Origin: Crassaminicella profunda
GTDB lineage: Bacteria; Bacillota; Clostridia; Peptostreptococcales; Thermotaleaceae
DNA: 64,000 bases
NCBI RefSeq assembly: GCF_019884785.1
Contig: NZ_CP082326.1
Span: 1,543,355 to 1,607,354 of the forward strand
Direction of reading: 5' to 3'
Position 1 is the first letter of the stretch. Every line of letters begins with the position of its first letter. Shown here one piece after another: positions 1 through 64,000 of the stretch. The notes below the pieces were generated by a model. It had not been told where the DNA came from. It ran no database searches and saw only the letters and a list, made by a program, of their open reading frames with translations. A program made the translations under genes and the position numbers.

Positions 1-765
1 GCTCAAGCTACATTAAATAATTATTTTTCTTATTTAAAGGGATTTTTCCAGTTTTGTAAATTACATAAAGATAATGATACAATTGAATTTGATAAAATTC
101 AATATAAGAGGGGTAAATCATCAAATTTTATAGTATATAGTGAAAAAGAAATAAAAGAAATTTTTCAAATCATTAATGAAAAGAATAGAGAATCTTTAAA
201 GTTAAGGGATCGGGTTATGTATAGTTTGTTGTTTTATACTGGTTGTACCCTTAAAGAATTACACTCAATTAATATTTATAGAACTATCAAAGATTTTTAT
301 GATGATGATTTTTATATAATCTTAGACAAAAAGGTGATTGGATTTAGAAATCCTAATCTTAGAGAAATTCCTTTGCCTAATAAGATAATTGAAAATATTA
401 TTATGTATATACAATTCCTTGAAGAAAAATATCATACTACATTACCAAATGGATGTTATTTGTTTGCAACTTATTATGGAGGAAACTTAAAGAGAATTAA
501 ATACTCTTCTTTACAAAGAAGAATGAATGATATTAAGAAAATAAGTAGTTTTAATAATAAGAAATTATCAATAAAAAACACTAGACATACCTTAATAAAG
601 AAATATATTGAAAATGAAGAAAGAGTAGATTTAATTAGTGAGGCATTTGACATTGATATTACATCACTAAAAGTGTATTTTGAGAAAGATTTAAAGAGAG
701 AAGAGGAAATTAATAACATGCTTTTAAAAAGACATCCGTTAAAACATATTGTAGATTTCATGTAG
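1..765 (+). CDS. Tyrosine recombinase-like protein (partial, degenerate catalytic motifs)
   Basis: The reading frame is open from base 1 through a stop at 765, so the N-terminus lies off the left edge; 254 residues are visible. The first ~70 residues look like the helical core-binding (SAM-like) domain of Xer/phage integrases and the rest like the catalytic domain. The box normally reading TG(L)RxxEL is TGCTLKEL, with the catalytic Arg replaced by Thr; HxLRH is KNTRH (first His lost, Arg-His kept); the LGH box is not recognisable, while a candidate nucleophile Tyr (SLKVYF) remains. It could be a divergent integrase of this prophage, or an inactive relic with the real integrase outside the window. 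Family is fairly sure; activity is doubtful. Confidence 0.7.
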   Translation, partial: AQATLNNYFSYLKGFFQFCKLHKDNDTIEFDKIQYKRGKSSNFIVYSEKEIKEIFQIINEKNRESLKLRDRVMYSLLFYTGCTLKELHSINIYRTIKDFYDDDFYIILDKKVIGFRNPNLREIPLPNKIIENIIMYIQFLEEKYHTTLPNGCYLFATYYGGNLKRIKYSSLQRRMNDIKKISSFNNKKLSIKNTRHTLIKKYIENEERVDLISEAFDIDITSLKVYFEKDLKREEEINNMLLKRHPLKHIVDFM

Positions 766-881
766 ATATAAGCTAGCATACACCTTATGGCATTATACAC
801 AAAACTACATAGTATACCATGAATTTAAAATCAATCCAATGCAATACAATGTAGTGAAAACTCAATATTCAGCCTTATAAC

Positions 882-914
882 AAGAATTAGATTTTATCTA
901 GTTCTTATTTTTTA
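882..914 (+). terminator. Intrinsic terminator after the recombinase gene
   Basis: An 11-bp stem (882-892 with 896-906, one G-U pair, 3-nt loop) is followed by a run of T from 908. It lies about 115 bases after the recombinase stop and would end that transcript. Confidence 0.65.
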
Positions 915-1147
915 TACAAAAGATTCTAGGATATCGACTGTAAATGACAAATTTTACAGGGAAATAGGTGTAAAATGGTTTATATTATTACACTATAAAA
1001 GCATTTCGCATAAATATTGTCGAATTTTGGTTACTGGATAGTAATCTAACATGTATTAAAAAAGAGTTTATTATGTTGACAATTAATTACTGGATAAATT
1101 TTTTTATCTAGGTCTAAGCATTTGGAGAGTATGAGGTGAGAATATTT
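915..1147 (+). promoter_or_regulatory. Leader region of the TRADD-N-type membrane gene
   Basis: There is no gene here. The decamer TTACTGGATA occurs at 1031-1040 and 1087-1096, a direct repeat 56 bp apart. A TTGACA hexamer lies at 1076-1081, but no good -10 box is found at 17 bp. A GAGGTGAG ribosome site precedes the ATG at 1148. This is likely the promoter/operator region of the next gene; the repeats could be a regulator site. Confidence 0.35.
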
Positions 1148-1921
1148 ATGGAACAAGTAAAAGAGCAAGACATAGAGCAAGGGATAAAGATTTCAAATAT
1201 TAAGACTACTAATAAGTTATTAGACTTGGAGTATATTGAATCGAGAGTTATAAAGCTTCAAGAAGAGTTAGACTCAGATATAAATACTAGCAGAGGAATA
1301 AGATATTTTTTTTATATTGTAGGTATATTCTGTGCATTGGGATATTTTAAAATAGTTTATATAAATACCTATTTTAATTATATATTAACATTTTTTTCTA
1401 TTATATTTATAATGGCAAGTTTCTCAAATTCAAAACAAAATAAATTAAAGAGAGAAATTGAATTTTTAAATAAAAAGAAGGCAAAGAGCATGGAAAGTAC
1501 TAACCAAGAGGTTCATCCTGAATATTTTGATAGTTTAGTAGGGATTAATATAAGAAATCTTGAAGAATACTACGAATTAGTAAAAAAAAGTAATAAAAGT
1601 TCTTTTCATGTTTCTATAGTCATGAGTCTAATAGGAGTAGGATTAATAACTGGGGGATTGGTTGCGGGGTATTTCAGTGAGAAATTACAAAATATTTCAT
1701 ACATTGTTAGTGCATCAGGTATATTAGTTGAAATAATTACAGGCTTGTTATTTTATCTATATAATAAATCAGTAATTCAACTGAAGGAATATCATGATAG
1801 CTTACTAGATGTACAAAATATACTATTATCGTTTAAATTAATCGATGATATTAAAGAAGAAAAGCATAGATTAGATATTATGAAACATATGATAGAATTT
1901 TTAACGGAAAGACGCAAATGA
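1148..1921 (+). CDS. TRADD-N-associated-type four-helix membrane protein
   Basis: 257 residues from the ATG with the better-spaced ribosome site; a GTG at 1136 is also in frame. Two hydrophobic hairpins are visible at about 51-69/76-91 and 153-176/183-206, separated by a charged helical stretch. The second begins with a conserved-looking NLEEYYELVKKSNKSSF segment before the helix, the pattern I recognise from the TRADD-N-associated transmembrane domain. In other bacteria that domain occurs in predicted immune/conflict proteins as a membrane effector. Here it stands alone between the recombinase and the SIR2/RES cluster and has its own terminator. The domain call is from memory of the family; a defence role is inference. 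Confidence 0.6.
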   Translation: MEQVKEQDIEQGIKISNIKTTNKLLDLEYIESRVIKLQEELDSDINTSRGIRYFFYIVGIFCALGYFKIVYINTYFNYILTFFSIIFIMASFSNSKQNKLKREIEFLNKKKAKSMESTNQEVHPEYFDSLVGINIRNLEEYYELVKKSNKSSFHVSIVMSLIGVGLITGGLVAGYFSEKLQNISYIVSASGILVEIITGLLFYLYNKSVIQLKEYHDSLLDVQNILLSFKLIDDIKEEKHRLDIMKHMIEFLTERRK

Positions 1922-2034
1922 ATTAATCTTGCATGATTTTTACATCATTATGTTAAATAAAAAATAGAATGTTGAAAATGTGATAGGATTAATATAAAAT
2001 CATAACTAAGCAAAAAGTCATCCAATAATTATAG

Positions 2035-2061
2035 AAGGTGATTACTACAATCGCCTTTTTT
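2035..2061 (+). terminator. Intrinsic terminator after the membrane gene
   Basis: An 8-bp stem (AAGGTGAT 2035-2042 with ATCGCCTT 2050-2057, one G-U pair) is followed by TTTT. It lies about 115 bases after the stop of the gene at 1148-1921. From 2062 to 2235 I see no gene. Confidence 0.6.
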
Positions 2062-2235
2062 CATATTTTCAATGTGATACATCACAAAATATAAGCATGT
2101 TGTGTTTATATTGTTTCAAAATAATAGAGCACGCGAGCAGTAAAACAAAAACCCAAGATCAGACATAATCAAATATCCAATCTCAAGAATTTCATCTACT
2201 CCCCCCAAAACCCTTCTACCAACTCCTACATATTA

Positions 2236-2589
2236 CTATCCAATACATTTAAGCGAAATCATAAAACCTAATACAAACCAGAAAATACTATTAACGAATT
2301 TAGGATAGCTATCCTTCAACAGTTTCTTTGATCCAATCCATCCAATAGCTAAAAACATTACTGCTAATAACCCTGGGAAATATCATCCTTCGTTTATGCC
2401 AGAATATATAGGTATACCTAAGGGGATAAAAATACTCTCTCCTAAAACAAACCCATTGGGAAATTCAAAAGAGAATATTAATGAAAAGGGGATTAGTAGT
2501 AATAAAAATATGGATAGTACTTTTATTTTCGTAGTGAAGCTCCTTTTCATATTTTTAAAGGTGATTGATTGAACGATCTCATTTATCAA
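2236..2589 (-). pseudogene. Small membrane protein gene interrupted by an in-frame TGA
   Basis: Read leftward, the frame starts at a TTG (2589) or, more likely, at the ATG at 2548-2550 (MKRSF..., then a hydrophobic helix). It stops at TGA 2383-2385, then continues in the same frame for 48 more codons of hydrophobic, protein-like sequence (YFPGLLAVM..., a third helix near the end) to TAG at 2236-2238. One TGG-to-TGA change would explain this, since the break falls between Gly and Tyr. Intact, it would be a ~105-118 residue protein with about three membrane helices. It starts 5 bases after the RES gene stop, so it belongs to the same leftward unit. The family is not recognised; a membrane partner or immunity protein is only a guess. 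Confidence 0.5.
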
Positions 2590-2594
2590 TTATA

Positions 2595-4064
2595 CTATAA
2601 TTTAGTTGCATTTTGTTTTTTTAAAAACTTTTCTAATTTATAGAAATCAGTATCTTCATATAGCTGCCAGTTAGATGAATCTAAATATATTCGGGCTGAT
2701 TTTCTCTGTTTTTGAAAATATTTTTTAAGAATATCAGATTCTTTTTCTTTATTATTAATTTTTAGTGATGTATTTTCAATGTTGCTTTTATCAAGTGTCT
2801 TTATATTATTAATATTGTATGATTCAGTCAATGAAAAGAATTTAGCAAGTATTGAACAATATTGTTGATTTAAATTGTTATTATCGGGAAATGTAGGGAA
2901 TGCATAATTTGTGTATATTTCTTTATCATTGTATAAACTCATGTTTTTAGAAGGAGTTTTTGATGAGAGATATTTAATCCCTAATATATTATTATTTTGT
3001 AAATCATAATTAAGTCGAATCCACTTCATTAAATACTGTGATATTATATACTCTGGTTTAAATGGGTCTTTCAAATTTTTTACTCTAAAATTAGTAGCAA
3101 TTTTAATTGGGTGAGTAATAATTGAGCAGAGAATATTTCTTATACAATGTTCAATTTCTTTTTTTAAGTCTTTAAATATAGCATTATATTTATAAATATT
3201 CATTTTTTTCGATTTAGATAGTAATAAAAAATATATTAATAAATCTTCAATTGGAATTTTCAATTCTTTACATACTTCATGAATGAAGTTTTGATCATGA
3301 TAATAAAACAATTTTCTAATATCTTCGAGACTTAAATTATTTTTTACAACCATATCATTTATTTTTAAGTTAGTATTCATTTTTATCTTCTGAAAAATAT
3401 GTTTAACTATGTCTTCTTCTTTTAGTGATTCAAAGTATTTTATTACAAATACTGAAATTATTTTTGAAAACCGACCAACGGCATATTCAAAAGTTAATTT
3501 CAAATTATTTGATAAATCAAAAACTTCAATATCCTTATTTGCTACATATTTTGAAATATTAATTTGATCAATATCTGGCTTATTACATTCTTCCCAACAC
3601 ACTTGAATACTTTCGCCTAAATATAATCCTGGAATTCCAGGTTCGCTATATCTGCATGAATTTCTTTTTTCTTTTTCTTTAAATGATCTATGGAACATAT
3701 CTTCTTTCCTATAATTTGTGTTACCTGATCTTAATCTATAAAATATTTTACCTTCTTCTATACGTTCAGCAATTGGTACTTGTTTAGATACATGTGTTTC
3801 TTTCATCATTTTTTCAAACGCTTGATATGAATTTTCAATATTCTCGTTATAATATTTATCTACAGATTCATTTAATCCATCACATATACGGATAATTTTA
3901 TGTTTATTATTTTTAAGAACTTCTGCAAAGGCACCTTTCGTAATTTGATCCAACTCTTGAGTATATTTTTTTAACATTTTTCTTAAAGTTGCTGGAGAAA
4001 ATTTAATATTTTTTTGAATAGGTATATCTACTGAACTATTTAACAAAAATTCTTCTAAATACAT
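2595..4064 (-). CDS. RES-domain protein (489 aa) with extra N- and C-terminal regions
   Basis: The ATG at 4064 follows an AGAGGAAAG ribosome site. Residues 1-105 are helical and unassigned. The RES fold begins at FYRLRS (Arg110, Arg112), with CRYS and GLYLGES near 138-152 and a Glu pair at 158-159. Its second half comes much later (YIISQ 339-343, GIKYLSS 362-368), so ~150 residues of helical insertion split the domain. RES proteins degrade NAD+ (phosphorolysis or hydrolysis) and act as toxins in RES-Xre pairs. No Xre antitoxin sits beside it; instead a second RES gene and a SIR2-like gene lie upstream in the same direction. The domain call is good; a defence role is inferred. Confidence 0.7.
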   Translation of the reverse strand: MYLEEFLLNSSVDIPIQKNIKFSPATLRKMLKKYTQELDQITKGAFAEVLKNNKHKIIRICDGLNESVDKYYNENIENSYQAFEKMMKETHVSKQVPIAERIEEGKIFYRLRSGNTNYRKEDMFHRSFKEKEKRNSCRYSEPGIPGLYLGESIQVCWEECNKPDIDQINISKYVANKDIEVFDLSNNLKLTFEYAVGRFSKIISVFVIKYFESLKEEDIVKHIFQKIKMNTNLKINDMVVKNNLSLEDIRKLFYYHDQNFIHEVCKELKIPIEDLLIYFLLLSKSKKMNIYKYNAIFKDLKKEIEHCIRNILCSIITHPIKIATNFRVKNLKDPFKPEYIISQYLMKWIRLNYDLQNNNILGIKYLSSKTPSKNMSLYNDKEIYTNYAFPTFPDNNNLNQQYCSILAKFFSLTESYNINNIKTLDKSNIENTSLKINNKEKESDILKKYFQKQRKSARIYLDSSNWQLYEDTDFYKLEKFLKKQNATKL

Positions 4065-4438
4065 GTAAATCTTTCCTCTCTGGTGTGATAATTAGTTAAG
4101 GAAACGTATTGTTAGTAATGACCGTATATTACTATAAAACGTAAACCATTAATATTTACATGGACTAATTAAAGTGTTAGTGCGAATAATAAAACCCTTA
4201 ATGATTTACGATTTTTCAACTATGCTTTGAATTATTTTTTTATATGAAATTATCCTCTAAATTGCAAACATGAATTAGCTGTTTCAAGTCAAGTTTTGAC
4301 TAACTTCTTTTAAAACGAAAAACCGTAGTCTTTAATACCCTTTTTAAAATCAAGTAAAATCTAAATCTTATTAAAAATTTGTTGATATCAGATGATGTAT
4401 TCAATTTTTAAATGGTAGAATATCTAAGCTAATATAAA
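4065..4438. other. 374-nt gap between the two RES genes
   Basis: I found no convincing gene on either strand. A short inverted repeat (AGTCAA 4287-4292 with TTGACT 4296-4301) is present. The space could hold a separate promoter for the 489-residue RES gene, but no consensus promoter is clear. Confidence 0.4.
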
Positions 4439-5203
4439 CTATGGCTCAAAGTTATTTAAAACGTAAATGGTATTGTTTTGTTGTGTATATTTAAATTTTA
4501 CTGTTTCAATTTTATATACATCCAATGTCTTTAATTTAATACCTTTTCTATTGAACAATACTACATTTTTGCCTAGTAAGTGTTTATTACTATATCCCGA
4601 TTTATAGAGTATTCCATCAAGCCCTTCATTTTTTACAAGTTCTGCAATAACTTGCGTTATAACATATTCTGCTGTGTCATCAGCTGGAATGACAGGTTTT
4701 GAAAAAGCTGTATTTAGATCACCCCATAAGTTCTCTATGCTGTTTTTTGAAAGTAATTTCATATTTTCCAAGTCTATAGTTAAAGACTTATTCTCATCTT
4801 TGGTAAAATCAACTAATTTTAAGTCTTGACAACATAAAAAAGTTCCACAAGAAACGAATTTCCCAGGCCAAGGTCTGATCTCGTTAATTGCAATATCTTT
4901 ATTTGTAGCTAAATAAACATATGGAATTCCTTTAGGATTTGCCCGACCTTCGAATGCTTTATGTTTTAATGGATACATTCTCTTCTCATTATATGGAGTT
5001 GGTGTATCATTATTTTTATCAAAATCACAACCTATTTGAGCGCGCCATAATTTGGTACCATATGCTAATGTTTTAATCCTTTGGTTCATGAATTTTCGAA
5101 TATCATTTAAAATATTTTTTGTGTCATTATCAAAAATATATCTATTTTTTGTCATCAAGGTTTTATAAAGCTTATGAAATTTTCTCTTATTATATTCAAT
5201 CAC
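4439..5203 (-). CDS. RES-domain protein (254 aa), likely NAD+-degrading
   Basis: The start chosen is the GTG at 5203, because a GGAGGT site lies 9 bases before it; an ATG at 5245 is also in frame but lacks a site. After ~50 helical residues the RES signature appears. In numbering from the 5245 ATG it has LWRAQ (Arg68), GIPYVYLA 106-113, NEIRPWPG 121-128, YVITQVIAEL 194-203 and GLDGILYKS 208-216. This is a compact, complete RES domain, unlike the split one downstream. It follows the SIR2-like gene by 100 bases on the same strand. Known RES enzymes consume NAD+; here two RES proteins and a SIR2-like protein probably form one functional unit. Confidence 0.78.
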   Translation of the reverse strand: MIEYNKRKFHKLYKTLMTKNRYIFDNDTKNILNDIRKFMNQRIKTLAYGTKLWRAQIGCDFDKNNDTPTPYNEKRMYPLKHKAFEGRANPKGIPYVYLATNKDIAINEIRPWPGKFVSCGTFLCCQDLKLVDFTKDENKSLTIDLENMKLLSKNSIENLWGDLNTAFSKPVIPADDTAEYVITQVIAELVKNEGLDGILYKSGYSNKHLLGKNVVLFNRKGIKLKTLDVYKIETVKFKYTQQNNTIYVLNNFEP

Positions 5204-5303
5204 TATCAAAGACCTCCATAATTGTAGTGTCAAGTAACTGAGCATATGCTATCTCAAAATGTTTTGATTTGAGATATTTATGTAGTGTACTATTATGGTT
5301 ATG

Positions 5304-6242
5304 TTAGACTATTTCTTTAGTTTCTATGTTGTTGTATTGTGTATCATAGTCTAACGGTAATTTACTAGTATTTATTCTTTTCTTGATATCTTCTATAACT
5401 GTAGAATAAAATTTATCCCAGCTATTATCTTTTTTATTTATAACTTCTACGTTAAAAGATTCTAAGAGAAGTTGTTTATCCTCATCAACATTACCATAGA
5501 AAATAATCTCATTAGTTATTCTATCTTTTAATTCTTTACTCTTACACATGCGAGCACGCTTGTTAAGAATCCACCACAAATCAATTTCGCTATAATCTAG
5601 ACCAAAACCTAAGATATAAACATTGCTATTAAAGAATAGCTCAACCCATGATATATTATCCCATTCTTCGAGACCCAGTAACTTTTCCTTCATATGCTTT
5701 ACAACCTTTTTTCCAATTCTATAGGTACCTTTTACATATTGATCAATTTTTCCGATAGAACCACAGTAATGATCTAAACCTAACATAATTGATTTTGGGT
5801 TATTTAACTCGCCATGAATATTCCATACTTTGAAAGTTGAATTATTGTCTTTAATATAGCTGTTATTTCTTCGTATACTATATAATTTTTCACTATTATC
5901 TTTATATGGTAGTTCGGAGAACTGTTTTAAGGACACATTAAATGCATAGTCATAATTAGTAGTTAAAAAATTACTAGCAGGCAACTCTCCAATTTTGTAA
6001 TGTAAATCTGATGGTTCAATTTTATTTAACTCTTCCACGATTTTACGTTTAAGTTTTAATTCAGCATCATGAAATAATATAGTATCATTTCTTTTTAAGA
6101 AGATATGCTCATAATTAATTGTATTTGGTAAACGAGAGCTTGAATTTTTATCACCAGATATATTTTTGAGTAACTCTTCCCATGACAAATTGGCACTGTT
6201 TACTCTATTAACTCCATTCCCAAATAACACTGTATTTTCCAC
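5304..6242 (-). CDS. SIR2-like (SIR2_2) domain protein
   Basis: 312 residues from a GTG preceded by GGAAGGAG. Visible SIR2-like motifs, in order: VLFGNGVNR (5-13, nucleotide-binding Gly loop), FLTTNYD (92-98), WNIHGE (140-145, His143 as the likely catalytic base) and YILGFGLDYSEIDLWWIL (209-226). Stand-alone proteins of this type in bacteria are often NAD+ hydrolases in anti-phage systems such as Thoeris, DSR and SIR2-HerA. There is no long sensor domain; the ~85 residues after the last motif are unassigned. It is the first gene of the leftward cluster SIR2-RES-RES-membrane protein. Family is confident; role is inference from context. Confidence 0.8.
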   Translation of the reverse strand: MENTVLFGNGVNRVNSANLSWEELLKNISGDKNSSSRLPNTINYEHIFLKRNDTILFHDAELKLKRKIVEELNKIEPSDLHYKIGELPASNFLTTNYDYAFNVSLKQFSELPYKDNSEKLYSIRRNNSYIKDNNSTFKVWNIHGELNNPKSIMLGLDHYCGSIGKIDQYVKGTYRIGKKVVKHMKEKLLGLEEWDNISWVELFFNSNVYILGFGLDYSEIDLWWILNKRARMCKSKELKDRITNEIIFYGNVDEDKQLLLESFNVEVINKKDNSWDKFYSTVIEDIKKRINTSKLPLDYDTQYNNIETKEIV

Positions 6243-6443
6243 AATATTTCTCCTTCCGTAATTACTTTTTTATATTTCTAAATGAACATTAAGTACCCAA
6301 ATATATGTCTTCTAATTTTAATATTCATGATACTTAGCTATTAAGTGTCCATTTTATATATTTTCATAAAGTGATTGTATATCAAATGCTAACTCTAATT
6401 TCTTTATAATAACAACAAAAGAAAAATATTCCATATACATTCC

Positions 6444-6475
6444 TAAAAAATACTCAAACCCACAGATTTGAGTAT
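6444..6475 (-). terminator. Intrinsic terminator of the repressor transcript
   Basis: A perfect 9-bp stem (ATACTCAAA 6450-6458 with TTTGAGTAT 6467-6475) is followed on the minus strand by six T. It lies 10 bases after the repressor stop, separating that transcript from the SIR2/RES unit. Confidence 0.8.
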
Positions 6476-6485
6476 CAATAATCAT

Positions 6486-6842
6486 TTACTTCTTCTTCAA
6501 AGTCCCATCAGGATTATACTTTTGCTTAATAAATTCAATATACTCCTCAATTTGCTGAATAGCTTCCTTAGGTAACCCATAGTTATCTAGATGATGATAG
6601 GCTTTGGTTTGGATTTTATTTTCATGGCTATGAGCATTTTTTATTTTTGTACGACCAAGAAGATAGTCTACAGAAACGTCAAGAAAGTTAGTTATTTTCT
6701 TCAATGTTTCTTTGTCAGGGAATCTTACATTTGTCTCATATTTTGATACAGCAGAATAAGAAATATTTAATTTATTAGCAAGCTCTTCCCTTGTTATTTT
6801 TTTTTCCTCACGAATTGTTTTAAGTCTCTCTCCAAAATCCAT
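6486..6842 (-). CDS. XRE-family prophage repressor (CI-like)
   Basis: 118 residues from the ATG with an AAAGGGGTG site; an in-frame start at 6905 would add a hydrophobic leader and has no site. Residues 4-60 form a classic helix-turn-helix (LKTIREEKKITREELANKL, then SYSAVSKYE). A short charged tail ends in KQKYNPDGTLKKK. No peptidase domain is present, so it is not a RecA-cleaved repressor. It diverges from the Cro-like gene, and palindromic operators lie between them, the usual arrangement of a lysogeny switch. Confidence 0.85.
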   Translation of the reverse strand: MDFGERLKTIREEKKITREELANKLNISYSAVSKYETNVRFPDKETLKKITNFLDVSVDYLLGRTKIKNAHSHENKIQTKAYHHLDNYGLPKEAIQQIEEYIEFIKQKYNPDGTLKKK

Positions 6843-6921
6843 AAATAAACACCCCTTTAGAATAATTTTAGCACATACTGTCCAAATTAAAAATAATATA
6901 GACAATATGGGTAATTACATG

Positions 6922-6950
6922 TTGACATTGGACAAAATGTCCACTATAAT
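6922..6950 (+). promoter_or_regulatory. Consensus early promoter with embedded operator
   Basis: TTGACA at 6922-6927 and TATAAT at 6945-6950 are separated by exactly 17 bp, a perfect sigma-A promoter firing into the cro-like gene. Its spacer is almost filled by the palindrome at 6929-6943, so repressor binding would block RNA polymerase. Confidence 0.85.
6929..6943. promoter_or_regulatory. Operator 1 (TGGACAAAATGTCCA)
   Basis: Six-base arms TGGACA/TGTCCA flank three A. The site lies between the -35 and -10 boxes of the early promoter. Related sites follow at 6961-6979 and 7197-7211, and a half-site TGTCCA lies at 6879-6884 near the repressor start. Confidence 0.8.
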
Positions 6951-6960
6951 AATATTAAAA

Positions 6961-6979
6961 GTTGGACGAAATGTCCAAC
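6961..6979. promoter_or_regulatory. Operator 2 (GTTGGACGAAATGTCCAAC)
   Basis: Seven-base arms GTTGGAC/GTCCAAC flank GAAAT, centred about 20 bases after the -10 box, over the expected start of transcription. It is the longest copy of the operator motif. Confidence 0.8.
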
Positions 6980-7003
6980 GAGGAAGGTGAGGAGGTGCAT
7001 AAT

Positions 7004-7231
7004 ATGCGCACTATTCTTAAAAAAGCTAGAAAGAAGAATAAGTTAGCAGTATGTAAGATTGCAGAAATGCTGGGGATTTCAAAATCTTTTTATTATAAAA
7101 TTGAAAGCGGAGCTAGAAATCCTAGTATTTTACTTGCTAAAAAGATTGCTGATATTTTTAATATGAAGGTGGATGAAATTTTTTTTGATGAAAATATGGA
7201 CAAAACGTCCAAGAAAGATATTTCAGCTTAA
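7004..7231 (+). CDS. Cro-like XRE-family regulator
   Basis: 75 residues starting at the ATG after GGTGAGGAGGTG. An upstream in-frame TTG at 6962 falls inside operator 2 and is unlikely. The helix-turn-helix covers most of the protein (AEMLGISKSFYYKIESGARN), ending MKVDEIFF as in many small phage XRE proteins. It is the first gene under the early promoter. The third operator copy lies inside its last codons. Confidence 0.8.
   Translation: MRTILKKARKKNKLAVCKIAEMLGISKSFYYKIESGARNPSILLAKKIADIFNMKVDEIFFDENMDKTSKKDISA
7197..7211. promoter_or_regulatory. Operator 3 (TGGACAAAACGTCCA) inside the cro-like gene
   Basis: Five-base arms TGGAC/GTCCA with the same spacing as operator 1, located about 250 bp downstream in the 3' end of the cro-like gene. 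The position would suit DNA looping or a roadblock; a chance match is possible but unlikely given the full agreement. Confidence 0.6.
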
Positions 7232-7276
7232 ACTTAGTTTTCCCACTTTAAACAAAACCATAAGGAGGTGAAACTA

Positions 7277-7438
7277 TTGGCAAGATTACCAATACCGAAG
7301 ATAGTTCAAGTGAATGTTGAGCTAGTTGAAGATGGCGAAGAAAGATGGAATGATTTTAAATCAATACTTAGAAAAGCTATCGATAGAAGGTACATAGCTG
7401 AACAGAAGAGTAAAGGAGAAACCAAGGATACAGAATAG
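7277..7438 (+). CDS. Small early phage protein (53 aa)
   Basis: TTG start 7 bases after a strong TAAGGAGGTG site. The predicted protein begins MARLPIPKIVQVNVEL and has a charged helical second half. Not recognised. It is the second gene of the rightward early operon. Confidence 0.55.
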   Translation: MARLPIPKIVQVNVELVEDGEERWNDFKSILRKAIDRRYIAEQKSKGETKDTE

Positions 7439-7483
7439 TTTATTGCTTAGAAATGTATAAGCCATGTGAAGGGTGGTGTAAAA

Positions 7484-7714
7484 ATGCTGAAAAAGAAATT
7501 TATGAAATATGGATTAATGAAAAAACACATGGAATTAGTTAGAAAAGGAAAATACCAGTTAGCAAGGAAGATTTTGAACGTCTTAAAAAATGAAACGGTG
7601 TATTTAGGGTTATCTGATACCGAATGGGAAACAGAAGAAATATGTGAAGAGATTGGAATGAAAATAAAAATAACTCGAAGAGGGAAGGCGATTGTGTTAA
7701 GTAATCAATTTTGA
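7484..7714 (+). CDS. Small basic early phage protein (76 aa)
   Basis: The ATG at 7484 follows GAAGGGTGGTG; an earlier in-frame start at 7466 is weaker. The N-terminus is very Lys-rich (MLKKKFMKYGLMKKH), followed by an acidic stretch and a short basic end. No family recognised. It lies in the early operon and overlaps the next open frame by a few bases only. Confidence 0.55.
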   Translation: MLKKKFMKYGLMKKHMELVRKGKYQLARKILNVLKNETVYLGLSDTEWETEEICEEIGMKIKITRRGKAIVLSNQF

Positions 7715-7731
7715 AAAGAGGCGAGAACCAA

Positions 7732-7944
7732 ATGTTTAGTACATCAATAGAGGATAGGCTAGTAGCAATTATACAAGAACATACAGATCTTGCAGAAGAA
7801 TATGCAAAATTGCCATTGAATGGTGGAGCTACAGTCGAAGAAGCTGCTCAGATTACAAAGAGAAAAAGTGAAATTAAAAATCGGATTGAAGAGCTAAGAT
7901 CAGAGAGACAGAAATTGTTTGAAAAGTGGAAGGTGGTGAAGTGA
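7732..7944 (+). CDS. Small coiled-coil early phage protein (70 aa)
   Basis: The ATG at 7732 follows AGAGGCGAG. The second half (residues ~35-70) is a charged heptad-like helix (KRKSEIKNRIEELRSERQKL). The stop TGA at 7942-7944 directly abuts the next start. Not recognised. Confidence 0.6.
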   Translation: MFSTSIEDRLVAIIQEHTDLAEEYAKLPLNGGATVEEAAQITKRKSEIKNRIEELRSERQKLFEKWKVVK

Positions 7945-8100
7945 GTGGAAGTTGATAAATACGAAGCAATGACTATATTAGAAGCTCTAGCAACACAAGA
8001 TGAACAATGCAGTAGAGATTGTAATGGGTGCAAATATGAGGAAGTATGCAACAAATTAGGTGAGGAAGGTATCCTAGAAAACTTATTTGGAAGGAGTTGA
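7945..8100 (+). CDS. Small four-cysteine early protein (51 aa)
   Basis: GTG start immediately after the previous stop, with GGTGGTGAAG as ribosome site. The core C-x3-C-x2-C-x5-C (CSRDCNGCKYEEVC) could bind zinc or another metal. Not a family I can name. The tight junction with its neighbour suggests translational coupling. Confidence 0.55.
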   Translation: MEVDKYEAMTILEALATQDEQCSRDCNGCKYEEVCNKLGEEGILENLFGRS

Positions 8101-8104
8101 AAAA

Positions 8105-8224
8105 ATGCAATGGGGATTGGATTCATATCTAGGAAGAGCACGTGACTTTTTAGAAGTTTTACAAAAGGATTTAGAGGAGTTAAAAAGTGAAAAAGCCCAA
8201 GAGGTAGCTGCAACTACCAATTAG
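8105..8224 (+). CDS. Very small early protein (39 aa)
   Basis: ATG four bases after the previous stop, preceded by GGAAGGAG. It encodes a mostly helical, acidic peptide (MQWGLDSYLGRARDFLEVLQ...). No family recognised; supported by ribosome site and operon packing only. Confidence 0.5.
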   Translation: MQWGLDSYLGRARDFLEVLQKDLEELKSEKAQEVAATTN

Positions 8225-8293
8225 GGCAGATAAAAAATATCACTTATTCGTATTATACCAAAATTTCAGAGTTAAATACAGGGGGGCATAGAA

Positions 8294-8446
8294 ATGAGTA
8301 GTTTGAAAAGGGAAAAGAAGAAATTGAATGCTTTGATTGCTAAACATAAAGATTTACAGCACCCACTAGTGCAAAAGCAATCTCAAAAGGTGGACAAGCT
8401 AGTTGTTTTACATATGAGAAAAAATCTTGAGAAGGTGATCGTGTGA
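8294..8446 (+). CDS. Spo0E-like aspartyl-phosphate phosphatase (50 aa)
   Basis: The ATG follows CAGGGGGGCAT. The 50-residue helical hairpin matches the Spo0E family layout: a first helix with LNALI, a turn with HPLVQKQ, then SQKVDKLVVLHMR in place of the family's SQELDxLI motif. Spo0E proteins dephosphorylate Spo0A~P and block entry into sporulation; the SQELD Asp is the key residue and is kept here (SQKVD). A phage copy could hold back host sporulation. Its stop overlaps the next start (GTGA). Confidence 0.65.
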   Translation: MSSLKREKKKLNALIAKHKDLQHPLVQKQSQKVDKLVVLHMRKNLEKVIV

Positions 8447-8589
8447 AAAAATACAGAATCAAAGGTACTAACATGGAAGGTTATATTGTTCAGAATGGTG
8501 CAAATGGTCTAGTAATGCTCGAGATTACAAAAAATTATAACCCATTTATGAGAACTGTATTTGGGATGAATGAATTGGAGGAGATATAA
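8443..8589 (+). CDS. Small early phage protein (48 aa)
   Basis: The GTG overlaps the Spo0E-like stop, with GAGAAGGTG as ribosome site inside the upstream gene. The product is beta-rich (YRIKGTNMEGYIVQNG...), not recognised. Its TAA directly precedes the ATG of the ATPase gene, so the three genes are probably co-translated. Confidence 0.5.
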   Translation: MKKYRIKGTNMEGYIVQNGANGLVMLEITKNYNPFMRTVFGMNELEEI

Positions 8590-10581
8590 ATGATAATTCA
8601 AATAAAAAGCTTATACCTTAGAAACTTTAAAGGTTTGAAAAATGTAACAATCAATTTTGGAAAAGAAACGGATATCTTAGGTGAAAATGCAACTGGCAAA
8701 ACAACAATAGCAGATGCGTTTACATGGCTGCTATTTGATAAGGACAGCAAGGACAGAACAACTTTTGATATTAAAACACTAGATCGAGAGGGACAAGTTA
8801 TTCATGGATTGGAGCATGAAGTTACAGGAGTACTAAACATAGATGGAAAGGATATTATCTTATCTAAAATATACAAGGAAAAATGGACTAAGAAACGTGG
8901 ACAAGCACAAAAACAAATGACAGGGCATGAAACGTTGTATTCCATAGATGAAGTACCTGTTAAGAAGAAAGAATATGTTGAAAAGATCGGCAGTTTCATA
9001 AACGAAAATATTTTCAAGCTTATTACAAGTCCTTTATATTTTAGCACAAAGATGAAATGGGAAGATCGAAGGAAAGTACTTTTAGAGATTATCGGAGATA
9101 TCACAGACGATAGAATCATTAATTACAAAGCTGACTTAAAGCCATTAGAGCAATTACTAGGAGATAAGGATATAGACATTTTTAAAAAGTCTGTATCCGC
9201 TAAAAAGAAAAAGTTGAATGATGAAATCAAGTCAATTCCATACAGGATAGATGAATTAAACAACAGCATCCAGGAGCAAGATTTTGAAGCTCTAGAATTT
9301 AGAAAAAAAGGCATTGTTGCTGGAATAAAAACTGTTGAAGACAAGTTATTGGATAGTAGCAAGGTGAATGAGGAGTTACTTAAAGAACAACAAAAGCTAT
9401 ATGACTTTAAAACAAAGCTAAAAGATATGGAGTACGAAGCAAAGCAAGAAGCTTTGAAACCACTAAAGAAGTTAAATGATGAACTTCAAGAAATAAGATT
9501 TGAACTAAATTCAAAACAGAATGAAGTGGTTTATAAAGAAAGAGAAATCAAGAAAATCGAAGAGGATATTCAAAGGGAAGAAGGTCAGAAAGAAGCACTT
9601 AGGAAAGAATGGTTTGCAGAAAATGATAAGCAATTAGAGTTTAGTGAAGATGAATTTATCTGTCCAACTTGTAAGAGACCTTTGGAACCTAATGATGTAG
9701 AAAACAAAAAACAAGAAATGCTAGATAACTTCAACCAGAGTAAGGCTAAAAATCTAGAAAAAATAACTACAAAAGGACAAGAAAAAAATAAAGTTATAGA
9801 AGATCTTAGAAATAGATTATCCAGCATAGATTTAGAAAATTTAAAAACGGAAGCTAATGAACTAAAGAGTAAAAGTGATGCCCTAAAGAGTAAAATAGAT
9901 AACTTTGAAACAATTGTTGATCTAGAGAAAAATCAAGAATATCAAGAAGTATTGAAGCAGATCAAAGAGCTAGAAGAAAAACTTTCTGCTCCAGTGGAAA
10001 TGAACAGAGAAATCGAAGAACTTAAATCTAAAAAAATTACTTTAGAAAGAGAACTTGAAGAAACCAATGGCCAACTAGCTTACAAAGATCAGAATGAGAA
10101 AATGAAAGCCAGAATGAAGGAATTACAAGAAAGAGAAAAGCAACTAGCTCAACAAATTGCAGAGATTGAAGGGCAAGAGTACTTATGTGAAGAGTTTGTA
10201 AAGACAAAGGTAGAACTTTTGGAAAGCAGCATAAACAGTAAATTCAAATATGTATCATTCAAACTATTTGATACACAGGTCAATGGAGGACTTGTTGAAA
10301 GGTGCGAAGCACTTATTGATGGAGTACCTTTTAGTAATGCAAATACAGCAGCACAGATTAATGCCGGGTTAGATATTATAAATGCTCTTTCAGATCATTA
10401 CAGTGTACAAGCTCCTATATTCATAGATAATCGTGAAAGCGTGAATGAATTGATAGAGTGCAATAGTCAGATTGTTAATCTTTTAGTTATTGATTTAAGC
10501 ACAGAAGAAAAACTTGAATTATTTGAGAAGATTCATCCAAATGTTAAAAAACTAGATTCATTATATGTGGAGGTGGCTTAG
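8590..10581 (+). CDS. Rad50/SbcC-like AAA ATPase of the phage recombination module
   Basis: 663 residues. The N-terminus has an ABC-type ATPase start (LYLRNFKGLKN) and a Walker A loop GENATGKTT (31-39). A long coiled coil follows (~190-540), interrupted by a zinc-hook-like CPTC at 358-361. The C-terminal half contains AAAQINAGLDIINALSD and IFIDNRESVNEL, matching the signature and Walker B regions of this class. Such ATPases stand before RecT in clostridial phages and presumably help resect or manage DNA ends. No SbcD-type nuclease is adjacent; a metallo-beta-lactamase-fold protein lies two genes on. Confidence 0.8.
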   Translation: MIIQIKSLYLRNFKGLKNVTINFGKETDILGENATGKTTIADAFTWLLFDKDSKDRTTFDIKTLDREGQVIHGLEHEVTGVLNIDGKDIILSKIYKEKWTKKRGQAQKQMTGHETLYSIDEVPVKKKEYVEKIGSFINENIFKLITSPLYFSTKMKWEDRRKVLLEIIGDITDDRIINYKADLKPLEQLLGDKDIDIFKKSVSAKKKKLNDEIKSIPYRIDELNNSIQEQDFEALEFRKKGIVAGIKTVEDKLLDSSKVNEELLKEQQKLYDFKTKLKDMEYEAKQEALKPLKKLNDELQEIRFELNSKQNEVVYKEREIKKIEEDIQREEGQKEALRKEWFAENDKQLEFSEDEFICPTCKRPLEPNDVENKKQEMLDNFNQSKAKNLEKITTKGQEKNKVIEDLRNRLSSIDLENLKTEANELKSKSDALKSKIDNFETIVDLEKNQEYQEVLKQIKELEEKLSAPVEMNREIEELKSKKITLERELEETNGQLAYKDQNEKMKARMKELQEREKQLAQQIAEIEGQEYLCEEFVKTKVELLESSINSKFKYVSFKLFDTQVNGGLVERCEALIDGVPFSNANTAAQINAGLDIINALSDHYSVQAPIFIDNRESVNELIECNSQIVNLLVIDLSTEEKLELFEKIHPNVKKLDSLYVEVA

Positions 10582-10582
10582 T

Positions 10583-11503
10583 ATGGGAGACAATGCAGTA
10601 GCAACAACACAAGAAAGAAATATTACAGATAAGGTTTTGAATAGGGTTAAAGCTTTAGAAGATAAAGGGGAGCTTAAAACACCTCAAAATTATAGTCCTG
10701 AGAACGCATTAAAGAGTGCATATCTAATTCTTCAAGAAACAACAACGGGGAAAAAAGATGGAGAAAAACCAGTATTACAAGCTTGTAGCGAACCAAGTAT
10801 TGCAAACGCTCTATTAGATATGGTCATCCAAGGTTTGAGTCCAGCGAAGAAACAATGCTACTTCGTAGCTTACGGAAAGAAGTTGCAGCTAATGAGAAGT
10901 TACATGGGTACCGTGGCAGTAACAAAGAGATTAAATGGGGTAAAGGACATCAAAGCTTACTGTATCTTTGATGGGGACGAATTTGAAACTGAATACAATG
11001 TAAATACTGCTGTTCTAAAGATTACAAAGTTTAATCCTAAATTTGAGAACATTGATATCAATAAGATTAAAGGTGCATTTGCTGTAATTTTGGGTGAAGA
11101 TGGACCAATTCATACAGAGATCATGAATATGAATCAAATAAGGAATGCATGGAATCAAGGATATGCAAAAGGTGGAAGTGGAGCACATAAGAATTTCACA
11201 GAAGAAATGGCAAAGAAAACAGTAATCAATAGAGCTTGCAAGATGTTTGCAAATACAAGTGATGATTCGGATATTTTGATTGGAGCTTTTAATAATTCTG
11301 ATAAAGCTGATTTTGAAGAAAAAAACATGGTAAATGATGTGGAATATGAAGTTAAAGAAGAAATTCAAAAGAAAGCAAATACAAAACCTATAGGGTTTAT
11401 AAAGGGAAATGCACAAGCAGTTGAATATGAAACCGTGAAGGAAGATCCTATAAGAAAACCAGAACCAGTAAAACAAGTAAAAATGGAAGGGCCAGGATTC
11501 TAA
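10583..11503 (+). CDS. recT: RecT-family single-strand annealing protein
   Basis: 306 residues from the ATG after GGAGGTGGC, two bases beyond the ATPase stop. Family features: EPSIANALLDMVIQGLSP, KKQCYFVAYGKKLQLMRSYMG and KKTVINRACKMFANTSDD. RecT/Bet proteins bind single strands and anneal complementary DNA during phage recombination. The last ~50 residues are low-complexity and charged. Its stop overlaps the next ATG (TAATG). Confidence 0.9.
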   Translation: MGDNAVATTQERNITDKVLNRVKALEDKGELKTPQNYSPENALKSAYLILQETTTGKKDGEKPVLQACSEPSIANALLDMVIQGLSPAKKQCYFVAYGKKLQLMRSYMGTVAVTKRLNGVKDIKAYCIFDGDEFETEYNVNTAVLKITKFNPKFENIDINKIKGAFAVILGEDGPIHTEIMNMNQIRNAWNQGYAKGGSGAHKNFTEEMAKKTVINRACKMFANTSDDSDILIGAFNNSDKADFEEKNMVNDVEYEVKEEIQKKANTKPIGFIKGNAQAVEYETVKEDPIRKPEPVKQVKMEGPGF

Positions 11504-12240
11504 TGAAACTTAAAGTTTTAGGTAGTGGGAGCAAGGGGAATTGTTATCTCCTTTGCTCCCCAACAGAAACGTTAATTTTAGAATGTGGACTACCTTATAA
11601 AACTATCCTAAAGGGCTTGAATTTTAATTTAAATAGTGTGGTAGGGTGTTTGGTTAGTCATGAGCATAAAGATCATTCTAAAGGGATACATGACTTAATA
11701 AAGAATGGGATAGATGTCTATACGAGCAAAGGAACAGTAGAGGCGTGTGAGGTAACTGGACACCGAATAAAGGTATTAGAAAGTGAAAAAGCAATAAAAG
11801 TGGGAAGCTTTGCTGTATTACCATTTACCACTCAACATGATGCAGCAGAGCCACTTGGCTTTTTAATTCATCATAAGGAAATAGGGAATTTGTTATTCAT
11901 TACAGACAGCTACTATTGTCAGTATAAGTTCCAGGACTTAAATCATATTTTGATTGAATGCAATTACTCAGATGAAATCCTAAAAGAAAATCTAGAAAAA
12001 GGATTGATACCAACAAGCTTAAAAAATAGACTTTTAAAAAGTCATTTTTCACTAGGAAATGTTAAAGAATTTCTTAAAGTTACGGACATGAAAACAGTGC
12101 AAAATATAATGCTTATACATTTAAGTGATGGAAATAGCAATGAAGCAATATTCAAAGAAGAAATAGAAAGGCTTACAGGAAAACCAACATATGTAGCAGA
12201 TAAAGGGCTAGAGGTAGAAGTTAGTTTAGATCCATTCTAA
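11503..12240 (+). CDS. Metallo-beta-lactamase-fold hydrolase (phage, YycJ-like)
   Basis: 245 residues. The metal motif HEHKDH sits at about residues 53-58 (VSHEHKDHSKGI), followed by TQHDAAEPLGF, FITDSYYC and LSDGNSN, the ordered motifs of the fold. It directly overlaps recT and so belongs to the recombination module. It may be the nuclease that makes single strands for RecT, because no RecE-type exonuclease is present; that is inference. Confidence 0.8.
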   Translation: MKLKVLGSGSKGNCYLLCSPTETLILECGLPYKTILKGLNFNLNSVVGCLVSHEHKDHSKGIHDLIKNGIDVYTSKGTVEACEVTGHRIKVLESEKAIKVGSFAVLPFTTQHDAAEPLGFLIHHKEIGNLLFITDSYYCQYKFQDLNHILIECNYSDEILKENLEKGLIPTSLKNRLLKSHFSLGNVKEFLKVTDMKTVQNIMLIHLSDGNSNEAIFKEEIERLTGKPTYVADKGLEVEVSLDPF

Positions 12241-12287
12241 AAGATAAGGCAGAACATTAATAGCAACTTTAAGATAAGGAGGAAGTT

Positions 12288-12452
12288 ATGCAAAATCCAA
12301 GATTAATACAGTTAGAGCGGGGAATTATTCCCCGCAAACTTAAGCAAGAGCGCAGAGTACGAATCTGCATAGTGATTTTATCAGTAGTATTGGCAATTAT
12401 CGTAAAGGTTATGCATGTTTGGATGCATACTGGAGGTAATGGAAATGGCTAA
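12288..12452 (+). CDS. Small single-pass membrane protein (54 aa)
   Basis: The ATG at 12288 follows AAGGAGGAAG. A basic N-terminal half (IPRKLKQERRVRI) precedes one hydrophobic helix (~29-43) and a Gly/Asn tail. It overlaps the start of the replication gene. No family recognised. Confidence 0.55.
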   Translation: MQNPRLIQLERGIIPRKLKQERRVRICIVILSVVLAIIVKVMHVWMHTGGNGNG

Positions 12453-13452
12453 ATTTAGACAAGTTTATACCGAGTTTTGGAAAGATCCAAAGGTTATTGA
12501 AGAAATGACGCCAGAAGATAAATTCTTCATGCTATATCTTCTTACAAATGAATCAACAACTCAAATAGGAGTATATCAGATCACTAAGAAACAGATGGCT
12601 TTTGAAATGGGTCATTCTATAGAAACAATTAACAGTTTGATACAAAGATTTGAAAACATTCATAAGAACATCAAATATAACACTAAGACGAGAGAAATAG
12701 CTATAAAGAATTGGGGAAAGTATAACTTTTTCAAAGGTGGTAAACCGGTATATGATTTGATGAAATCAGAAATGGAAAATGTAAAAGATGTATCACTATT
12801 AGGTTATGTTCTTGAAAATTATTTAAAGACCCCTAAGGTTAATTCAAACATCGTTAATGTGTTTGAAGTATTTTTCAAAGAACATAATATCCCTTATGAA
12901 TCATATATCGATACGTGTTGCGTATCGTGTGACGACACGTTAACGGGACGTATAACGATAGGGGGACAAGAAGTAGAAGAAGAAGTAGAAGAAGATATAG
13001 ATAAAGAAAAAGATAAAGAAAAAGATAAGAGTAAAGATAATAGTGTTGAAGATTCTTTCGAATCTCCAAGTGATGATAAGTTACCAAGTAAAGAAATTCG
13101 TTATCCAAAAGATTCAATGTATTATCAAGCAGCACTTTATCTGAGGGGAAAGATACTTGAATTTAATCCAAGATGCAAAGTACCTAAAGATAATCCTAAG
13201 AACCTGGAAAAGTGGTCTAATGATATGCGGTTAATGTTTGAAAGAGACGAACGATCGAGAGAAGAAATGGCAGCCATGATTAAGTTTGTATTTGATACAG
13301 ATGATTTTTGGAGAACCGTAGTTCAATCCCCTAGCGGATTGAGAAAGAATTGGGATAAAATTGCGGCCCAGATGATAGTGAGGAATAAGCATCCTGATAA
13401 AAAACAATCAGGTAGTTTTCAGGAGCAAATAGACAAGATGAAAGATTGGTGA
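12445..13452 (+). CDS. Phage replication initiator (DnaD/replisome-organiser type)
   Basis: 335 residues; the ATG at 12445 follows ACTGGAGGTAATGG. The N-terminal ~110 residues are a winged-helix-like domain (FWKDPKVIEEMTPEDKFFMLYLLTN). A highly acidic/basic linker (EEVEEEVEEDIDKEKDKEK) follows, and a C-terminal helical domain (FVFDTDDFWRTVVQSPSGLRKNWDKI) typical of clostridial phage initiators. It is followed directly by a helicase-loader-like gene. A cluster of short palindromes in its middle could be the replication origin. Confidence 0.75.
   Translation: MAKFRQVYTEFWKDPKVIEEMTPEDKFFMLYLLTNESTTQIGVYQITKKQMAFEMGHSIETINSLIQRFENIHKNIKYNTKTREIAIKNWGKYNFFKGGKPVYDLMKSEMENVKDVSLLGYVLENYLKTPKVNSNIVNVFEVFFKEHNIPYESYIDTCCVSCDDTLTGRITIGGQEVEEEVEEDIDKEKDKEKDKSKDNSVEDSFESPSDDKLPSKEIRYPKDSMYYQAALYLRGKILEFNPRCKVPKDNPKNLEKWSNDMRLMFERDERSREEMAAMIKFVFDTDDFWRTVVQSPSGLRKNWDKIAAQMIVRNKHPDKKQSGSFQEQIDKMKDW
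12909..12957. other. Palindrome cluster, candidate phage replication origin
   Basis: Within the initiator gene, four short inverted repeats are packed into 49 bp: CGATACG/CGTATCG (12909-12915, 12921-12927), CGTGT/ACACG (12926-12930, 12935-12939), the perfect CGTTAACG (12938-12945) and CGTATAACG (12949-12957). The stretch is unusually CpG-rich for this AT-rich gene. Initiator genes of many phages carry their origin internally, but this is inference. Confidence 0.4.
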
Positions 13453-14033
13453 TGGAAGTGACTAGAGAAGAGTTCAAAGTTATTGTAGCAGCACTAAAAA
13501 GCAATTATAGAACCTTTGGGATAGATACTAAACAACAGTTTGAATTTTGGCTTTCTATGCTTGAGGATCTTGAATACCAAGTAGTCGAAGTAGCAGCAAG
13601 AAAGCTTGTTTCTGAATCACCATATCCACCAACTATTGCGGATATAAGAAAAGCTGCAGCTGATGTTGTAAGTCCTGAATTACCTAGTTCGGCTGATGCA
13701 TGGGGAGAAGTAGTTCAAGCTATGAAGAAATTTGGTTCATATAATGCAGAGAAGGCACTAAAGAGCTTATCACCACTAACCAGAAAAGCGGTTAAGATAA
13801 TGGGGTTTAGAGAGTTATGTGTAAGTGAAAATCAAATGGCAGATAGGGCCCATTTCTTGAAGATGTATAAAGTGCTTGAGCAGAGAGAAAAAACAGAAAG
13901 AGTGTTATCTTTGCCGTTGAAAGAGAATATCAAGCAGATACAAGGAAAGCAGCAAATAGAAAGCAAAGTGAAATTACTTTCTGAAAAGATGGGAAGCTTT
14001 GATTTTGAAAAGAGAGATAATTATGCAGGATAA
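13452..14033 (+). CDS. G39P-like replicative helicase loader/inhibitor
   Basis: 193 residues; the start overlaps the initiator stop (TGATG). The N-terminal domain reads TREEFKVIVAALKSNY...FWLSMLEDLEYQVVEVAARKL...YPPTIADIRK, the pattern of the SPP1 G39P family that loads DnaB-type helicase. No phage helicase gene follows, so it probably recruits the host helicase. The rest is helical and less conserved. Confidence 0.75.
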   Translation: MEVTREEFKVIVAALKSNYRTFGIDTKQQFEFWLSMLEDLEYQVVEVAARKLVSESPYPPTIADIRKAAADVVSPELPSSADAWGEVVQAMKKFGSYNAEKALKSLSPLTRKAVKIMGFRELCVSENQMADRAHFLKMYKVLEQREKTERVLSLPLKENIKQIQGKQQIESKVKLLSEKMGSFDFEKRDNYAG

Positions 14034-14160
14034 GTTTGTTATGGAGGTATCCAACGGAGTAGTACAACTTGCAAAGCAGGGTCGTGACTGGAAAAAGTTA
14101 CTGGAAGAAGCACAAGAAATCTATGAATTAACTAAACAAGCTGTCAAGAAAAATACATAA
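14023..14160 (+). CDS. Small helical early protein (45 aa)
   Basis: The ATG at 14023 overlaps the loader gene; an alternative ATG lies at 14041. The peptide (QLAKQGRDWKKLLEEAQEIYEL...) is amphipathic helix. Not recognised; supported by packing between genes. Confidence 0.4.
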   Translation: MQDKFVMEVSNGVVQLAKQGRDWKKLLEEAQEIYELTKQAVKKNT

Positions 14161-14216
14161 AGAGTTCTGAGTAGTAACGAATATCATGAAATAACTCAAA
14201 ACAAAGGGGAAGAAAC

Positions 14217-14756
14217 ATGAGAGATACAACTTACACCAAAAATCATAAAATGGCTAACAAAGGAATGTTCTTTGAGCAAGAGATAAGAATGGCAAACACA
14301 GGATATAAAAACCGTGGAATAGCACTCATTCAAAAGATTAGTACGCCGTGGAAAGTGGTAAGGAGAGGTAAGCAGATAGTATCTGCCTTTCCGGAAGAGA
14401 AAAGTACTTTGGACTTTAGGGGAACTGTAAAAGGTGGATTATCAATATCCTTTGATTGCAAGGAAGTTGAGAAAGAAGATAGAGGACTTCCACTCAAATA
14501 TATTGAGCTACATCAAATCGAATACATGAGGACGGCAATTGCAATGAATGAGGTTACTTTTATTCTTTGCTTTATGAAAACGCAAAACAAAAGGTACCTG
14601 ATACCAGGAGTGAAAGTCTTACAGTATTGGGATCGATGGCAGGAGAACAAAGGCAAAAGAGGTTTCAACTTCATCCCTATAGGAGAAATGGTTGAGGTCA
14701 GATCAAGAAATGGAATTGTTTTAGATTATTTAAGTGGATTGGGGGACGTGATATGA
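14217..14756 (+). CDS. recU: RecU-like Holliday junction resolvase
   Basis: 179 residues from the ATG after AAAGGGGAAGAAAC. Motifs of the RecU nuclease: NKGMFFEQEI at the N-terminus, STLDFRGTV and SFDCKEVEK (catalytic Asp and Glu/Lys region), LKYIELHQIEYM and FILCFM. RecU cuts Holliday junctions; phage copies resolve replication and recombination intermediates. Its last bases overlap the next gene (ATGA). Confidence 0.88.
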   Translation: MRDTTYTKNHKMANKGMFFEQEIRMANTGYKNRGIALIQKISTPWKVVRRGKQIVSAFPEEKSTLDFRGTVKGGLSISFDCKEVEKEDRGLPLKYIELHQIEYMRTAIAMNEVTFILCFMKTQNKRYLIPGVKVLQYWDRWQENKGKRGFNFIPIGEMVEVRSRNGIVLDYLSGLGDVI

Positions 14757-15382
14757 AAAAAGAATTAAAAGTAGTTGATATAGAAAGTGGCGAGATCATA
14801 GAGAAGCTACAGTTTGATGGAGGATATAATATCATTTTTACAAACCTTTCAGATGGTGGAAACCTAAGAAAAATAAGAAAATTGGACAATGCACGATTTG
14901 GAGATAGACACTGGATTAAGAATTATCAATATAGACCTATAGCTTTGAGATTGGTAGATAAGTTTAACGAATTAAATTACATAGATCCATTTCAAATACT
15001 TTTTATTGAAGATATGGAGTGGCAACCAGGAACAGCAAAGAACCCATGGATTGCAAGAATTAAAATAGCAAACAAAGAAATGAAAGACATGCTTGGATAT
15101 GAATATATTTTGGAAGTAAGAAATTATTACATCGATAGGATGCAGAGAGAGCAGATTATAGCGTTAATTTATCACGAATTAAGACACATCGATAAAGATG
15201 GAGCTTTGATCAATCACAACATAGAGGACTGGAGCAATCTTGTAGCAACCTTAGGAAAGGATTGGGCTACTACTCAGGCAAAGATTAAAGATATTTTGGA
15301 TGAAGGCTTTGAGGAATGGGATGAATTAGATTCAGTGGCAAAACAATTAAACATGTTTAGTCAATTAAAGGCTGTAAAATAA
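14753..15382 (+). CDS. Putative phage metallopeptidase
   Basis: 209 residues. A zinc motif YHELRHID (HExxH) lies near residue 143, followed downstream by a conserved-type HNIEDW segment that could supply further ligands. The N-terminal ~40 residues are an extra beta-rich piece. The layout fits the phage putative metallopeptidase family found in clostridial early regions. Substrate unknown. Confidence 0.7.
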   Translation: MKKELKVVDIESGEIIEKLQFDGGYNIIFTNLSDGGNLRKIRKLDNARFGDRHWIKNYQYRPIALRLVDKFNELNYIDPFQILFIEDMEWQPGTAKNPWIARIKIANKEMKDMLGYEYILEVRNYYIDRMQREQIIALIYHELRHIDKDGALINHNIEDWSNLVATLGKDWATTQAKIKDILDEGFEEWDELDSVAKQLNMFSQLKAVK

Positions 15383-15391
15383 GGTGATCAC

Positions 15392-15712
15392 ATGGGAAGA
15401 AAGACAATCGAATTAGATGATTTATTTCCGGAGGATATTGAAAAGTATTGTGAGATTGCTAGGAACTATATGGAACTTACTACAGAAAACTTTGCTGGAG
15501 CATTTGAAATAGCACAAAAAGCTTGGGCATTAGCTGACAGATGGAATGATCTACAGGCTAGTGCATCAAAGTTGGCAGCAATGAAAGGTGTAACTAAAAC
15601 AGAACTACAAAAATATTGCTATGGAAAGTATAGACAAATGCAGTTAATTCATGAACACTGTAGATCTCTTTGGAGGGTTGGAGAGGAGATCAATAAATAC
15701 AACAAACGATAA
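15392..15712 (+). CDS. Helical early phage protein (106 aa)
   Basis: ATG after AAGGTGATCAC. All-helical, with an acidic N-terminus (LDDLFPEDIEKYCEIARNYM) and a more basic end. I do not recognise the family. It is compactly placed between the metallopeptidase and a zinc-ribbon gene. Confidence 0.6.
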   Translation: MGRKTIELDDLFPEDIEKYCEIARNYMELTTENFAGAFEIAQKAWALADRWNDLQASASKLAAMKGVTKTELQKYCYGKYRQMQLIHEHCRSLWRVGEEINKYNKR

Positions 15713-15725
15713 AGGGGGAGGTATG

Positions 15726-15974
15726 ATGGGATATAGATCAATTAGGTGTAGGTCTTGTGGCAGATCTCCTAAGAGCGGTACATTGATCGTAATAGGTGGA
15801 ATGATTTATTGTAGGCATTGTTTGAGGAATATAAAAGTGAAAGATACAAAATTGAAAGGGAAGTATTATACCCATTCAGGAAATAGATGTTTTGTAAACT
15901 TTGAGAGTAACAAAAAGATTAACATACAGGAATTTGATGTTAAGGAATTGAGAATCGGGGGACGTAAACAATGA
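15726..15974 (+). CDS. Zinc-ribbon early protein (82 aa)
   Basis: The second of two adjacent ATGs (15723, 15726) is preferred because of spacing from AAAGGGGGAGG. Four cysteines, CRSCG near residues 8-12 and YCRHC near 27-31, form a C-x2-C...C-x2-C ribbon in the first half; the rest is beta-rich. It overlaps the next start (ACAATGA). Probably nucleic-acid or protein binding; function unknown. Confidence 0.6.
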   Translation: MGYRSIRCRSCGRSPKSGTLIVIGGMIYCRHCLRNIKVKDTKLKGKYYTHSGNRCFVNFESNKKINIQEFDVKELRIGGRKQ

Positions 15975-16087
15975 AAATTATTAGGTGTGACAATCTTAAA
16001 TGCAAACATTGTAAGAATGGATTTTGCAAATTGGATGTGTTGTATTTAAACGAGCAAGGGGAATGCAAAGAAAACAGTAAAAAATAA
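15971..16087 (+). CDS. Small Cys-rich protein, DUF1540-like (38 aa)
   Basis: The ATG overlaps the zinc-ribbon stop, with an ATCGGGGGACG site upstream. Five cysteines in a pattern C-x4-C-x2-C-x4-C-x12-C resemble a shortened DUF1540 domain. Function unknown. Confidence 0.5.
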   Translation: MKIIRCDNLKCKHCKNGFCKLDVLYLNEQGECKENSKK

Positions 16088-16116
16088 CTTTTAAGAAGGT
16101 TCAAGGAGAGAGGGAA

Positions 16117-16653
16117 ATGTTACAGGAAGCTGATCCTTATAATTTTTATATTGTAATAGACAACAGGATGTTTTCAATGTATAGAAGGTCTAGTCATGGG
16201 TGGTGGTCTTATCCATTAGGGACAAAGGAAAGAGACTATATTAAAAACCAATTAAAGAATCAATCTTTAGAATTAATGGACTGGAAAGATGATGATAGAT
16301 GCCAGGAAGAAGTGATAGGCGAATTTGAAAGAGCAAATAATCGTGTGATCCTTACCATTGGGGAAAGCAAGTATAACATATACAACCACAATGTGAGATT
16401 GGTAAAAGAAAGCACAGCCATACAAGTAAGGGACTTTTTAAGAGAGCAAGGGTTATTAGCTGCAGTAGAATTTTTAGGGAGTACGAATCAAGTTCAACAT
16501 AGAGCGGCTAGATCAGCAAAGGCAAAAAACATTAAAACAAGTTCAAGCAGTGAATGGAAAAGAATAAATAAGGCAAGTGAGAAGAAAGTTGATTCAATAG
16601 TTGTTAAGGGGAATCAAATTTCTATGGATGAATATTTAAAAATGTTAGATTAG
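16117..16653 (+). CDS. Phage protein of unknown function (178 aa)
   Basis: ATG after CAAGGAGAGAGGG. An N-terminal half of mixed strand/helix (YNFYIVIDNRMFSMYRRSSHGWWSY) is followed by a Lys/Ser-rich linker near 135-160 and an acidic end. No family recognised. Its position in the late part of the early operon is compatible with DNA metabolism or host takeover. Confidence 0.6.
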   Translation: MLQEADPYNFYIVIDNRMFSMYRRSSHGWWSYPLGTKERDYIKNQLKNQSLELMDWKDDDRCQEEVIGEFERANNRVILTIGESKYNIYNHNVRLVKESTAIQVRDFLREQGLLAAVEFLGSTNQVQHRAARSAKAKNIKTSSSSEWKRINKASEKKVDSIVVKGNQISMDEYLKMLD

Positions 16654-16664
16654 GGGGAGCGAAA

Positions 16665-16856
16665 ATGTTTTATGGAAATGGCGTTCGAGATGTAAAGAGG
16701 GAAGGTTGTAGTTCTTCTAAAGTAGTAACGAAAAGGCTTACATCAGAGCAATTAGAAGAGATAAATAAGAAATATCCTAGTTCTAATAAAAAGATTCCCT
16801 TAATACTTTCAGAAACTTGGAAGAGGGGGAAATGGGTTAGAAGAAATTCAATTTAG
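16665..16856 (+). CDS. Small basic phage protein (63 aa)
   Basis: ATG after TAGGGGGAGCG. The product is basic with a C-terminal SETWKRGKWVRR. Not recognised; good ribosome site and spacing of 11 bases from the preceding stop. Confidence 0.55.
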   Translation: MFYGNGVRDVKREGCSSSKVVTKRLTSEQLEEINKKYPSSNKKIPLILSETWKRGKWVRRNSI

Positions 16857-16871
16857 GCGGGAAAGTTGTAG

Positions 16872-17132
16872 TTAGCGTAAACTCAATAGGAAAAAAACTA
16901 AGAATCCAGCATTTATTGCTCGAAGAATCTGATTATCAATATTAAAAGATTTTGAAATCAAAGTAATTATGATAGCTGAAGATAAAATCCACAACACGCA
17001 AAATAAGATTTTGGATTTAATTTTGATAAATATTTTTTCTCTAAAGCCATATTTTTTATTTAACAGATACAAAGAGAAGTAAGCTAGTGTAAAGAAAACC
17101 ATATATTTTATGTAGAAAATCAAGAAAGTCAA
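16872..17132 (-). CDS. Small membrane protein on the opposite strand (86 aa)
   Basis: Read leftward from a TTG 8 bases after AAGGAG; a GTG at 17141 overlaps that site and is less likely. Three hydrophobic helices fill most of the protein. It is a single gene against the early operon, typical of a lysogen-expressed moron. Superinfection exclusion is possible but no family is recognised. Confidence 0.5.
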   Translation of the reverse strand: MTFLIFYIKYMVFFTLAYFSLYLLNKKYGFREKIFIKIKSKILFCVLWILSSAIIITLISKSFNIDNQILRAINAGFLVFFLLSLR

Positions 17133-17244
17133 AAATATCACTCCTTATCAATAATATTTAATAGTATATCAAGAGTAATGGCAATTAGCAAAATGAAATC
17201 AGATTGAAGGTTAATTTAACGAGAAATGAAAGGGGATATGAAAA

Positions 17245-17655
17245 ATGTGTAAAGAAGGAAAATGGATGTATGAACTACATGGAAGTGATATATGGCAAGG
17301 TGAGAAATTTGATACCAGAGAAGAATGTATCGAAGAAGCAAGGAAAGAGGTTGCTACTACAAATAAAAGCAATAAGGAATTTGGTTACAAAACAATAGAT
17401 AAATTTAGAATTGGGAAAACAGAAGATGCAGGATCTTACGGAATAGATGCAGATGATATTTTAGAAAGAATATCTGAAAATGCATACGACGATATAGGTG
17501 AAGTAGCAGAGGATTACTTGACTGATGTGAAACCAGAACATGAAAAGGAACTAGAAGAAAAGCTGAATGAAGTATTATTTGCATGGATGAAAAAATATAA
17601 GTATGAGCCGAGTTTTTATAGAATCATAGATATAGAAGAAATTAAAGTTGATTAG
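17245..17655 (+). CDS. Acidic phage protein of unknown function (136 aa)
   Basis: ATG after AAAGGGGATATG. Acidic and mostly helical (EECIEEARKEVATT..., DADDILERISENAYDDIGEV). A similar early protein occurs in many clostridial phages as far as I recall, without known function. The frame at 17204-17398 is an overlapping shadow. Confidence 0.6.
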   Translation: MCKEGKWMYELHGSDIWQGEKFDTREECIEEARKEVATTNKSNKEFGYKTIDKFRIGKTEDAGSYGIDADDILERISENAYDDIGEVAEDYLTDVKPEHEKELEEKLNEVLFAWMKKYKYEPSFYRIIDIEEIKVD

Positions 17656-17689
17656 TCGAGAAAGGATTATTTAATGAGGAGGGAGTTAA

Positions 17690-17890
17690 ATGGCAACAAG
17701 ATATAGTAAGAAAGCTACAAAAGAAGCTATTGAAAGTTTAAAAAAGCAAAGTGGAGATGAAAGAAAAGAATCATTGAAATATTATAGTAAAAAGGAACTA
17801 AGTTTAATATTACAAGAGCTTGGTGAAATAGTGGCGAAATGGGATGCAAAAGAAGATTTGAGAGAAAAGATAAATAGAGCTATAAGGTAG
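17690..17890 (+). CDS. Small helical phage protein (66 aa)
   Basis: ATG after GAGGAGGGAGTTAA. Lys/Glu-rich helix pair (YYSKKELSLILQELGEIVAKW). Not recognised. It follows the acidic 136-residue protein in the same operon. Confidence 0.55.
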   Translation: MATRYSKKATKEAIESLKKQSGDERKESLKYYSKKELSLILQELGEIVAKWDAKEDLREKINRAIR

Positions 17891-17925
17891 CAATAAAATC
17901 GATTGCAAATTGGAAGGTGAGAGAT

Positions 17926-18192
17926 TTGAGTTGTTGGGAGTTAAGATATAATATAGCAGCTTTAGCAATAGCAATGATCAGAGAAGACATATTTTCAGCG
18001 GAAGATGCATTTAAAAGGTTAGAGGGTAAGAAAAAAAGAATTTGTAGAGAAGCAGATCCAAAGGATACAGAACAAATGATCAGGCTAAAAGAGAAGGGGC
18101 TTACTTACAAGCAGATAGGAGAAGCCTTTGGAATAAGTAAAGATGCTGTGTATAGAAGAATGAAAAGGTATAAAGAGAAAAATGTGAGTTAA
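17926..18192 (+). CDS. Helix-turn-helix early protein (88 aa)
   Basis: TTG start after GGAAGGTGAGAG (a GTG at 17917 is too close to the site). The C-terminal ~35 residues read KGLTYKQIGEAFGISKDAVYRRMKRY, a clear helix-turn-helix of resolvase/sigma-4 type. The N-terminal half is a separate helical domain. A DNA-binding regulator near the end of the early operon. Confidence 0.6.
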   Translation: MSCWELRYNIAALAIAMIREDIFSAEDAFKRLEGKKKRICREADPKDTEQMIRLKEKGLTYKQIGEAFGISKDAVYRRMKRYKEKNVS

Positions 18193-18198
18193 TCAATA

Positions 18199-18218
18199 GG
18201 AGCTGGATTATCAGCTCC
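18199..18218. terminator. Hairpin between convergent genes
   Basis: GGAGCTG (18199-18205) pairs with CAGCTCC (18212-18218). There is no T-run on the plus strand, so terminator activity is uncertain, but it lies between the convergent genes ending at 18192 and 18242. Confidence 0.35.
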
Positions 18219-18241
18219 AGAACTAAAATAAGACTTAGCAA

Positions 18242-18670
18242 TTAATATTCTACATCACTTAACTCAATTATATTGTATATGTACTTATGAATAGGAGTTA
18301 AGAATATTTTATATTTTTTGGTGTTAGAAAATTTTCCATCATTAACTATATTTCTATTATTTAATAAGTTTAGGTCGATATCATATTCTTCATTATTTAA
18401 TACAATGGTACTAGAAGCTCCAATCTTTGTATTGATATGAATTTCGGATATAGTACCTGTTTGAGAAGGTAATTCAAAAAAATCTAATCGATGTCCGAGG
18501 ATAGCAATAGAGTCTGGTAAATACGTAGACAATGTTAAAGTTAGCACTATACAAATTATCAATCCAGCTTTACCAGATTTCATGCTTTTAAAATTATTGT
18601 TTTTAATTAAATAGAATAATTTGCAAATAAAAATCAAACTAAAAATCGATGCTATATAAGTAAAATCCAT
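18242..18670 (-). CDS. Two-helix membrane protein, opposite strand (142 aa)
   Basis: ATG after AAGGGGGAATTG. Two N-terminal hydrophobic segments (~7-22 and ~37-55) are followed by a ~85-residue soluble beta-rich domain (TGTISEIHINTKIGASSTIVLNNEEYDIDL...). Not recognised. Second leftward singleton in the early region; likely expressed in the lysogen. Confidence 0.5.
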   Translation of the reverse strand: MDFTYIASIFSLIFICKLFYLIKNNNFKSMKSGKAGLIICIVLTLTLSTYLPDSIAILGHRLDFFELPSQTGTISEIHINTKIGASSTIVLNNEEYDIDLNLLNNRNIVNDGKFSNTKKYKIFLTPIHKYIYNIIELSDVEY

Positions 18671-18797
18671 AATCAATTCCCCCTTAAAAATGAGTTGTGA
18701 ATATTATTTCATTATAATTTAGTTTCCTAAAATTTTCAATTTTTAAAGTGGGGTTAGAATTATAATAGTTTTATAAACAAAATTGAGGATTAATATG

Positions 18798-18835
18798 AAA
18801 AAGCAGGAAAGGACATTAAAGATCCTTTCCTGCTT
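18798..18835 (-). terminator. Leftward intrinsic terminator (13-bp stem)
   Basis: AAGCAGGAAAGGA (18801-18813) pairs perfectly with TCCTTTCCTGCTT (18823-18835); on the minus strand a T5 run follows. It forms a tandem with the terminator at 18917-18954. Confidence 0.65.
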
Positions 18836-18916
18836 AAGTAGGAATAATACATATTGCTTGATAGTATAGTAACCAGAAAAATGAAAAATATGCACTAAAT
18901 ATAAGGTTTGAAGGAT

Positions 18917-18954
18917 AAAAATCAAAAGAAGTGCTTAATAACACTTCTTTTGAT
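18917..18954 (-). terminator. Intrinsic terminator right after the leftward 110-aa gene
   Basis: ATCAAAAGAAGTG (18921-18933) pairs perfectly with CACTTCTTTTGAT (18942-18954), 13 bp, followed on the minus strand by T5. It begins 5 bases after the stop at 18960. Confidence 0.85.
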
Positions 18955-18959
18955 AGAGA

Positions 18960-19292
18960 CTAACTGTAAGAAACAAACGAATCAACATTATACATACATG
19001 TTCCGAAATAGTGCCACTGAGTGTCGAGCCATATCCAGCCACCTATATATCCTTCTTCTGCATATACTAGATACATCCAGAATGAACTACCATCTTTTAA
19101 CCAAATATATACATATTTGTTTAGACAAGGCTTTATCACATCAGTTACATCTCCTTCTGAACCGTTTTCTACAGATCGTTCAAGTAAAGGCGGATCAGGG
19201 GGGTTATCTGGAAAAACAGGCATAGAAAAAGATTTATTGGGTTTAGTTGTTGTAGATTTATTAAATTTCGTAGATGTTTTTTTTACATACAC
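18960..19292 (-). CDS. Leftward moron of unknown function (110 aa)
   Basis: ATG 11 bases after AAAGGAGGG, with its own promoter and terminators. The first ~45 residues are a Ser/Thr/Lys/Pro-rich segment (SMPVFPDNPPDPP). The second half (CLNKYVYIWLKDGSSFWMYL...GGWIW) resembles the aromatic core of a conserved clostridial spore/surface-type protein family that is often mis-annotated as a transporter. No membrane helix is present. Independent transcription suggests it is expressed in the lysogen. Confidence 0.6.
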   Translation of the reverse strand: MYVKKTSTKFNKSTTTKPNKSFSMPVFPDNPPDPPLLERSVENGSEGDVTDVIKPCLNKYVYIWLKDGSSFWMYLVYAEEGYIGGWIWLDTQWHYFGTCMYNVDSFVSYS

Positions 19293-19323
19293 TCAAAATC
19301 CCTCCTTTCTAGATTCACTATAA

Positions 19324-19352
19324 ATTATTCACATGGAAGGCGAGTGTGACAA
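19324..19352 (-). promoter_or_regulatory. Promoter of the leftward 110-aa gene
   Basis: On the minus strand TTGTCA (19347-19352) and AATAAT (19324-19329) are separated by exactly 17 bp, upstream of the AAAGGAGGG ribosome site. A good sigma-A type match. Confidence 0.55.
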
Positions 19353-19379
19353 GCTATAAAAAATAAAAGGGGGCAAGAC

Positions 19380-19805
19380 ATGAATTGCATAGACAACTAT
19401 AAAGATTTGTGTACAGATATAGACGTGCATAAATGTATTGTTCAAGATATAGAACATGAATTGATACAATTGAAAAAGCTATTATTAAAAGGACCACAAG
19501 ATATTAAAGGAATTGATTATTCAAGGGAACCAGGCAGTGGACAAGTTATACATATATCAATGGACAGGATCCTGGATAGAATTGATCGGATAGAAAAGAG
19601 ATTGGAAGTTGAGAATGGGATCTTGGAGCAGAAAAAAGTAGCTAAAAAGGAAATAGGAGAAAAATTAAAAAATTTAATAGGGCTCGAACATAAGATCATG
19701 TATTATAGGGTAGTAGAAGGATTAACTGTAGAGAAGGTAGCTGAAAAGGTAGATAGAAGTGAGAGACAAATATATAGAATACTAAAAAAGTGTCAAGGAA
19801 TTTAA
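19380..19805 (+). CDS. ArpU/sigma-region-4-like late transcription regulator
   Basis: 141 residues from the ATG after AAAAGGGGGC. A long helical N-terminal part (two coiled segments around a GSGQ loop) is followed by a C-terminal sigma-70 region-4-like HTH: LEHKIMYYRVVEGLTVEKVAEKVDRSERQIYRILKK. Proteins of this type close the early operon of low-GC phages and turn on late genes. A hairpin plus -10 box lies immediately downstream and may be its target. Confidence 0.75.
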   Translation: MNCIDNYKDLCTDIDVHKCIVQDIEHELIQLKKLLLKGPQDIKGIDYSREPGSGQVIHISMDRILDRIDRIEKRLEVENGILEQKKVAKKEIGEKLKNLIGLEHKIMYYRVVEGLTVEKVAEKVDRSERQIYRILKKCQGI

Positions 19806-19808
19806 AAA

Positions 19809-19846
19809 TGACATTAAAATGTCAGTATGGAGCATGTTAATATGAT
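19809..19846 (+). promoter_or_regulatory. Candidate phage late promoter
   Basis: TGACAT/ATGTCA inverted repeat (19809-19814, 19819-19824) lies 16 bp before a TATGAT -10-like box (19841-19846). It starts 4 bases after the regulator stop. Similar TGTCA-rich blocks follow sigma-like regulators in other clostridial phages, to my recollection. No standard -35 is seen, consistent with an activator-dependent promoter. Confidence 0.5.
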
Positions 19847-19978
19847 AGTGTGGAAATTTTGAAAACAGCAGCAGCGAGTGTATTCTCACAAAATTACTAC
19901 TGCTGATGTTGAAAGTGGTTGTCCCCCTGATAACCTGTAAAAATTTATATTCCCAAGAACCTTTTTGAACGCAGTGAA

Positions 19979-20006
19979 AGGCAGTCGAGAAATCGGCTGT
20001 CTTTTT
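19979..20006 (+). terminator. Intrinsic terminator, GAAA-loop hairpin
   Basis: A 10-bp stem (19979-19988 with 19993-20002, two G-U pairs) closed by a GAAA tetraloop and followed by T5. It lies ahead of the membrane gene at 20087, so either early transcripts end here or late transcripts must read through. Confidence 0.75.
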
Positions 20007-20086
20007 CAAATATGTAAATATATGAAGAAAAAAGGAATAATATAGTGTATAATACATTATATAGAAAATTGTAAAGGGGGGAGACC

Positions 20087-21163
20087 ATGCTAGTATCAGT
20101 AACAGACATAATTACAGGAGTATTGTATAGCATATCAATAATAACTGCTATTATTCTATTATCTTATTACTCATTTAAATATCCATATTTAATTATAACA
20201 GATGAAGATGAATGGCGCTTGTGGGACTTAGTGTTTAAAGCAATTCCTTTTATAATGATCTGTTTAGGGATAGCGTTCATGACTAATGAACATATAGACA
20301 TTAATATAATTGAGAAAATATTGTATATTTTAATTATTTCTATAGGGTTAGTATCGCATATTATACTAAACGGAACTTTAAAAAAATTATATAAAGGAGT
20401 ACTCGTTCGAAAAACCAAATGCGCGCAAAAAACAGCAAGTTTTATGATTATATTCTTCGCTATCGTGACATTGTTAAATTTTTACAACTTAAAACAAAAC
20501 TTGGATAGTTTTAATTATGTTGAAGAAGCTAAAGCATATAAAAGTATTTTAGAATATGGTACAAGTACATTATTTATACAGCTACTAGCATCAGTGGTAG
20601 CTGGAAATTTGATTGCTATTAGCCATTTATTAGTTTTAGATAAGTATAAATTGTTTACAAAAAATCCATTATATAGGTGTGAAATATTAAATGATAAGAT
20701 TTGCATGTATAGAGTATATTTAATTAGGCAAACACAAGATGAGTATATAATAAAGCCTTATGAGATTTTTGATAGGGACAGAAATATGTATGTATCGATT
20801 CCAGATGAAGAAAATCTAAAACTAACAATTATAAATAAGAGTGAAGCTATAAAGATGACAATGATAAATGAGGAGAAAGACAATTGGTTTGTCAAAATTA
20901 AAGAAAAATTTAATAATATTAGAAATAAACTGGGAAGACAAAATAGTATCCAATGGTTAAAAGAAAAGAATGCATTTGTTATTTTGGGTTTATGTGTTAT
21001 TTCATTTATTATGGGGTCGTTCGCTACAAAGCACAATAGCTTTGTTATTGAAATTATTATAAATTATAGATGTATATTTTTTATTTGCTTGATGACAGCA
21101 GTATTGACAGGTCTTTTTACTGGTGGAGTGATTATTAAATACTATAGAAAAAAAGATGAGTAA
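20087..21163 (+). CDS. Multi-pass membrane protein of unknown function (358 aa)
   Basis: ATG after AAAGGGGGGAG. Four or five hydrophobic helices in the first ~195 residues, a ~90-residue soluble section (YRVYLIRQTQDEYIIKPYEIFDRDRN..., then NKSEAIKMTMINEEKDN), and two more helices near the end. Flanked by terminators at 19979 and 21265, it is an independent cassette between early and late operons. Not recognised; a membrane-based exclusion or defence function is possible. Confidence 0.6.
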   Translation: MLVSVTDIITGVLYSISIITAIILLSYYSFKYPYLIITDEDEWRLWDLVFKAIPFIMICLGIAFMTNEHIDINIIEKILYILIISIGLVSHIILNGTLKKLYKGVLVRKTKCAQKTASFMIIFFAIVTLLNFYNLKQNLDSFNYVEEAKAYKSILEYGTSTLFIQLLASVVAGNLIAISHLLVLDKYKLFTKNPLYRCEILNDKICMYRVYLIRQTQDEYIIKPYEIFDRDRNMYVSIPDEENLKLTIINKSEAIKMTMINEEKDNWFVKIKEKFNNIRNKLGRQNSIQWLKEKNAFVILGLCVISFIMGSFATKHNSFVIEIIINYRCIFFICLMTAVLTGLFTGGVIIKYYRKKDE

Positions 21164-21264
21164 AAATATGTTTATTACATTTTAAATACTTTATTTCAAT
21201 ATACATGAAAACAGCATAAAGCATTAAATGATAAATATTATATAAGGTTTTTGAAGAGTTTTTT

Positions 21265-21285
21265 GAGCCCAACAGGCTCTTTTTT
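21265..21285 (+). terminator. Intrinsic terminator before the terminase genes
   Basis: GAGCC (21265-21269) pairs with GGCTC (21275-21279) around CAACA and is followed by six T. It closes the membrane-protein cassette. Confidence 0.75.
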
Positions 21286-21330
21286 CATTTCCAAAACAAA
21301 CACAAAAGCAACTAGCGACGAGGTGGTGGT

Positions 21331-21810
21331 ATGGCAAAGAGTAAATGGGATACATATGTAAAAGATAAATTACTAGAAGTTCAAGCATGGGCAAGAGATG
21401 GGCTTACAGATGAACAGATAGCTCATAATCTAGGAATAGCAGTTTCTACATTCTATGAATACAAGAAAAAGCATTCGGAGTTTTCGGAGGCCTTAAAAAA
21501 GGGAAAGACAGTAGTAGATATAGAAGTGGAAAATGCTCTTTTAAAACGAGCGTTAGGATATAAGTATAATGAAGTTACACAGGAGCTAAAGATTAATTCA
21601 AAGACAGGAGAAGCAGAGCTTGTTGTAACAAAAGTGATTACAAAAGAAGTTCAACCAGATACCACAGCTGAAATATTCTGGTTAAAAAATAGAAAACCTG
21701 CTGTATGGAGAGATAAAGTAGTTCAGGAGCTAGAAGGAGAAGTAAAAGTAAATAAAAAAGTTACAAAGAATGAACTAAAAGCAATCTTAGAAGATGATGA
21801 AGATGAATAG
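21331..21810 (+). CDS. terS: Terminase small subunit
   Basis: 159 residues from the ATG after GACGAGGTGGTGGT. An N-terminal HTH (ARDGLTDEQIAHNLGIAVSTFYEYKK) gives DNA binding, then ENALLKRALGYKY...TTAEIFWLKNRKPAVWRD, characteristic of clostridial TerS proteins. It recognises the packaging site and hands DNA to TerL. Its 3' end overlaps the TerL start. Confidence 0.88.
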   Translation: MAKSKWDTYVKDKLLEVQAWARDGLTDEQIAHNLGIAVSTFYEYKKKHSEFSEALKKGKTVVDIEVENALLKRALGYKYNEVTQELKINSKTGEAELVVTKVITKEVQPDTTAEIFWLKNRKPAVWRDKVVQELEGEVKVNKKVTKNELKAILEDDEDE

Positions 21811-23434
21811 AGACCAGGAAAGATTACTATGGAAGTATTTAAAGAAAAGATTTAAGAAGAAATTTAAGAAGCATTGGAAAAAGCCTTTTGAAAATTATGT
21901 CCTTGGTAAAGATAAAACAGGACCTAATGGTTTAAGGAAAGAACTTGGAGAAATAGATTTAGAGTATTTTGGAAAAGCTTACTTTTCACATTACTTCAAT
22001 AGAGAAACACCTGAATTTCATAGAGAACTTGATACGATTTGGAAGAAAGGTGTTATCAAGACAAAAGCAGGAGTAAAAAGAGCAGTAGCAGCTCCAAGGG
22101 GACATGCTAAAAGTACCAATTTAACTTTCAAAGATACGATTCATTCAATAGTTTATGAATATAAGCATTATATTTTGATCATATCTGATTCAAGTGATCA
22201 AGCAGATGGATTCCTTACAAACATTAGAGATGAATTTGAAGATAACGAAGCAATAAAAGAGGACTTTGGGGAACTAAAGGGACTTGTATGGAAGAATAGT
22301 GTCCTATTAACTTCTACAGATGTGAAGGTTGAAGCACTAGGAGCAGGAAAGAAAGTCAGAGGTAGAAAGCATAGAAACTGGAGACCTGATTTAATTGTTT
22401 TAGATGATATTGAAAATGATGAAAATGTAAGAACACCAGAGCAAAGAAAGAAACTAGAGAATTGGTTTTATAAGGCAGTATCTAAAGCTGGGGATGATTA
22501 CACAGATATTATTTACATAGGAACATTACTTCACTATGATTCATTATTGGCTAAAGTATTAAGAAACCCAGCGTATCAATCAAAAAAATATAAAGCAGTA
22601 ATATCCTTTGCTAAACATAAGGAACTATGGGACCAGTGGGAAAGAATATTTACTGATTTATCGAATGACAATCGAGAGCAAGAGGCACTCGATTTTTTTA
22701 ATGCAAATAAAGAGAAAATGCTAGAGCGTACTGAGGTACTTTGGGAAGATAAATTAGATTATTACAATTTAATGGTTATGAAAGTATCTGAAGGAGATGC
22801 AGCATTTAACTCAGAAGAACAAAATGAGCCTATCAATCCTGATGATTGTTTATTTAATGAAGAGTGGTTTGATTTTTATAATGAAGCTGCAATTGATTTT
22901 AGGAATGAACTATTTGAGTTTTATGGCTTCGTGGATCCATCATTAGGAAAGAGTAGGACAAGTGATTATTCTGCAATCATAACAATTGCGAAAGATACTA
23001 CAACAGGATATATGTATGTAATAGATGCAGATATTGAGAGAAGGCATCCAGATAAAATTATTGAAGATATTTTAGAAAAAGAGAAGTGGTTAAGGAATGC
23101 ATATGGAAGAGGCTATACAGCTTTCGGAGCAGAAACAAATCAGTTCCAATGGTTCTTAAAAGAAGAATTAGCCAAGGCAAGTGCAAAAGAAGGTTTATAT
23201 CTTCCGATAGAGGAAATACAACAAACAAGTGATAAGGTAATGAGGATCCAGACACTACAACCTGATATAAAAAATAGATATATTAAACTACATCCAAGAT
23301 ACAAGTTACTGCTTGAACAATTAAAATACTTTCCTATGGCAGATCATGATGATGGTCCAGATGCATTAGAGGGTTGTAGAACACTTGCGAAAGAAGAAAG
23401 AGATGTATTCTTTGTATCTGCTTCAGAACGATAG
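21803..23434 (+). CDS. terL: Terminase large subunit
   Basis: 543 residues; ATGs at 21794, 21797 and 21803 are all in frame and the last gives MNRDQERLLW. The ATPase has Walker A APRGHAKST near residues 97-105 and Walker B LIVLDDIEND near 195-204. The nuclease domain has YGFVDPSLGKSRTSDYSAII and a late DHDDGPDALEG. This motor packages phage DNA into the prohead. Confidence 0.95.
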   Translation: MNRDQERLLWKYLKKRFKKKFKKHWKKPFENYVLGKDKTGPNGLRKELGEIDLEYFGKAYFSHYFNRETPEFHRELDTIWKKGVIKTKAGVKRAVAAPRGHAKSTNLTFKDTIHSIVYEYKHYILIISDSSDQADGFLTNIRDEFEDNEAIKEDFGELKGLVWKNSVLLTSTDVKVEALGAGKKVRGRKHRNWRPDLIVLDDIENDENVRTPEQRKKLENWFYKAVSKAGDDYTDIIYIGTLLHYDSLLAKVLRNPAYQSKKYKAVISFAKHKELWDQWERIFTDLSNDNREQEALDFFNANKEKMLERTEVLWEDKLDYYNLMVMKVSEGDAAFNSEEQNEPINPDDCLFNEEWFDFYNEAAIDFRNELFEFYGFVDPSLGKSRTSDYSAIITIAKDTTTGYMYVIDADIERRHPDKIIEDILEKEKWLRNAYGRGYTAFGAETNQFQWFLKEELAKASAKEGLYLPIEEIQQTSDKVMRIQTLQPDIKNRYIKLHPRYKLLLEQLKYFPMADHDDGPDALEGCRTLAKEERDVFFVSASER

Positions 23435-23449
23435 AGAGGAGGTGAGCGG

Positions 23450-25561
23450 TTGGGATTAATCAGTTGGTTTAAGAAAAAATCCAGTGGACGAGGACAGGGT
23501 GGATATACTACTCAAACAAGGGAAACCAATCATCATCCTTTTAGTATGTTAGATAAGTACATTCCAAGAAAGTATGAGTATGAACTTTATAAGACAATGC
23601 GAGAAGCAGTACCAATACTTGATACTGCTATATATAGAATTGTAAGACTGATTGGAACTTTTGATATCGAATGTGATAATGACAAGGGGAAAAAGGAAAT
23701 ACAAGAGTTTCTAAACAATATTAAAGTCAATTCAAAACAAAAGGGAATTAAGGCATTTATTCAGAGTTATATAGATCAGCTGATTGAATGTGGTAACAGC
23801 GCAGGAGAGATTGTACTTAATAATGCTAAGAATGATGTTTATGCTCTTAAAAGCGTCGATATAAGATCAATTAAATTAAAGAGAACAGAAAACACTCTTG
23901 AAAATGTTGTGTGTCAAATGCAACAAGGGCATATGGATCCAGTTGAACTACCATATCAAGACCTTATATTGTTTACACCGTTGAATCCTGAGGGAGATAA
24001 TCCTTATGGGATTTCTTTATTTAGATCAATGCCTTTTATGACTGGAATACTCCTTAGGATATTTAATTCTATAGGGATCAATTGGGAGAGGTTTGGAAAC
24101 GTAAGATACAATGTAACCTATAAACCACAAAAGGATATAATGGATGGAACCAAAGTCAAAGCAAGGATGAAAATTATTGAAGAAGAATTCAACAAAGCAA
24201 TGAAAGAATCCAAAAGAGGTAAAGTTAGTGATTTTATTGGTGTAGGGGATATCGAAATAAAAGTTATTGGTGCAGACAATCAAATACTAGATTCAAAAGT
24301 TCCAGTTACCCAAGTGTTAGAGCAGTTAGTAGCAAAGACAGGACTACCACCATTTCTTTTAGGTTTATCCTGGTCTACTACTGAAAGAATGAGTCAACAA
24401 CAAGCTGATTTTCTTACATCTGAACTTGAGAGCTATAGGGATGTAATTACTCCTGTGATTAGATATATTATTGATATGTGGCAAATAGTTACAGGAAGAA
24501 ATATTCCTTATGAAGTAGTATGGGATGATATTAACTTACAGGATCTAGTGGAGATTGCTAAAGCTGAATTATATAAGCAGCAATCAGAAGGTAAGAAAAT
24601 CGATAATGTGATAAGGAAGAGAGATCAAAATATTATTGATCAAGAAACTGCTACTAAAGAATTAGGCTATGATGCTCCAATAGGTGAAGCTCCTGAAATT
24701 ATATCTCCTACTGAAGAACAAAAAGCTTTTGACAAAACCAAAAGAGTTCAATTATTGAAAAGCCCTTTTGATTCTCCACCAGAGGATGAACAGCAGAATC
24801 AAATTGAGCAGGATACTTTGAAAGGCTATATGAAATGTGTTCAAAGATTAGAGAATAAAGTTATTGCATTAGTCCAGGAACCAACAAATGAAAAATCTTT
24901 TAGTAGAGAAAAAGAACTTGCACCGGACCATAAAGAAAAAGTTGAAAAGGCAATAGATGATTTTGTAAAAGATATGTTAGGGCAAGGTGTGGGAAGTGAT
25001 TACGGTACTTATGGAACTTACTTACTCAATGCCTTTGGATATGGTTTGGTAAGAGGAAATAAAACAGCAAAAGAAGAACATGGAGACAGAGCTTCAGATA
25101 ATAATAAAGAGTCAGCTAGGTATGATCATCCATATGTGCAAGAACTTCTAAACAATGGTATGGATAGAGTAAAAACAAAAGCCAAGGAGAAGCAAGATGA
25201 TATTCTTTTGATTATGGCAGAACATGCTGAGGTTGGTGATAATCCTGTTGAATGGGCTAGACAATTAAGAAAAGAACTTAAAGATACTATTTCAGGTGAA
25301 AAGTGGTATTGGGAAAGGTTGGCACGTTCTGAAAGTGCTATGGCAATAGATAGAGCAGAGATGGCAGAGTATGAAGCCGAAGGGTTTGGATACTGTGAAT
25401 GGAGTGCTGCTCCTGATGCTTGTCATATATGTCAGAGTTTCCATGGTCAAATGTGGAGTATAGCAGATGCTCCTGAGGTTGTTGTTGATACACATCCACA
25501 TTGTAGATGTAGGAAGTTGCCTAGAACAAAGAGACAGTATGATGAGTATATGACTGCTTAA
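23450..25561 (+). CDS. Portal protein fused to a MuF-like head morphogenesis domain
   Basis: 703 residues from a TTG after GGAGGTGAGCGG. The first ~430 residues are a portal (TAIYRIVRLIGTFDIECD, KTGLPPFLLGLSWSTTERMSQQQADFL). The last ~150 hold a MuF-type domain (RLARSESAMAIDRAEMAEYEAEG) with CHICQSFHG and THPHCRCRK, where Cys and His could bind zinc. In many phages portal and MuF are separate neighbouring genes; here they form one frame, which is why it is long. Confidence 0.85.
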   Translation: MGLISWFKKKSSGRGQGGYTTQTRETNHHPFSMLDKYIPRKYEYELYKTMREAVPILDTAIYRIVRLIGTFDIECDNDKGKKEIQEFLNNIKVNSKQKGIKAFIQSYIDQLIECGNSAGEIVLNNAKNDVYALKSVDIRSIKLKRTENTLENVVCQMQQGHMDPVELPYQDLILFTPLNPEGDNPYGISLFRSMPFMTGILLRIFNSIGINWERFGNVRYNVTYKPQKDIMDGTKVKARMKIIEEEFNKAMKESKRGKVSDFIGVGDIEIKVIGADNQILDSKVPVTQVLEQLVAKTGLPPFLLGLSWSTTERMSQQQADFLTSELESYRDVITPVIRYIIDMWQIVTGRNIPYEVVWDDINLQDLVEIAKAELYKQQSEGKKIDNVIRKRDQNIIDQETATKELGYDAPIGEAPEIISPTEEQKAFDKTKRVQLLKSPFDSPPEDEQQNQIEQDTLKGYMKCVQRLENKVIALVQEPTNEKSFSREKELAPDHKEKVEKAIDDFVKDMLGQGVGSDYGTYGTYLLNAFGYGLVRGNKTAKEEHGDRASDNNKESARYDHPYVQELLNNGMDRVKTKAKEKQDDILLIMAEHAEVGDNPVEWARQLRKELKDTISGEKWYWERLARSESAMAIDRAEMAEYEAEGFGYCEWSAAPDACHICQSFHGQMWSIADAPEVVVDTHPHCRCRKLPRTKRQYDEYMTA

Positions 25562-25582
25562 TAATTTAAAGGAGGTGAGAAC

Positions 25583-26815
25583 TTGGCGAAAAGTAAAGCA
25601 GAATTGAAACAAGAAAAGATGCATCTTAAAGCAATGGTTGAAGTAAAAGGAGCTCAAGAAGGAGAGCAGATCAAACAAAAGGACATGGACCTTATTAATC
25701 AGTATTCTAGAAAAGAACTTACAGCTGATGAATTGTATGTTTATCCTATCATTCTTACTTCCAATGATGAAGATAGAGATTATGAGTACTTTGATAAGAA
25801 AGATTTAGATGAATTATCAAAGCTCTTTGTAGGTAAGACTGGAATATTTGATCATGCTTGGAAGAGTGGTAACCAACATTCACGAATATTTAAATGTAGA
25901 GTTCAGAAAGCAGAGGGACAAATAAATTTCAAAGAAAAGCAGTTATATGTTCTTAAAGCTTGGGCGTATACGATTAAGCAAGGAAATGAAGATTTAATAG
26001 CTAAAATAGATGCTGGAATTTATAAAGAGGTGAGTATTGGTTTTAGCGTAAATGATCTACAGTGTTCTATATGTGGCAATAGTTTCTTTGATTATCAAAA
26101 TTGTAAGCATTGGCCAGGGAGAGAATATACGAACAATGGAATAACTTCTATTTGTAGGTTAAGAATGAAAGACCCAACAGAAGCATATGAATATTCCTTT
26201 GTTGCAGTACCAGCTAATACTGATGCAGGAACAACAAAAGGTATCAGTGAAGAAATGAAAGAACTTAAAAAAGAAAAACCAAATAACAAGAAACATGAAA
26301 AGAACTCGGATGAAGAAGAACCGAGTATTTTTTATGCCAAAATTTCAAAGAGAGGAGAAATATCTATGAAGCACATAAAAGGATTTGTTGAAAAAGCTAA
26401 AAGTGAAAATGCAGATGTGATTGAAATTCCTGTAGCTGATCTAGAAAAAGATTTAAGCACTTATGAAGAAGCTATTCAAAAAGCTGAGGATGCTGAAAAA
26501 GAAAAGAAGGATGCAGAGGATAAACTTAAAGATGCTCAACCTAAAATCAAAATGGGAGAGCAATATGTTGAAGATCTTAAAAATGAATGTACAAGACTTG
26601 GAAAGATGGCAGAGGGTGAGGCTTTCAACGCTGAAATGATGGAGAAGGTATTTGAAAAATGTGATGTTGAAGAACTCAAAAGCTTTAAGTCACAGTATGA
26701 AAAGAAGGTAGATGAAAAGTATCCACCAACTACCCAAACAAAAGGTGGAGATCCTGAAGATGATGATACAAAGAAAAAGGATAATGAAACTGATAACAGT
26801 TGTTACAAAATGTAA
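25583..26815 (+). CDS. Prohead protease with C-terminal scaffold
   Basis: 410 residues from a TTG after AAAGGAGGTGAG. Residues ~50-220 form a U35/HK97-type protease domain, with TGIFDHAW (His) and IYKEVSIGFSV (Ser) as likely catalytic segments and a CSICGNSFFDYQNCKHW insertion that may bind zinc. From ~255 on the protein is an acidic coiled coil, the scaffold. An internal start would give the scaffold alone. It shapes and matures the head. Confidence 0.82.
   Translation: MAKSKAELKQEKMHLKAMVEVKGAQEGEQIKQKDMDLINQYSRKELTADELYVYPIILTSNDEDRDYEYFDKKDLDELSKLFVGKTGIFDHAWKSGNQHSRIFKCRVQKAEGQINFKEKQLYVLKAWAYTIKQGNEDLIAKIDAGIYKEVSIGFSVNDLQCSICGNSFFDYQNCKHWPGREYTNNGITSICRLRMKDPTEAYEYSFVAVPANTDAGTTKGISEEMKELKKEKPNNKKHEKNSDEEEPSIFYAKISKRGEISMKHIKGFVEKAKSENADVIEIPVADLEKDLSTYEEAIQKAEDAEKEKKDAEDKLKDAQPKIKMGEQYVEDLKNECTRLGKMAEGEAFNAEMMEKVFEKCDVEELKSFKSQYEKKVDEKYPPTTQTKGGDPEDDDTKKKDNETDNSCYKM
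26366..26815 (+). CDS. Nested scaffold protein from an internal start (149 aa)
   Basis: Inside the protease gene and in its frame, AGAGGAG (26351-26357) precedes ATG 26366 by 8 bases. The product starts MKHIKGFVEKAKSENAD and covers only the coiled-coil scaffold. This mirrors lambda gpC/Nu3, where the scaffold is made from an internal start. Seen: site, spacing and frame; the separate product is inferred. Confidence 0.55.
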   Translation: MKHIKGFVEKAKSENADVIEIPVADLEKDLSTYEEAIQKAEDAEKEKKDAEDKLKDAQPKIKMGEQYVEDLKNECTRLGKMAEGEAFNAEMMEKVFEKCDVEELKSFKSQYEKKVDEKYPPTTQTKGGDPEDDDTKKKDNETDNSCYKM

Positions 26816-26833
26816 TAAAGGAGGAGAAAGAGA

Positions 26834-27193
26834 ATGATTGATACAAACATGATTGCTTTTGATGGAATTGGTGCCTTGAATGTTACTTTTGCAAGTGACC
26901 TAACAAGTGAAGATGAAGGAAAGCCTGTGAAGGTATCTGCTAACAAAACAGTAGCATTAGCTGGTGCTAATATCTTTCATGGAAAAGCTATAAAAGTTGA
27001 AAAAGATGGAGCGGTTAATGTTCAAATTAAAGGTTATGTTGAATTTGAATATACAGGTACTGCTCCAACAGTAGGACATTCAAAATTGAAATCTGATGTT
27101 AACAATAAAGTTGTTGTTGATGGAACAAATGGACATGAGTATTTTGTTGCTGCTGTAGATACCACAACTAAAACAGTAGGATTATTTTTATAA
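26834..27193 (+). CDS. Head decoration-type protein (119 aa)
   Basis: ATG after AAAGGAGGAGAAAGAG. Beta-rich and Val/Ala/Gly-rich (GKPVKVSANKTVALAGANIFHGKAI), with a repeated hydrophobic rhythm as in capsid-stabilising or DUF2190-like proteins. It sits directly before the major capsid gene, the usual position. Family assignment is by features and place. Confidence 0.6.
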   Translation: MIDTNMIAFDGIGALNVTFASDLTSEDEGKPVKVSANKTVALAGANIFHGKAIKVEKDGAVNVQIKGYVEFEYTGTAPTVGHSKLKSDVNNKVVVDGTNGHEYFVAAVDTTTKTVGLFL

Positions 27194-27206
27194 GGAGGAA
27201 TGCATA

Positions 27207-28250
27207 ATGGCATATGATAACTTAGTACTTGAAAAAGGAATGTATACAGAAGCAAAAGCAAAAGGGCAGACACTAACACAATTTTTAGAGGCAGAGGATT
27301 CTTCTAAAAGTTACGATGATGGGCTGGATGCTTTTCAAAGGCAGTTAAAGAGATTTGATATTAGAGTAAAAGGTGATAACACAGATGTGATTGAGAAATT
27401 CTTTGCAACAAATGAATCAGCAGTGTTGTTTCCTGAGTACATCGCAAGAACAGTATTAGTTGGATTAGAAAAGGCAAATATTCTCCCAGAAATTGTTGCG
27501 ACTACAACTACTATCGATTCTGATACGTATAGATCAATCTATATGAATGATGGGGAAGATGCAAAGAAAAGAAAAAGTCTTAAAAGAGTAGGAGAAGGTG
27601 GACAACTACCAGTTACTACTATTAAGACTAAAGAACAAGTAGTAAACATCTTTAAGTATGGTAGATTACTTCAAGCATCATATGAAGCATTAAGAAGAAA
27701 GAAATTGAATGTATTTGAGATTTTCTTACAACAAATGGGGCGTCAAATTGCATTAGATATGGCTTATGATGCAATTCGAGTTATTATTAGTGGAGATGGA
27801 AATAAGAATGCAGCAGATATATTCAAAATTGGAGATGCCGATATTGGAGGAACAGCAGGGATATTGACATATGATGAATATGTTTCCTTCTGGAATGAGT
27901 TTTCTCCTTATGAAATGAAAACTGTACTTGCTCCAAAGGTACAATTAAAAGATATTCTTACATTAACAGAGTTTAAAGATCCACAAGCAGGATTTACATT
28001 CCAAAAGGATGGAAAGCTTATTAGTCCATTGGGAGCAAAACTTGTAAGAGCTGATCAAGTTCAAGAATTAGGAGTAGAAGGTATTATTGGATTGGATAAA
28101 GGCTTATGCATTGAAGAAATAGTTGAGCAAGGAGTGACAACTGAATCTGATAAGCTTATAGACAAGCAATTTGAAAGAACTGCTATTTCAAGAGTAGGTG
28201 GATTTAATAAGTTATTCCAACCATCAGCAAAAGTACTTAAGTGGAAATAG
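27207..28250 (+). CDS. Major capsid protein (HK97 fold)
   Basis: 347 residues from the ATG after AAGGAGGAATGC. An N-terminal helical arm is followed by SAVLFPEYIARTVLVGLEKANILPEIV, GEGGQLPVTTIKTKEQVVNIFKYGRLLQASYEALRR and a C-terminal beta-rich region, matching large HK97-type capsid proteins of Firmicute phages. No long cleaved leader is evident; the scaffold lies in the protease gene. Confidence 0.88.
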   Translation: MAYDNLVLEKGMYTEAKAKGQTLTQFLEAEDSSKSYDDGLDAFQRQLKRFDIRVKGDNTDVIEKFFATNESAVLFPEYIARTVLVGLEKANILPEIVATTTTIDSDTYRSIYMNDGEDAKKRKSLKRVGEGGQLPVTTIKTKEQVVNIFKYGRLLQASYEALRRKKLNVFEIFLQQMGRQIALDMAYDAIRVIISGDGNKNAADIFKIGDADIGGTAGILTYDEYVSFWNEFSPYEMKTVLAPKVQLKDILTLTEFKDPQAGFTFQKDGKLISPLGAKLVRADQVQELGVEGIIGLDKGLCIEEIVEQGVTTESDKLIDKQFERTAISRVGGFNKLFQPSAKVLKWK

Positions 28251-28299
28251 GAGCATCTTAATTGATGTTCTTATTTTCTTTGTAAAGAGGGTGTTTAGT

Positions 28300-28689
28300 T
28301 TGATAATAGTGCAAGCAGAGAGGGTAAGAAAAAAAGCTAGACTTGATGAAAGCTTTGACAGTGATATTCAAGAAACAATTCTTGAAATGACACCATATAT
28401 TGAATCAAAGATTGATAATGAATATTTAGATACTGAGGATATAACAATTCAATCCATTATCAACTTAGGAGCAACGGAAATCATTACAGGAGAATTTCTT
28501 AAAGAACAGGCAAATGATGAAGATGATGGTGTAAGCCTTGGCGTTGGACCTATTAAAATTAGTGAAAATGTATCATCAAAAAGTAGAAGTTCTAGAGCGA
28601 AAGACTTTATAAATAGTGGATGGATGAAGCTTGAACCGTACTTAAAAGATACAGAAGTTTTTTCTTTTGGAGGCGTGACCTATGAATAA
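28300..28689 (+). CDS. Head-tail connector protein (129 aa)
   Basis: TTG start 6 bases after AGAGGGTG; the upstream open frame overlaps the capsid gene and is not used. Acidic and helical (RKKARLDESFDSDIQETILEMTPYIESKI), a layout like gp6/YqbG-type connectors, with an EEP-type C-terminus. It overlaps the following gene by 8 bases. Confidence 0.6.
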   Translation: MIIVQAERVRKKARLDESFDSDIQETILEMTPYIESKIDNEYLDTEDITIQSIINLGATEIITGEFLKEQANDEDDGVSLGVGPIKISENVSSKSRSSRAKDFINSGWMKLEPYLKDTEVFSFGGVTYE

Positions 28690-29143
28690 ATTTAAGCGCA
28701 TTTTTGATAAAAAGGTGAATAAATATGGGCAAAGTGCTATCTTACATAAGTATACACCAGGAGAAAGATGCCCTTGCTATGATAAGGATACAGGATATTG
28801 TGATCCACAGTGGCATAGAGATCATCCTAATGCTCCAGCGTGCAATGAAGAAGGATATTTAGAAGGTACGAGCGAACAAGTAAACTTAAAAGCTTTTATA
28901 TTTCCAGTAGATAATTTAAATAAGGCAACAGTAGATGAAGTTGTATTGGCATCTTTAGGACAACTCAGTAAGGACGATTATATCTATGTAGGGAAAAGTG
29001 ATGTTGATATATTCAATCTCAATGATACAGATTACCTTGAATATGATAATAGAAGGTGGAAAATTAAAAGTCCGGATAATTATAAGATTGGGGATGGTAA
29101 TATTGCATTTGTAACAAAATTAGAACTACTAGGGAATGTCTAA
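28682..29143 (+). CDS. Neck/head-closure protein, Cys-rich (153 aa)
   Basis: ATG after TTGGAGGCG, overlapping the connector gene. Residues 28-55 hold CPCYDKDTGYCDPQW and HPNAPACNEEG, four cysteines as in YqbH/XkdH-type closure proteins; then a beta-rich C-terminus (DDYIYVGKSDVDIFNLNDTDYLEYDNRRWKI is split here by position only). Role in closing the head after packaging is inferred from place and pattern. Confidence 0.6.
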   Translation: MNKFKRIFDKKVNKYGQSAILHKYTPGERCPCYDKDTGYCDPQWHRDHPNAPACNEEGYLEGTSEQVNLKAFIFPVDNLNKATVDEVVLASLGQLSKDDYIYVGKSDVDIFNLNDTDYLEYDNRRWKIKSPDNYKIGDGNIAFVTKLELLGNV

Positions 29144-29144
29144 C

Positions 29145-29558
29145 ATGGGTGGTATATATGGTATTGATGAAGTCTTAAGAGATTTAGATATGATAGATGA
29201 AGAAATCGATGAGGCTGTAGATGAAATTGCAAAAGAAGTTGCTGTTGAGATACTAGATTTAGCTGTTAATAATGTAAACGGACCAGATACAAAGTACTTA
29301 CAATATTCTGAGCCACCGTATCCTGTTGGAACACCTACGGGTACTTTGAAAAGATCAGTAAAGCTAAAGAAAGTAGGGAAGAATAAATACAAAGTATTTG
29401 CAGATATGCAGGTAGCACGATATGCATGGTGGATACATGAAGGAAATAAATTTATGGAAGCTAGACCATTTCTTGATGATGCAGTAAAAAATGTGATGGA
29501 TACAAGAAAATATATAGAAATAGGTAACAAGATTATTGAAAATATCTTGAATAGGTAG
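29145..29558 (+). CDS. HK97 gp10-like tail-completion protein (137 aa)
   Basis: The ATG at 29145 is better spaced from AGGGAATG than the ATG at 29136. An acidic helical N-terminus (EVLRDLDMIDEEIDEAVDEI) leads to YPVGTPTGTLKRSVKLKK and ARYAWWIHEGNKFMEARPFL, the conserved gp10/YqbI fold signature. It helps join tail to head. Confidence 0.72.
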   Translation: MGGIYGIDEVLRDLDMIDEEIDEAVDEIAKEVAVEILDLAVNNVNGPDTKYLQYSEPPYPVGTPTGTLKRSVKLKKVGKNKYKVFADMQVARYAWWIHEGNKFMEARPFLDDAVKNVMDTRKYIEIGNKIIENILNR

Positions 29559-29567
29559 GTGTTAGTA

Positions 29568-29756
29568 GTGGGTAATAACAAAGTTGTAAAAATACCTAGA
29601 CGTGAGTTAAGCGTAGAAGTAAGCGCAAAAGATGCCGATGTGTTTAAAGAAACTATAGATATATTGGCACAGTTTATAAAAGATAATAGAATCGATGAAT
29701 CCATAAGAAATGAATATGCAGATAAGATTGCAGGGATCGTGAAGAAAGGTGATTAG
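29568..29756 (+). CDS. Small phage structural-region protein (62 aa)
   Basis: GTG 9 bases beyond the previous stop, with AGGTAGGTG nearby. The product (NNKVVKIPRRELSVEVSAKD, then a helical end) is not recognised. Its stop abuts the next gene (TAGATGG). Confidence 0.5.
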   Translation: MGNNKVVKIPRRELSVEVSAKDADVFKETIDILAQFIKDNRIDESIRNEYADKIAGIVKKGD

Positions 29757-30305
29757 ATGGATCATAATTCACCAATAGTAAGTTGTAAGGAAGTACTGAA
29801 AGATTTTTTAAATTTAAGAGAAGAATTAAACTATGTAGATATTAGAAAAGAATATATAAAAGCAGATAAAGATTTGCCCTTGAAAAAGCCACTTATAACA
29901 ATTTCAAAAGGTAAGCTTATAACGAAAGATATAGGTTTTCAAGATTATCTTGGAGAAATATATAATAAGGAAGCAAATAGATTCATAGAGACTAAGGGTA
30001 AAATGCTTAATCTTTACTATGATTTACATATATGGAATGGGACTTCTCCTAAACTTGGAGGAGAAAAGGAAATTGAACGTATCCAAGAAAAAATTAAAAT
30101 TATTGTAGAGTTTGAAAGTAATGCCTTAGAGGAACACGGTATTACTTTTTTTAGTTTTGAAGAAGGAACAACTACAGGAGATCCATTTGATAAAGATTTG
30201 TTTCATTGTAGATGTACCATTGGATTACAAGTTTTATGGAAGAAAGAATTTAAATATGAGGTTATGGATGAAATAGAATCTCATGGAGAAATAGAGGAGG
30301 GATAG
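29757..30305 (+). CDS. Tail-terminator-like protein (182 aa)
   Basis: ATG directly after the previous stop, with AAAGGTG before it. Mixed alpha/beta (KKPLITISKGKLITKDIGFQDYLG, then MLNLYYDLHIWNG and DLFHCRCTIGLQVLW). Its place between the gp10-like gene and the sheath matches the XkdJ/YqbJ-type tail terminator. Assignment rests on synteny. Confidence 0.5.
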   Translation: MDHNSPIVSCKEVLKDFLNLREELNYVDIRKEYIKADKDLPLKKPLITISKGKLITKDIGFQDYLGEIYNKEANRFIETKGKMLNLYYDLHIWNGTSPKLGGEKEIERIQEKIKIIVEFESNALEEHGITFFSFEEGTTTGDPFDKDLFHCRCTIGLQVLWKKEFKYEVMDEIESHGEIEEG

Positions 30306-30306
30306 T

Positions 30307-31413
30307 ATGGCGATTAAGGATACTCAACGAGTTGGAGTTTTTTCAGAATCTCAGGTATCAAAAGAAGTGATGGGATTTCCAGGGACTTGTTGGCCTGTTG
30401 GGATTGTGGCTGCTGTTGATCAAAAGGTGTATAAAGAAACTACTCCTAAAGCTTATGCTATACAAGTTAAGGAAGATGCATATACGTTATTTGGAAAGAA
30501 TAGCGAAATGGCAAAGTTAGTAGAGATTCAGACGTTATCTGGAGTCAATAAACTTATTTGTGTACCGGTTTTAAAACCTTCAACTGGTGATATAACTAAA
30601 ACACAATATAAAACAGCACTTAATGTTTTGTATAATGAGGAAGCTGTAAAAATTGTTATTTGTGATTCTCCTGATGCTGATGTGCATACAGAAGTAAGAA
30701 ATCATTGCGATAAGGCATCTCTTAATAGAAAAGAAAGAAGATCACATGTTGGAGCTACTGCTGATAGTATATCTGCTTGGACTGTTTTGGCTACATCTTT
30801 AAATAGTGGAAGATTAAGCATTTGGGGAAGCATTCCACTCAAAACGGATGGAAGTAAATATGAGAATAGTGTGTACTTAGCTGCTGCTTGTGCTGCTCAA
30901 GATGCTTTAGAATTAGATCCTGCTATGCCACTTCATAATTTAGAATTGCCAAGAGAATTATTTGGTGGACTATATAATAGATTTGATGATGCTGATTTAG
31001 AAGCACTTTATGCTGGTGGAATTGCTGCATGTAGGAGTGTGAATGGTAAGATATTCATTGATCGTTGGGTAACAACATACACAAAAGATGATACTGTAAA
31101 TCCTGCAGTAGCAGATGATAAATATCAGGAGGGTACTGTAGCAAAGATAAAAGACTTTATAGATGAAGGACTTAGAAATAGGCTTGCAACTCTTCATCCA
31201 AGGGTAAAAGCTTCGCTTAGTGCTATGAACGAGGTTAAAGCTGATGCTGTAAACTGGCTTAAGATTCAAGAAGAAAAAGAGATTATTGAAAAAGCTAATG
31301 TGTATAAGATTGAGAGACAGGCAGATAAAAAATCAAGATTCCATGTGTATTATAACTACGGTGCAATACTTCCACTTAATACAATATTCTTACATGGAAA
31401 AGCTTTAGTATAG
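30307..31413 (+). CDS. Contractile tail sheath protein
   Basis: 368 residues from the ATG after GGAGGGATAGT. Typical sheath segments: TSLNSGRLSIWGSIPLKTDG, LAAACAAQDALELDPAMPLHN, GGIAACRSVNGKIFIDRWVTTYTK, then KIKDFIDEGLRNRLATLHPRVKAS. XkdK-like. This identifies the phage as a myovirus with a contractile tail. Confidence 0.9.
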   Translation: MAIKDTQRVGVFSESQVSKEVMGFPGTCWPVGIVAAVDQKVYKETTPKAYAIQVKEDAYTLFGKNSEMAKLVEIQTLSGVNKLICVPVLKPSTGDITKTQYKTALNVLYNEEAVKIVICDSPDADVHTEVRNHCDKASLNRKERRSHVGATADSISAWTVLATSLNSGRLSIWGSIPLKTDGSKYENSVYLAAACAAQDALELDPAMPLHNLELPRELFGGLYNRFDDADLEALYAGGIAACRSVNGKIFIDRWVTTYTKDDTVNPAVADDKYQEGTVAKIKDFIDEGLRNRLATLHPRVKASLSAMNEVKADAVNWLKIQEEKEIIEKANVYKIERQADKKSRFHVYYNYGAILPLNTIFLHGKALV

Positions 31414-31425
31414 GAGGTGGACTGA

Positions 31426-31827
31426 TTGAGTAAAAAAGGAATACCAACTAGTGATGATATCTACTTCAGAATCATTAATAATGGTGTATCAAAGAAAGTT
31501 GCAGTTGTAGAAAGCTATAAGGTTAATAGAAGAAAAGACACAAAGACACAAGATTCTTTTGGAGAAAAGGAGTCTGTTGCAACTTATGGTGCTAAAACTT
31601 CGTATGAACTTGAAATATCAAGAGCTTACGCTACTGATGAAGCCATTAAGGATGGAATTTATCTTGATGAATTAGAGGATTTTGAGTTTGTAATTGAAAA
31701 GCCTGATAGAACAGAAACCTATTCTATGTGTAACTGGAGTGAAGTTTCTGAGGATGGAAAGCTAAAAGATAAAGTAACGGAAAATATGAGATTTACTGCA
31801 GCAAAATTCAATAGAGTGAAGAAATAG
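31426..31827 (+). CDS. Tail tube protein (XkdM-like, 133 aa)
   Basis: TTG after GGAGGTGGACTGA. Compact beta-rich protein (RRKDTKTQDSFGEKESVATYG, LEDFEFVIEKPDRTETYSMCNW) directly behind the sheath, as in PBSX-like phages. It forms the rigid tube inside the sheath. An intrinsic terminator follows its stop. Confidence 0.8.
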   Translation: MSKKGIPTSDDIYFRIINNGVSKKVAVVESYKVNRRKDTKTQDSFGEKESVATYGAKTSYELEISRAYATDEAIKDGIYLDELEDFEFVIEKPDRTETYSMCNWSEVSEDGKLKDKVTENMRFTAAKFNRVKK

Positions 31828-31831
31828 TAAG

Positions 31832-31859
31832 GGTGTCGTCAAATTGATGGCACCTTTTT
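31832..31859 (+). terminator. Intrinsic terminator after the tail tube gene
   Basis: A 9-bp stem with two G-U pairs (GGTGTCGTC 31832-31840, GATGGCACC 31846-31854) followed by T5. It likely attenuates transcription, giving more sheath and tube than baseplate proteins. Confidence 0.75.
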
Positions 31860-31876
31860 AATTAGGAGGTAATAGA

Positions 31877-32362
31877 GTGGGAAAATTAGCAAATTTGAGA
31901 AAAGGAATACCTGATCATAAAATCATGAATTTTCCAGATACAGATATGAAGGTAGCTTTGGTTCAGCTAAGTACTAAAGAAATTATAGAAGCAAGAGAAG
32001 AAGCTATGAAGTACATTACAAATCATCCAGTGGATGTTGATACTGGGGATTTAATACTCAATATTTATACGTTATTAAAAGCAATGAGAAATCCAGAGGA
32101 CTTAGAAGAAAATTTTGCTGATAGTTTCAAAGAAATACAAAAAAATACAAGTCCAAAACAGATATATGAATTACATACTGAATTTCTAGATGTTCAAAAT
32201 GGAAAGACACCAGAGATTGAAGATATGACAAATGAAGAGTTTGAAGATATTAAAAAAAAATTAAATCAGACATCACTGAAAGAATTAGATGGAGAGTTGC
32301 AGAACATTTTAAGGTACTTCCATCAAACAATGATTTCAAAAGGCTTAGCGATGGACAAATAA
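31877..32362 (+). CDS. Tail assembly chaperone, short form (161 aa)
   Basis: GTG start after TTAGGAGGTAATA. Mostly helical and acidic (STKEIIEAREEAMKYI, DFKEIQK-type segments), in the XkdN position between tube and tape measure. Such genes make a short form and a frameshifted long form that bind the tape measure. The A9 run at 32252-32260 is the probable slip site. Confidence 0.7.
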   Translation: MGKLANLRKGIPDHKIMNFPDTDMKVALVQLSTKEIIEAREEAMKYITNHPVDVDTGDLILNIYTLLKAMRNPEDLEENFADSFKEIQKNTSPKQIYELHTEFLDVQNGKTPEIEDMTNEEFEDIKKKLNQTSLKELDGELQNILRYFHQTMISKGLAMDK

Positions 32363-32547
32363 TTTGGATATATGCAAACCTATCAATAGATCAAGATGAA
32401 AAGATAGAAGGTATGTGTAGTGAATGCAAAGAAGAAATCAAGAAAAAAACATGCACCAGATGTGGAAAAGCAATAGAGAAAGAAAAAGAGTTTGAAGTGA
32501 ATAAAAGTTTTGATGAAAATAAATTTAAGGCTCTTTCAGGAGAGTAG
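31877..32547 (+). CDS. Tail assembly chaperone, predicted -1 frameshift long form
   Basis: The -1 frame is closed by TAA at 32251-32253 and then open from 32254 to TAG 32545-32547, so it opens exactly at the A9 run that reads AAA AAA AAA in the main frame. The extension includes FKRLSDGQIIWIYANLSI, a four-cysteine zinc-type motif CSECKEE/CTRCGK, and FDENKFKALSGE. It has no ribosome site of its own at its start, though an internal ATG at about 32412 (GMCSEC) could be used. Frameshifted tail chaperones are a known rule; this instance is inferred from the sequence. Confidence 0.6.
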
Positions 32548-32555
32548 GTGACTAT

Positions 32556-34736
32556 TTGGCTAGAGAAAGAGAAGTAAATATTATTGTTGATGGACAGAAC
32601 AGATCAAGAGGTGCTTTTCTAGATGTTAGACGTGGTTTAAGAGAAATGGATAGAGAAGGTAGAAGAGCCACATCTAATTTTTCTAGAAATTTTAGAAGAG
32701 TGGATAGTGTAGTATTATCCTTTTCTAATAGGCTAAAATTCATGGACAAAATAGCAAAAAGAACTTTTCAAGGGACAGCTGCAGCAATGTCTATTTATAC
32801 AGTGTCTACTTTAAGAGATTTTGGACAGCTAGAAGAAGGTATATCGAAAGTAAATACATTATATGATCAAACGGCACAGAGTCAAGGAAAGATGGTTAAA
32901 GATTCAATAAAAATGTATAAGATGATACCCACAGATTTTCAAAAGATTACACAAGGGCTTTATGATTCTATTTCAGCTGGTACTAATGCAAAATATGCAA
33001 GCATGGTATCAAGGAAGTTTGGTCAGGGTGCCATTGCAGGAGTAACAGAAATGCCTATTGTAACTAAGGCAGCTATGGGTACTATGAATGCTTTTGGTAA
33101 AGAAATTAAGGATTTAGATCATATATTAGATGTACAGTTTTTAACTGTAAAAAGGGGTATAACAGAATATGCACAGTTAGCTAGTTCTTTAGACACTGGT
33201 ATTTTAAAAGCAGCAGATAGTGCTGGAATGACTATGGAAGAATTGTATGGAGGTATTGCACAAATAACCAAGAATGGTATTCCAGCAGCACAAGCTACTA
33301 CTCAACTTGCTAGTATGTTAGCAAGAGTAACAGATCCTAAAGTTATTAAAAGAATGAAAGAATTTGGAGTGGAATTACAGGATAGCCATTATAGAACTAT
33401 GCCTTTAGTCGAAATCCTAAAGGACTTAAATGAGCAATTTGAAAAAAGAAAAATGACCGGAGCACAGCAAGCCGGATTCTTAAAAGAGATTTTAGGAAGA
33501 CAAGAGGCAGTAAGAGGATTCCAAACACTCATTTCACAAGTAAAAGAATATGGGAAAATTGTAGATGAAATGAATCATGCAGATGGAACAATGGGAGAGG
33601 CTTTTGAAGATAGATTAAACAACATAAATACTCAGCTAAAGTTGGTATGGAATAATATGAAAGCAGCTGGAGTAGAACAGTTATATACTTTGAAACCTTT
33701 CTTGGATTCATTAACAGAACCGATTATAATGAAGCAGAAATTAGAATTTAAAAAGATGGATCTACAAGATCAATTAATTATGAATGAAGATGAATTTAAA
33801 AAAGAGAAAATAAGTAAAGATGAATATATGATGCGAAAAAAAGTAATAACGGAATCTATAGCATTAATTGATATTCAGCTTAAGGATTTAGACATAACTC
33901 CTGTAGACAAGTTTAGAGATGGTCTAAAAGAAGGGGTTGAACAATTAGAAAAAATTAACCCTCCATTGGCTAAATTCGTTGATGCCATAGGAAATCTAGC
34001 TTTAAATTTTGTAGGCGAAGAAGGGGCTGAAAATAGAGAAAAAGCTGGTAATGTAGCAAAAGGCTTGGGTGCTCTATATGCAGCTAAGAAATTAGGAGAT
34101 ATGTATTTATGGTTTAGGAAATTTGGAAAAGGAGCAGGTCAAGCTTCAAGCCCAGCCAAAGCTTTAGTAAGTACTTTAAGTACTATGACTGTAAATGCTG
34201 GAGTGGTTAATGTATATGGTGGTACTGGTGGATTACCTGGAAGAACACCAAATACCCCAACAATTGTAGGTCCTAATGGTAGACCTATAAGTAGTGCACC
34301 ATCGAACCCATCTCCTGTAGTAGCAACAGGTGGAGGCTTAATGAATAAAGTAAAAGGAGTTGCAACAGCTGCTTCCGTATATGCAGTACCATTAGCGGTA
34401 GTCGCTGGGACAGGAGCTGCAATAAAATATAATATTGATAATCCAGAAGTAGTGAAAAAAAGAATGGGACAAAGGAATGCTAGAGAAAATGGAATTGTTT
34501 TAAATGGTGTAAGGGCACATAAAAATAGAGTGGATATATTGAAAATGTTAAGAGATAGTCAAAATATAGAGAATAAGTTGGATTTAAAAAATGAAGTAAA
34601 AGTTGAAGCTCCAAAAGTTACTAATAGAATATATATCGATGGTAAAGAAATACCTATAAAAAGAAGTGATGTAACTATAGAAAAAGTAGAAGTTCATGAA
34701 GAAAGATTGTCAAGGCGATATGGTAGACACAGATAA
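32556..34736 (+). CDS. Tail tape measure protein (726 aa)
   Basis: TTG after GGAGAGTAGGTGAC. The N-terminal ~330 residues match a phage minor tail/tape-measure domain (AIAGVTEMPIVTKAAMGTM, LASSLDTGILKAADSAGMTMEEL, GIPAAQATTQLASML). A coiled middle section (~390-480) and an Ala/Gly/Pro-rich region with hydrophobic segments follow. Its length sets tail length; 726 residues suggests a fairly short tail. Confidence 0.85.
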   Translation: MAREREVNIIVDGQNRSRGAFLDVRRGLREMDREGRRATSNFSRNFRRVDSVVLSFSNRLKFMDKIAKRTFQGTAAAMSIYTVSTLRDFGQLEEGISKVNTLYDQTAQSQGKMVKDSIKMYKMIPTDFQKITQGLYDSISAGTNAKYASMVSRKFGQGAIAGVTEMPIVTKAAMGTMNAFGKEIKDLDHILDVQFLTVKRGITEYAQLASSLDTGILKAADSAGMTMEELYGGIAQITKNGIPAAQATTQLASMLARVTDPKVIKRMKEFGVELQDSHYRTMPLVEILKDLNEQFEKRKMTGAQQAGFLKEILGRQEAVRGFQTLISQVKEYGKIVDEMNHADGTMGEAFEDRLNNINTQLKLVWNNMKAAGVEQLYTLKPFLDSLTEPIIMKQKLEFKKMDLQDQLIMNEDEFKKEKISKDEYMMRKKVITESIALIDIQLKDLDITPVDKFRDGLKEGVEQLEKINPPLAKFVDAIGNLALNFVGEEGAENREKAGNVAKGLGALYAAKKLGDMYLWFRKFGKGAGQASSPAKALVSTLSTMTVNAGVVNVYGGTGGLPGRTPNTPTIVGPNGRPISSAPSNPSPVVATGGGLMNKVKGVATAASVYAVPLAVVAGTGAAIKYNIDNPEVVKKRMGQRNARENGIVLNGVRAHKNRVDILKMLRDSQNIENKLDLKNEVKVEAPKVTNRIYIDGKEIPIKRSDVTIEKVEVHEERLSRRYGRHR

Positions 34737-34744
34737 GGTAGGTG

Positions 34745-35332
34745 ATGAATTTGTCATTATCTCCATTAAAATATAAAAATTATACATGGCCAGTAAATCC
34801 AACTACTTATACTATGAGATACGAAAAAAATACAGCCATACATCATTACCCATATACAAATATTAATGAAATAGAAGATCTAGGCATGAAACCCAGAGAA
34901 GTAAGTGGTACAGGAGAATTTATTGGTGAAGGAGCTTATGAAGAATTTGGGAAACTAGCTTCTATATTTTATGATCCAGGACCTGGTTTATTAGTGCATC
35001 CAATATGGCAGATACAACAAGCGGTATTTACAAGGTTAGAACCAGAGCAGGAACCTACACCAAACTATGTTAAATATACATTTGCATTTATAGAGCATAT
35101 TCCTGAAACAAAGATAGTTGAAGTGAAGAAAAAGATGGTTATGCCAGATATACATAAACCAGAATTGATACCAATAAGTAAGCAAGAAAAGAAGGAACAT
35201 GTTGTAAAAAAAGGTGAATGTCTTTCGATAATTGCAAAGCGATATGGTACAACATGGAGAGAAATAGCTAAGAAAAATCCTTCTATTAAGAACCCAAACT
35301 TAATTTATCCAGGACAAAAGTTGATTGTGTAG
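34745..35332 (+). CDS. LysM-containing baseplate/tail protein (XkdP-like)
   Basis: ATG 34745 (a TTG at 34751 is also possible) after AAGGTAGGTG. An N-terminal ~125-residue tail domain (KNYTWPVNPTTYTMRYEKN...) is followed by a C-terminal LysM motif of ~45 residues (HVVKKGECLSIIAKRYGTTWR...NPNLIYPGQKLIV). LysM binds peptidoglycan; in PBSX XkdP it sits at the tail base. Confidence 0.82.
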   Translation: MNLSLSPLKYKNYTWPVNPTTYTMRYEKNTAIHHYPYTNINEIEDLGMKPREVSGTGEFIGEGAYEEFGKLASIFYDPGPGLLVHPIWQIQQAVFTRLEPEQEPTPNYVKYTFAFIEHIPETKIVEVKKKMVMPDIHKPELIPISKQEKKEHVVKKGECLSIIAKRYGTTWREIAKKNPSIKNPNLIYPGQKLIV

Positions 35333-35341
35333 GTGAGAGAC

Positions 35342-36346
35342 ATGCGGGTTATAGTAGATAGTAAGAAGCATAAGAAGCAATTTAAAATACAAAGAATGAG
35401 TGAGTATGATATTGAAACTTCTATGGATATTCCTGCAGATCACTTTAATATAATTATCGATAATCCAGTTGGCTTTGATGGATGCGGTGTGAATGCTGAA
35501 ATATTAAATCCTAATGATAAATTCACAATTTATGAGGATGATGATGTGATATTAGATGGAATTGCTGATGATGTAGATGAAGGTTGGAGTGATGAAGGTT
35601 CTAAGATTGAGATTGATGGAAGAGATAAAAGTATGTTGTTACTTGAAAATGATGCAGAGCCTAAAACATACTACAAATTAAAGTTTAGTGACTTCTTAAA
35701 GAAACTCGCTAGTCCATATGGTTTTACTAGTTTTCACGTCAATCCAACTTATGACAAGGTTATCGATAAAATAGTTGTAGAAGTTGGGGATAGTGAATGG
35801 GATACATTACAAAGAGAATGCAAAAAACTTGGTATGTGGATTTGGTGTACTTCTAGTAGTACGATAATAGCAGATGTTCTAAACTACAAAGAAGAACCTT
35901 CATATACTTTCAGTAATGATATGTCTGTACAAAATGCTATAAGAATAAAAAGATTCTTAAAGAGGAAAAGAGGGGCAGATATTAAAAATGAAGTATGGGT
36001 AAGAGGACAGGGTAAGAAAACTTTTACTGCAAAGTTCAAAGATGCAGCATTGGTTACATTAGGCTATATACGAAGAATGATTGTAGAGGATGGAAATGCT
36101 AAAAACATAGCTGAAGGAGAAAAGATTGCTAAAAGGTATTTAAATGAAAGAAAAAGAGGAAGCTTTGAAATTGAGATTATTATTCATGGCAGACATGAGA
36201 TAGAAACAAATAAAACAGCATATGTGAAAGATAAAGTCACCAAAACAGATGGTGTCTTTTTTATTGTTGGAGTTAAGAGAAAGAAAAGTGATAATGTAGG
36301 TCAGGAAAAAATCATAAGACTTAGGCCGCTTTGGGAGGGATTGTAA
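35342..36346 (+). CDS. Baseplate hub protein (XkdQ/gpD-like)
   Basis: 334 residues from the ATG after GTAGGTGAGAG. The sequence fits the XkdQ/late-control-D fold: DIETSMDIPADHFNI, YKLKFSDFLKKLASPYGF, SEWDTLQRECKKLGMWIWC, KTDGVFFIVGVKRKKS. It forms the central hub at the tail tip. Its stop overlaps the next ATG (TAATG). Confidence 0.8.
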   Translation: MRVIVDSKKHKKQFKIQRMSEYDIETSMDIPADHFNIIIDNPVGFDGCGVNAEILNPNDKFTIYEDDDVILDGIADDVDEGWSDEGSKIEIDGRDKSMLLLENDAEPKTYYKLKFSDFLKKLASPYGFTSFHVNPTYDKVIDKIVVEVGDSEWDTLQRECKKLGMWIWCTSSSTIIADVLNYKEEPSYTFSNDMSVQNAIRIKRFLKRKRGADIKNEVWVRGQGKKTFTAKFKDAALVTLGYIRRMIVEDGNAKNIAEGEKIAKRYLNERKRGSFEIEIIIHGRHEIETNKTAYVKDKVTKTDGVFFIVGVKRKKSDNVGQEKIIRLRPLWEGL

Positions 36347-36825
36347 TGAGTAGCTTTAACAGGATGAGGGAAAGACAATCTAAACAAAATACTTATAATA
36401 CTAGTGAGATGGCAACAGTAACGAGTTCTGATAATGGGCAAGGGATCAACGCTAATGGAGTAGGCGAATATAGAGAAATACCTTTAGTGGCTCCATTCGG
36501 AATTAGATGGAATCCACCAAGCGGTCAATCGGTAGAGTTGATCAAAAATTGGTCCAACGGAAAGTCGATTGTTGCTGTTGGGACTATAATAGATAAGTCT
36601 TTAGAACCAGGAGAAAGTGAACTTTATTCTATAGGTGGAGCTAGTGTTAAGTGTAAGAATGATGGCAGCATTAATATTATTTCAGGAATAGGTAGCATAA
36701 TAAATCTTTCAAGTAATGGGTCAATAACTATACAAAATCATGATGGGAAAGCAGCTATTGCATTAAGTGGTGATGGAAATATAAAGATTATAGCTAAAAA
36801 AATAACTCATACGGAAACAGAATAG
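36346..36825 (+). CDS. Baseplate spike/gpV-like protein (159 aa)
   Basis: ATG overlapping the previous stop, after GGGAGGG. Beta-rich; after a central OB-like stretch (EIPLVAPFGIRWNPPSGQSVELI) the C-terminal third has repeated short strands (GSINIISGIGS, GSITIQNHDG, GNIKIIAK), as in spike shafts. Place matches XkdR. Confidence 0.65.
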   Translation: MSSFNRMRERQSKQNTYNTSEMATVTSSDNGQGINANGVGEYREIPLVAPFGIRWNPPSGQSVELIKNWSNGKSIVAVGTIIDKSLEPGESELYSIGGASVKCKNDGSINIISGIGSIINLSSNGSITIQNHDGKAAIALSGDGNIKIIAKKITHTETE

Positions 36826-36835
36826 TGGTGATAAG

Positions 36836-37186
36836 ATGATTGATTATAAGCTAGAAAAGGGAGATCTAGTAAAAAAGGGTCTTGGAGATGTACAAATAAT
36901 TACAGGAATTGAAGCTAAAAAACAGAGCATGATGATAAGGCTTACCGTTGAAAGAGAAAGTTTTATTTATGATAAAACTCTTGGAAGTAGATTGAAACTA
37001 TTATATAGAGAGAAGAAATCAAAAGTACAGAAGATGGCTGATGTTTATGTTAGAGAAGCATTGGAACCAGAAGTGGATATTACAATTGAAAAAGTAGAAA
37101 TAAAGTGGTTAGACAAGAAAAAAATATTGATTCTTGTTTTTTTTATTTGGCAGGACATTCGGGAGCGTTTGGAGGTGGTTGTTTGA
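36836..37186 (+). CDS. XkdS/gp25-like baseplate wedge protein (116 aa)
   Basis: ATG after GTGGTGATAAG. Contains GDVQIITGIEAKKQSMMIRL, YDKTLGSRL and a C-terminal alternating hydrophobic strand, in keeping with the DUF2634/gp25 wedge fold. It overlaps the baseplate J gene (TTGA), so they are coupled. Confidence 0.72.
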   Translation: MIDYKLEKGDLVKKGLGDVQIITGIEAKKQSMMIRLTVERESFIYDKTLGSRLKLLYREKKSKVQKMADVYVREALEPEVDITIEKVEIKWLDKKKILILVFFIWQDIRERLEVVV

Positions 37187-38265
37187 TACAGAAAGATCAG
37201 CAGCAAATAGTTGAAGAAATGCTCCAGAGTTTTGCTGAAGAACTTGGAGTAAGTCAAATCTCAAGTGCTTCTGATATTGCAATTAAGTGTAAAGTGTTTG
37301 CTGCACAGATAGAAGGTATTTTTTATAATCAAGACTATATATTAAAACAAGCTTTCCCTCAAACTGCAACAGAGGATAAATATTTAGAAATGCATGGAGA
37401 ACTAGCTAAAAAAACAGATAGGAAATTGTCTACTCCTGCAGTGGGAGGAGTTTTTATGGGGCGTAAAACTCCATTTTTAGAAGATATTTTGATTAAAATA
37501 GGAACTATAATTTCTACAGATGAAGAATCTTATAGGGAGAGAATAACAGCTGTAACTACAGAAAATAGAATATTGAAAGCTGGAGATCTAGAAGTAGAAG
37601 TTCCTATTAAAACAGAAATGAATGGAAAAAAATATAATCTAGAAGCTGGAAGTTTAACAGTGTTAGTTACGCCACCAACAGGGATTGAGTATGTTAGGCA
37701 AGACACTTTTTTGAAAGATGGAACAGATTTAGAAGATTTTGAAGTATACAGGCAAAGAATTTTGAAAGTTAAAAGAAATCCAGAAAGGGGAGGTGCTCCA
37801 TCTGATTATGAAGTATGGGCTACATCAGTAGATGGCGTAACATTTGCAAAGAGTTTTCCTGTTGCTAGAGGTGGTGGAACTATAGATATTCTCATTACTA
37901 CTGATAGTGGAGTACCTTCAGATAAATTAGTACAGAAGGTACAAGCTTATATAAATGAAAAAAGACCTACGGGGGCAGATCCACTTGTAATTAAGCCTAA
38001 ACTTTTTATGATAGATTTAGATGTGCAAGTAATACCTAAAGTAGGTGAAACATTAGAATCTATTAGGTCAGATATAATTTTAAGCATAAAAGAATATATA
38101 CAATCTGTGTCTATCGGTGGGACTATTTATAAAAATGCTATAATTAATGCTATTTTTGAAACTAAAAAAGTAGTAAATGCAAAAATTATTAGTTTTGTAG
38201 AAGAAGAAATGGTATTAAAAACAACAGAAGTAGCAAAAGCAGGTGATATAAATGTCCACCTATAA
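37183..38265 (+). CDS. Baseplate J-like protein (XkdT)
   Basis: 360 residues from a TTG after TTTGGAGGTGG, overlapping the wedge gene stop; the longer frame from 37105 lies inside that gene. Signature segments: LEMHGELAKKTDRK, TEMNGKKYNLEAGSLTVL, RQRILKVKRNPERGGAPSDYEVWATSVDGV, VQAYINEKRPTGADPLV. A main wedge component of contractile-tail baseplates. Confidence 0.88.
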   Translation: MIQKDQQQIVEEMLQSFAEELGVSQISSASDIAIKCKVFAAQIEGIFYNQDYILKQAFPQTATEDKYLEMHGELAKKTDRKLSTPAVGGVFMGRKTPFLEDILIKIGTIISTDEESYRERITAVTTENRILKAGDLEVEVPIKTEMNGKKYNLEAGSLTVLVTPPTGIEYVRQDTFLKDGTDLEDFEVYRQRILKVKRNPERGGAPSDYEVWATSVDGVTFAKSFPVARGGGTIDILITTDSGVPSDKLVQKVQAYINEKRPTGADPLVIKPKLFMIDLDVQVIPKVGETLESIRSDIILSIKEYIQSVSIGGTIYKNAIINAIFETKKVVNAKIISFVEEEMVLKTTEVAKAGDINVHL

Positions 38266-38812
38266 AGAGATTATTTCAAGTCAATTGCCTGAAATTTATG
38301 TTGACAACCACATTTCTAATAATACTAAAGAAATGAATGTAGTTGGTAAAACACTGGACGAGGTACAAAATCAAACAGACTTTTTAGAAAAAGAATTGTT
38401 TATCCAATCTGCTAAGAATATTGGTTTAAGAAAGCAAGAAGAAATTTATGGAATCGAAACAGATATCAATAAGCTTGTAGAATATAGAAGGAGTTATGTA
38501 AAAAGTTTGATGATTTCAGATGGAATACCGACTCCAGATCTTGTAAAAAAAGTAGCTGAAAGTTATGTGAATGGTGAGATAGAAATCATAGAAAGATTTA
38601 ATGAATATATCGTTATAATCAAGTTTATAAGTAAAAAAGGAATACCACCAAATTTTGAAGATTGTAAAAAAGTACTTAGACAAATCATTCATGGGCATTT
38701 AGAGGTTAAATATGAATTTACTTATACAGTTTGGCACGAACTTATAAACAAAACATGGGGTTCCTTATTATCTTCAACTTGGGGAGACCTACGCACTAGG
38801 ATGTGGGATTAA
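38252..38812 (+). CDS. XkdU-like baseplate protein with C-terminal TW repeats
   Basis: 186 residues from an ATG overlapping baseplate J. Residues 1-155 match the XkdU/DUF2313 (gpI-like) fold (LPEIYVDNHISNN, KELFIQSAKNIGLRKQEEIYGI). The last ~28 residues hold Trp repeats (VWHEL, TWGSLLSSTWGDLRTRMW) that continue in the next gene. It links baseplate to fibres. Confidence 0.78.
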   Translation: MSTYKEIISSQLPEIYVDNHISNNTKEMNVVGKTLDEVQNQTDFLEKELFIQSAKNIGLRKQEEIYGIETDINKLVEYRRSYVKSLMISDGIPTPDLVKKVAESYVNGEIEIIERFNEYIVIIKFISKKGIPPNFEDCKKVLRQIIHGHLEVKYEFTYTVWHELINKTWGSLLSSTWGDLRTRMWD

Positions 38813-39063
38813 TGTTAATGATACAAAACGTTGAATTTAGTAAGAACCCTGTCAATTCTAATGAAGCTTTAATAATCAAAGTGGATATTAAAGAAATTAC
38901 AGTAACATGGGGAGAGCTTAAAGCTGCTACATGGAATAATCTTTTGAGTATGACATGGCAAGATGTAAAGTATAAGCCTTTAGCGCCATGGGGGGACTTA
39001 TTGGGTAGTACATGGAAGGAGATTTCAGATAAAACATGGGGAAGTATTAAATTTAAGAAGTAG
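38812..39063 (+). CDS. Trp-repeat tail protein (83 aa)
   Basis: ATG overlapping the XkdU-like stop (TAATG). After ~30 residues of strand, the rest is a degenerate TW repeat roughly every 8-10 residues: TWGELKAA, TWNNLLSM, TWQDVKYK, PWGDLLGS, TWKEISDK, TWGSIKFK. Not a family I can name. The shared repeat with the upstream gene suggests the two proteins interact or arose by splitting. Confidence 0.65.
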   Translation: MLMIQNVEFSKNPVNSNEALIIKVDIKEITVTWGELKAATWNNLLSMTWQDVKYKPLAPWGDLLGSTWKEISDKTWGSIKFKK

Positions 39064-39077
39064 GAAGGGATGAGTAT

Positions 39078-39992
39078 ATGGCGGTACAAACGGTAAAAGT
39101 GACCATAGATGGTCAAGTACACAATTTATCTTACAATAGCCAAAGTGGTAAATGGGAGGCAGTTATAACGGCTCCTAATAAAACAAGTTATCATGAGCAG
39201 AATCATAAATTTGATGTAACGGTTACAGCAAGTGACCAAGCTGGAAATGTTACAACGAAGAACAGAACTGATAGTGTGTTAGGAAGTGATTTACAACTTA
39301 GAGTTCTTGAAAAGGATAAACCTATAATATCTTTAACTAGTCCTTCAAGTGGAGCTAGGATAACTAATGCATCACCTAATATTGTATTTCATGTGCGTGA
39401 TAGTAGTTCTGGTATTGATATTTCAACGTTACAACTTAAAATTGATGCAGGAACTGCAAAAACAAACACTTCTTCAGGTATGAGTTGTACAAGTGTAACA
39501 GGTGGATATAATTGTACTTATACACCGAGTGCATTATCTGAAGGAGCACATACAATAACAATTAGTGTAAAGGATAATGATGGTAATTTATCTAATCTTC
39601 TAAGTTCAACATTTACAGTAGACACAGCACCACCAATGCTCAATATTACTAATCCATCAGAAGGATTGATAACAAATAGTGAAAACTTGACAGTTAGTGG
39701 AACAACAAATGATGTAACTTCATCACCAGTAACTATCAGTATTAAGTTGAATGGGGTTAATCAAGGGGCTGTAAATGTATCAGGTGGAAATTTTTCTAAA
39801 TCTATTGTTCTTAATAAACAAGGAAATAACGTAATAGAGGTAATTGCAAAAGATACAGCAGGACTTCAAACTAAGATTACAAGAAATATAGTATTTGATA
39901 CAATAGCACCTACTATTTCAACTGTTACAGTTAGTCCAAATCCTGTAGATGAAGGAAAGACATTTACTATTACTGTTACGGTAAGTGATTAA
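39078..39992 (+). CDS. Ig-like domain tail protein (304 aa)
   Basis: ATG after GAAGGGATGAG. Three beta-sandwich Big/Ig-like domains: an N-terminal one ending near 85, then PIISLTSPSSGARITNASP...FTVDTAP (~83-185) and PPMLNITNPSEGLITNSEN...NIVFDTIAP (~187-280), plus a start of another (STVTVSPNPVDEGKTF). Phages put such domains on tails and capsids to bind surfaces weakly. No transmembrane or signal segment. Confidence 0.7.
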   Translation: MAVQTVKVTIDGQVHNLSYNSQSGKWEAVITAPNKTSYHEQNHKFDVTVTASDQAGNVTTKNRTDSVLGSDLQLRVLEKDKPIISLTSPSSGARITNASPNIVFHVRDSSSGIDISTLQLKIDAGTAKTNTSSGMSCTSVTGGYNCTYTPSALSEGAHTITISVKDNDGNLSNLLSSTFTVDTAPPMLNITNPSEGLITNSENLTVSGTTNDVTSSPVTISIKLNGVNQGAVNVSGGNFSKSIVLNKQGNNVIEVIAKDTAGLQTKITRNIVFDTIAPTISTVTVSPNPVDEGKTFTITVTVSD

Positions 39993-39994
39993 TT

Positions 39995-40336
39995 ATGAAA
40001 TTGATAGGATATATTGATGGGGTTGAAGTAAAGTTTGACTTTAACCCTCCAAACCAATTTAAAGCAATAATTCCTAAGCAGTTAGATGGAATATATGTAT
40101 TAGAATTACATGTTATTGATCAAGCTGGAAATCGAACAAATTTGACAAATATGATAGTCACAATAGATTTTGATAAGCTTATGTTTGAGATTTTGGAAGA
40201 AAATTATAGTGATCAAATGTTAGAAAAAGATTATAGTAATAGAAATTTAGAAAAGAATTATATTAATCAACAAGAAAATAATGATTTTGAGTTTAGGAAG
40301 CTCCAACAAGAATACTCATTTAAGGAGCTGGTGTAA
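39995..40336 (+). CDS. Ig-like fragment with tandem LExxY repeats (113 aa)
   Basis: ATG two bases after the preceding stop. Residues 1-60 look like one more Ig-like strand set (YVLELHVIDQAGNRTNLTNM). Then come three 9-residue repeats, LEENYSDQM, LEKDYSNRN, LEKNYINQQ, and a fourth degenerate copy. The tail gene may have been split from the upstream Ig protein. Function unknown. Confidence 0.55.
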   Translation: MKLIGYIDGVEVKFDFNPPNQFKAIIPKQLDGIYVLELHVIDQAGNRTNLTNMIVTIDFDKLMFEILEENYSDQMLEKDYSNRNLEKNYINQQENNDFEFRKLQQEYSFKELV

Positions 40337-40596
40337 TGGTTTTCAATCAAGGAGAAGTAAGAAAGATAGGAATTGAAGTAATGAGCGAAATACAACAAGA
40401 TTTTGTAATAGAAAGTGCAGATTATGAGATAAGTAATCAAAGAGGAGAAATAGTTGAAACAGGAGTTGCAACAATAGAAGAACATAAAATATTGACATTG
40501 TTTTCTGCAATAGAAAAAGGTCGTTGGTGTTGTGAATTTACTTATAGGATAGGTCCTGAAATTATAAAAGCCAAACTTTCTATTGCAGTAATTTAG
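40336..40596 (+). CDS. Tail-region beta-rich protein (86 aa)
   Basis: ATG overlapping the previous stop (TAATG) after AAGGAGCTGG. Beta-rich with a GRWCCEFTYRIGPEIIKAKLSI end. Similar short proteins occur before fibre genes in clostridial phages, as I recall. Function unknown. Confidence 0.55.
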   Translation: MVFNQGEVRKIGIEVMSEIQQDFVIESADYEISNQRGEIVETGVATIEEHKILTLFSAIEKGRWCCEFTYRIGPEIIKAKLSIAVI

Positions 40597-40606
40597 GAGG
40601 GATATA

Positions 40607-41164
40607 ATGAAATATACAGCTAATTATGGCTTGGAAAAGCCAGGCTATGAAGGTGTAGCGGATATAGAATCGTTGAACCGTAATGCGGATAAGATTGATC
40701 AAAAGCTAAAAGAAAATGCAGATGGTCTTGCGTCGCATTTGGCTGAAACTGTGACAGATGGTGTACATGGATTGCAAATAGAAGAAGGAGAATGGACTCC
40801 TGAATTATATACAGCAAGTTTGGAAGGAATTGTTTATTCGGTACAAAATGGAAAATACAAAAAAATAAATGATGCAGTACATATTTCTGGTGAATTTACC
40901 TTGACAAATAAAGGGATTTCATCTGAAAACGATATCGTACTGATCAGAGGTTTACCTTTTTCTTCAGGTGGTAATATTACACTTCCGTTAAACATTCAAA
41001 ATACCGAAACCTTAACAAATACTATTAATATAACAACAGATGTGGGACAGAATAATGAAATACGATTTAGGTTGTTGAAAAGTGATGGTACTGGTGATTT
41101 TGTGCGACATAAAGATATAAATAATAATACATCTATAAAATTAGCAGGTTTATATTATATTTAG
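40607..41164 (+). CDS. Tail fibre-like protein (185 aa)
   Basis: ATG after TTAGGAGGGATATA. The N-terminus (YGLEKPGYEGVADIESLNRNADKID) is the anchor motif seen at the start of many Firmicute tail-fibre and tail-collar proteins, followed by a short coiled region and a ~110-residue beta-rich head. Likely receptor-binding; short for the family. Confidence 0.7.
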   Translation: MKYTANYGLEKPGYEGVADIESLNRNADKIDQKLKENADGLASHLAETVTDGVHGLQIEEGEWTPELYTASLEGIVYSVQNGKYKKINDAVHISGEFTLTNKGISSENDIVLIRGLPFSSGGNITLPLNIQNTETLTNTINITTDVGQNNEIRFRLLKSDGTGDFVRHKDINNNTSIKLAGLYYI

Positions 41165-41176
41165 GGAGATGATAAA

Positions 41177-41401
41177 ATGACTATAAAATATACAATTGAT
41201 ATGCTTACACAAGATAGCGTAAGTGTAAAAACACAACAGTATACAACTGTTGATGGTATTGAATACCCAATCGGGCAACCGCATAGAAAAGCATACGTAA
41301 ATAGCGTTAGAGACAGATCAGAAGTGCAAAATGAATTGCCAACAGCACAAGTGAATGCAATATTTTCAGTATGGGGAGATACACCAACAATTGCAGAATA
41401 G
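41177..41401 (+). CDS. Small tail-region protein (74 aa)
   Basis: ATG after TTAGGGAGATG. Not recognised; contains DGIEYPIGQPHRKAYVNS, a motif shared with short proteins placed after fibre genes in clostridial phages. Function unknown. Confidence 0.55.
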   Translation: MTIKYTIDMLTQDSVSVKTQQYTTVDGIEYPIGQPHRKAYVNSVRDRSEVQNELPTAQVNAIFSVWGDTPTIAE

Positions 41402-41408
41402 GAAAAAA

Positions 41409-41552
41409 ATGCGTCATAAGCATCTGAAAAAAGGTAGGTATATTTTAGGGCAAGAATTAATTTTCTTTCCCCGTGCATCTTATCTAATACGATGGGAGAT
41501 GATAAAAAATAATAATAAAGAAAGAGGAATAAAAATTTATGGGATATATTGA
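41409..41552 (+). CDS. Possible small protein (47 aa)
   Basis: ATG after ATAGGAAAAAA. Basic, ending over the first bases of the NUDIX gene. No similarity recognised. Could equally be non-coding spacer. Confidence 0.25.
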   Translation: MRHKHLKKGRYILGQELIFFPRASYLIRWEMIKNNNKERGIKIYGIY

Positions 41553-42003
41553 AGATATAAGAAAACTTGTTGGTAGTAGGCCTATTATATTAACTGGTTC
41601 AGGGATTATTATACTAAATGAATCTAAAGAGGTATTACTACAATTTAGGAAAGATACAAATAACTGGGGGCTACCTGGTGGATATATGGAACTAGGGGAA
41701 ACATTTGAAGATACAATAAGACGAGAGCTTAAAGAAGAAATGAATGTACAAGTAGAAAACTTAACACTATATGATGTCCTGTCTGGTCCCTTGTATTATC
41801 ATGAATATCCAAATGGCGACAAGGTGTATAGTGTAACTGTTTTATATACTGCTAACAAAATAGTTGGAAAAATTGAAGTTGATAATAAAGAGATAGCTAC
41901 CGTTAAATTTTTTTCACCAAACAAATTACCATCCAATATTACTAAAACAACAAAAATGATTTTAGAATCTTATATCTATAAAGAAAAGAATAATGAAGGA
42001 TAG
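41539..42003 (+). CDS. NUDIX hydrolase (154 aa)
   Basis: ATG after AAAGAGGAAT. The Nudix box is clear: GGYMELGETFEDTIRRELKE followed by EMNV, i.e. G-x5-E-x7-REL-x-EE with the last Gly replaced by Asn. The beta-rich flanks and WGLPGG match small MutT-type proteins. It hydrolyses a nucleoside-diphosphate-linked substrate, not known here. Its position between tail and holin, with a terminator after it, marks it as cargo. Confidence 0.85.
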   Translation: MGYIEDIRKLVGSRPIILTGSGIIILNESKEVLLQFRKDTNNWGLPGGYMELGETFEDTIRRELKEEMNVQVENLTLYDVLSGPLYYHEYPNGDKVYSVTVLYTANKIVGKIEVDNKEIATVKFFSPNKLPSNITKTTKMILESYIYKEKNNEG

Positions 42004-42021
42004 AAAAAATATTGAAACATA

Positions 42022-42049
42022 AACACCTGTAAAAATGGGTGTTATTTTT
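42022..42049 (+). terminator. Intrinsic terminator after the NUDIX gene
   Basis: AACACC (42022-42027) pairs with GGTGTT (42038-42043), followed by ATTTTTA. Lysis genes need a promoter or read-through beyond it. Confidence 0.6.
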
Positions 42050-42069
42050 ATATAGAAAAGAGGGATACA

Positions 42070-42579
42070 ATGGACCAATTAATCAACTATATGGACAAAG
42101 TTGCAAGTGGGACAAAACCATTTTGGGGAACTATATTAGCCATTATAAGCTATGTTATGTTTCCAGACAAAGCATATCAAACAGCAGCATTTGCTGTTGG
42201 TGGTGCAATCATGCTTGATATAATTACAAAATATATTGCATTATCTCACGAATGTCATGGATATAGAAATGCAGTTAGAGAAAGAAAAATATTTTCTAAA
42301 ACTTTATGGGAAGGGACTAGGATTAAACTAGTCTCTTATTTAATTGTATTTATATTAGCAGGATTAGCTTACAGAGTAACTATGTTAAAACAAGTAAGTG
42401 TATTCCTTGCTACTATAGTATATTCAGTTATTTTTCTTCGAGAGGGGCAGTCAATACTAGAAAACTTATGTGACGCTGGAGCAGACCTAAAATGGTTGCT
42501 TATTTGGACTAAGAAAAAAGAGCAACAGATTTTAGAAAGCGAAATCGAAGAAAGGAGCGATGATGTTGAGAAAATATAA
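42070..42579 (+). CDS. Phage holin (169 aa)
   Basis: ATG after AAAGAGGGATAC. Several hydrophobic helices (about 18-32, 38-55, 83-103 and 105-125) and a charged C-terminal tail (EIEERSDDVEK) match the larger clostridial holin/toxin-secretion family. It overlaps the amidase gene. It forms the membrane lesion that releases the endolysin. Confidence 0.82.
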   Translation: MDQLINYMDKVASGTKPFWGTILAIISYVMFPDKAYQTAAFAVGGAIMLDIITKYIALSHECHGYRNAVRERKIFSKTLWEGTRIKLVSYLIVFILAGLAYRVTMLKQVSVFLATIVYSVIFLREGQSILENLCDAGADLKWLLIWTKKKEQQILESEIEERSDDVEKI

Positions 42580-43342
42580 ATTTGTAATAGATCCAGGACA
42601 TGGTGGAAAAGATCGTGCTAACAAAGGACATTCTGGTAGGTATGTTGAAGCTGATGGGAATTTACAATTTGCTTTATATTTAAGAGATTATTTAAATCCA
42701 TATTTCCATGTTGTTTTGACTAGGGATAAAGATAAGACATTATCTCTTACAGAGCGTGGAAGAATGGCCAAGGGTGCTGATATGTTCTTATCAGTTCACT
42801 CAGATGCGTATACTTCTAACAGCTCAGGTGTTACTATATTTGACAGCGTAGACCTTAAAAATGAGGATATTGCAAAAAATATTGGCAAAGCTGTAGCGGA
42901 TGCAATGGGTATTCCATTTCGAGGATCAAGAGAAAAAGAATCATCAAGACATCCAGGAGAGGATTATTATACAGTAATCGATGTAGCGCAAGATGGTGGA
43001 TGTCCTTGTGTATTACTGCTAGAAAGAGGCTTCCATAGCAATCCTGCTGAGGAAAAGAAATTGCTAAATGCTAATATTGTACAAGCAAGTGCTGAAGCAA
43101 CTGCGAATGCAATAAAAAAATATTATAAAATTCAGGAGGTAATGAGCATGGGAAGGATATTTAAAGATATAGAGGATGATAGATGGTCAGCTCCATATAT
43201 AGAAGCTGCAAAAGAATTAGACATTATTAATGGCAATGATGATGGGACATTCAATCCTGCTGGATCACTTACACGGGAACAGGCAGCTGTTTTAACTGTT
43301 AGATTGTATGAAAAAATAACAGGTAGAAAGGTGGTTAAATAA
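42563..43342 (+). CDS. N-acetylmuramoyl-L-alanine amidase with C-terminal SLH module
   Basis: 259 residues; ATGs at 42560 and 42563, the second better spaced from AAAGGAG. Amidase_3 motifs: VIDPGHGG (His), a Glu near YVEADG, LSVHSDA (His), LLLERGFHSN (catalytic Glu). Residues ~196-255 form one S-layer-homology module (FKDIEDDRWSAPYIEAAKEL, NPAGSLTREQAAVLTVRLYE) that would bind cell-wall polymer. An internal start at 43148 may make the module alone. This is the endolysin. Confidence 0.88.
   Translation: MLRKYKFVIDPGHGGKDRANKGHSGRYVEADGNLQFALYLRDYLNPYFHVVLTRDKDKTLSLTERGRMAKGADMFLSVHSDAYTSNSSGVTIFDSVDLKNEDIAKNIGKAVADAMGIPFRGSREKESSRHPGEDYYTVIDVAQDGGCPCVLLLERGFHSNPAEEKKLLNANIVQASAEATANAIKKYYKIQEVMSMGRIFKDIEDDRWSAPYIEAAKELDIINGNDDGTFNPAGSLTREQAAVLTVRLYEKITGRKVVK
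43148..43342 (+). CDS. Internal-start product: free SLH cell-wall-binding module (64 aa)
   Basis: GGAGGT at 43135-43140 is followed, 7 bases later and in frame, by ATG 43148 (another ATG at 43142). The site is stronger than that of the full gene. The product MGRIFKDIEDDRW... is exactly the SLH module. Other clostridial phage endolysins are known to make such a truncated binding subunit. Seen: site, spacing and frame; use of it is inferred. Confidence 0.6.
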   Translation: MGRIFKDIEDDRWSAPYIEAAKELDIINGNDDGTFNPAGSLTREQAAVLTVRLYEKITGRKVVK

Positions 43343-43660
43343 ATGAATAGTACAGTAATATATGTATTTATAGCATTGTTTGTAGGTATAGGGATTGCTA
43401 GCTTGTATCCATATTTGAAAGATTTCAGAGTGTCTCCGCAAGAAAAAGCGAAGGTACAAGAGATCTTGGTAGATACGACAAAAGATATCTTGCGAGTTGC
43501 TACTTCAAAGGATAAAGAACAATTAGTATTGGCCATTACCAATATTACAATGAGAAAATTAGAACAGGAGAATATCAAAGGATTTAGAAGACAGGATATT
43601 GAGCTTATGGGTAACATAGTGGTTGAAAAGTTAAAAGGATATACAAAAGCAGGGGTTTAG
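43343..43660 (+). CDS. Small single-pass membrane protein, second holin-like (105 aa)
   Basis: ATG directly after the amidase stop, with GAAAGGTGG as ribosome site. One N-terminal helix (VIYVFIALFVGIGIASLYPYL) and a charged helical tail, as in LLH-type holins and spanin-like helpers. It ends the lysis operon just before a terminator. Confidence 0.6.
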   Translation: MNSTVIYVFIALFVGIGIASLYPYLKDFRVSPQEKAKVQEILVDTTKDILRVATSKDKEQLVLAITNITMRKLEQENIKGFRRQDIELMGNIVVEKLKGYTKAGV

Positions 43661-43673
43661 CTCCTGTTTTTTT
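43650..43673 (+). terminator. Intrinsic terminator ending the lysis operon
   Basis: CAGGGG pairs with CTCCTG (one G-U pair; stem 43650-43666), followed by seven or more T. The stem overlaps the last codons of the preceding gene. Confidence 0.75.
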
Positions 43674-43699
43674 ACTTTTTAATAAAAACAAAATATTTG

Positions 43700-43728
43700 T
43701 TGAAAAGTAATAAATTGTATATTAAAAT
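43700..43728 (+). promoter_or_regulatory. Promoter of the secreted SPRY protein gene
   Basis: TTGAAA (43700-43705) and TAAAAT (43723-43728) with a 17-bp spacer, 47 bp before the ATG and downstream of a terminator, so the gene can be expressed independently. Confidence 0.5.
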
Positions 43729-43774
43729 ATAATTTGACAAAATATAACTAAAATTTACAAAACAGGAGGAAGAA

Positions 43775-44983
43775 ATGATGTATTTTAGAAAAAAAGTAAG
43801 GTTTAAATTTATTGCAGTATTATTGATGATGGTATTTATTATGGGTAATGGAAATTTTAATGTATATGCAGAATCAGATGAGGTAGTACATTACTTACCA
43901 ACTTCTCATGGAGTCACATTATCTAATAACAATTTGACTGTTACTTTTAAATTCCCAGTTACCTCAAGAGCGAATAAAGGCAAAACTTCAGGAAAATGGT
44001 ATTGGGAAGTTAGTGTGGACTCATCAGATTGGAGTGACAATGAAACGCCTATGTGTGTAGGTATAGGAAATAAAAATACTTCTAATTTAGAGTGTATAGG
44101 AGTTCGCAGTAATGCTGTGACTAGTAGATGCTATTATAGTTATGGTAATAGTAGTAATAAAACAGGAGAAAAATTTCCAGGAAATCAAAATAGCATTCGT
44201 TCACCTTATGGGGAAATGTTCTTTGTTAATGATGTAATTGGAGTAGGTTTAGATATGGATAATTATACTTTAGAATTTTTTAGAAATGGAAAATCTCTAG
44301 GTATTGCATTTAATGATCTAAAAAGCTTAGGCGAAGTCTATCCTATGTTATCATATGGTAGTAGCGCTGGTACTAGCCAAGTAACTACAAATTTCGGACG
44401 TAAACCTTTTAAATATCCTATTCCTAAAGGATTTAAGCCATATGATCAAATAGAGATAGATGCTCCAACAAATTTAACTGCTACAGCTAATGTTGATAAC
44501 ATAGTTCTTAAGTGGGATGAAGTGAATGGAGTGGAACGTTATATTGTAAAAAGATCAATTACAGAAGGTGGTCCTTATGAAACTGTTGGAAATAGTGTGT
44601 ATTCAGAATACATAGATACAAAAGATTTAGATGCTGGTGTAACGTACTATTATGTAGTATTGGCAGCAAATGAGGATAATGAAAGTAAAAACTCTAATGA
44701 AGCATCAGCTACATTGAAAAAGTCAGGTGGTTCAGGCGAAACAGGACATATTAGTGGAGACAGAGCATTGGTTGTAATTACAATGACAAATAGTAATGAA
44801 AATGAATACGATTTATCTGCATCTGAAGTAAATGAATTTATTAGTTGGTATAATAAGAGAAGCAGCGGGAGTGGAAATGCATATTATATTATAAACAAAG
44901 ATTTCAATAAAGGACCATTCAAAAGTAGAAAAGATTATATAGCATTTGATAAAATTTCACAATTTGAAGTGATGGAATATTAA
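43775..44983 (+). CDS. Secreted SPRY-FN3 protein (402 aa)
   Basis: ATG after CAGGAGGAAG. A signal peptide (basic MMYFRKKVRFKF, hydrophobic 12-26, likely cut after VYA at 32) is followed by a SPRY/B30.2-like domain (~45-215: GKWYWEVSV, DVIGVGLDMDNYTLEFFRNGKSLG, YPMLSYG). A fibronectin III domain comes next (~230-315: APTNLTATANVDNIVLKWDE...YYYVVLAA), then a Gly-rich linker and a ~75-residue C-terminal domain (RALVVITMTNSNENEYDLSASEV). SPRY domains bind proteins or carbohydrates. A moron with own promoter and terminator, probably a lysogenic-conversion surface protein. Domains good; function unknown. Confidence 0.78.
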   Translation: MMYFRKKVRFKFIAVLLMMVFIMGNGNFNVYAESDEVVHYLPTSHGVTLSNNNLTVTFKFPVTSRANKGKTSGKWYWEVSVDSSDWSDNETPMCVGIGNKNTSNLECIGVRSNAVTSRCYYSYGNSSNKTGEKFPGNQNSIRSPYGEMFFVNDVIGVGLDMDNYTLEFFRNGKSLGIAFNDLKSLGEVYPMLSYGSSAGTSQVTTNFGRKPFKYPIPKGFKPYDQIEIDAPTNLTATANVDNIVLKWDEVNGVERYIVKRSITEGGPYETVGNSVYSEYIDTKDLDAGVTYYYVVLAANEDNESKNSNEASATLKKSGGSGETGHISGDRALVVITMTNSNENEYDLSASEVNEFISWYNKRSSGSGNAYYIINKDFNKGPFKSRKDYIAFDKISQFEVMEY

Positions 44984-44990
44984 ATAGAAG

Positions 44991-45025
44991 ACCTTGGGAG
45001 TAGATCCCAAGGTTCATTTTGTTTT
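44991..45025 (+). terminator. Intrinsic terminator after the SPRY gene
   Basis: A perfect 9-bp stem (ACCTTGGGA 44991-44999, TCCCAAGGT 45005-45013) followed by a T-rich tract. It separates the gene from a convergent one. Confidence 0.75.
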
Positions 45026-45091
45026 TAATAAAAATTTATTTAATGTAAGGAACAAATATAAAGAAAAAGGAACAGAAATTTGTTGTGTCTT

Positions 45092-45439
45092 TTACACTTT
45101 TAAGCATTTGTAAATCCATATAACATGAGCAATATAAGGTATAAATTGTATAGATAATGGTACCAATAAAATGCTCATATAAATATCAGGATCTTTATAC
45201 CTTTCAGCAAGCTTCAATAATAAAATAGGTACAAGAGCAATACATATCCTTATAATAAACCCTTTCCAGAATGGCAATTCCATCAACCACACCATAAGAC
45301 AATTAGCTTCTTCAACTACTCCAAAAGTATACATTCCTAAATAAGTTAGCAAATAATCTCCTATCATCAAAAGAAATAAGATATTAAGAATAGTATTTGT
45401 AGAAACTTTTTTTCTGGATTTTTCTTTTGCAAACTCCAT
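45092..45439 (-). CDS. DUF5658-like membrane protein (115 aa)
   Basis: ATG 45439 after TTAAGGAGAAT; the longer frame has no site. Helices at about 18-36, 50-70 and 85-108 with the motif GDYLLTYLGMYTFGVVEEANCLMVWLM, which fits DUF5658. Function unknown. Divergent from the SGNH gene over a palindrome. Confidence 0.65.
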   Translation of the reverse strand: MEFAKEKSRKKVSTNTILNILFLLMIGDYLLTYLGMYTFGVVEEANCLMVWLMELPFWKGFIIRICIALVPILLLKLAERYKDPDIYMSILLVPLSIQFIPYIAHVIWIYKCLKV

Positions 45440-45484
45440 AACAATTCTCCTTAAGAATAGAATTATTACGAGTATTTCCAAAAA

Positions 45485-45500
45485 GTATAATTAATTATAC
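45485..45500. promoter_or_regulatory. 16-bp perfect palindrome with -10 boxes in both directions
   Basis: GTATAATTAATTATAC reads identically on both strands and contains TATAAT each way, between the divergent DUF5658-like and SGNH genes. Probably overlapping divergent promoters or a repressor site; no good -35 boxes are seen. Confidence 0.45.
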
Positions 45501-45543
45501 AATAAGAGATGGAATAGACCTATAGTAGAAGGAGGTAACTTAT

Positions 45544-46125
45544 TTGAAAGTAGTATGTATTGGAGATAGTTTAACTTATGGATATGGAGTAAATAGAAAA
45601 GAGTCATGGATATATTTGGTCGAGAATAAATATGATGTAGAAATTTTTAATAAGGGCATGAATGGAGATACAACAGAAGGAATGATATTAAGGTTTCAAA
45701 GGGATGTTATTGAAAATAAGTCTTCTTATGTAATGATTATGGGTGGTAGTAATGACTTAATAATGGGGATACCGTTACAGATTATTCAATCAAATATTGA
45801 TAAAATGGTCAATTTGGCATATGAAAACAACATTAATCCTATTATTGGAATTCAACCATTTACAGAGCCTAAAATGGCTAATATGTATTGGTCTTCAACA
45901 ACAGATTTTAATAGAGTAAATGAAAACATTGAAAAATATAAAGAATGGGCTATACAATTTGAAAAAACAGATCATATTAGAGTTATTGATTTTTGTTCAG
46001 AATTAAATATACATGTTACAGAAGAAAATAAGCATTTGTTTTATATAGATGGAGTACACTTAACATCGAAAGGGCATAAAATTATGGCAAATATAGAAAA
46101 ATTGAAAGCTATTTTTGAAAATTAA
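45544..46125 (+). CDS. SGNH/GDSL hydrolase (193 aa)
   Basis: TTG after AGAAGGAGGTAAC. Family blocks: GDSLTYGYG (7-15, nucleophile Ser), an Asn/Gly block GMNGDT, MGGSNDL and the DGVHLTSKGH Asp-His pair. Typical single-domain esterase of the SGNH superfamily, cytosolic (no signal peptide). It could deacylate a host polymer or lipid. Followed by a terminator. Confidence 0.85.
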   Translation: MKVVCIGDSLTYGYGVNRKESWIYLVENKYDVEIFNKGMNGDTTEGMILRFQRDVIENKSSYVMIMGGSNDLIMGIPLQIIQSNIDKMVNLAYENNINPIIGIQPFTEPKMANMYWSSTTDFNRVNENIEKYKEWAIQFEKTDHIRVIDFCSELNIHVTEENKHLFYIDGVHLTSKGHKIMANIEKLKAIFEN

Positions 46126-46129
46126 TAAG

Positions 46130-46153
46130 GACAGGGAACTAACCCTGTCTTTT
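46130..46153 (+). terminator. Intrinsic terminator between convergent genes
   Basis: GACAGGG (46130-46136) pairs with CCCTGTC (46143-46149) around AACTAA, followed by TTTTA. It lies between the SGNH gene and the leftward coiled-coil gene. Confidence 0.7.
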
Positions 46154-46400
46154 ATAAAGCATATGCTTTTTCTTCATTAATATTTTCTATTTCTTTGTTT
46201 AAATCTTCTAGTATACTTATTTGTTCATTAATCTTACGAATTAGCTTTTCTTCATCCACTTCTGATTTATATAATTCCAACTTTAATTCTTTTTCTTTAT
46301 TTTGAAGAAGTCTAATCTGACCTTCAGTATTTTTTATTAGTTCAATTTGTTTTGCTCTTTGATATTCTAACCCTTTTAATATTTCTTCATTACTTAACAA
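46152..46400 (-). CDS. Small coiled-coil protein (82 aa)
   Basis: TTG 46400, 8 bases after AAGGAGGTATCC. Nearly the whole product is a Lys/Glu/Leu heptad coil (RAKQIELIKNTEGQIRLLQN...). No family recognised. It lies downstream of lexA on the same strand. Confidence 0.55.
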   Translation of the reverse strand: MLSNEEILKGLEYQRAKQIELIKNTEGQIRLLQNKEKELKLELYKSEVDEEKLIRKINEQISILEDLNKEIENINEEKAYAL

Positions 46401-46456
46401 AGTGGATACCTCCTTAATAATTAATATATACAGGAGTATAACCATTTAATGAAATA

Positions 46457-47074
46457 TTATAACTTTCTAAAAATACCCTTAACCAATCCCAAAACCCTAA
46501 CAGTATTTATAATAATAGGTTCCATAGTAGAGTTTTCAGGCTGTAATCTAATAGAATCTTTTTCTTTGAAGAATCTCTTCACAGTAGCTTCATCTTCAAT
46601 CAAAGCTACAACAATATCTCCATCATTAGCGATGTTCTGTTGTTTTACAAGTACATAATCTCCATCTAAGATTCCTGCATTGATCATACTTTCTCCTTTT
46701 ATTTTTAACATAAAATATTTACTAAAGTGATCGATAAAACAAGATGGTATAGGATAGGTAGTTTCTATATTTTCATGAGCTAATATAGGTTGTCCAGCAG
46801 TTACTTTTCCTACGATCGGTATGTCTACGACGTTTTTTCTAGAGTTATTATCTATATGAATACCTACTATTTCTATACAGCGTGGTTTTGTGTGATCTTT
46901 CCGTAAATAACCTTTTTTTACAAGATTATTTATATGACCATGTACTGTAGAGGGAGAATTTAGGCCTGTACCTTTACATATTTCTCTAATCGTAGGAGGA
47001 TAACCTTTGTTAACAAATTCATTTTTTATATAATTTAAGATCTGTTCTTGCCGTTTTGATAATGTGTTTTTCAT
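46457..47074 (-). CDS. lexA: LexA repressor (prophage-borne)
   Basis: 205 residues from the ATG after AAAGGAGGTCG. An N-terminal winged HTH (YPPTIREICKGTGLNSPSTVHGHINNL is split by position 25-51), Ala93-Gly94 in VTAGQP as cleavage site, catalytic Ser129 (KGESM) and Lys166 (EATVKRF). All residues for RecA-stimulated self-cleavage are present. It diverges from a Y-family polymerase with SOS boxes between. A second host lexA probably exists elsewhere; this one lies inside the prophage as delimited here. Confidence 0.88.
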   Translation of the reverse strand: MKNTLSKRQEQILNYIKNEFVNKGYPPTIREICKGTGLNSPSTVHGHINNLVKKGYLRKDHTKPRCIEIVGIHIDNNSRKNVVDIPIVGKVTAGQPILAHENIETTYPIPSCFIDHFSKYFMLKIKGESMINAGILDGDYVLVKQQNIANDGDIVVALIEDEATVKRFFKEKDSIRLQPENSTMEPIIINTVRVLGLVKGIFRKL

Positions 47075-47137
47075 ACGACCTCCTTTACAATTTGTTGTAA
47101 TAATTATCTTAATTGTAGCATATCTTATAAGAATAAA

Positions 47138-47181
47138 CAAACATACGTTCGATAAAACTATTTACATCGAACTAATGTTCG
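47138..47181. promoter_or_regulatory. Two SOS (LexA) boxes between lexA and the polymerase gene
   Basis: CGAACTAATGTTCG (47168-47181) is a perfect Bacillus/Clostridium-type SOS palindrome. CAAACATACGTTCG (47138-47151) differs at one arm base. They are 30 bp apart, about three helical turns, in the divergent promoter region. Confidence 0.85.
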
Positions 47182-47220
47182 TATATAATATTGGTAGAAT
47201 ATACCGAGAAGGTGATTATA

Positions 47221-48480
47221 ATGAATAAAAGCAACAGAGTTATTTTTCATATTGATGTAAATTCTGCATACCTTTCATGGGAAGCGGTATATAGGTTACA
47301 ACATGGGGAATCAATTGACTTACGAGAAATTCCATCTATTGTAGGAGGCGATCCAAAGACTAGGCATGGTATTGTATTGACAAAATCTATACCAGCTAAA
47401 AAATATAAGATTCAAACAGGAGAGACGATATACTCTGCATTGCAGAAATGTCCTAATCTCACTATAGTACCACCGACCTATGGATTATATATTAAATGTA
47501 GTAATGCAATGGTAGAAATTCTTAAAGAATATTCACCAACAATTCAAAGGTATTCTGTGGACGAATGTTTCTTAGATTATACCAATATGGCAAAACATTT
47601 CGGTGATCCTATCACTGCAGCACATACAATAAAAGATAGAATACATAAAGAACTTGGGTTTACTGTGAATATTGGTGTATCAGTAAATAAGCTTTTAGCA
47701 AAAATGGCCTCAGATTTTACAAAACCTAATAGAGTACATACTTTATATCCTGAAGAAGTACCTGAGAAGATGTGGCCACTGCCGATAGAGGATTTATTTA
47801 TGGTAGGTAGGGCTACAGCACCTAAACTTCATAAAATAGGAATTTACACTATTGGAGATTTAGCAAAATACAATCTTGAACATATCAAATACATATTAAA
47901 AAGCCATGGAGAAATGATCTGGAAATATGCTAACGGTATTGAAGATTCAAAAGTAAGATTAAGTAATTATGAAAATATGAAAGGGATAGGGAACTCAACA
48001 ACAATAGCTTTTGATGTAGATGATAAAAGAACAGCGCATATGATTCTTCTAGGATTAACGGAGACCGTGTCTATGCGGTTAAGAGATGCAAAATATTGCT
48101 GTAAGGTAATAACTGTAGAAATTAAGAATAAAGACTTTATGAGATACACACATCAAAGAAAGTTATTTGCGCCTACAGATACAACCAATCAAATTTATAA
48201 AGTTGTAAAGGAATTATTTAATGAATCATGGAAAGGTGAATCCATAAGACATTTAGGAGTTCGAGTATCTGATTTTTGTACAAATCAATTCCAGCAAAGA
48301 TCATTATTTGATGAAGTAGACCTGGAAAAAACTAAAGCATTGGACGCTACTATAGATAAAATACGATCAAACTTTGGCAGCAAGTCAATTGTACGAGCAA
48401 GCTTTTTGCATTCTAGAATAAAGCCACTAATTGGTGGAGTAGGTACGCAAGATTATCCAATGATGTCAAGTTTATTATAA
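47221..48480 (+). CDS. Y-family DNA polymerase (DinB/UmuC-like)
   Basis: 419 residues from the ATG after GAGAAGGTG. Palm residues: FHIDVNSAYLSWEA (Asp) and RYSVDECFLDYT (Asp-Glu). Finger and thumb follow, with MVGRATAPKLHKIGIYTIGDLAKY (HhH) and a little-finger domain. The extended fingers (RLQHGESIDLREIPSIVGG) and length resemble UvrX-type polymerases carried by mobile elements. It performs translesion synthesis after damage, under LexA control. Confidence 0.9.
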   Translation: MNKSNRVIFHIDVNSAYLSWEAVYRLQHGESIDLREIPSIVGGDPKTRHGIVLTKSIPAKKYKIQTGETIYSALQKCPNLTIVPPTYGLYIKCSNAMVEILKEYSPTIQRYSVDECFLDYTNMAKHFGDPITAAHTIKDRIHKELGFTVNIGVSVNKLLAKMASDFTKPNRVHTLYPEEVPEKMWPLPIEDLFMVGRATAPKLHKIGIYTIGDLAKYNLEHIKYILKSHGEMIWKYANGIEDSKVRLSNYENMKGIGNSTTIAFDVDDKRTAHMILLGLTETVSMRLRDAKYCCKVITVEIKNKDFMRYTHQRKLFAPTDTTNQIYKVVKELFNESWKGESIRHLGVRVSDFCTNQFQQRSLFDEVDLEKTKALDATIDKIRSNFGSKSIVRASFLHSRIKPLIGGVGTQDYPMMSSLL

Positions 48481-48492
48481 GGATGATGGTAT

Positions 48493-48756
48493 ATGAAAGT
48501 AGTAGCAAAACCTATTGAAATGATAGCTTGGTTTGAACAGAATGGAGCTCCGCATCCAATTAGATTTAGATTGAAAAATAATGATGAATGTTGGAACATT
48601 ATTAAGGTTGAAAGAGTCATAACAGTAGAGAAAGAAAAATTGGCTGGCAATTATATGTATGTTTTTACGTGTCAGAGTGTCATAAATGATGTAACAAAAG
48701 TATACGTATTAAAGTATGAGTTGTCTAGCTGTAAATGGGTACTATTTAAAATATAG
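48493..48756 (+). CDS. SOS-operon protein of unknown function (87 aa)
   Basis: ATG after AAGGATGATGG, 12 bases beyond the polymerase stop. Beta-rich (EMIAWFEQNGAPHPIRFRL, VFTCQSVINDVTKVYVLKYEL). I recall this family sitting beside dinB-type polymerases in clostridia; function unknown, possibly a polymerase partner. Confidence 0.65.
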   Translation: MKVVAKPIEMIAWFEQNGAPHPIRFRLKNNDECWNIIKVERVITVEKEKLAGNYMYVFTCQSVINDVTKVYVLKYELSSCKWVLFKI

Positions 48757-48785
48757 AAGTTATTATACATGGGGGATGATATAAA

Positions 48786-49151
48786 ATGAATGGTTGTAGC
48801 AGTAATGAATACTATAAAACTGTTGTAGAAATGATAAAAACAATGGGGGTAGAGGGAACTGATGATTTTTTAAAAAAAGAGCTTTCAGACATGTCAAAGA
48901 ATGTTGCTTATATAAGAGAAAAAGTTGCTACGATTCAATATGCTTATGAAAAAGAAACAAATAGTGATACTTTGATGCATCTAAGACATGATTCTGAGAA
49001 CATGATAGAGCTTTTAAATAATCTACTTAAGAAGTTGGAAACAATTGATAAGAGATATATGTGTTTGCAGGAGTATTTAAGAAGAAATAATAGAAAAGAA
49101 ATTGTATATATAGACCAGGATTGCTCCTGGTCATCAAAGAAGGCATTGTAA
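48786..49151 (+). CDS. Small coiled-coil protein of unknown function (121 aa)
   Basis: ATG after GGGGGATG. Helical with coiled segments (LKKELSDMSKNVAYIREKV, MIELLNNLLKKLETIDKRY). A perfect 8-bp hairpin (GACCAGGA 49113-49120, TCCTGGTC 49125-49132) is embedded in its last codons. Third gene of the SOS-linked unit; not recognised. Confidence 0.5.
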   Translation: MNGCSSNEYYKTVVEMIKTMGVEGTDDFLKKELSDMSKNVAYIREKVATIQYAYEKETNSDTLMHLRHDSENMIELLNNLLKKLETIDKRYMCLQEYLRRNNRKEIVYIDQDCSWSSKKAL

Positions 49152-49189
49152 TAAATGGCTAATTTATGAAGTTGTGGTATGTATTAAGA

Positions 49190-49219
49190 ATTGGGAAGAA
49201 GCTCCCAATCCTTTTTTTT
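49190..49219. terminator. Terminator between convergent genes
   Basis: ATTGGGA (49190-49196) pairs with TCCCAAT (49203-49209), followed by eight T. It ends the SOS-linked unit and lies just beyond the stop of the leftward 42-residue gene. Confidence 0.75.
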
Positions 49220-49224
49220 ATTTA

Positions 49225-49353
49225 TTAGCAGCCACAGCTACCATATCCACCACAATTACATAATAGCAATACTAACAACAAGAAAAAGAATAATAATTCG
49301 GTCTTGCAACCACCACAACCATCATAATTTCCACCACATAGAGCGTCAGCCAT
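49225..49353 (-). CDS. Tiny Gly/Cys-rich membrane peptide (42 aa)
   Basis: ATG 49353 after GAAGGAGGTTTTTCC. The peptide has a Gly/Cys head (MADALCGGNYDGCGGCK), one hydrophobic helix (TELLFFFLLLVLLLC) and a Gly/Cys tail (NCGGYGSCGC); seven Cys in all. It resembles the YjcZ-type and clostridial spore-coat-type tiny proteins. A sporulation role is inference. It is too short for most gene finders. Confidence 0.6.
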   Translation of the reverse strand: MADALCGGNYDGCGGCKTELLFFFLLLVLLLCNCGGYGSCGC

Positions 49354-49695
49354 AAGGAAAAACCTCCTTCAATATTTATGATTTTTGATTATTTTCTTTT
49401 GATTTAATACAATGTATGCAGGTTGTAGGACATGTGTTACATAATCTATAAGATCTTTTTTATTTTTACTATTATTAAATAGTGGTATTAAAAAAGATTT
49501 GTACTTATTTATTCATGTTGTTGATTAAGTTTGCTAAAAATGCATACAAAATTTAGAAAACAAGAATAATTAGGTTACCTTCTTTTGTATAAAAAACATA
49601 AAAAATGAAACAATATTTAAATAAAGATAGAGAAATATTTTCAAATTAACAATTATAGTTATTTCTAATTATTTCCCTTCATTTATATAGGGTGT
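49354..49695. other. 342-nt gap upstream of the tiny gene
   Basis: I see no gene or clear element. On the minus strand CATACATT (49411-49418), about 60 bp before the tiny gene, resembles a sporulation-sigma -10 box, but no -35 is convincing. Confidence 0.3.
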
Positions 49696-50124
49696 CTATA
49701 CAGATGTATAGCCAATAGATTTGTAGATTTTTCCAAGAGTTTTATTATTAAAACCTTTAATACGATTAGCTTCATAATCTTTAATGGTAGATTGATTTAA
49801 ATTACATAATTTGGCAAGTTCACGCTGGGATAATCCCTTTAGTAACCGATATTTTTTTATAATTTCTCCAGATGTATCTTCAGGCCAAGAATCAATTTGT
49901 AGCAAATAATTTAATGTAGTTTGAAGAGGATCACACAGTTTTTTTAAAGTAGATATAAATGGGACTTTTTTCTCATTTTCTATATAACTAATAGAAGCGG
50001 GTGCCATGTTAACCAAATCACCAAGTTCTTTTATGTTATATCCTGCTTGTTTTCTAAGTTTATGCACTCTTTGTCCTAAAGTTTTTTCTGGAAGTGAATC
50101 AAAATCTTCACTATTGATGTTCAT
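49696..50124 (-). CDS. Tandem-HTH (two XRE domains) regulator at the attachment site
   Basis: From ATG 50124 (142 residues): domain one at LGQRVHKLRKQAGYNIKELGDLV...ISYIENEKK and domain two at EIIKKYRLLKGLSQRELAKLCNLNQSTIKDYEANR. The frame stays open past the start to 50214, across the comM junction, with no convincing ribosome site at either ATG. The true N-terminus may therefore be altered by integration. It is the last prophage gene before attR; probably a lysogeny or excision regulator. Confidence 0.6.
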   Translation of the reverse strand: MNINSEDFDSLPEKTLGQRVHKLRKQAGYNIKELGDLVNMAPASISYIENEKKVPFISTLKKLCDPLQTTLNYLLQIDSWPEDTSGEIIKKYRLLKGLSQRELAKLCNLNQSTIKDYEANRIKGFNNKTLGKIYKSIGYTSV

Positions 50125-50154
50125 CTCAAAAGTAAGTGTTTTGCATTTTGCTTC

Positions 50155-50175
50155 TGCACCCTTGTCCTTGTGGCC
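50155..50175. other. Candidate attR core at comM
   Basis: comM similarity starts abruptly at CCTTGTCCTTGTGGC (50160-50174), coding PCPCG; the codons before it do not encode the expected comM residues. The core crossover is placed here by homology only. The left copy would be off the window. Confidence 0.55.
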
Positions 50176-50645
50176 ATTATGGGGATTCATTTCATGAATG
50201 TACTTGTACCCCATGGCAAATAAAAAAATATTTATCTAAAATTTCAGGGCCTTTGTTAGATAGAATAGATATGCATATAGAGATTTTTCCAATAAAATAT
50301 GAAGAATTGACAACAGAAAAACAAACAAAATCATCTGCTGATATTAGAAAAGACGTTGAAAGAGCAAGAAAAATTCAACTTGAAAGATACAAAAAGCATC
50401 ATATATTATTTAATTCTCAGTTAAATGGTCAATTGATGAAGAGATATTGTAAACTAGGGAATCAAGAAAAATTATTAATGGAAGAAGCTTTCCATAAATT
50501 AAAATTAAGTGCAAGGGCATATAATAGAACTATAAAATTAAGTAGAACGATAGCAGATTTAGAAGGGACTTCTGACATTGCTACTACGCATATTGCTGAG
50601 GCCATTCAATATAGAAATTTAGATAGAAAATTTTGGGATTCATAG
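50160..50645 (+). pseudogene. comM: comM (yifB), 3' part interrupted by the prophage
   Basis: This is the C-terminal ~160 residues of the Mg-chelatase-like AAA+ protein ComM/YifB. It runs from PCPCGHYGDSFHECTCTPWQ through YLSKISGPLLDRIDMHIEI and KLSARAYNRTIKLSRTIADL to IAEAIQYRNLDRKFW. The first ~350 residues (Walker A and B) are missing. ComM is a branch-migration helicase that promotes integration of incoming DNA during transformation. The 5' part should lie left of the prophage; excision would restore it. No ribosome site precedes the fragment. Confidence 0.85.
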
Positions 50646-50657
50646 AGGATGAATAAA

Positions 50658-51734
50658 ATGAATAAAAAGGAATATATGATTTGGTTGCATAATATAGAGG
50701 GAATAGGAAATAAAACTTTAGAAAATTTATTGAAAATTTTTGGGAACGCTGAAAATATATTTAAAGCGCCTGCGGAAAGAATCAATAAACTTAAAGGAAT
50801 AAATCATCATGTTGTTCATAATATACTAAAAAATAGAAATTCCTGTTACATTGGTGAATTAACTAATAAAATAAAAAAGAAAAATATAGATGTAATAGGC
50901 AGGAAAAATGAAAAATATCCAGAAAATTTAAAATATATATATGATCCTCCGTATCTATTATATAAGAAAGGAAATATATTTAAAGAAGATGTAAATGCAG
51001 TGGCCATTGTAGGAGCAAGAAAAGCTTCATCCTATGGAAAGTATGTAGCTTATAAACTAGCTGGTGACTTAGCTAAGAGAGAAATTACTGTGGTGAGTGG
51101 TATGGCTTATGGTGTAGATACTATGGCTCATAAAGGCGCATTAGAAAATGGAGGTAGAACGATTGCAGTTTTAGGTTGTGGACTAGATACTTGCTATCCA
51201 AAATCAAACTATCATTTAATGTTAGAAATCGAAAAAAATGGAGCGGTTATATCTGAATATAGTATTGAAACAAAACCGTTTCCTGGAAATTTCCCAGCTA
51301 GAAATAGGATTATAAGTGGAATGTCTAAGGGGGTAATTGTTGTAGAAGCAAGTGTGAAGAGTGGGTCTTTAATTACTGCAGAGTTTGCCCTTGAACAAGG
51401 AAGAGAAGTATTTGCTGTACCTGGGAATATTAATAGTTCATTGAGTATGGGAACTAACAAGTTGATAAAAGAAGGTGCAAAACCAGTAACAGATGTTGAA
51501 GATGTTTTGGAAGAACTTCAGATTCAAACCAATCACAAAGAGGAAAAGAAGGTGCCACTTAGTGATGTAGAATCAGAAGTATATGGTGTGATTTTAGATA
51601 AGCAGCCAATTCACATGGATCTACTTTTTCAAGAATTAGGCTTCAAAGTTGATAAAATTAGCAGTATTATTACAATTTTACAGCTTAAGGGATTGGTAGA
51701 GCAACTGCCAGGAAATTTATTAATTGTTAAATAA
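50658..51734 (+). CDS. dprA: DNA processing protein DprA
   Basis: 358 residues; ATG 50658 is better spaced from AGAGG than ATG 50649. An N-terminal HhH-type domain (IEGIGNKTLENLLKIFGNAENIF) precedes the Rossmann core (VAIVGARKASSYGKYVAYKLA, VVSGMAYGVDTMAHKGAL, TIAVLGCGLDTCYPKSN, GNFPARNRIISGMSKGVIVVEA). A short C-terminal winged helix follows. DprA loads RecA on incoming single strands. It follows comM closely, so the prophage could also affect its transcription. Confidence 0.95.
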   Translation: MNKKEYMIWLHNIEGIGNKTLENLLKIFGNAENIFKAPAERINKLKGINHHVVHNILKNRNSCYIGELTNKIKKKNIDVIGRKNEKYPENLKYIYDPPYLLYKKGNIFKEDVNAVAIVGARKASSYGKYVAYKLAGDLAKREITVVSGMAYGVDTMAHKGALENGGRTIAVLGCGLDTCYPKSNYHLMLEIEKNGAVISEYSIETKPFPGNFPARNRIISGMSKGVIVVEASVKSGSLITAEFALEQGREVFAVPGNINSSLSMGTNKLIKEGAKPVTDVEDVLEELQIQTNHKEEKKVPLSDVESEVYGVILDKQPIHMDLLFQELGFKVDKISSIITILQLKGLVEQLPGNLLIVK

Positions 51735-51810
51735 CTTATGGACTAATATTTTGAAATTTGAAAAGCTTTCTGATATAATTACTATTGCTTTAAAAAATGG
51801 GGGTGAAATT

Positions 51811-53886
51811 GTGGCAAAATATTTAGTGATAGTGGAATCTCCTGCCAAATCCAAAACCATTGGAAAGTTTCTAGGCAAGAATTATAAAGTTGTTGCTTCC
51901 GTTGGACATGTAAGAGATTTACCAAAAAGTAAAATGGGAATAGATATTGAAAATAATTATGAGCCTCATTACATAACTATTAGAGGAAAAGGGCCTGTAA
52001 TTAAGGAGTTAAAAAAAGAAGTAAAAAAAGCAAAAAAGATATTCTTAGCTACCGACCCTGATAGAGAGGGAGAAGCTATTTCATGGCATTTAGCCCATAT
52101 ATTATCTGTTAGTGAAGAGGATAAATGTAGAATCGAATTTCATGAAATAACAAAAACAGCTATTAAAAATGCTGTTAAACATCCTAGAAAAATCAATAAG
52201 AATTTAGTGGATGCACAGCAAGCAAGACGTATGTTAGATAGATTAGTAGGATACAGTATTAGTCCTCTCCTTTGGAGAAAAATCAGAAAAGGTTTAAGTG
52301 CTGGTAGAGTTCAATCTGTTGCTACAAAAATCATATGTGACAGAGAAAAGGAAATTCAAAACTTTATACCTGAAGAATACTGGAGTATTATTACAAATTT
52401 GTTTATAGAAGATACAAAGGAAAGTTTTGAAGGGAAATTTTATGGTACACTTGATCAAAAGATGAATTTAAAGAATCAAGAGATGGTAGAAGAAATTGTA
52501 GAAAAGTTGAAGACGGGAACTTTTGTTGTATCTGGGGTAAAAAGAAAAGAGAAAAAAAGAAATCCATACCCACCTTTCACAACAAGTAGTTTACAACAAG
52601 AAGCAGCAAATCGATTAGGATTTACTACAAAAAAAACTATGATGATTGCACAGCAGTTATATGAGGGTATAGATATTGAAGGAGAAGGAACTGTTGGTTT
52701 AATAACTTATATAAGAACAGATTCAACTAGGATTTCTAATGAAGCAAAGGAAAATACTCGAAAATATATTGAAGAGAAATTTTCAAGGGACTATATAAGT
52801 GATGAAGAGAAAAAATATAAGACAAAGAAAGAAGCACAGGATGCTCATGAAGCTATAAGGCCTACAGATATAGAAAAAACTCCTGATAAAATTAAGTCTT
52901 CTTTAAAAAGGGATCAACATAAATTATATAAGCTTATTTGGGAACGTTTTTTAGCAAGCCAAATGAAAAATGCAATTTATGATACATATTCAGTAGATAT
53001 AACAAATAGTAACTATTTATTTAAAGCATCAGGTTCAAAACTTGTATTTGATGGTTTCCTAAAGGTGTATACTTATGCAACTGTTTCTGATAAGGAAATA
53101 CCAAAAGTTGTTAAAGATCAACATTTAGCATGTAGTGATATAGAACCAAAGCAGCACTTTACACAGCCACCACCAAGATTTACTGAAAGTTCATTAGTGA
53201 AAGAATTAGAAGAGCAAAATATAGGTAGACCAAGTACATATGCGCCAATTATATCAACAATAATAAGTAGAGGCTATGTAGAAAGAGAAAACAAATCATT
53301 AAAGCCTACAGAATTGGGTATTATTGTAACTGACTTGCTAGAAGAGTATTTTAAAGATATAGTAGATAAACATTTTACAGCAGAACTTGAGGAAAAGTTA
53401 GATAAAATTGAGGAAAATCAATTAGAATGGATTAAAGTAATTGATGATTTTTATAAACCTTTTGGTGAAACATTAAAACATGCAGAAGAGGAAATCAAAA
53501 AAATTGAGTTAGTAGAAGAGGAGACAGATGAAATTTGTGAAGTATGCGGCAAAAATATGGTTATCAAATATGGAAGATATGGAAAATTCCTAGCTTGTTC
53601 TGCATATCCAGAATGTGAACATACAAGACCTTTTGTAAAGAAAATAGGTGTGGCATGTCCTCGATGTGGAGGAGATATAGTAGAAAGAAGATCAAAAAAA
53701 GGGAGATTATTCTATGGGTGTGGAAGTTTTCCAAACTGTAATTTTATAACATGGAATAGACCAATTGATGAAAAATGTCCAGTGTGTGGAGAACTTTTGG
53801 TTAAAAAGAATCGAAAAAATGATACAATTATTCAATGCTCTAATAAAGAGTGTAAATATAAAAGAGTTGAAGAAAAGGTTGATTAA
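51811..53886 (+). CDS. topA: DNA topoisomerase I
   Basis: 691 residues from a GTG after TGGGGGTG; the open frame extends upstream over the dprA end but lacks a site. Toprim domain (YLVIVESPAKSKTIGKFLG, ATDPDREGEAISWHL), catalytic Tyr in TYIRTDSTRIS, and PRFTESSLVKELEEQNIGRPSTYA. Then three C-terminal zinc fingers (CEVCG, CPRCGG, CPVCG each with a second Cys pair). It relaxes negative supercoils. Host housekeeping gene. Confidence 0.97.
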   Translation: MAKYLVIVESPAKSKTIGKFLGKNYKVVASVGHVRDLPKSKMGIDIENNYEPHYITIRGKGPVIKELKKEVKKAKKIFLATDPDREGEAISWHLAHILSVSEEDKCRIEFHEITKTAIKNAVKHPRKINKNLVDAQQARRMLDRLVGYSISPLLWRKIRKGLSAGRVQSVATKIICDREKEIQNFIPEEYWSIITNLFIEDTKESFEGKFYGTLDQKMNLKNQEMVEEIVEKLKTGTFVVSGVKRKEKKRNPYPPFTTSSLQQEAANRLGFTTKKTMMIAQQLYEGIDIEGEGTVGLITYIRTDSTRISNEAKENTRKYIEEKFSRDYISDEEKKYKTKKEAQDAHEAIRPTDIEKTPDKIKSSLKRDQHKLYKLIWERFLASQMKNAIYDTYSVDITNSNYLFKASGSKLVFDGFLKVYTYATVSDKEIPKVVKDQHLACSDIEPKQHFTQPPPRFTESSLVKELEEQNIGRPSTYAPIISTIISRGYVERENKSLKPTELGIIVTDLLEEYFKDIVDKHFTAELEEKLDKIEENQLEWIKVIDDFYKPFGETLKHAEEEIKKIELVEEETDEICEVCGKNMVIKYGRYGKFLACSAYPECEHTRPFVKKIGVACPRCGGDIVERRSKKGRLFYGCGSFPNCNFITWNRPIDEKCPVCGELLVKKNRKNDTIIQCSNKECKYKRVEEKVD

Positions 53887-54398
53887 TCAAAATTTATTTT
53901 ATAATTTTAAAATTTCTTGTTGAATAAGTTGGAAAAATATGATACCATTGCAGATGGTTTGTTAAAACTTTATTAAGACATAAATGGGCTAGGAGATGAA
54001 ATCATTTTTTATGGGACCATCTTCTAGCAGTAAAAAAATGTGAGGATCAGGGCAATGGGTAATCTGAAAACATAGTAATGTTATAGCTTATGGAATATGA
54101 GAAGTGAAAATTGTAAGAACATTGGCAAAATTAGAAAGCATGTTATTTGTAAAATTAGAAACTATAGAAGTAATAGTAAATTTTATGTATATCATGGATG
54201 GACAAACCGAAAATCTAGAACAAGAAGGATGTATAGGATTGTAGGAAAGTTATTGGAAAATTTATCTTTTAAAATATAAGTTAAAAAATGAAGTGGTTAT
54301 GAAACATTAATATGTTCAAAATAAATTGAAAAATAAAATATCCAATAAGTATCTAAAAAAATTATACTATAAGAAAAAGTTTACGAGGAGGATTACAA
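53887..54398. other. 512-nt topA-codY intergenic region
   Basis: No clear gene. An 11-bp hairpin (53988-53998 with 54018-54028, one G-U pair) is present, with a T-rich loop. A 60-codon frame at 54097-54279 is basic and unconvincing; another short frame overlaps it. In many related genomes trmFO, xerC, hslV and hslU lie here; none is seen. A TATACT box at 54363-54368 may serve codY. Confidence 0.4.
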
Positions 54399-55178
54399 AT
54401 GAGTACTACATTATTGGAAAAAACGAGAAAGCTTAATAAAATATTGCAACAATCAGGAAATGTACCTGTTTCATTTGCGGAGTTATGTAAAACTTTGAGT
54501 GGTGTATTGGATTCTAATGTATATGTTGCAAATAAGAGAGGGAAGGTTTTAGGCATTCATTTGATAGATGAATCAGAAAATCCTATTATTGTTGATTCTG
54601 ATACAGGAAAGCAAAAATTTCCAGAAGAGTACAATGAGCAATTATTAAAAATTACGGATACAAAACACAATGTAACAGGAGATGCACTTCTTGAAATTTT
54701 TAAATATGATGTTGAAAGTGTGAGTAAATTAGTAACGATTGTACCTATTAATGGAAGTGGTCAGAGACTTGGTACACTAATATTATCAAGACATGGCAAG
54801 GAATTTACAGATGAAGATTTAGTATTGGCTGAATATAGTGCTACCATTGTAGGAATGGAAATACTTAGAGCTAAAAGTGAAGAAATTGAAGAAGAGGCAA
54901 GAAAAAAGGCAGTTGTGCAGATGGCTATAGGAACACTTTCTTACTCAGAATTAGAAGCTGTAGAACATATCTTTGATGAACTTGAAGGAACAGAAGGTTT
55001 ATTGGTAGCTAGTAAGATTGCAGATAGAGTAGGTATAACAAGATCTGTGATTGTAAATGCTTTAAGAAAATTTGAAAGTGCTGGAGTTATAGAATCAAGA
55101 TCTTTAGGAATGAAAGGTACACATATTAAAATTCTTAATAATAAATTAATTGATGAGTTGGAAAAATTAAAAAGATAA
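54399..55178 (+). CDS. codY: Global regulator CodY
   Basis: 259 residues from the ATG after ACGAGGAGG. N-terminal GAF domain ([49 protein letters not shown]) binds branched-chain amino acids and GTP acts as co-effector. The C-terminal winged HTH ([42 protein letters not shown] is split by position ~205-245) is the highly conserved recognition region. It represses amino-acid and stationary-phase genes in nutrient excess. Followed by a strong terminator. Confidence 0.97.
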
Positions 55179-55190
55179 TTTATTATAAAA

Positions 55191-55215
55191 AGCAACCAAT
55201 AAGGTTGCTTTTTTT
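55191..55215 (+). terminator. Intrinsic terminator of codY
   Basis: AGCAACC (55191-55197) pairs with GGTTGCT (55203-55209) around AATAA, followed by T6. Confidence 0.88.
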
Positions 55216-55245
55216 ATGTTTTTTTTTGTGTGAAGATATTTCCTG

Positions 55246-55274
55246 TTGGGTGCAAAAGAAAAATCAAATATAAT
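55246..55274 (+). promoter_or_regulatory. Candidate promoter of the flagellar operon
   Basis: TTGGGT (55246-55251) and a perfect TATAAT (55269-55274) with 17-bp spacing, ~290 bp before flgB. The -35 is weak. The rest of the 350-nt region is AT-rich and without a gene; no sigma-D/FliA site was recognised. Confidence 0.45.
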
Positions 55275-55564
55275 AGAATTACTAACAAATAAAAATATTA
55301 TGTGAAGTAGAAAAGATTGTAGTTCGAATTTACTATTTATCAAAAAAAATAACATATGATCAATGATATATATTATAATAATAACAGGAAAAATAGGGAA
55401 AAAATGAAAATCACTGTTACGATATTTGATGAAAAATGTGTAAAAAGAAGGAAAAGCCAAATTTATGTCGAATATGCATAAAAGGAAAAAATGTGATAAT
55501 GAATGATTATTTGCTAATTTAGCAGGTTGTAAATATTTACATAAAATGAATACGGGAGGAAGAT

Positions 55565-55978
55565 ATGAGTATATTAAATAAGTCCTTTAGAAATATAAAT
55601 ATACTAGAAAAATCAATGGATGCTTGTTGGCTTAGAAATGAAGCTATATCTAATAATATAGCAAATGTAAATACGCCAAAATTCAAAAGAAACGTAGTGA
55701 AATTTGAATCTATTTTGGCACAAAATATATCAGGTCAATCTATAGAAGAAAAGTTGACCCATGAAAAACATTTGTCAGTAGGGAATAGTAGCATAGATCA
55801 AATGAAGCCAATGGTTACAAAGGATATTACAAGTAAGTATAGGAAAGACGGAAACAATGTAAATGTGGATGTGGAAATGGCAAATTTATCAAAAAATACA
55901 ATACGTTATTATATGTTAAAAGAATCTATGGCATCAAATCTTCGAAAACTTAATATAGTTATTAAAGATGGGAGGTAG
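55565..55978 (+). CDS. flgB: Flagellar basal-body rod protein FlgB
   Basis: 137 residues from the ATG after ACGGGAGGAAG. Rod signature RNEAISNNIANVNTPKFKR near residue 25 and a C-terminal NLSKNTIRYYMLKESMASNLR helix. First gene of the flg/fli operon; FlgB is the proximal rod piece outside the MS ring. Confidence 0.95.
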   Translation: MSILNKSFRNINILEKSMDACWLRNEAISNNIANVNTPKFKRNVVKFESILAQNISGQSIEEKLTHEKHLSVGNSSIDQMKPMVTKDITSKYRKDGNNVNVDVEMANLSKNTIRYYMLKESMASNLRKLNIVIKDGR

Positions 55979-55983
55979 ATCAA

Positions 55984-56421
55984 ATGAGTTTATTTCATTC
56001 AATTAATGTAAGTGCTACTGGATTAACTGCAGAAAGATTAAGAATGGATATAATATCTAAAAATATAGCAAATGCCAATACGACTAGGACAAGTAGTGGT
56101 ACTCCTTATCGACGTCAAGTTCCAGTTTTTAAACAAAGTGGTCCAAACTTTTCACAAGTGTTAGAAAATGCTAAAAATGGGAAACAAATAGGAAATGGAG
56201 TTGAAGTTGTTGCAATCAAGGAAGATCAAACCCCTTTAAAAAAAGTGTATGATCCTGGTCATCCGGATGCAGATAAGGATGGATATGTACAGATGCCTAA
56301 TGTAGATACGGTAACGGAAATGATTAACATGATTTCATCTACTAGAGCATACGAAGCCAATGTTACAGCTATGAATGCAGCAAAAAGTATGGCAATGAAA
56401 GCCCTTGAAATTGGGAAATAG
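55984..56421 (+). CDS. flgC: Flagellar basal-body rod protein FlgC
   Basis: 145 residues from the ATG after GGGAGGTAG. Rod motif SKNIANANTTRTSSGTPYRR and the C-terminal VDTVTEMINMISSTRAYEAN, a classic FlgC ending. Five bases after flgB. Confidence 0.96.
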   Translation: MSLFHSINVSATGLTAERLRMDIISKNIANANTTRTSSGTPYRRQVPVFKQSGPNFSQVLENAKNGKQIGNGVEVVAIKEDQTPLKKVYDPGHPDADKDGYVQMPNVDTVTEMINMISSTRAYEANVTAMNAAKSMAMKALEIGK

Positions 56422-56446
56422 ATATTAAGTGATGGAGGATTTATAT

Positions 56447-56731
56447 ATGAAGATTAATGATGTTATGCAACCATCAAAAAATGTATTTAATATAACCAAG
56501 GAGAAAAATCAACAAGATTTTTCTACATTTTTGAAGGATTCTTTAAAGAAAGTTAATGATTATGAGCTAGACTCGGAGAGAATAAACACTCTCGCAGCAG
56601 TCGGGGAAATTGATAATATACATGAAGTGATGATAGCCGCTGAAAAATCTAAAATTGCTTTGCAGTTTACCGTAGAGGTAAAAAATAAAGTTCTAGATGC
56701 CTATAAACAGATAATGAGATTGCAAGTATAA
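56447..56731 (+). CDS. fliE: Flagellar hook-basal body protein FliE
   Basis: 94 residues from ATG 56447, after ATGGAGG; the upstream in-frame ATG would precede that site. Small helical protein with IHEVMIAAEKSKIALQFTVEVKNKVLDAYKQIMRLQV split along its end, the FliE signature. It joins the MS ring to the rod. Confidence 0.9.
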   Translation: MKINDVMQPSKNVFNITKEKNQQDFSTFLKDSLKKVNDYELDSERINTLAAVGEIDNIHEVMIAAEKSKIALQFTVEVKNKVLDAYKQIMRLQV

Positions 56732-56765
56732 TGAATGCAGTGGTACAAGGGGATGAGGTGACTAA

Positions 56766-58313
56766 ATGGGCAATGGGCTAGAACATGTAAAAGAGCAATT
56801 GAATGAATTTTATAAAAAACTAGATAAAAAGCAAAAAATTAAAATTGGAGTCAGTGGGTTATTGGTGATTATTAGTATGACGTTATTATTTTATTTTACT
56901 TCCCAACCAGAATATGTAACACTATTTAGTGATTTAACACCAAAGGATGTTGGAGAAATTACAGCAAAACTTGATGAGATGACTATACCTTGGAAAGACA
57001 ATGAATCGAATACAACCATATTAGTACCAAAGGAATATAAAAATAAAGCACAAGCCAAGCTTGCAGTAGAAGGACTACCCAAAGAGAGTTTTTCTTACGA
57101 AAAGATGATAGATAGTAGTAGTTTAACGATGACGAATGAAGAAAGAAAAAAAAGATATGTTATTGCTCAAATGAATGCTTTAGCTGCAACGATTGAAGAA
57201 ATTGATGGAATAAAAAATGCAATGGTAAATTTGAGTGTAGCAGATGATACAAACTTTTTGCTGGACAAGCAAAAATCTAAAGCGTCTGTATTTGTTGAAA
57301 TAGAACAAGGGAAAGAACTTTCAAAAGAGCAGGTTAACGGTATTGCAATGCTTGTGGCAAATGCAGTAAAAGATTTAGATCCTGAAAATATATCTATCGT
57401 TGATAATAGAGGACAAGTATTGAATAAGCAAAAAGATGACGATACTTTTGATGCTTCTACCCAATTAGGGCTACAAAAAAAAGTACAAAGCCAAATACAG
57501 GAAAGCATAAAGGAATTTTTATCCACTTCGTATGGACCAGGAAATGTTGCAGTTATGGTAAATGTAAAACTTGATTTTGATAGTGAAGTGACAGATGTAA
57601 AGGAGTTTGCACCACCAATAAAGGATGAAACCAATGGACTTATTCGAAGTATGAACGAACAAAATGAACATTTAACAAATGGAAGTGATGGTGGTGTTCC
57701 AGGGACGGATTCTAACTCGGAAGATATTACCCAATATGTAGAAGATAGTGGAAATGGCTCAAAATATGACAAAGCAAATAAAACGATTAATTATGAGTTA
57801 AATGAAATTAATAAGAAAATTGTAAAGGCACAAGGACAAGTAAAAGATATAACTGTTGCAGTTTTGATAAACAAGCAAATACTCCCAAATGGAGAACTTA
57901 CAGACGAGGAAGAGAAGAAAATTAAAAGTATTGTTTCAGCTTCAGCTGGACTAGATACAAAAGTTGTTGAAGTAATGGCAAAAGATTTTGATACAACGAT
58001 TGCAGATGAATTTGCAAGTATTGAAGAAAATAGCCAATCAGGAACTTTTGGAAATATTCCACTATGGGCTATAGGTATATTAGGAGCATTGTTGATTGGA
58101 GCTTGTGTATATACAGTATATAGACTTAGAAAAAGAAAAGCTGCAATGGATATAGTACTAGATGAACCGGTTTCAACTATAGAAGATGAATTAGATGAAA
58201 TCCAACTTGAGGTAAATGAAAAATCAAGCTATAAGAAACAAATCGATAAATTTGTAGATAAGAATCCTGAAGCAGTTGCACAACTGTTAAAGACATGGTT
58301 AAACGAAGATTAG
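56766..58313 (+). CDS. fliF: Flagellar MS-ring protein FliF
   Basis: 515 residues from the ATG after AGGGGATGAGG. First membrane helix ~26-44, ring-building domains (EYVTLFSDLTPKDVGEITAKLDEM, GLPKESFSYEKM), a variable middle rich in Gly/Asp/Ser (~300-330), second helix ~435-455, and a C-terminal FliG-binding tail (VDKNPEAVAQLLKTWLNED). Base of the flagellum. Confidence 0.95.
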   Translation: MGNGLEHVKEQLNEFYKKLDKKQKIKIGVSGLLVIISMTLLFYFTSQPEYVTLFSDLTPKDVGEITAKLDEMTIPWKDNESNTTILVPKEYKNKAQAKLAVEGLPKESFSYEKMIDSSSLTMTNEERKKRYVIAQMNALAATIEEIDGIKNAMVNLSVADDTNFLLDKQKSKASVFVEIEQGKELSKEQVNGIAMLVANAVKDLDPENISIVDNRGQVLNKQKDDDTFDASTQLGLQKKVQSQIQESIKEFLSTSYGPGNVAVMVNVKLDFDSEVTDVKEFAPPIKDETNGLIRSMNEQNEHLTNGSDGGVPGTDSNSEDITQYVEDSGNGSKYDKANKTINYELNEINKKIVKAQGQVKDITVAVLINKQILPNGELTDEEEKKIKSIVSASAGLDTKVVEVMAKDFDTTIADEFASIEENSQSGTFGNIPLWAIGILGALLIGACVYTVYRLRKRKAAMDIVLDEPVSTIEDELDEIQLEVNEKSSYKKQIDKFVDKNPEAVAQLLKTWLNED

Positions 58314-58324
58314 GAGTGTAGAGT

Positions 58325-59335
58325 ATGCCTCGAAAAACGGGACTTAGTGGGAAAGAGAAGGCAGCTGTGCTGCTGATCTCTTTAGGACCAGATAAATCAG
58401 CAAAGATATTTAAACATCTTCAAGAAGAAGAGATTGAAGAATTAACATTAGAAATTGCAAATATGAGAAAAATTCCTTCTGAAGAAAAAGAGAAGGTTAT
58501 GGAGGAATTCTATCAAGTATGTTTAGCACAGGAATATATTTCTGAAGGCGGTATTAACTATGCAAAAGAAATACTGGAAAAAGCATTAGGAACGCAAAAG
58601 GCCTATGATATTGTAAATAAGCTTACGGCTTCATTACAGGTTCGTCCTTTTGATTTTGCAAGGAAAGCGGATGCTAGTCAATTGTTAAACTTTATACAAA
58701 ATGAACATCCTCAAACTATTGCACTAATTCTTTCGTATTTAGGAGCCCAACAAGCAGGACAAATATTATCTTCTTTGCCACAGAATAAGCAAGCTGAAGT
58801 AGCTAAGCGTATTGCTACCATGGATCGAACAACACCTGAAATTATCAAAGAGGTAGAAGCTGTTCTTGAAAGTAAATTATCATCTATGGTTACACAAGAT
58901 TATACAACAGCTGGAGGAATACAATCTATTGTTGATTTATTAAATTCTGTGGATAGAGGAACAGAAAAGTTTATTATGGAAACTCTTGAAATAGAAGATG
59001 TTGAATTAGCAGAAGAGATTAAGAAGAGAATGTTTGTATTTGAGGATATTGTTACATTAGATAGTACATCTATTCAAAGATTTATTCGTGATGTTGATAA
59101 TAATGACTTAGCTGTTGCATTAAAAGGGTCTACTGAAGAAGTACAAGAGATTATATTTAATAATATGTCAAAACGAATGGCAGAAATGATCAAAGAAGAT
59201 ATGGACTTTATGGGACCAGTGAGATTAAGAGATGTGGAAGAGTCACAACAAAAAATTGTCAATATGATCAGAAAACTAGAAGAAGCAGGCGAGATTATTA
59301 TATCTCGTGGAGGAGGGGACGAAATCATTGTCTAG
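58325..59335 (+). CDS. fliG: Flagellar motor switch protein FliG
   Basis: 336 residues. AAVLLISLGPDKSAKIFKHL at the start, middle-domain EHPQTIALILSYLGAQQAGQIL, and the C-terminal torque domain with charged residues (FEDIVTLDSTSIQRFIRDVDNNDLAVALKG). Rotor side of the torque interface. It overlaps fliH. Confidence 0.97.
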   Translation: MPRKTGLSGKEKAAVLLISLGPDKSAKIFKHLQEEEIEELTLEIANMRKIPSEEKEKVMEEFYQVCLAQEYISEGGINYAKEILEKALGTQKAYDIVNKLTASLQVRPFDFARKADASQLLNFIQNEHPQTIALILSYLGAQQAGQILSSLPQNKQAEVAKRIATMDRTTPEIIKEVEAVLESKLSSMVTQDYTTAGGIQSIVDLLNSVDRGTEKFIMETLEIEDVELAEEIKKRMFVFEDIVTLDSTSIQRFIRDVDNNDLAVALKGSTEEVQEIIFNNMSKRMAEMIKEDMDFMGPVRLRDVEESQQKIVNMIRKLEEAGEIIISRGGGDEIIV

Positions 59336-60098
59336 GATTTTTAAGTCTTCTTATGTACAAGTTGGTGATATGAAAGAACTTGGGATAGAAAGCATTCCTA
59401 AAGATTCTTTAGAAATTCATGTAGAGAAAGATTGTGAAGAAAAGCTCCAAGAAGAAAAGGAACCAGAAGTTGACTTTGAAGAAATTTATAATCAAAAAAT
59501 GCAAGAAATTGAAGCTTTAACCAAAAAAAAGTTAGAAGAAGCAGAAAGTCAAGCACAAACTATTATTAGTGATGCATATGAAGATTCAAAAAAAATATAT
59601 GAAAATGCAAAAAATGATGGCTTTACACAAGGAAAATCTGAAGGATATAAAGTAGGTAAAGAAGAAGCAGATAAGCTTATTAAAGAAGCTTTAGGTATAA
59701 AAAATGAAGTGATAATGACAAAGAAGGAGTTTACTTCAAAATTGGAGAAGGAAGGTATTGAGCTTATTATTGATACTGTAGAAAGAATATTAAATATGAA
59801 GGTAGAAGATTCCTATGAAACAATCATTGGACTTGTAAAAGCAGCTCTTAGTAAATGTGCTTATACAGAATCTTTAGTCCTTAGAGTGAGTCCTGATGAT
59901 TATGGTTATGCCATTAGTGCAAAGGATAAAATATTAGCTTTATCAGAAAATGTTGATGATATTAAGATTAAACAAGATCCTTCCTTAAAAAAGGGTAGTT
60001 GTATTTTGGATACAGTTTCAGGAAGCATTGATTCAAGTATAGAAACACAATTCAATCAAATTAAGTCATTATTTCATGAAATATTAGAGAGCGAGTGA
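59328..60098 (+). CDS. fliH: Flagellar export ATPase regulator FliH
   Basis: 256 residues from a TTG inside the fliG end, after GGAGGAGGGG. N-terminal SSYVQVG, a long coiled coil (~45-120) with alternating small residues, and a C-terminal FliH/V-type ATPase E-like domain (GIELIIDTVERILNMKVEDS). It binds and restrains FliI. Confidence 0.85.
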   Translation: MSRIFKSSYVQVGDMKELGIESIPKDSLEIHVEKDCEEKLQEEKEPEVDFEEIYNQKMQEIEALTKKKLEEAESQAQTIISDAYEDSKKIYENAKNDGFTQGKSEGYKVGKEEADKLIKEALGIKNEVIMTKKEFTSKLEKEGIELIIDTVERILNMKVEDSYETIIGLVKAALSKCAYTESLVLRVSPDDYGYAISAKDKILALSENVDDIKIKQDPSLKKGSCILDTVSGSIDSSIETQFNQIKSLFHEILESE

Positions 60099-60108
60099 TG
60101 GAGACGAA

Positions 60109-61416
60109 ATGCTTAATCTAGATAAATATAGATATGCTCTTGAAAATGCAAATTTGATTAAATATAGTGGAAAGGTTTCTCAAGTTGTAGGGCTAACAAT
60201 AGAATCGTTAGGCCCTGCCGTTAAATTAGGAGAACTGTGTTATATTTATCCATTAAAGGGAGTTGCTCCAATAAAAGCTGAAGTAGTAGGATTTAAAAAT
60301 CAAAAAGTATTACTAATGCCTTTAGGAGAAATGGATGGAATTGGACCTGGTAGTAAAGTTATTGCTACGGGGGAATTGTTATCCGTCAATGTGGGAGACG
60401 AGCTATTGGGTCGTATACTAGATGGATTAGGTAATCCTATAGATGATGGCGGAAGACTTTCTACTACAAAAAAATATCCAGTAAATAATCAACCTCCTAA
60501 TCCTTTGAAAAGAAAAAAAATAGAAGAAGTCTTATCTCTTGGAGTAAAAGCCATTGATGGATTATTAACTTGTGGAGTGGGACAAAGAATAGGTATATTT
60601 GCCGGAAGTGGTGTTGGAAAAAGTACGCTCATGGGAATGATTGCGAGAAATACAGAAGCAGATGTAAATGTGATTGCTTTGATTGGAGAGCGTGGTAGAG
60701 AGGTAAGAGAATTTATTGAAAAAGATTTACAAGAAGAAGGATTAAAAAGGTCTGTATTAGTGATAGCAACTTCTGACCAACCAGCATTGGTAAGAATGAA
60801 AGGGGCTCTACTTGCTACTTCTATTGCAGAATATTTTAGAGATCAAGGAAAAAAGGTAATGTTATTAATGGACTCATTGACAAGGTTTTCAATGGCACAG
60901 CGAGAGGTTGGTTTAGCAGTAGGAGAACCTCCTGTAACAAAAGGATATACCCCTTCTGTTTTTGCAGCTTTGCCTAAACTACTTGAAAGATCTGGAAACT
61001 CTGATAAAGGTTCTATAACAGCTCTATATACGGTACTTGTAGATGGAGATGATTTGAATGAACCTATTACAGATACAGCAAGAGGTATACTAGATGGACA
61101 TATTGTATTATCTAGAAAGCTTGCTAACAAAAACCATTATCCAGCTATTGATGTATTAGCAAGTGTTAGTAGAGTAATGCCTAATATTGTTGATGAAGAA
61201 CATAGAAAGTTTTCGGGTGAATTTAGAGACATATTAGCTACTTATAAAGATGCTGAAGATTTGATTAATATTGGAGCTTATGTAAGTGGAAGCAATCCTA
61301 AAATTGACCATGCTATAAAGATGATTGATGCATTAAATGGTTATTTGAGACAAGGTATACATGATAAGTTTAATTACAATGATGCAACCATACAAATGAA
61401 AGATCTTCTACAATAG
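60109..61416 (+). CDS. fliI: Flagellum-specific ATP synthase FliI
   Basis: 435 residues. Walker A GSGVGKST (~168-175), Walker B LLMDSLTRFSMAQRE, and the GYTPSVFAALPKLLERSGN and SVSRVMPNIV motifs of F1-beta-like export ATPases. It powers release of export substrates at the type III gate. Confidence 0.97.
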   Translation: MLNLDKYRYALENANLIKYSGKVSQVVGLTIESLGPAVKLGELCYIYPLKGVAPIKAEVVGFKNQKVLLMPLGEMDGIGPGSKVIATGELLSVNVGDELLGRILDGLGNPIDDGGRLSTTKKYPVNNQPPNPLKRKKIEEVLSLGVKAIDGLLTCGVGQRIGIFAGSGVGKSTLMGMIARNTEADVNVIALIGERGREVREFIEKDLQEEGLKRSVLVIATSDQPALVRMKGALLATSIAEYFRDQGKKVMLLMDSLTRFSMAQREVGLAVGEPPVTKGYTPSVFAALPKLLERSGNSDKGSITALYTVLVDGDDLNEPITDTARGILDGHIVLSRKLANKNHYPAIDVLASVSRVMPNIVDEEHRKFSGEFRDILATYKDAEDLINIGAYVSGSNPKIDHAIKMIDALNGYLRQGIHDKFNYNDATIQMKDLLQ

Positions 61417-61427
61417 AGGTGGTTTAA

Positions 61428-61871
61428 ATGCTTAAATTTTCTTTTAAATATCAGAACTTGTTAAAAGTGAAAGAAAAATATGAAGATGTAATAAAAGGGA
61501 AAATGCATAAAGCACAGTCAAAGCTACAAGATGAAAAAAAAAGGCTAGAGGAGTTAGAAAACCAAAAAAATGACTGTGGAAAGCGTATTGCTTTGAAAAT
61601 ACAAAGTGGTGCAAGTGTTGGAGATTTAAAGATATATGATTCATTTGTAATGGGTTTAAAAAGAAAGATAAGCGAACAAATGCAGATTGTTGAGCAGTGT
61701 AGTCATGAAGTCAATAAATGCAGACAAGACTTAATGAAAGCAGCTATGGAAAAGAGGACTTTTGAAAAACTAAAAGAGAAAGAAAAAGAAAATTTTTATT
61801 ATATGGAAAAAAAGGAAGAAGAAAACTTTGTAGATCAATTAGTAACATTTCAAAACTTTAAGAGTAATTAG
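61428..61871 (+). CDS. fliJ: Flagellar export chaperone FliJ
   Basis: 147 residues, almost entirely coiled coil (FSFKYQNLLKVKEKYED start, typical of FliJ). It escorts chaperones and activates the export gate; position after fliI is canonical. Confidence 0.85.
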   Translation: MLKFSFKYQNLLKVKEKYEDVIKGKMHKAQSKLQDEKKRLEELENQKNDCGKRIALKIQSGASVGDLKIYDSFVMGLKRKISEQMQIVEQCSHEVNKCRQDLMKAAMEKRTFEKLKEKEKENFYYMEKKEEENFVDQLVTFQNFKSN

Positions 61872-61880
61872 GGGGCAATA

Positions 61881-63134
61881 ATGGCAAAGTCTAAGGAAAT
61901 AGAAATAGAAAAAAAAAGTTTAGGAATAGGAAGAATTTTGTTTATTATAATAGCCGTTTTTATTACAATTCCTATCATTATTATGAGTATTGTTTATTAT
62001 ACGAATGATAACTTTAAGTTTGTAGCAAATAAATATTTAAGCCAGGTGTCTGGACCTATTGGAAAATATTTTGAAAGCTTTCCAACGAAAGAAGAAAAAG
62101 AAGTTAAAAAAAGAACGGTTGCAAAATATCTAATAAGCTTAGATGTGGAAAGTGCTTCTGATAAGTTGACGATTATTAAAAATGAAGATGAAAAGCTCTA
62201 TTCAGATTTGATTAAAATTTGTACACAGCTTAATTCTAATCAAACAAAAAAAATACTTGAGTATAGAAGAGAAGGTGCTGTAAAGAAAGATATTTTGACA
62301 TCTATTATAGAACAAATTAAAAATGATCAGATAAAAGAACTGCAGGAAAAGGCGAAATATTATGAAAACACGTCTTTGGTCAATGCCGTTAAGGAAATTA
62401 GTACAAACTTAATGAATGAGACAGTTTCGTATAGTACCATGGGGTTAACCATAGAGCAAATGAAAGAAGGAAATGCAGCAGACATTTTACAATGTTTAGA
62501 TGATGAAACAAAAAATAAGCTTTTGGCTAATTATCAATCAACTGAAAAAAGAAAAAAAATTACAAAGCTTTTAAGCCAAATGAATGATCGAAAAAAAGAA
62601 TTGATGAATATTGCAAATATATATAATTCTGAAAAGGCTGATAAGCTATTAGAGGATATTGGTAATGACCAAAAATACAAGATGAATGAATTGTCAATGA
62701 TCTATAGAAATATGAATATGCTAAAAGCAGCAAAGGTTCTTGCCAAGGTACAAGATAAAAACTTTACCTATAACCTTCTAGAACAGATTAAAAATGATGA
62801 AATGCTTACAAAGGAGAATGATCTATTAACTGAAGATTTGATGAATGCTATGAAAGTATATAGGGAATATGATAAGGAAATAGATGAATTAGTTAAAGTG
62901 TATACAAAAATGGAACCAAAGCAGATTGGAGACATGATTACTAAACTATTTAAAAGTCGCAAAGCACCAGAAAAGTATACTTTTAAGAATGAAGATCAAA
63001 TTACGATAACAGATCAGGATATAGCTATGAGTGTATTAAGAAAGCTTAAGGAAAAAACAGTGGCAGAAATACTTGCAAGCTTAGACAGTGATTTAGCTTC
63101 AGATATATCTAAAAAATTAACACTACCTGATTAA
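61881..63134 (+). CDS. MotE-like membrane coiled-coil protein
   Basis: 417 residues from the ATG after TTAGGGGGCAAT. One N-terminal helix (~19-40), then coiled-coil and repeated helical blocks, and near the end AMSVLRKLKEKTVAEILASLDSDLASDISKKL (split over the last 45 residues), like an MgtE-N/MotE fold. Members between fliJ and fliK are thought to act as chaperones for the stator or export apparatus. At 417 residues it is longer than the usual 200-300. Confidence 0.65.
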   Translation: MAKSKEIEIEKKSLGIGRILFIIIAVFITIPIIIMSIVYYTNDNFKFVANKYLSQVSGPIGKYFESFPTKEEKEVKKRTVAKYLISLDVESASDKLTIIKNEDEKLYSDLIKICTQLNSNQTKKILEYRREGAVKKDILTSIIEQIKNDQIKELQEKAKYYENTSLVNAVKEISTNLMNETVSYSTMGLTIEQMKEGNAADILQCLDDETKNKLLANYQSTEKRKKITKLLSQMNDRKKELMNIANIYNSEKADKLLEDIGNDQKYKMNELSMIYRNMNMLKAAKVLAKVQDKNFTYNLLEQIKNDEMLTKENDLLTEDLMNAMKVYREYDKEIDELVKVYTKMEPKQIGDMITKLFKSRKAPEKYTFKNEDQITITDQDIAMSVLRKLKEKTVAEILASLDSDLASDISKKLTLPD

Positions 63135-63156
63135 AAACTAGAAGGGAGGTGAAAAA

Positions 63157-64000
63157 ATGAATGGATTGATGATGAATCTAAATATTCAAACGAACAATAG
63201 AAAGCTAGTGGACAATCAAGCAAACAACTTCATAAAGACAAATAAAGAAAATTCTTTTGACAAGGTACTAAAAGGAAAAATGAAAGAGCCTAAAGAAGAT
63301 AAATTAAAACCATCTAAGGATGAAATGAAGAATGAAAGAACTGATTTTCAAAGGAAAGAATCTCAAGAAATCAAAAAAGAGAAACCTGTGAATGAAGCAA
63401 TAGATGAAGATCATATTGAAAATATAGAAGAAGATAAAAAAGAGAATATACCACAGGAAATGATGGAACTGATTGCTTCTTTGAACGTGTCTATAGAAGA
63501 ATTAGCTACAATACAGGAAACAGTAGAAAATAATGAAAATATAGCAATAAAATTCGAAGATATAAAATCACAGTTAAATAAAATACTATCTTTTATGGAA
63601 CAAAAAAACACAACGGATATAAAAGATAATGTGTTGTCAAAAGAGATGCTAGATCAGTTAAAAAGCCAATTAGAAATGCTATTTAATAAAGAGGAAATGA
63701 AGTTAGATTTACAAGATTTTCATAAAGTATTATCAAAACTTGAAAATTTACTAGCAGAAGAGACAACGAATAAAAATGAAACAAGCAGTATAGTGGCTAG
63801 TGAAGTAGTAAACAAAGGTGACATAGATGCTTTACATACAAAAGAAAAAACAGATTCTAATACGGATACTGTTCAAAAAGAACTATTTGTAGATACAAAG
63901 AATAAAGCTGAGACAAATGCAGAAAATGAAAAACAAATGTCTCAAAATGACAAAAATAGTGAAAAGTTTGGATTCTCGGCAAACAAAAATCAAAAAATAG
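63157..64000 (+). CDS. fliK: Flagellar hook-length control protein FliK (partial)
   Basis: ATG 63157 after GAAGGGAGGTG. The frame is open for 281 codons to the window edge. The visible part is the disordered, Lys/Glu/Asn-rich N-terminus typical of FliK; the conserved C-terminal domain lies beyond the edge. Assignment rests on position after fliJ and the motE-like gene plus composition. Confidence 0.7.
   Translation, partial: MNGLMMNLNIQTNNRKLVDNQANNFIKTNKENSFDKVLKGKMKEPKEDKLKPSKDEMKNERTDFQRKESQEIKKEKPVNEAIDEDHIENIEEDKKENIPQEMMELIASLNVSIEELATIQETVENNENIAIKFEDIKSQLNKILSFMEQKNTTDIKDNVLSKEMLDQLKSQLEMLFNKEEMKLDLQDFHKVLSKLENLLAEETTNKNETSSIVASEVVNKGDIDALHTKEKTDSNTDTVQKELFVDTKNKAETNAENEKQMSQNDKNSEKFGFSANKNQKI

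What the first reader, a model, noticed from the sequence alone, without database searches (positions are those of the whole stretch)
2236..6242. Prophage cargo combining one SIR2-like and two distinct RES-domain proteins
Seen: three genes in one direction, a SIR2_2-type protein (TTNYD, NIHGE, GFGLDYSEID), a compact RES protein and a larger RES protein split by a ~150-residue insertion, followed by a small membrane gene. Known: SIR2 and RES families both consume NAD+ in defence or toxin systems. Inference: a composite NAD+-depleting anti-phage or superinfection-exclusion system. I know of no described system with this set, and no Xre antitoxin is next to the RES genes.
Basis: partly seen in the sequence, partly recalled or inferred. 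Interest (0 to 1): 0.78.

Follow-up and report, generated by a model that had tools for sequence, protein, structure and literature searches.

The report
Three separate NAD-targeting genes in prophage
A virus dormant in a bacterial chromosome carries three neighbouring genes that look able to consume the cell's NAD; their relatives elsewhere live apart, so this looks like a collection of independent probable anti-virus genes in a known kind of storage spot rather than one new machine.

Summary
The three genes are real: a SIR2-only protein (5304-6242, minus), a compact RES protein (4439-5245, start probably 5203) and a divergent larger RES protein (2595-4064). The "small membrane gene" is a 68-codon ORF cut by an in-frame stop. 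They lie between the serine-integrase/peptidase end and the repressor of a roughly 59.6-kb prophage, a layout already described as a defence hotspot; the same 13.7-kb stretch holds ABC-3C, AbiJ-like and TRADD-associated 2TM genes. The composite-system idea is not supported: 0 of 49 distinct SIR2 relatives have a RES gene in the flanks held; among 368 genomes Pfam RES and SIR2_2 share a contig only here; 0 of 68 larger-RES and 0 of 17 compact-RES viral contigs have this SIR2. Each family has its own habitat: SIR2 without a shared partner; larger RES (phrog_7835, SPbeta YopC family) directly after a P2-type integrase in 55 of 68 viral contigs; compact RES mostly with two other genes. Best reading: independent NAD-directed superinfection-exclusion genes collected in one hotspot; activity is unproven. 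Leads: the integrase-linked RES family, and SIR2 and RES relatives found beside the same TIR-TPR genes in other Clostridia.

The parts
5304..6242 (-). SIR2-only protein, 312 aa, GTG start with GGAAGGAG
   Evidence: Pfam SIR2_2 over cut-off; PADLOC ThsA 2.8e-8; AF2 pLDDT 87.9; best PDB folds KomC, DSR2, ThsA; G8, N96, H143 invariant in 36 rows
4439..5245 (-). compact RES protein; ORF 268 aa, probable true start GTG 5203 (254 aa); lacks the N-terminal Zn-ribbon of most relatives aligned
   Evidence: Pfam RES 7.9e-14; R68, R101, Y111, E122, N227 invariant in 11 rows; start from GGAGG and alignment with L157 and L159
2595..4064 (-). larger, divergent RES protein, 489 aa, with about 100 extra residues inside the domain; YopC / phrog_7835 family
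   Evidence: phrog_7835 6e-49; R112, H125, R138, Y148, E159, N386 invariant in 36 rows; ParT the best PDB fold, weak
2383..2589 (-). 68-codon membrane-like ORF (TTG start); its frame goes on to 2236 past an in-frame stop; doubtful gene
4065..4438 (.). 374-nt gap between the RES genes; no ORF over 34 codons, ordinary RNA folding energy, no terminator-like site; whether the larger RES is a separate transcript is open
   Evidence: (z-score 0.00)
2152..2187 (-). terminator-like hairpin downstream of the three genes (pattern match only)
6486..6905 (-). HTH repressor-like gene bounding the cargo
   Evidence: Pfam HTH_3 1.8e-15
6922..6950 (+). 12-of-12 consensus promoter of the divergent early region, among three 16-bp palindromes (6928, 6962, 7196)
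1136..1921 (+). 2TM protein of the TRADD-N-associated type, cargo of the same stretch, opposite strand
   Evidence: Pfam PF20712 2.7e-12
1..765 (+). 3' part of a tyrosine recombinase gene (L002 9788-10765) inside the cargo
   Evidence: Pfam PF00589 5.9e-7 for the whole protein

Best explanation
The stretch is a prophage defence hotspot holding at least three separate single-gene modules whose products are predicted to destroy NAD+: a SIR2 NADase, a compact RES NAD+ phosphorylase and a YopC-type RES protein. In the lysogen they would be made at low level or held inactive; a second phage would trigger one of them, NAD+ would fall (by hydrolysis for SIR2, by phosphorolysis for RES) and the infected cell would stop before releasing phage. 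They adjoin because hotspots accumulate such genes, not because the proteins work together. Shown: gene content, SIR2 fold, conserved residues, hotspot layout, no linkage in the relatives sampled. Inferred: NAD+ consumption, the trigger, the anti-phage effect.
For: No linkage elsewhere: 0 of 49 distinct SIR2 places with RES in the flanks held; one co-located case, the window, in 368 genomes. Separate habitats: larger RES within 60 nt of a P2-type integrase in 57 of 68 viral contigs, 55 of them just downstream (44 different proteins among the 57), and 108 nt after an HTH gene in SPbeta; compact RES behind two conserved genes in 8 of 13 loci and 13 of 17 viral contigs (many near-identical), without them in 3 of 17; SIR2 without a shared partner (largest neighbour cluster 5 of 50 loci). 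Layout: serine integrase and M78-like peptidase at one end, repressor at the other, as in the Bacillus hotspot of PMC9122126 (section 12 read). Other cargo: ABC-3C CTD12 and DUF2326/PDC-M68B, AbiJ_NTD4/PDC-S32, TRADD-N 2TM. SIR2 fold nearest KomC, DSR2, ThsA. G+C 22-29% at window 1-6500 against 31-36% in the phage genes to 14000.
Against: SIR2 and compact RES lie on one strand with about 100 nt between the SIR2 stop and the GTG start, and no terminator-like site lies in the 374-nt gap before the larger RES, so one transcript is possible. The relatives are distant (SIR2 at most 44% identity), so the nearest kin of this locus were not sampled. No activity is shown for the window proteins. Against an anti-phage role of RES: PMC11535050 (passages) finds its NatT homologues not associated with phage genes and no change in susceptibility to over 50 phages; that is another RES subgroup. 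The larger RES model is of middling confidence (pLDDT 70.5) and its ParT match weak.
Confidence: 0.6

Rival explanations
1. SIR2 and compact RES form one two-gene system, for example one part sensing and the other killing, or two NAD-consuming steps; the larger RES is separate.
For: Same strand, about 100 nt apart. In other Clostridia a SIR2 of this family (L137, L142, L146) and a short RES (L034) each lie beside TIR-TPR genes of one family, so the two kinds occur in one context.
Against: 0 of 49 SIR2 places and 0 of 17 compact-RES viral contigs have the other; in the TIR arrays seen they do not co-occur.
Confidence: 0.1
2. Three-gene composite NAD-depleting system.
For: Adjacency and shared strand; no terminator-like site in the gap between the RES genes.
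Against: No second instance was seen: phage records with SIR2 (2), compact RES (2) and larger RES (7) do not overlap; viral and genome contigs none; phylum sample none. Plasmids were not fully tested: of 182 records with compact RES 15 were listed and 4 opened. Each family has its own surroundings elsewhere.
Confidence: 0.06
3. The RES genes are toxins of toxin-antitoxin, persistence or addiction modules, not anti-phage genes.
For: [quoted passage not shown] YopC has an HTH gene 108 nt upstream.
Against: No antitoxin-like gene adjoins either RES gene; in P2-type contigs the gene follows the integrase, the nearest HTH gene being the phage repressor about 1 kb upstream.
Confidence: 0.19
4. Decaying cargo with no present function.
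For: The neighbouring small ORF has an in-frame stop; the compact RES lacks the Zn-ribbon of most relatives aligned.
Against: All three frames are long and open, with plausible ribosome-binding sites and intact invariant residues; short RES forms recur in viral contigs and plasmids.
Confidence: 0.05

Closest known systems
Prophage defence hotspots, incl. the Bacillus one between a regulator and a peptidase next to the integrase (PMC9122126; section 12 read, rest by passages)
   Same: Same order integrase, peptidase, variable cargo, regulator; cargo rich in defence domains
   Different: Different prophage and this gene content
phrog_7835 / SPbeta YopC / int-linked RES of Peduoviridae
   Same: Sequence family of the larger RES (6e-49); phage lysogeny end
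   Different: Not next to the integrase or to an HTH gene here; about 100 extra residues in the domain
RES family NAD+ phosphorylases (ParT, NatT)
   Same: RES domain; Pfam RES met by the compact protein; conserved Arg/Tyr/Glu/Asn set (its catalytic role recalled)
   Different: No antitoxin beside either gene; no enzymatic test
ThsA (Thoeris), KomC (Kongming), DSR2
   Same: SIR2 fold and conserved His/Asn
   Different: 312 aa alone; no SLOG or long C-terminal part; no TIR or HerA neighbour found
Survey of phage NAD+-ADPr systems (PMC9503650, passages)
   Same: Already lists RES toxins and sirtuins in phages and proposes superinfection blocking
   Different: The passages seen do not name this combination or the int-linked RES family

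Membership tests
Thoeris ThsA | SIR2 domain with catalytic His | tested here: met
   PADLOC ThsA 2.8e-8; H143 invariant in 36 rows; ThsA among the top folds
Thoeris ThsA | C-terminal SLOG (or other) ligand-binding domain | tested here: not met
   312 aa, only SIR2_2 over its cut-off; pLDDT under 50 after about residue 295
Thoeris | TIR partner (ThsB) next to it | tested here: not met
   No TIR among the cargo genes scanned; the TIR-TPR protein of L034 finds nothing in this genome (a weak test)
SIR2-HerA | Adjacent HerA ATPase | tested here: not met
   Neighbours are RES and HTH genes
RES-Xre toxin-antitoxin | RES domain over the curated cut-off | tested here: met
   Compact RES 52.4 against 23.2 bits; the larger RES is below (17.4)
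RES-Xre toxin-antitoxin | Adjacent HTH antitoxin with toxin-binding domain | tested here: not met
   None adjoining; nearest HTH is the repressor beyond SIR2
phrog_7835 (YopC family) | Profile match | tested here: met
   6e-49, two stretches
phrog_7835 in Peduoviridae | Gene directly after the integrase | tested here: not met
   The next gene upstream is the compact RES; 55 of 68 viral contigs have the integrase there
Prophage defence hotspot (regulator - cargo - peptidase/integrase) | Order of the bounding genes and defence-type cargo | tested here: met
   Integrase L002 507-2189, M78-like L002 2244-2756 (18.5 bits, below its cut-off of 22), repressor 6486-6905; cargo
sce7726/sce7725/Zn-ribbon RES operon (names recalled) | Two upstream genes and an N-terminal Zn-ribbon | tested here: not met
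   Absent in the window; the two genes are present in 8 of 13 loci and 13 of 17
All three | NAD+ consumption in cells | not testable with these tools
   No enzymatic data

The most novel reading that the evidence does not exclude
RES-domain NAD+ phosphorylases are a phage-borne immunity effector in their own right, kept without a dedicated antitoxin in lysogeny modules (next to the integrase of P2-type phages, and here; beside yopB in SPbeta), and interchangeable with SIR2 NADases, as their place beside the same TIR-TPR genes suggests; the residues inserted in the larger RES would act as a built-in gate in place of an antitoxin.
Probability: 0.27. Interest if true: 0.62.

Novelty: new member of a known kind. 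Interest (0 to 1): 0.36.

Why it matters
The composite itself is probably an accident of a hotspot. What matters is the side result: a RES family placed next to the integrase in 57 of 68 viral contigs found (44 different proteins) and present in SPbeta. A 2024 study (PMC11535050, passages) states that no RES toxin-antitoxin system had been implicated in immunity, so this family gives a clean place to test it in laboratory phages and strains.

Tried and rejected
Single-protein scans of viral contigs found nothing. The family search covered only 16 genomes. PDB sequence searches with the compact RES and with both RES alignments found no RES structure. An RNA antitoxin in the gap: no Rfam match at the gathering threshold in window 1-8000, ordinary folding energy. 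Promoter-like sites in 1900-7300 were fewer than in shuffles (28 against 39.6), so single matches mean little; terminator-like sites were more (6 against 1.4). Repeats: only the operator-like palindromes stood out. A close DNA relative of 2000-7000 in phage records: one 130-bp match beside the repressor, nothing over the three genes. Literature: ten searches of an open-licence library; 'RES domain' with SIR2 and anti-phage gave two papers, one opened (PMC9503650, passages); YopC with SPbeta gave none. Three papers were opened in all, by passages and one section. A scan of viral contigs for the TIR-TPR protein found nothing.

Considered and dropped: calling the SIR2 a ThsA (no SLOG, no TIR partner), and calling the RES genes RES-Xre toxins (no antitoxin beside them).
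Full report
What is there. The three genes exist as described. The SIR2 gene (5304-6242, minus) has a strong ribosome-binding site before its GTG. It passes Pfam SIR2_2, and its model (pLDDT 87.9) is closest to KomC, DSR2 and ThsA. G8, N96 and H143 are invariant in all 36 aligned rows. The compact RES (4439-5245) passes Pfam RES; its start is more likely GTG 5203. The larger RES (2595-4064) misses the Pfam cut-off but matches phrog_7835, as do SPbeta YopC and the RE2010 gene. It keeps the family's invariant residues, and its model finds the RES toxin ParT first, though weakly. It carries about 100 residues more between the two conserved blocks than RE2010 (140 against 40), modelled mostly as helices of low confidence. 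The small membrane gene is doubtful: its frame is stopped after 68 codons.

Where it lies. The window is part of a 4.59-Mb single-contig genome. A serine integrase (L002 507-2189, about 9.5 to 7.8 kb before the window) lies at a comM-like fragment (L002 98-586). A second comM-like part is at window 50136-50645, just before a dprA-like gene (comM and dprA named from recall). The prophage is therefore about 59.6 kb; the exact ends were not found, as the two sides share no long string. Tail-sheath and baseplate-like genes suggest a contractile phage (from recall). Next to the integrase is an M78-like peptidase (below the Pfam cut-off). At the other end are the repressor (6486-6905) and a divergent HTH-like gene (6962-7231, from its sequence) with a 12-of-12 promoter match. 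The 13.7 kb between is the cargo: a CTD12 ABC-3C gene and a DUF2326/PDC-M68B ATPase, an AbiJ_NTD4/PDC-S32 gene, a tyrosine recombinase, a TRADD-N 2TM gene, two genes without a Pfam match and our three genes. Window 1-6500 is 22-29% G+C, the phage genes to 14000 31-36%. The order is that of the Bacillus prophage hotspot in PMC9122126 (section 12 read).

Test of the composite. SIR2 relatives came from phage records, viral contigs, the genome sample and one scan of genome contigs. Of 51 loci (49 distinct places, L014, L027 and L144 being one gene), none has a hit to either of my two RES profiles at E 1e-3 in the flanks held; 37 of 50 ORF rows have at least 3 kb on both sides. A plasmid relative (L178) has none either. 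In 368 genomes of the phylum, 12 have Pfam RES (13 places), 88 have SIR2_2, 6 have both, and only the window has them on one contig; many of these assemblies are in fragments, and this test does not see the larger RES. None of 68 viral contigs with the larger RES carries this SIR2 or a second RES gene, and none of 17 with the compact RES carries this SIR2. No SIR2 relative above 44% identity was found, so very close kin remain unseen, and plasmids were not fully tested (182 compact-RES records, 15 listed, 4 opened).

Own habitats. SIR2: a gene of mostly about 300 codons without a common neighbour, the largest neighbour cluster being 5 of 50 loci. Larger RES: within 60 nt of a P2-type integrase in 57 of 68 viral contigs (55 of them right after it), 4 more within 1.2 kb, 7 not; 44 different proteins among the 57, 54 among the 68; SPbeta-type surroundings in L005, L074, L106 and L111. 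Compact RES: behind two conserved genes in 8 of 13 loci and 13 of 17 viral contigs, many near-identical. Forms of 265-287 aa without the two genes and without the Zn-ribbon are in L157-L159; in L159 an 80-codon ORF overlaps the start. Four plasmid relatives of about 250-285 aa have still other neighbours; the plasmid annotation calls them RES family NAD+ phosphorylase.

A lead. In SIR2 loci L137 and L146 the SIR2 gene lies between two genes for Zn-ribbon-TPR-TIR proteins, and in L142 it directly follows one. In L034 a short RES lies between two genes of the same family; one of these two is 48-67% identical to the members in the SIR2 loci over 296-391 residues. Pfam TIR_2 is over its cut-off in all six such proteins scanned. 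So the two enzyme kinds occur in one context. How many other gene kinds do so was not counted, and no TIR gene was found in the window's cargo.

Mechanism. Most likely each gene acts alone as an NAD-directed abortive or superinfection-exclusion gene of the lysogen. SIR2 would hydrolyse NAD+, as ThsA does (named NAD(+) hydrolase in the PDB). The RES proteins would phosphorolyse it, as stated for NatT in PMC11535050 (passages). That paper says no RES TA system had been implicated in immunity, reports no phage effect for NatT in over 50 phages, and describes an inserted Flap that binds the antitoxin and goes with low toxicity of the toxin alone; a similar role for the insertion here is my inference. 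PMC9503650 (passages) already proposes that phage RES toxins and some sirtuins block superinfection. Triggers and activity are unproven.

Verdict. The more valuable question is the integrase-linked RES family.

Noticed in passing
L004 3855-6723; L007 2127-4957; L160-L172; L033, L035-L038, L040: A recurring three-gene set (nuclease-like gene, matching PADLOC 'cll' in L004; a second gene without a Pfam or PADLOC match in L004; Zn-ribbon RES) in an ICE, viral contigs and Clostridia: 8 of 13 loci and 13 of 17 viral contigs. Looks like a system of its own.
   Followed up: partly
L034 5240-10787; L137 5539-11243; L142 4103-8873; L146 4841-11770: Arrays of Zn-ribbon-TPR-TIR proteins with a SIR2 (three loci) or a short RES (one locus) between or directly after them.
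   Followed up: partly
L044-L111: phrog_7835-type RES gene directly after the integrase in 55 of 68 viral contigs, often overlapping its stop.
   Followed up: yes
L002 4664-7238 and 7583-8479 (upstream of the window): ABC-3C CTD12 plus DUF2326/PDC-M68B pair and an AbiJ_NTD4/PDC-S32 gene in the same cargo stretch.
   Followed up: partly
window 1136-1921: TRADD-N-associated 2TM protein (Pfam PF20712 2.7e-12).
   Followed up: no
window 6922-7211: 12-of-12 promoter match and three copies of a 16-bp palindrome, probable repressor operators.
   Followed up: no
L002 98-586 and window 50136-50645: A comM-like gene split by the prophage, serine integrase beside the left part, a dprA-like gene just downstream (names from recall).
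   Followed up: partly
L177 2520-5780: Gluconobacter plasmid with two RES genes about 1.3 kb apart on opposite strands, both hit by the compact-RES profile, near a nucleotidyltransferase and a patatin-like gene.
   Followed up: partly
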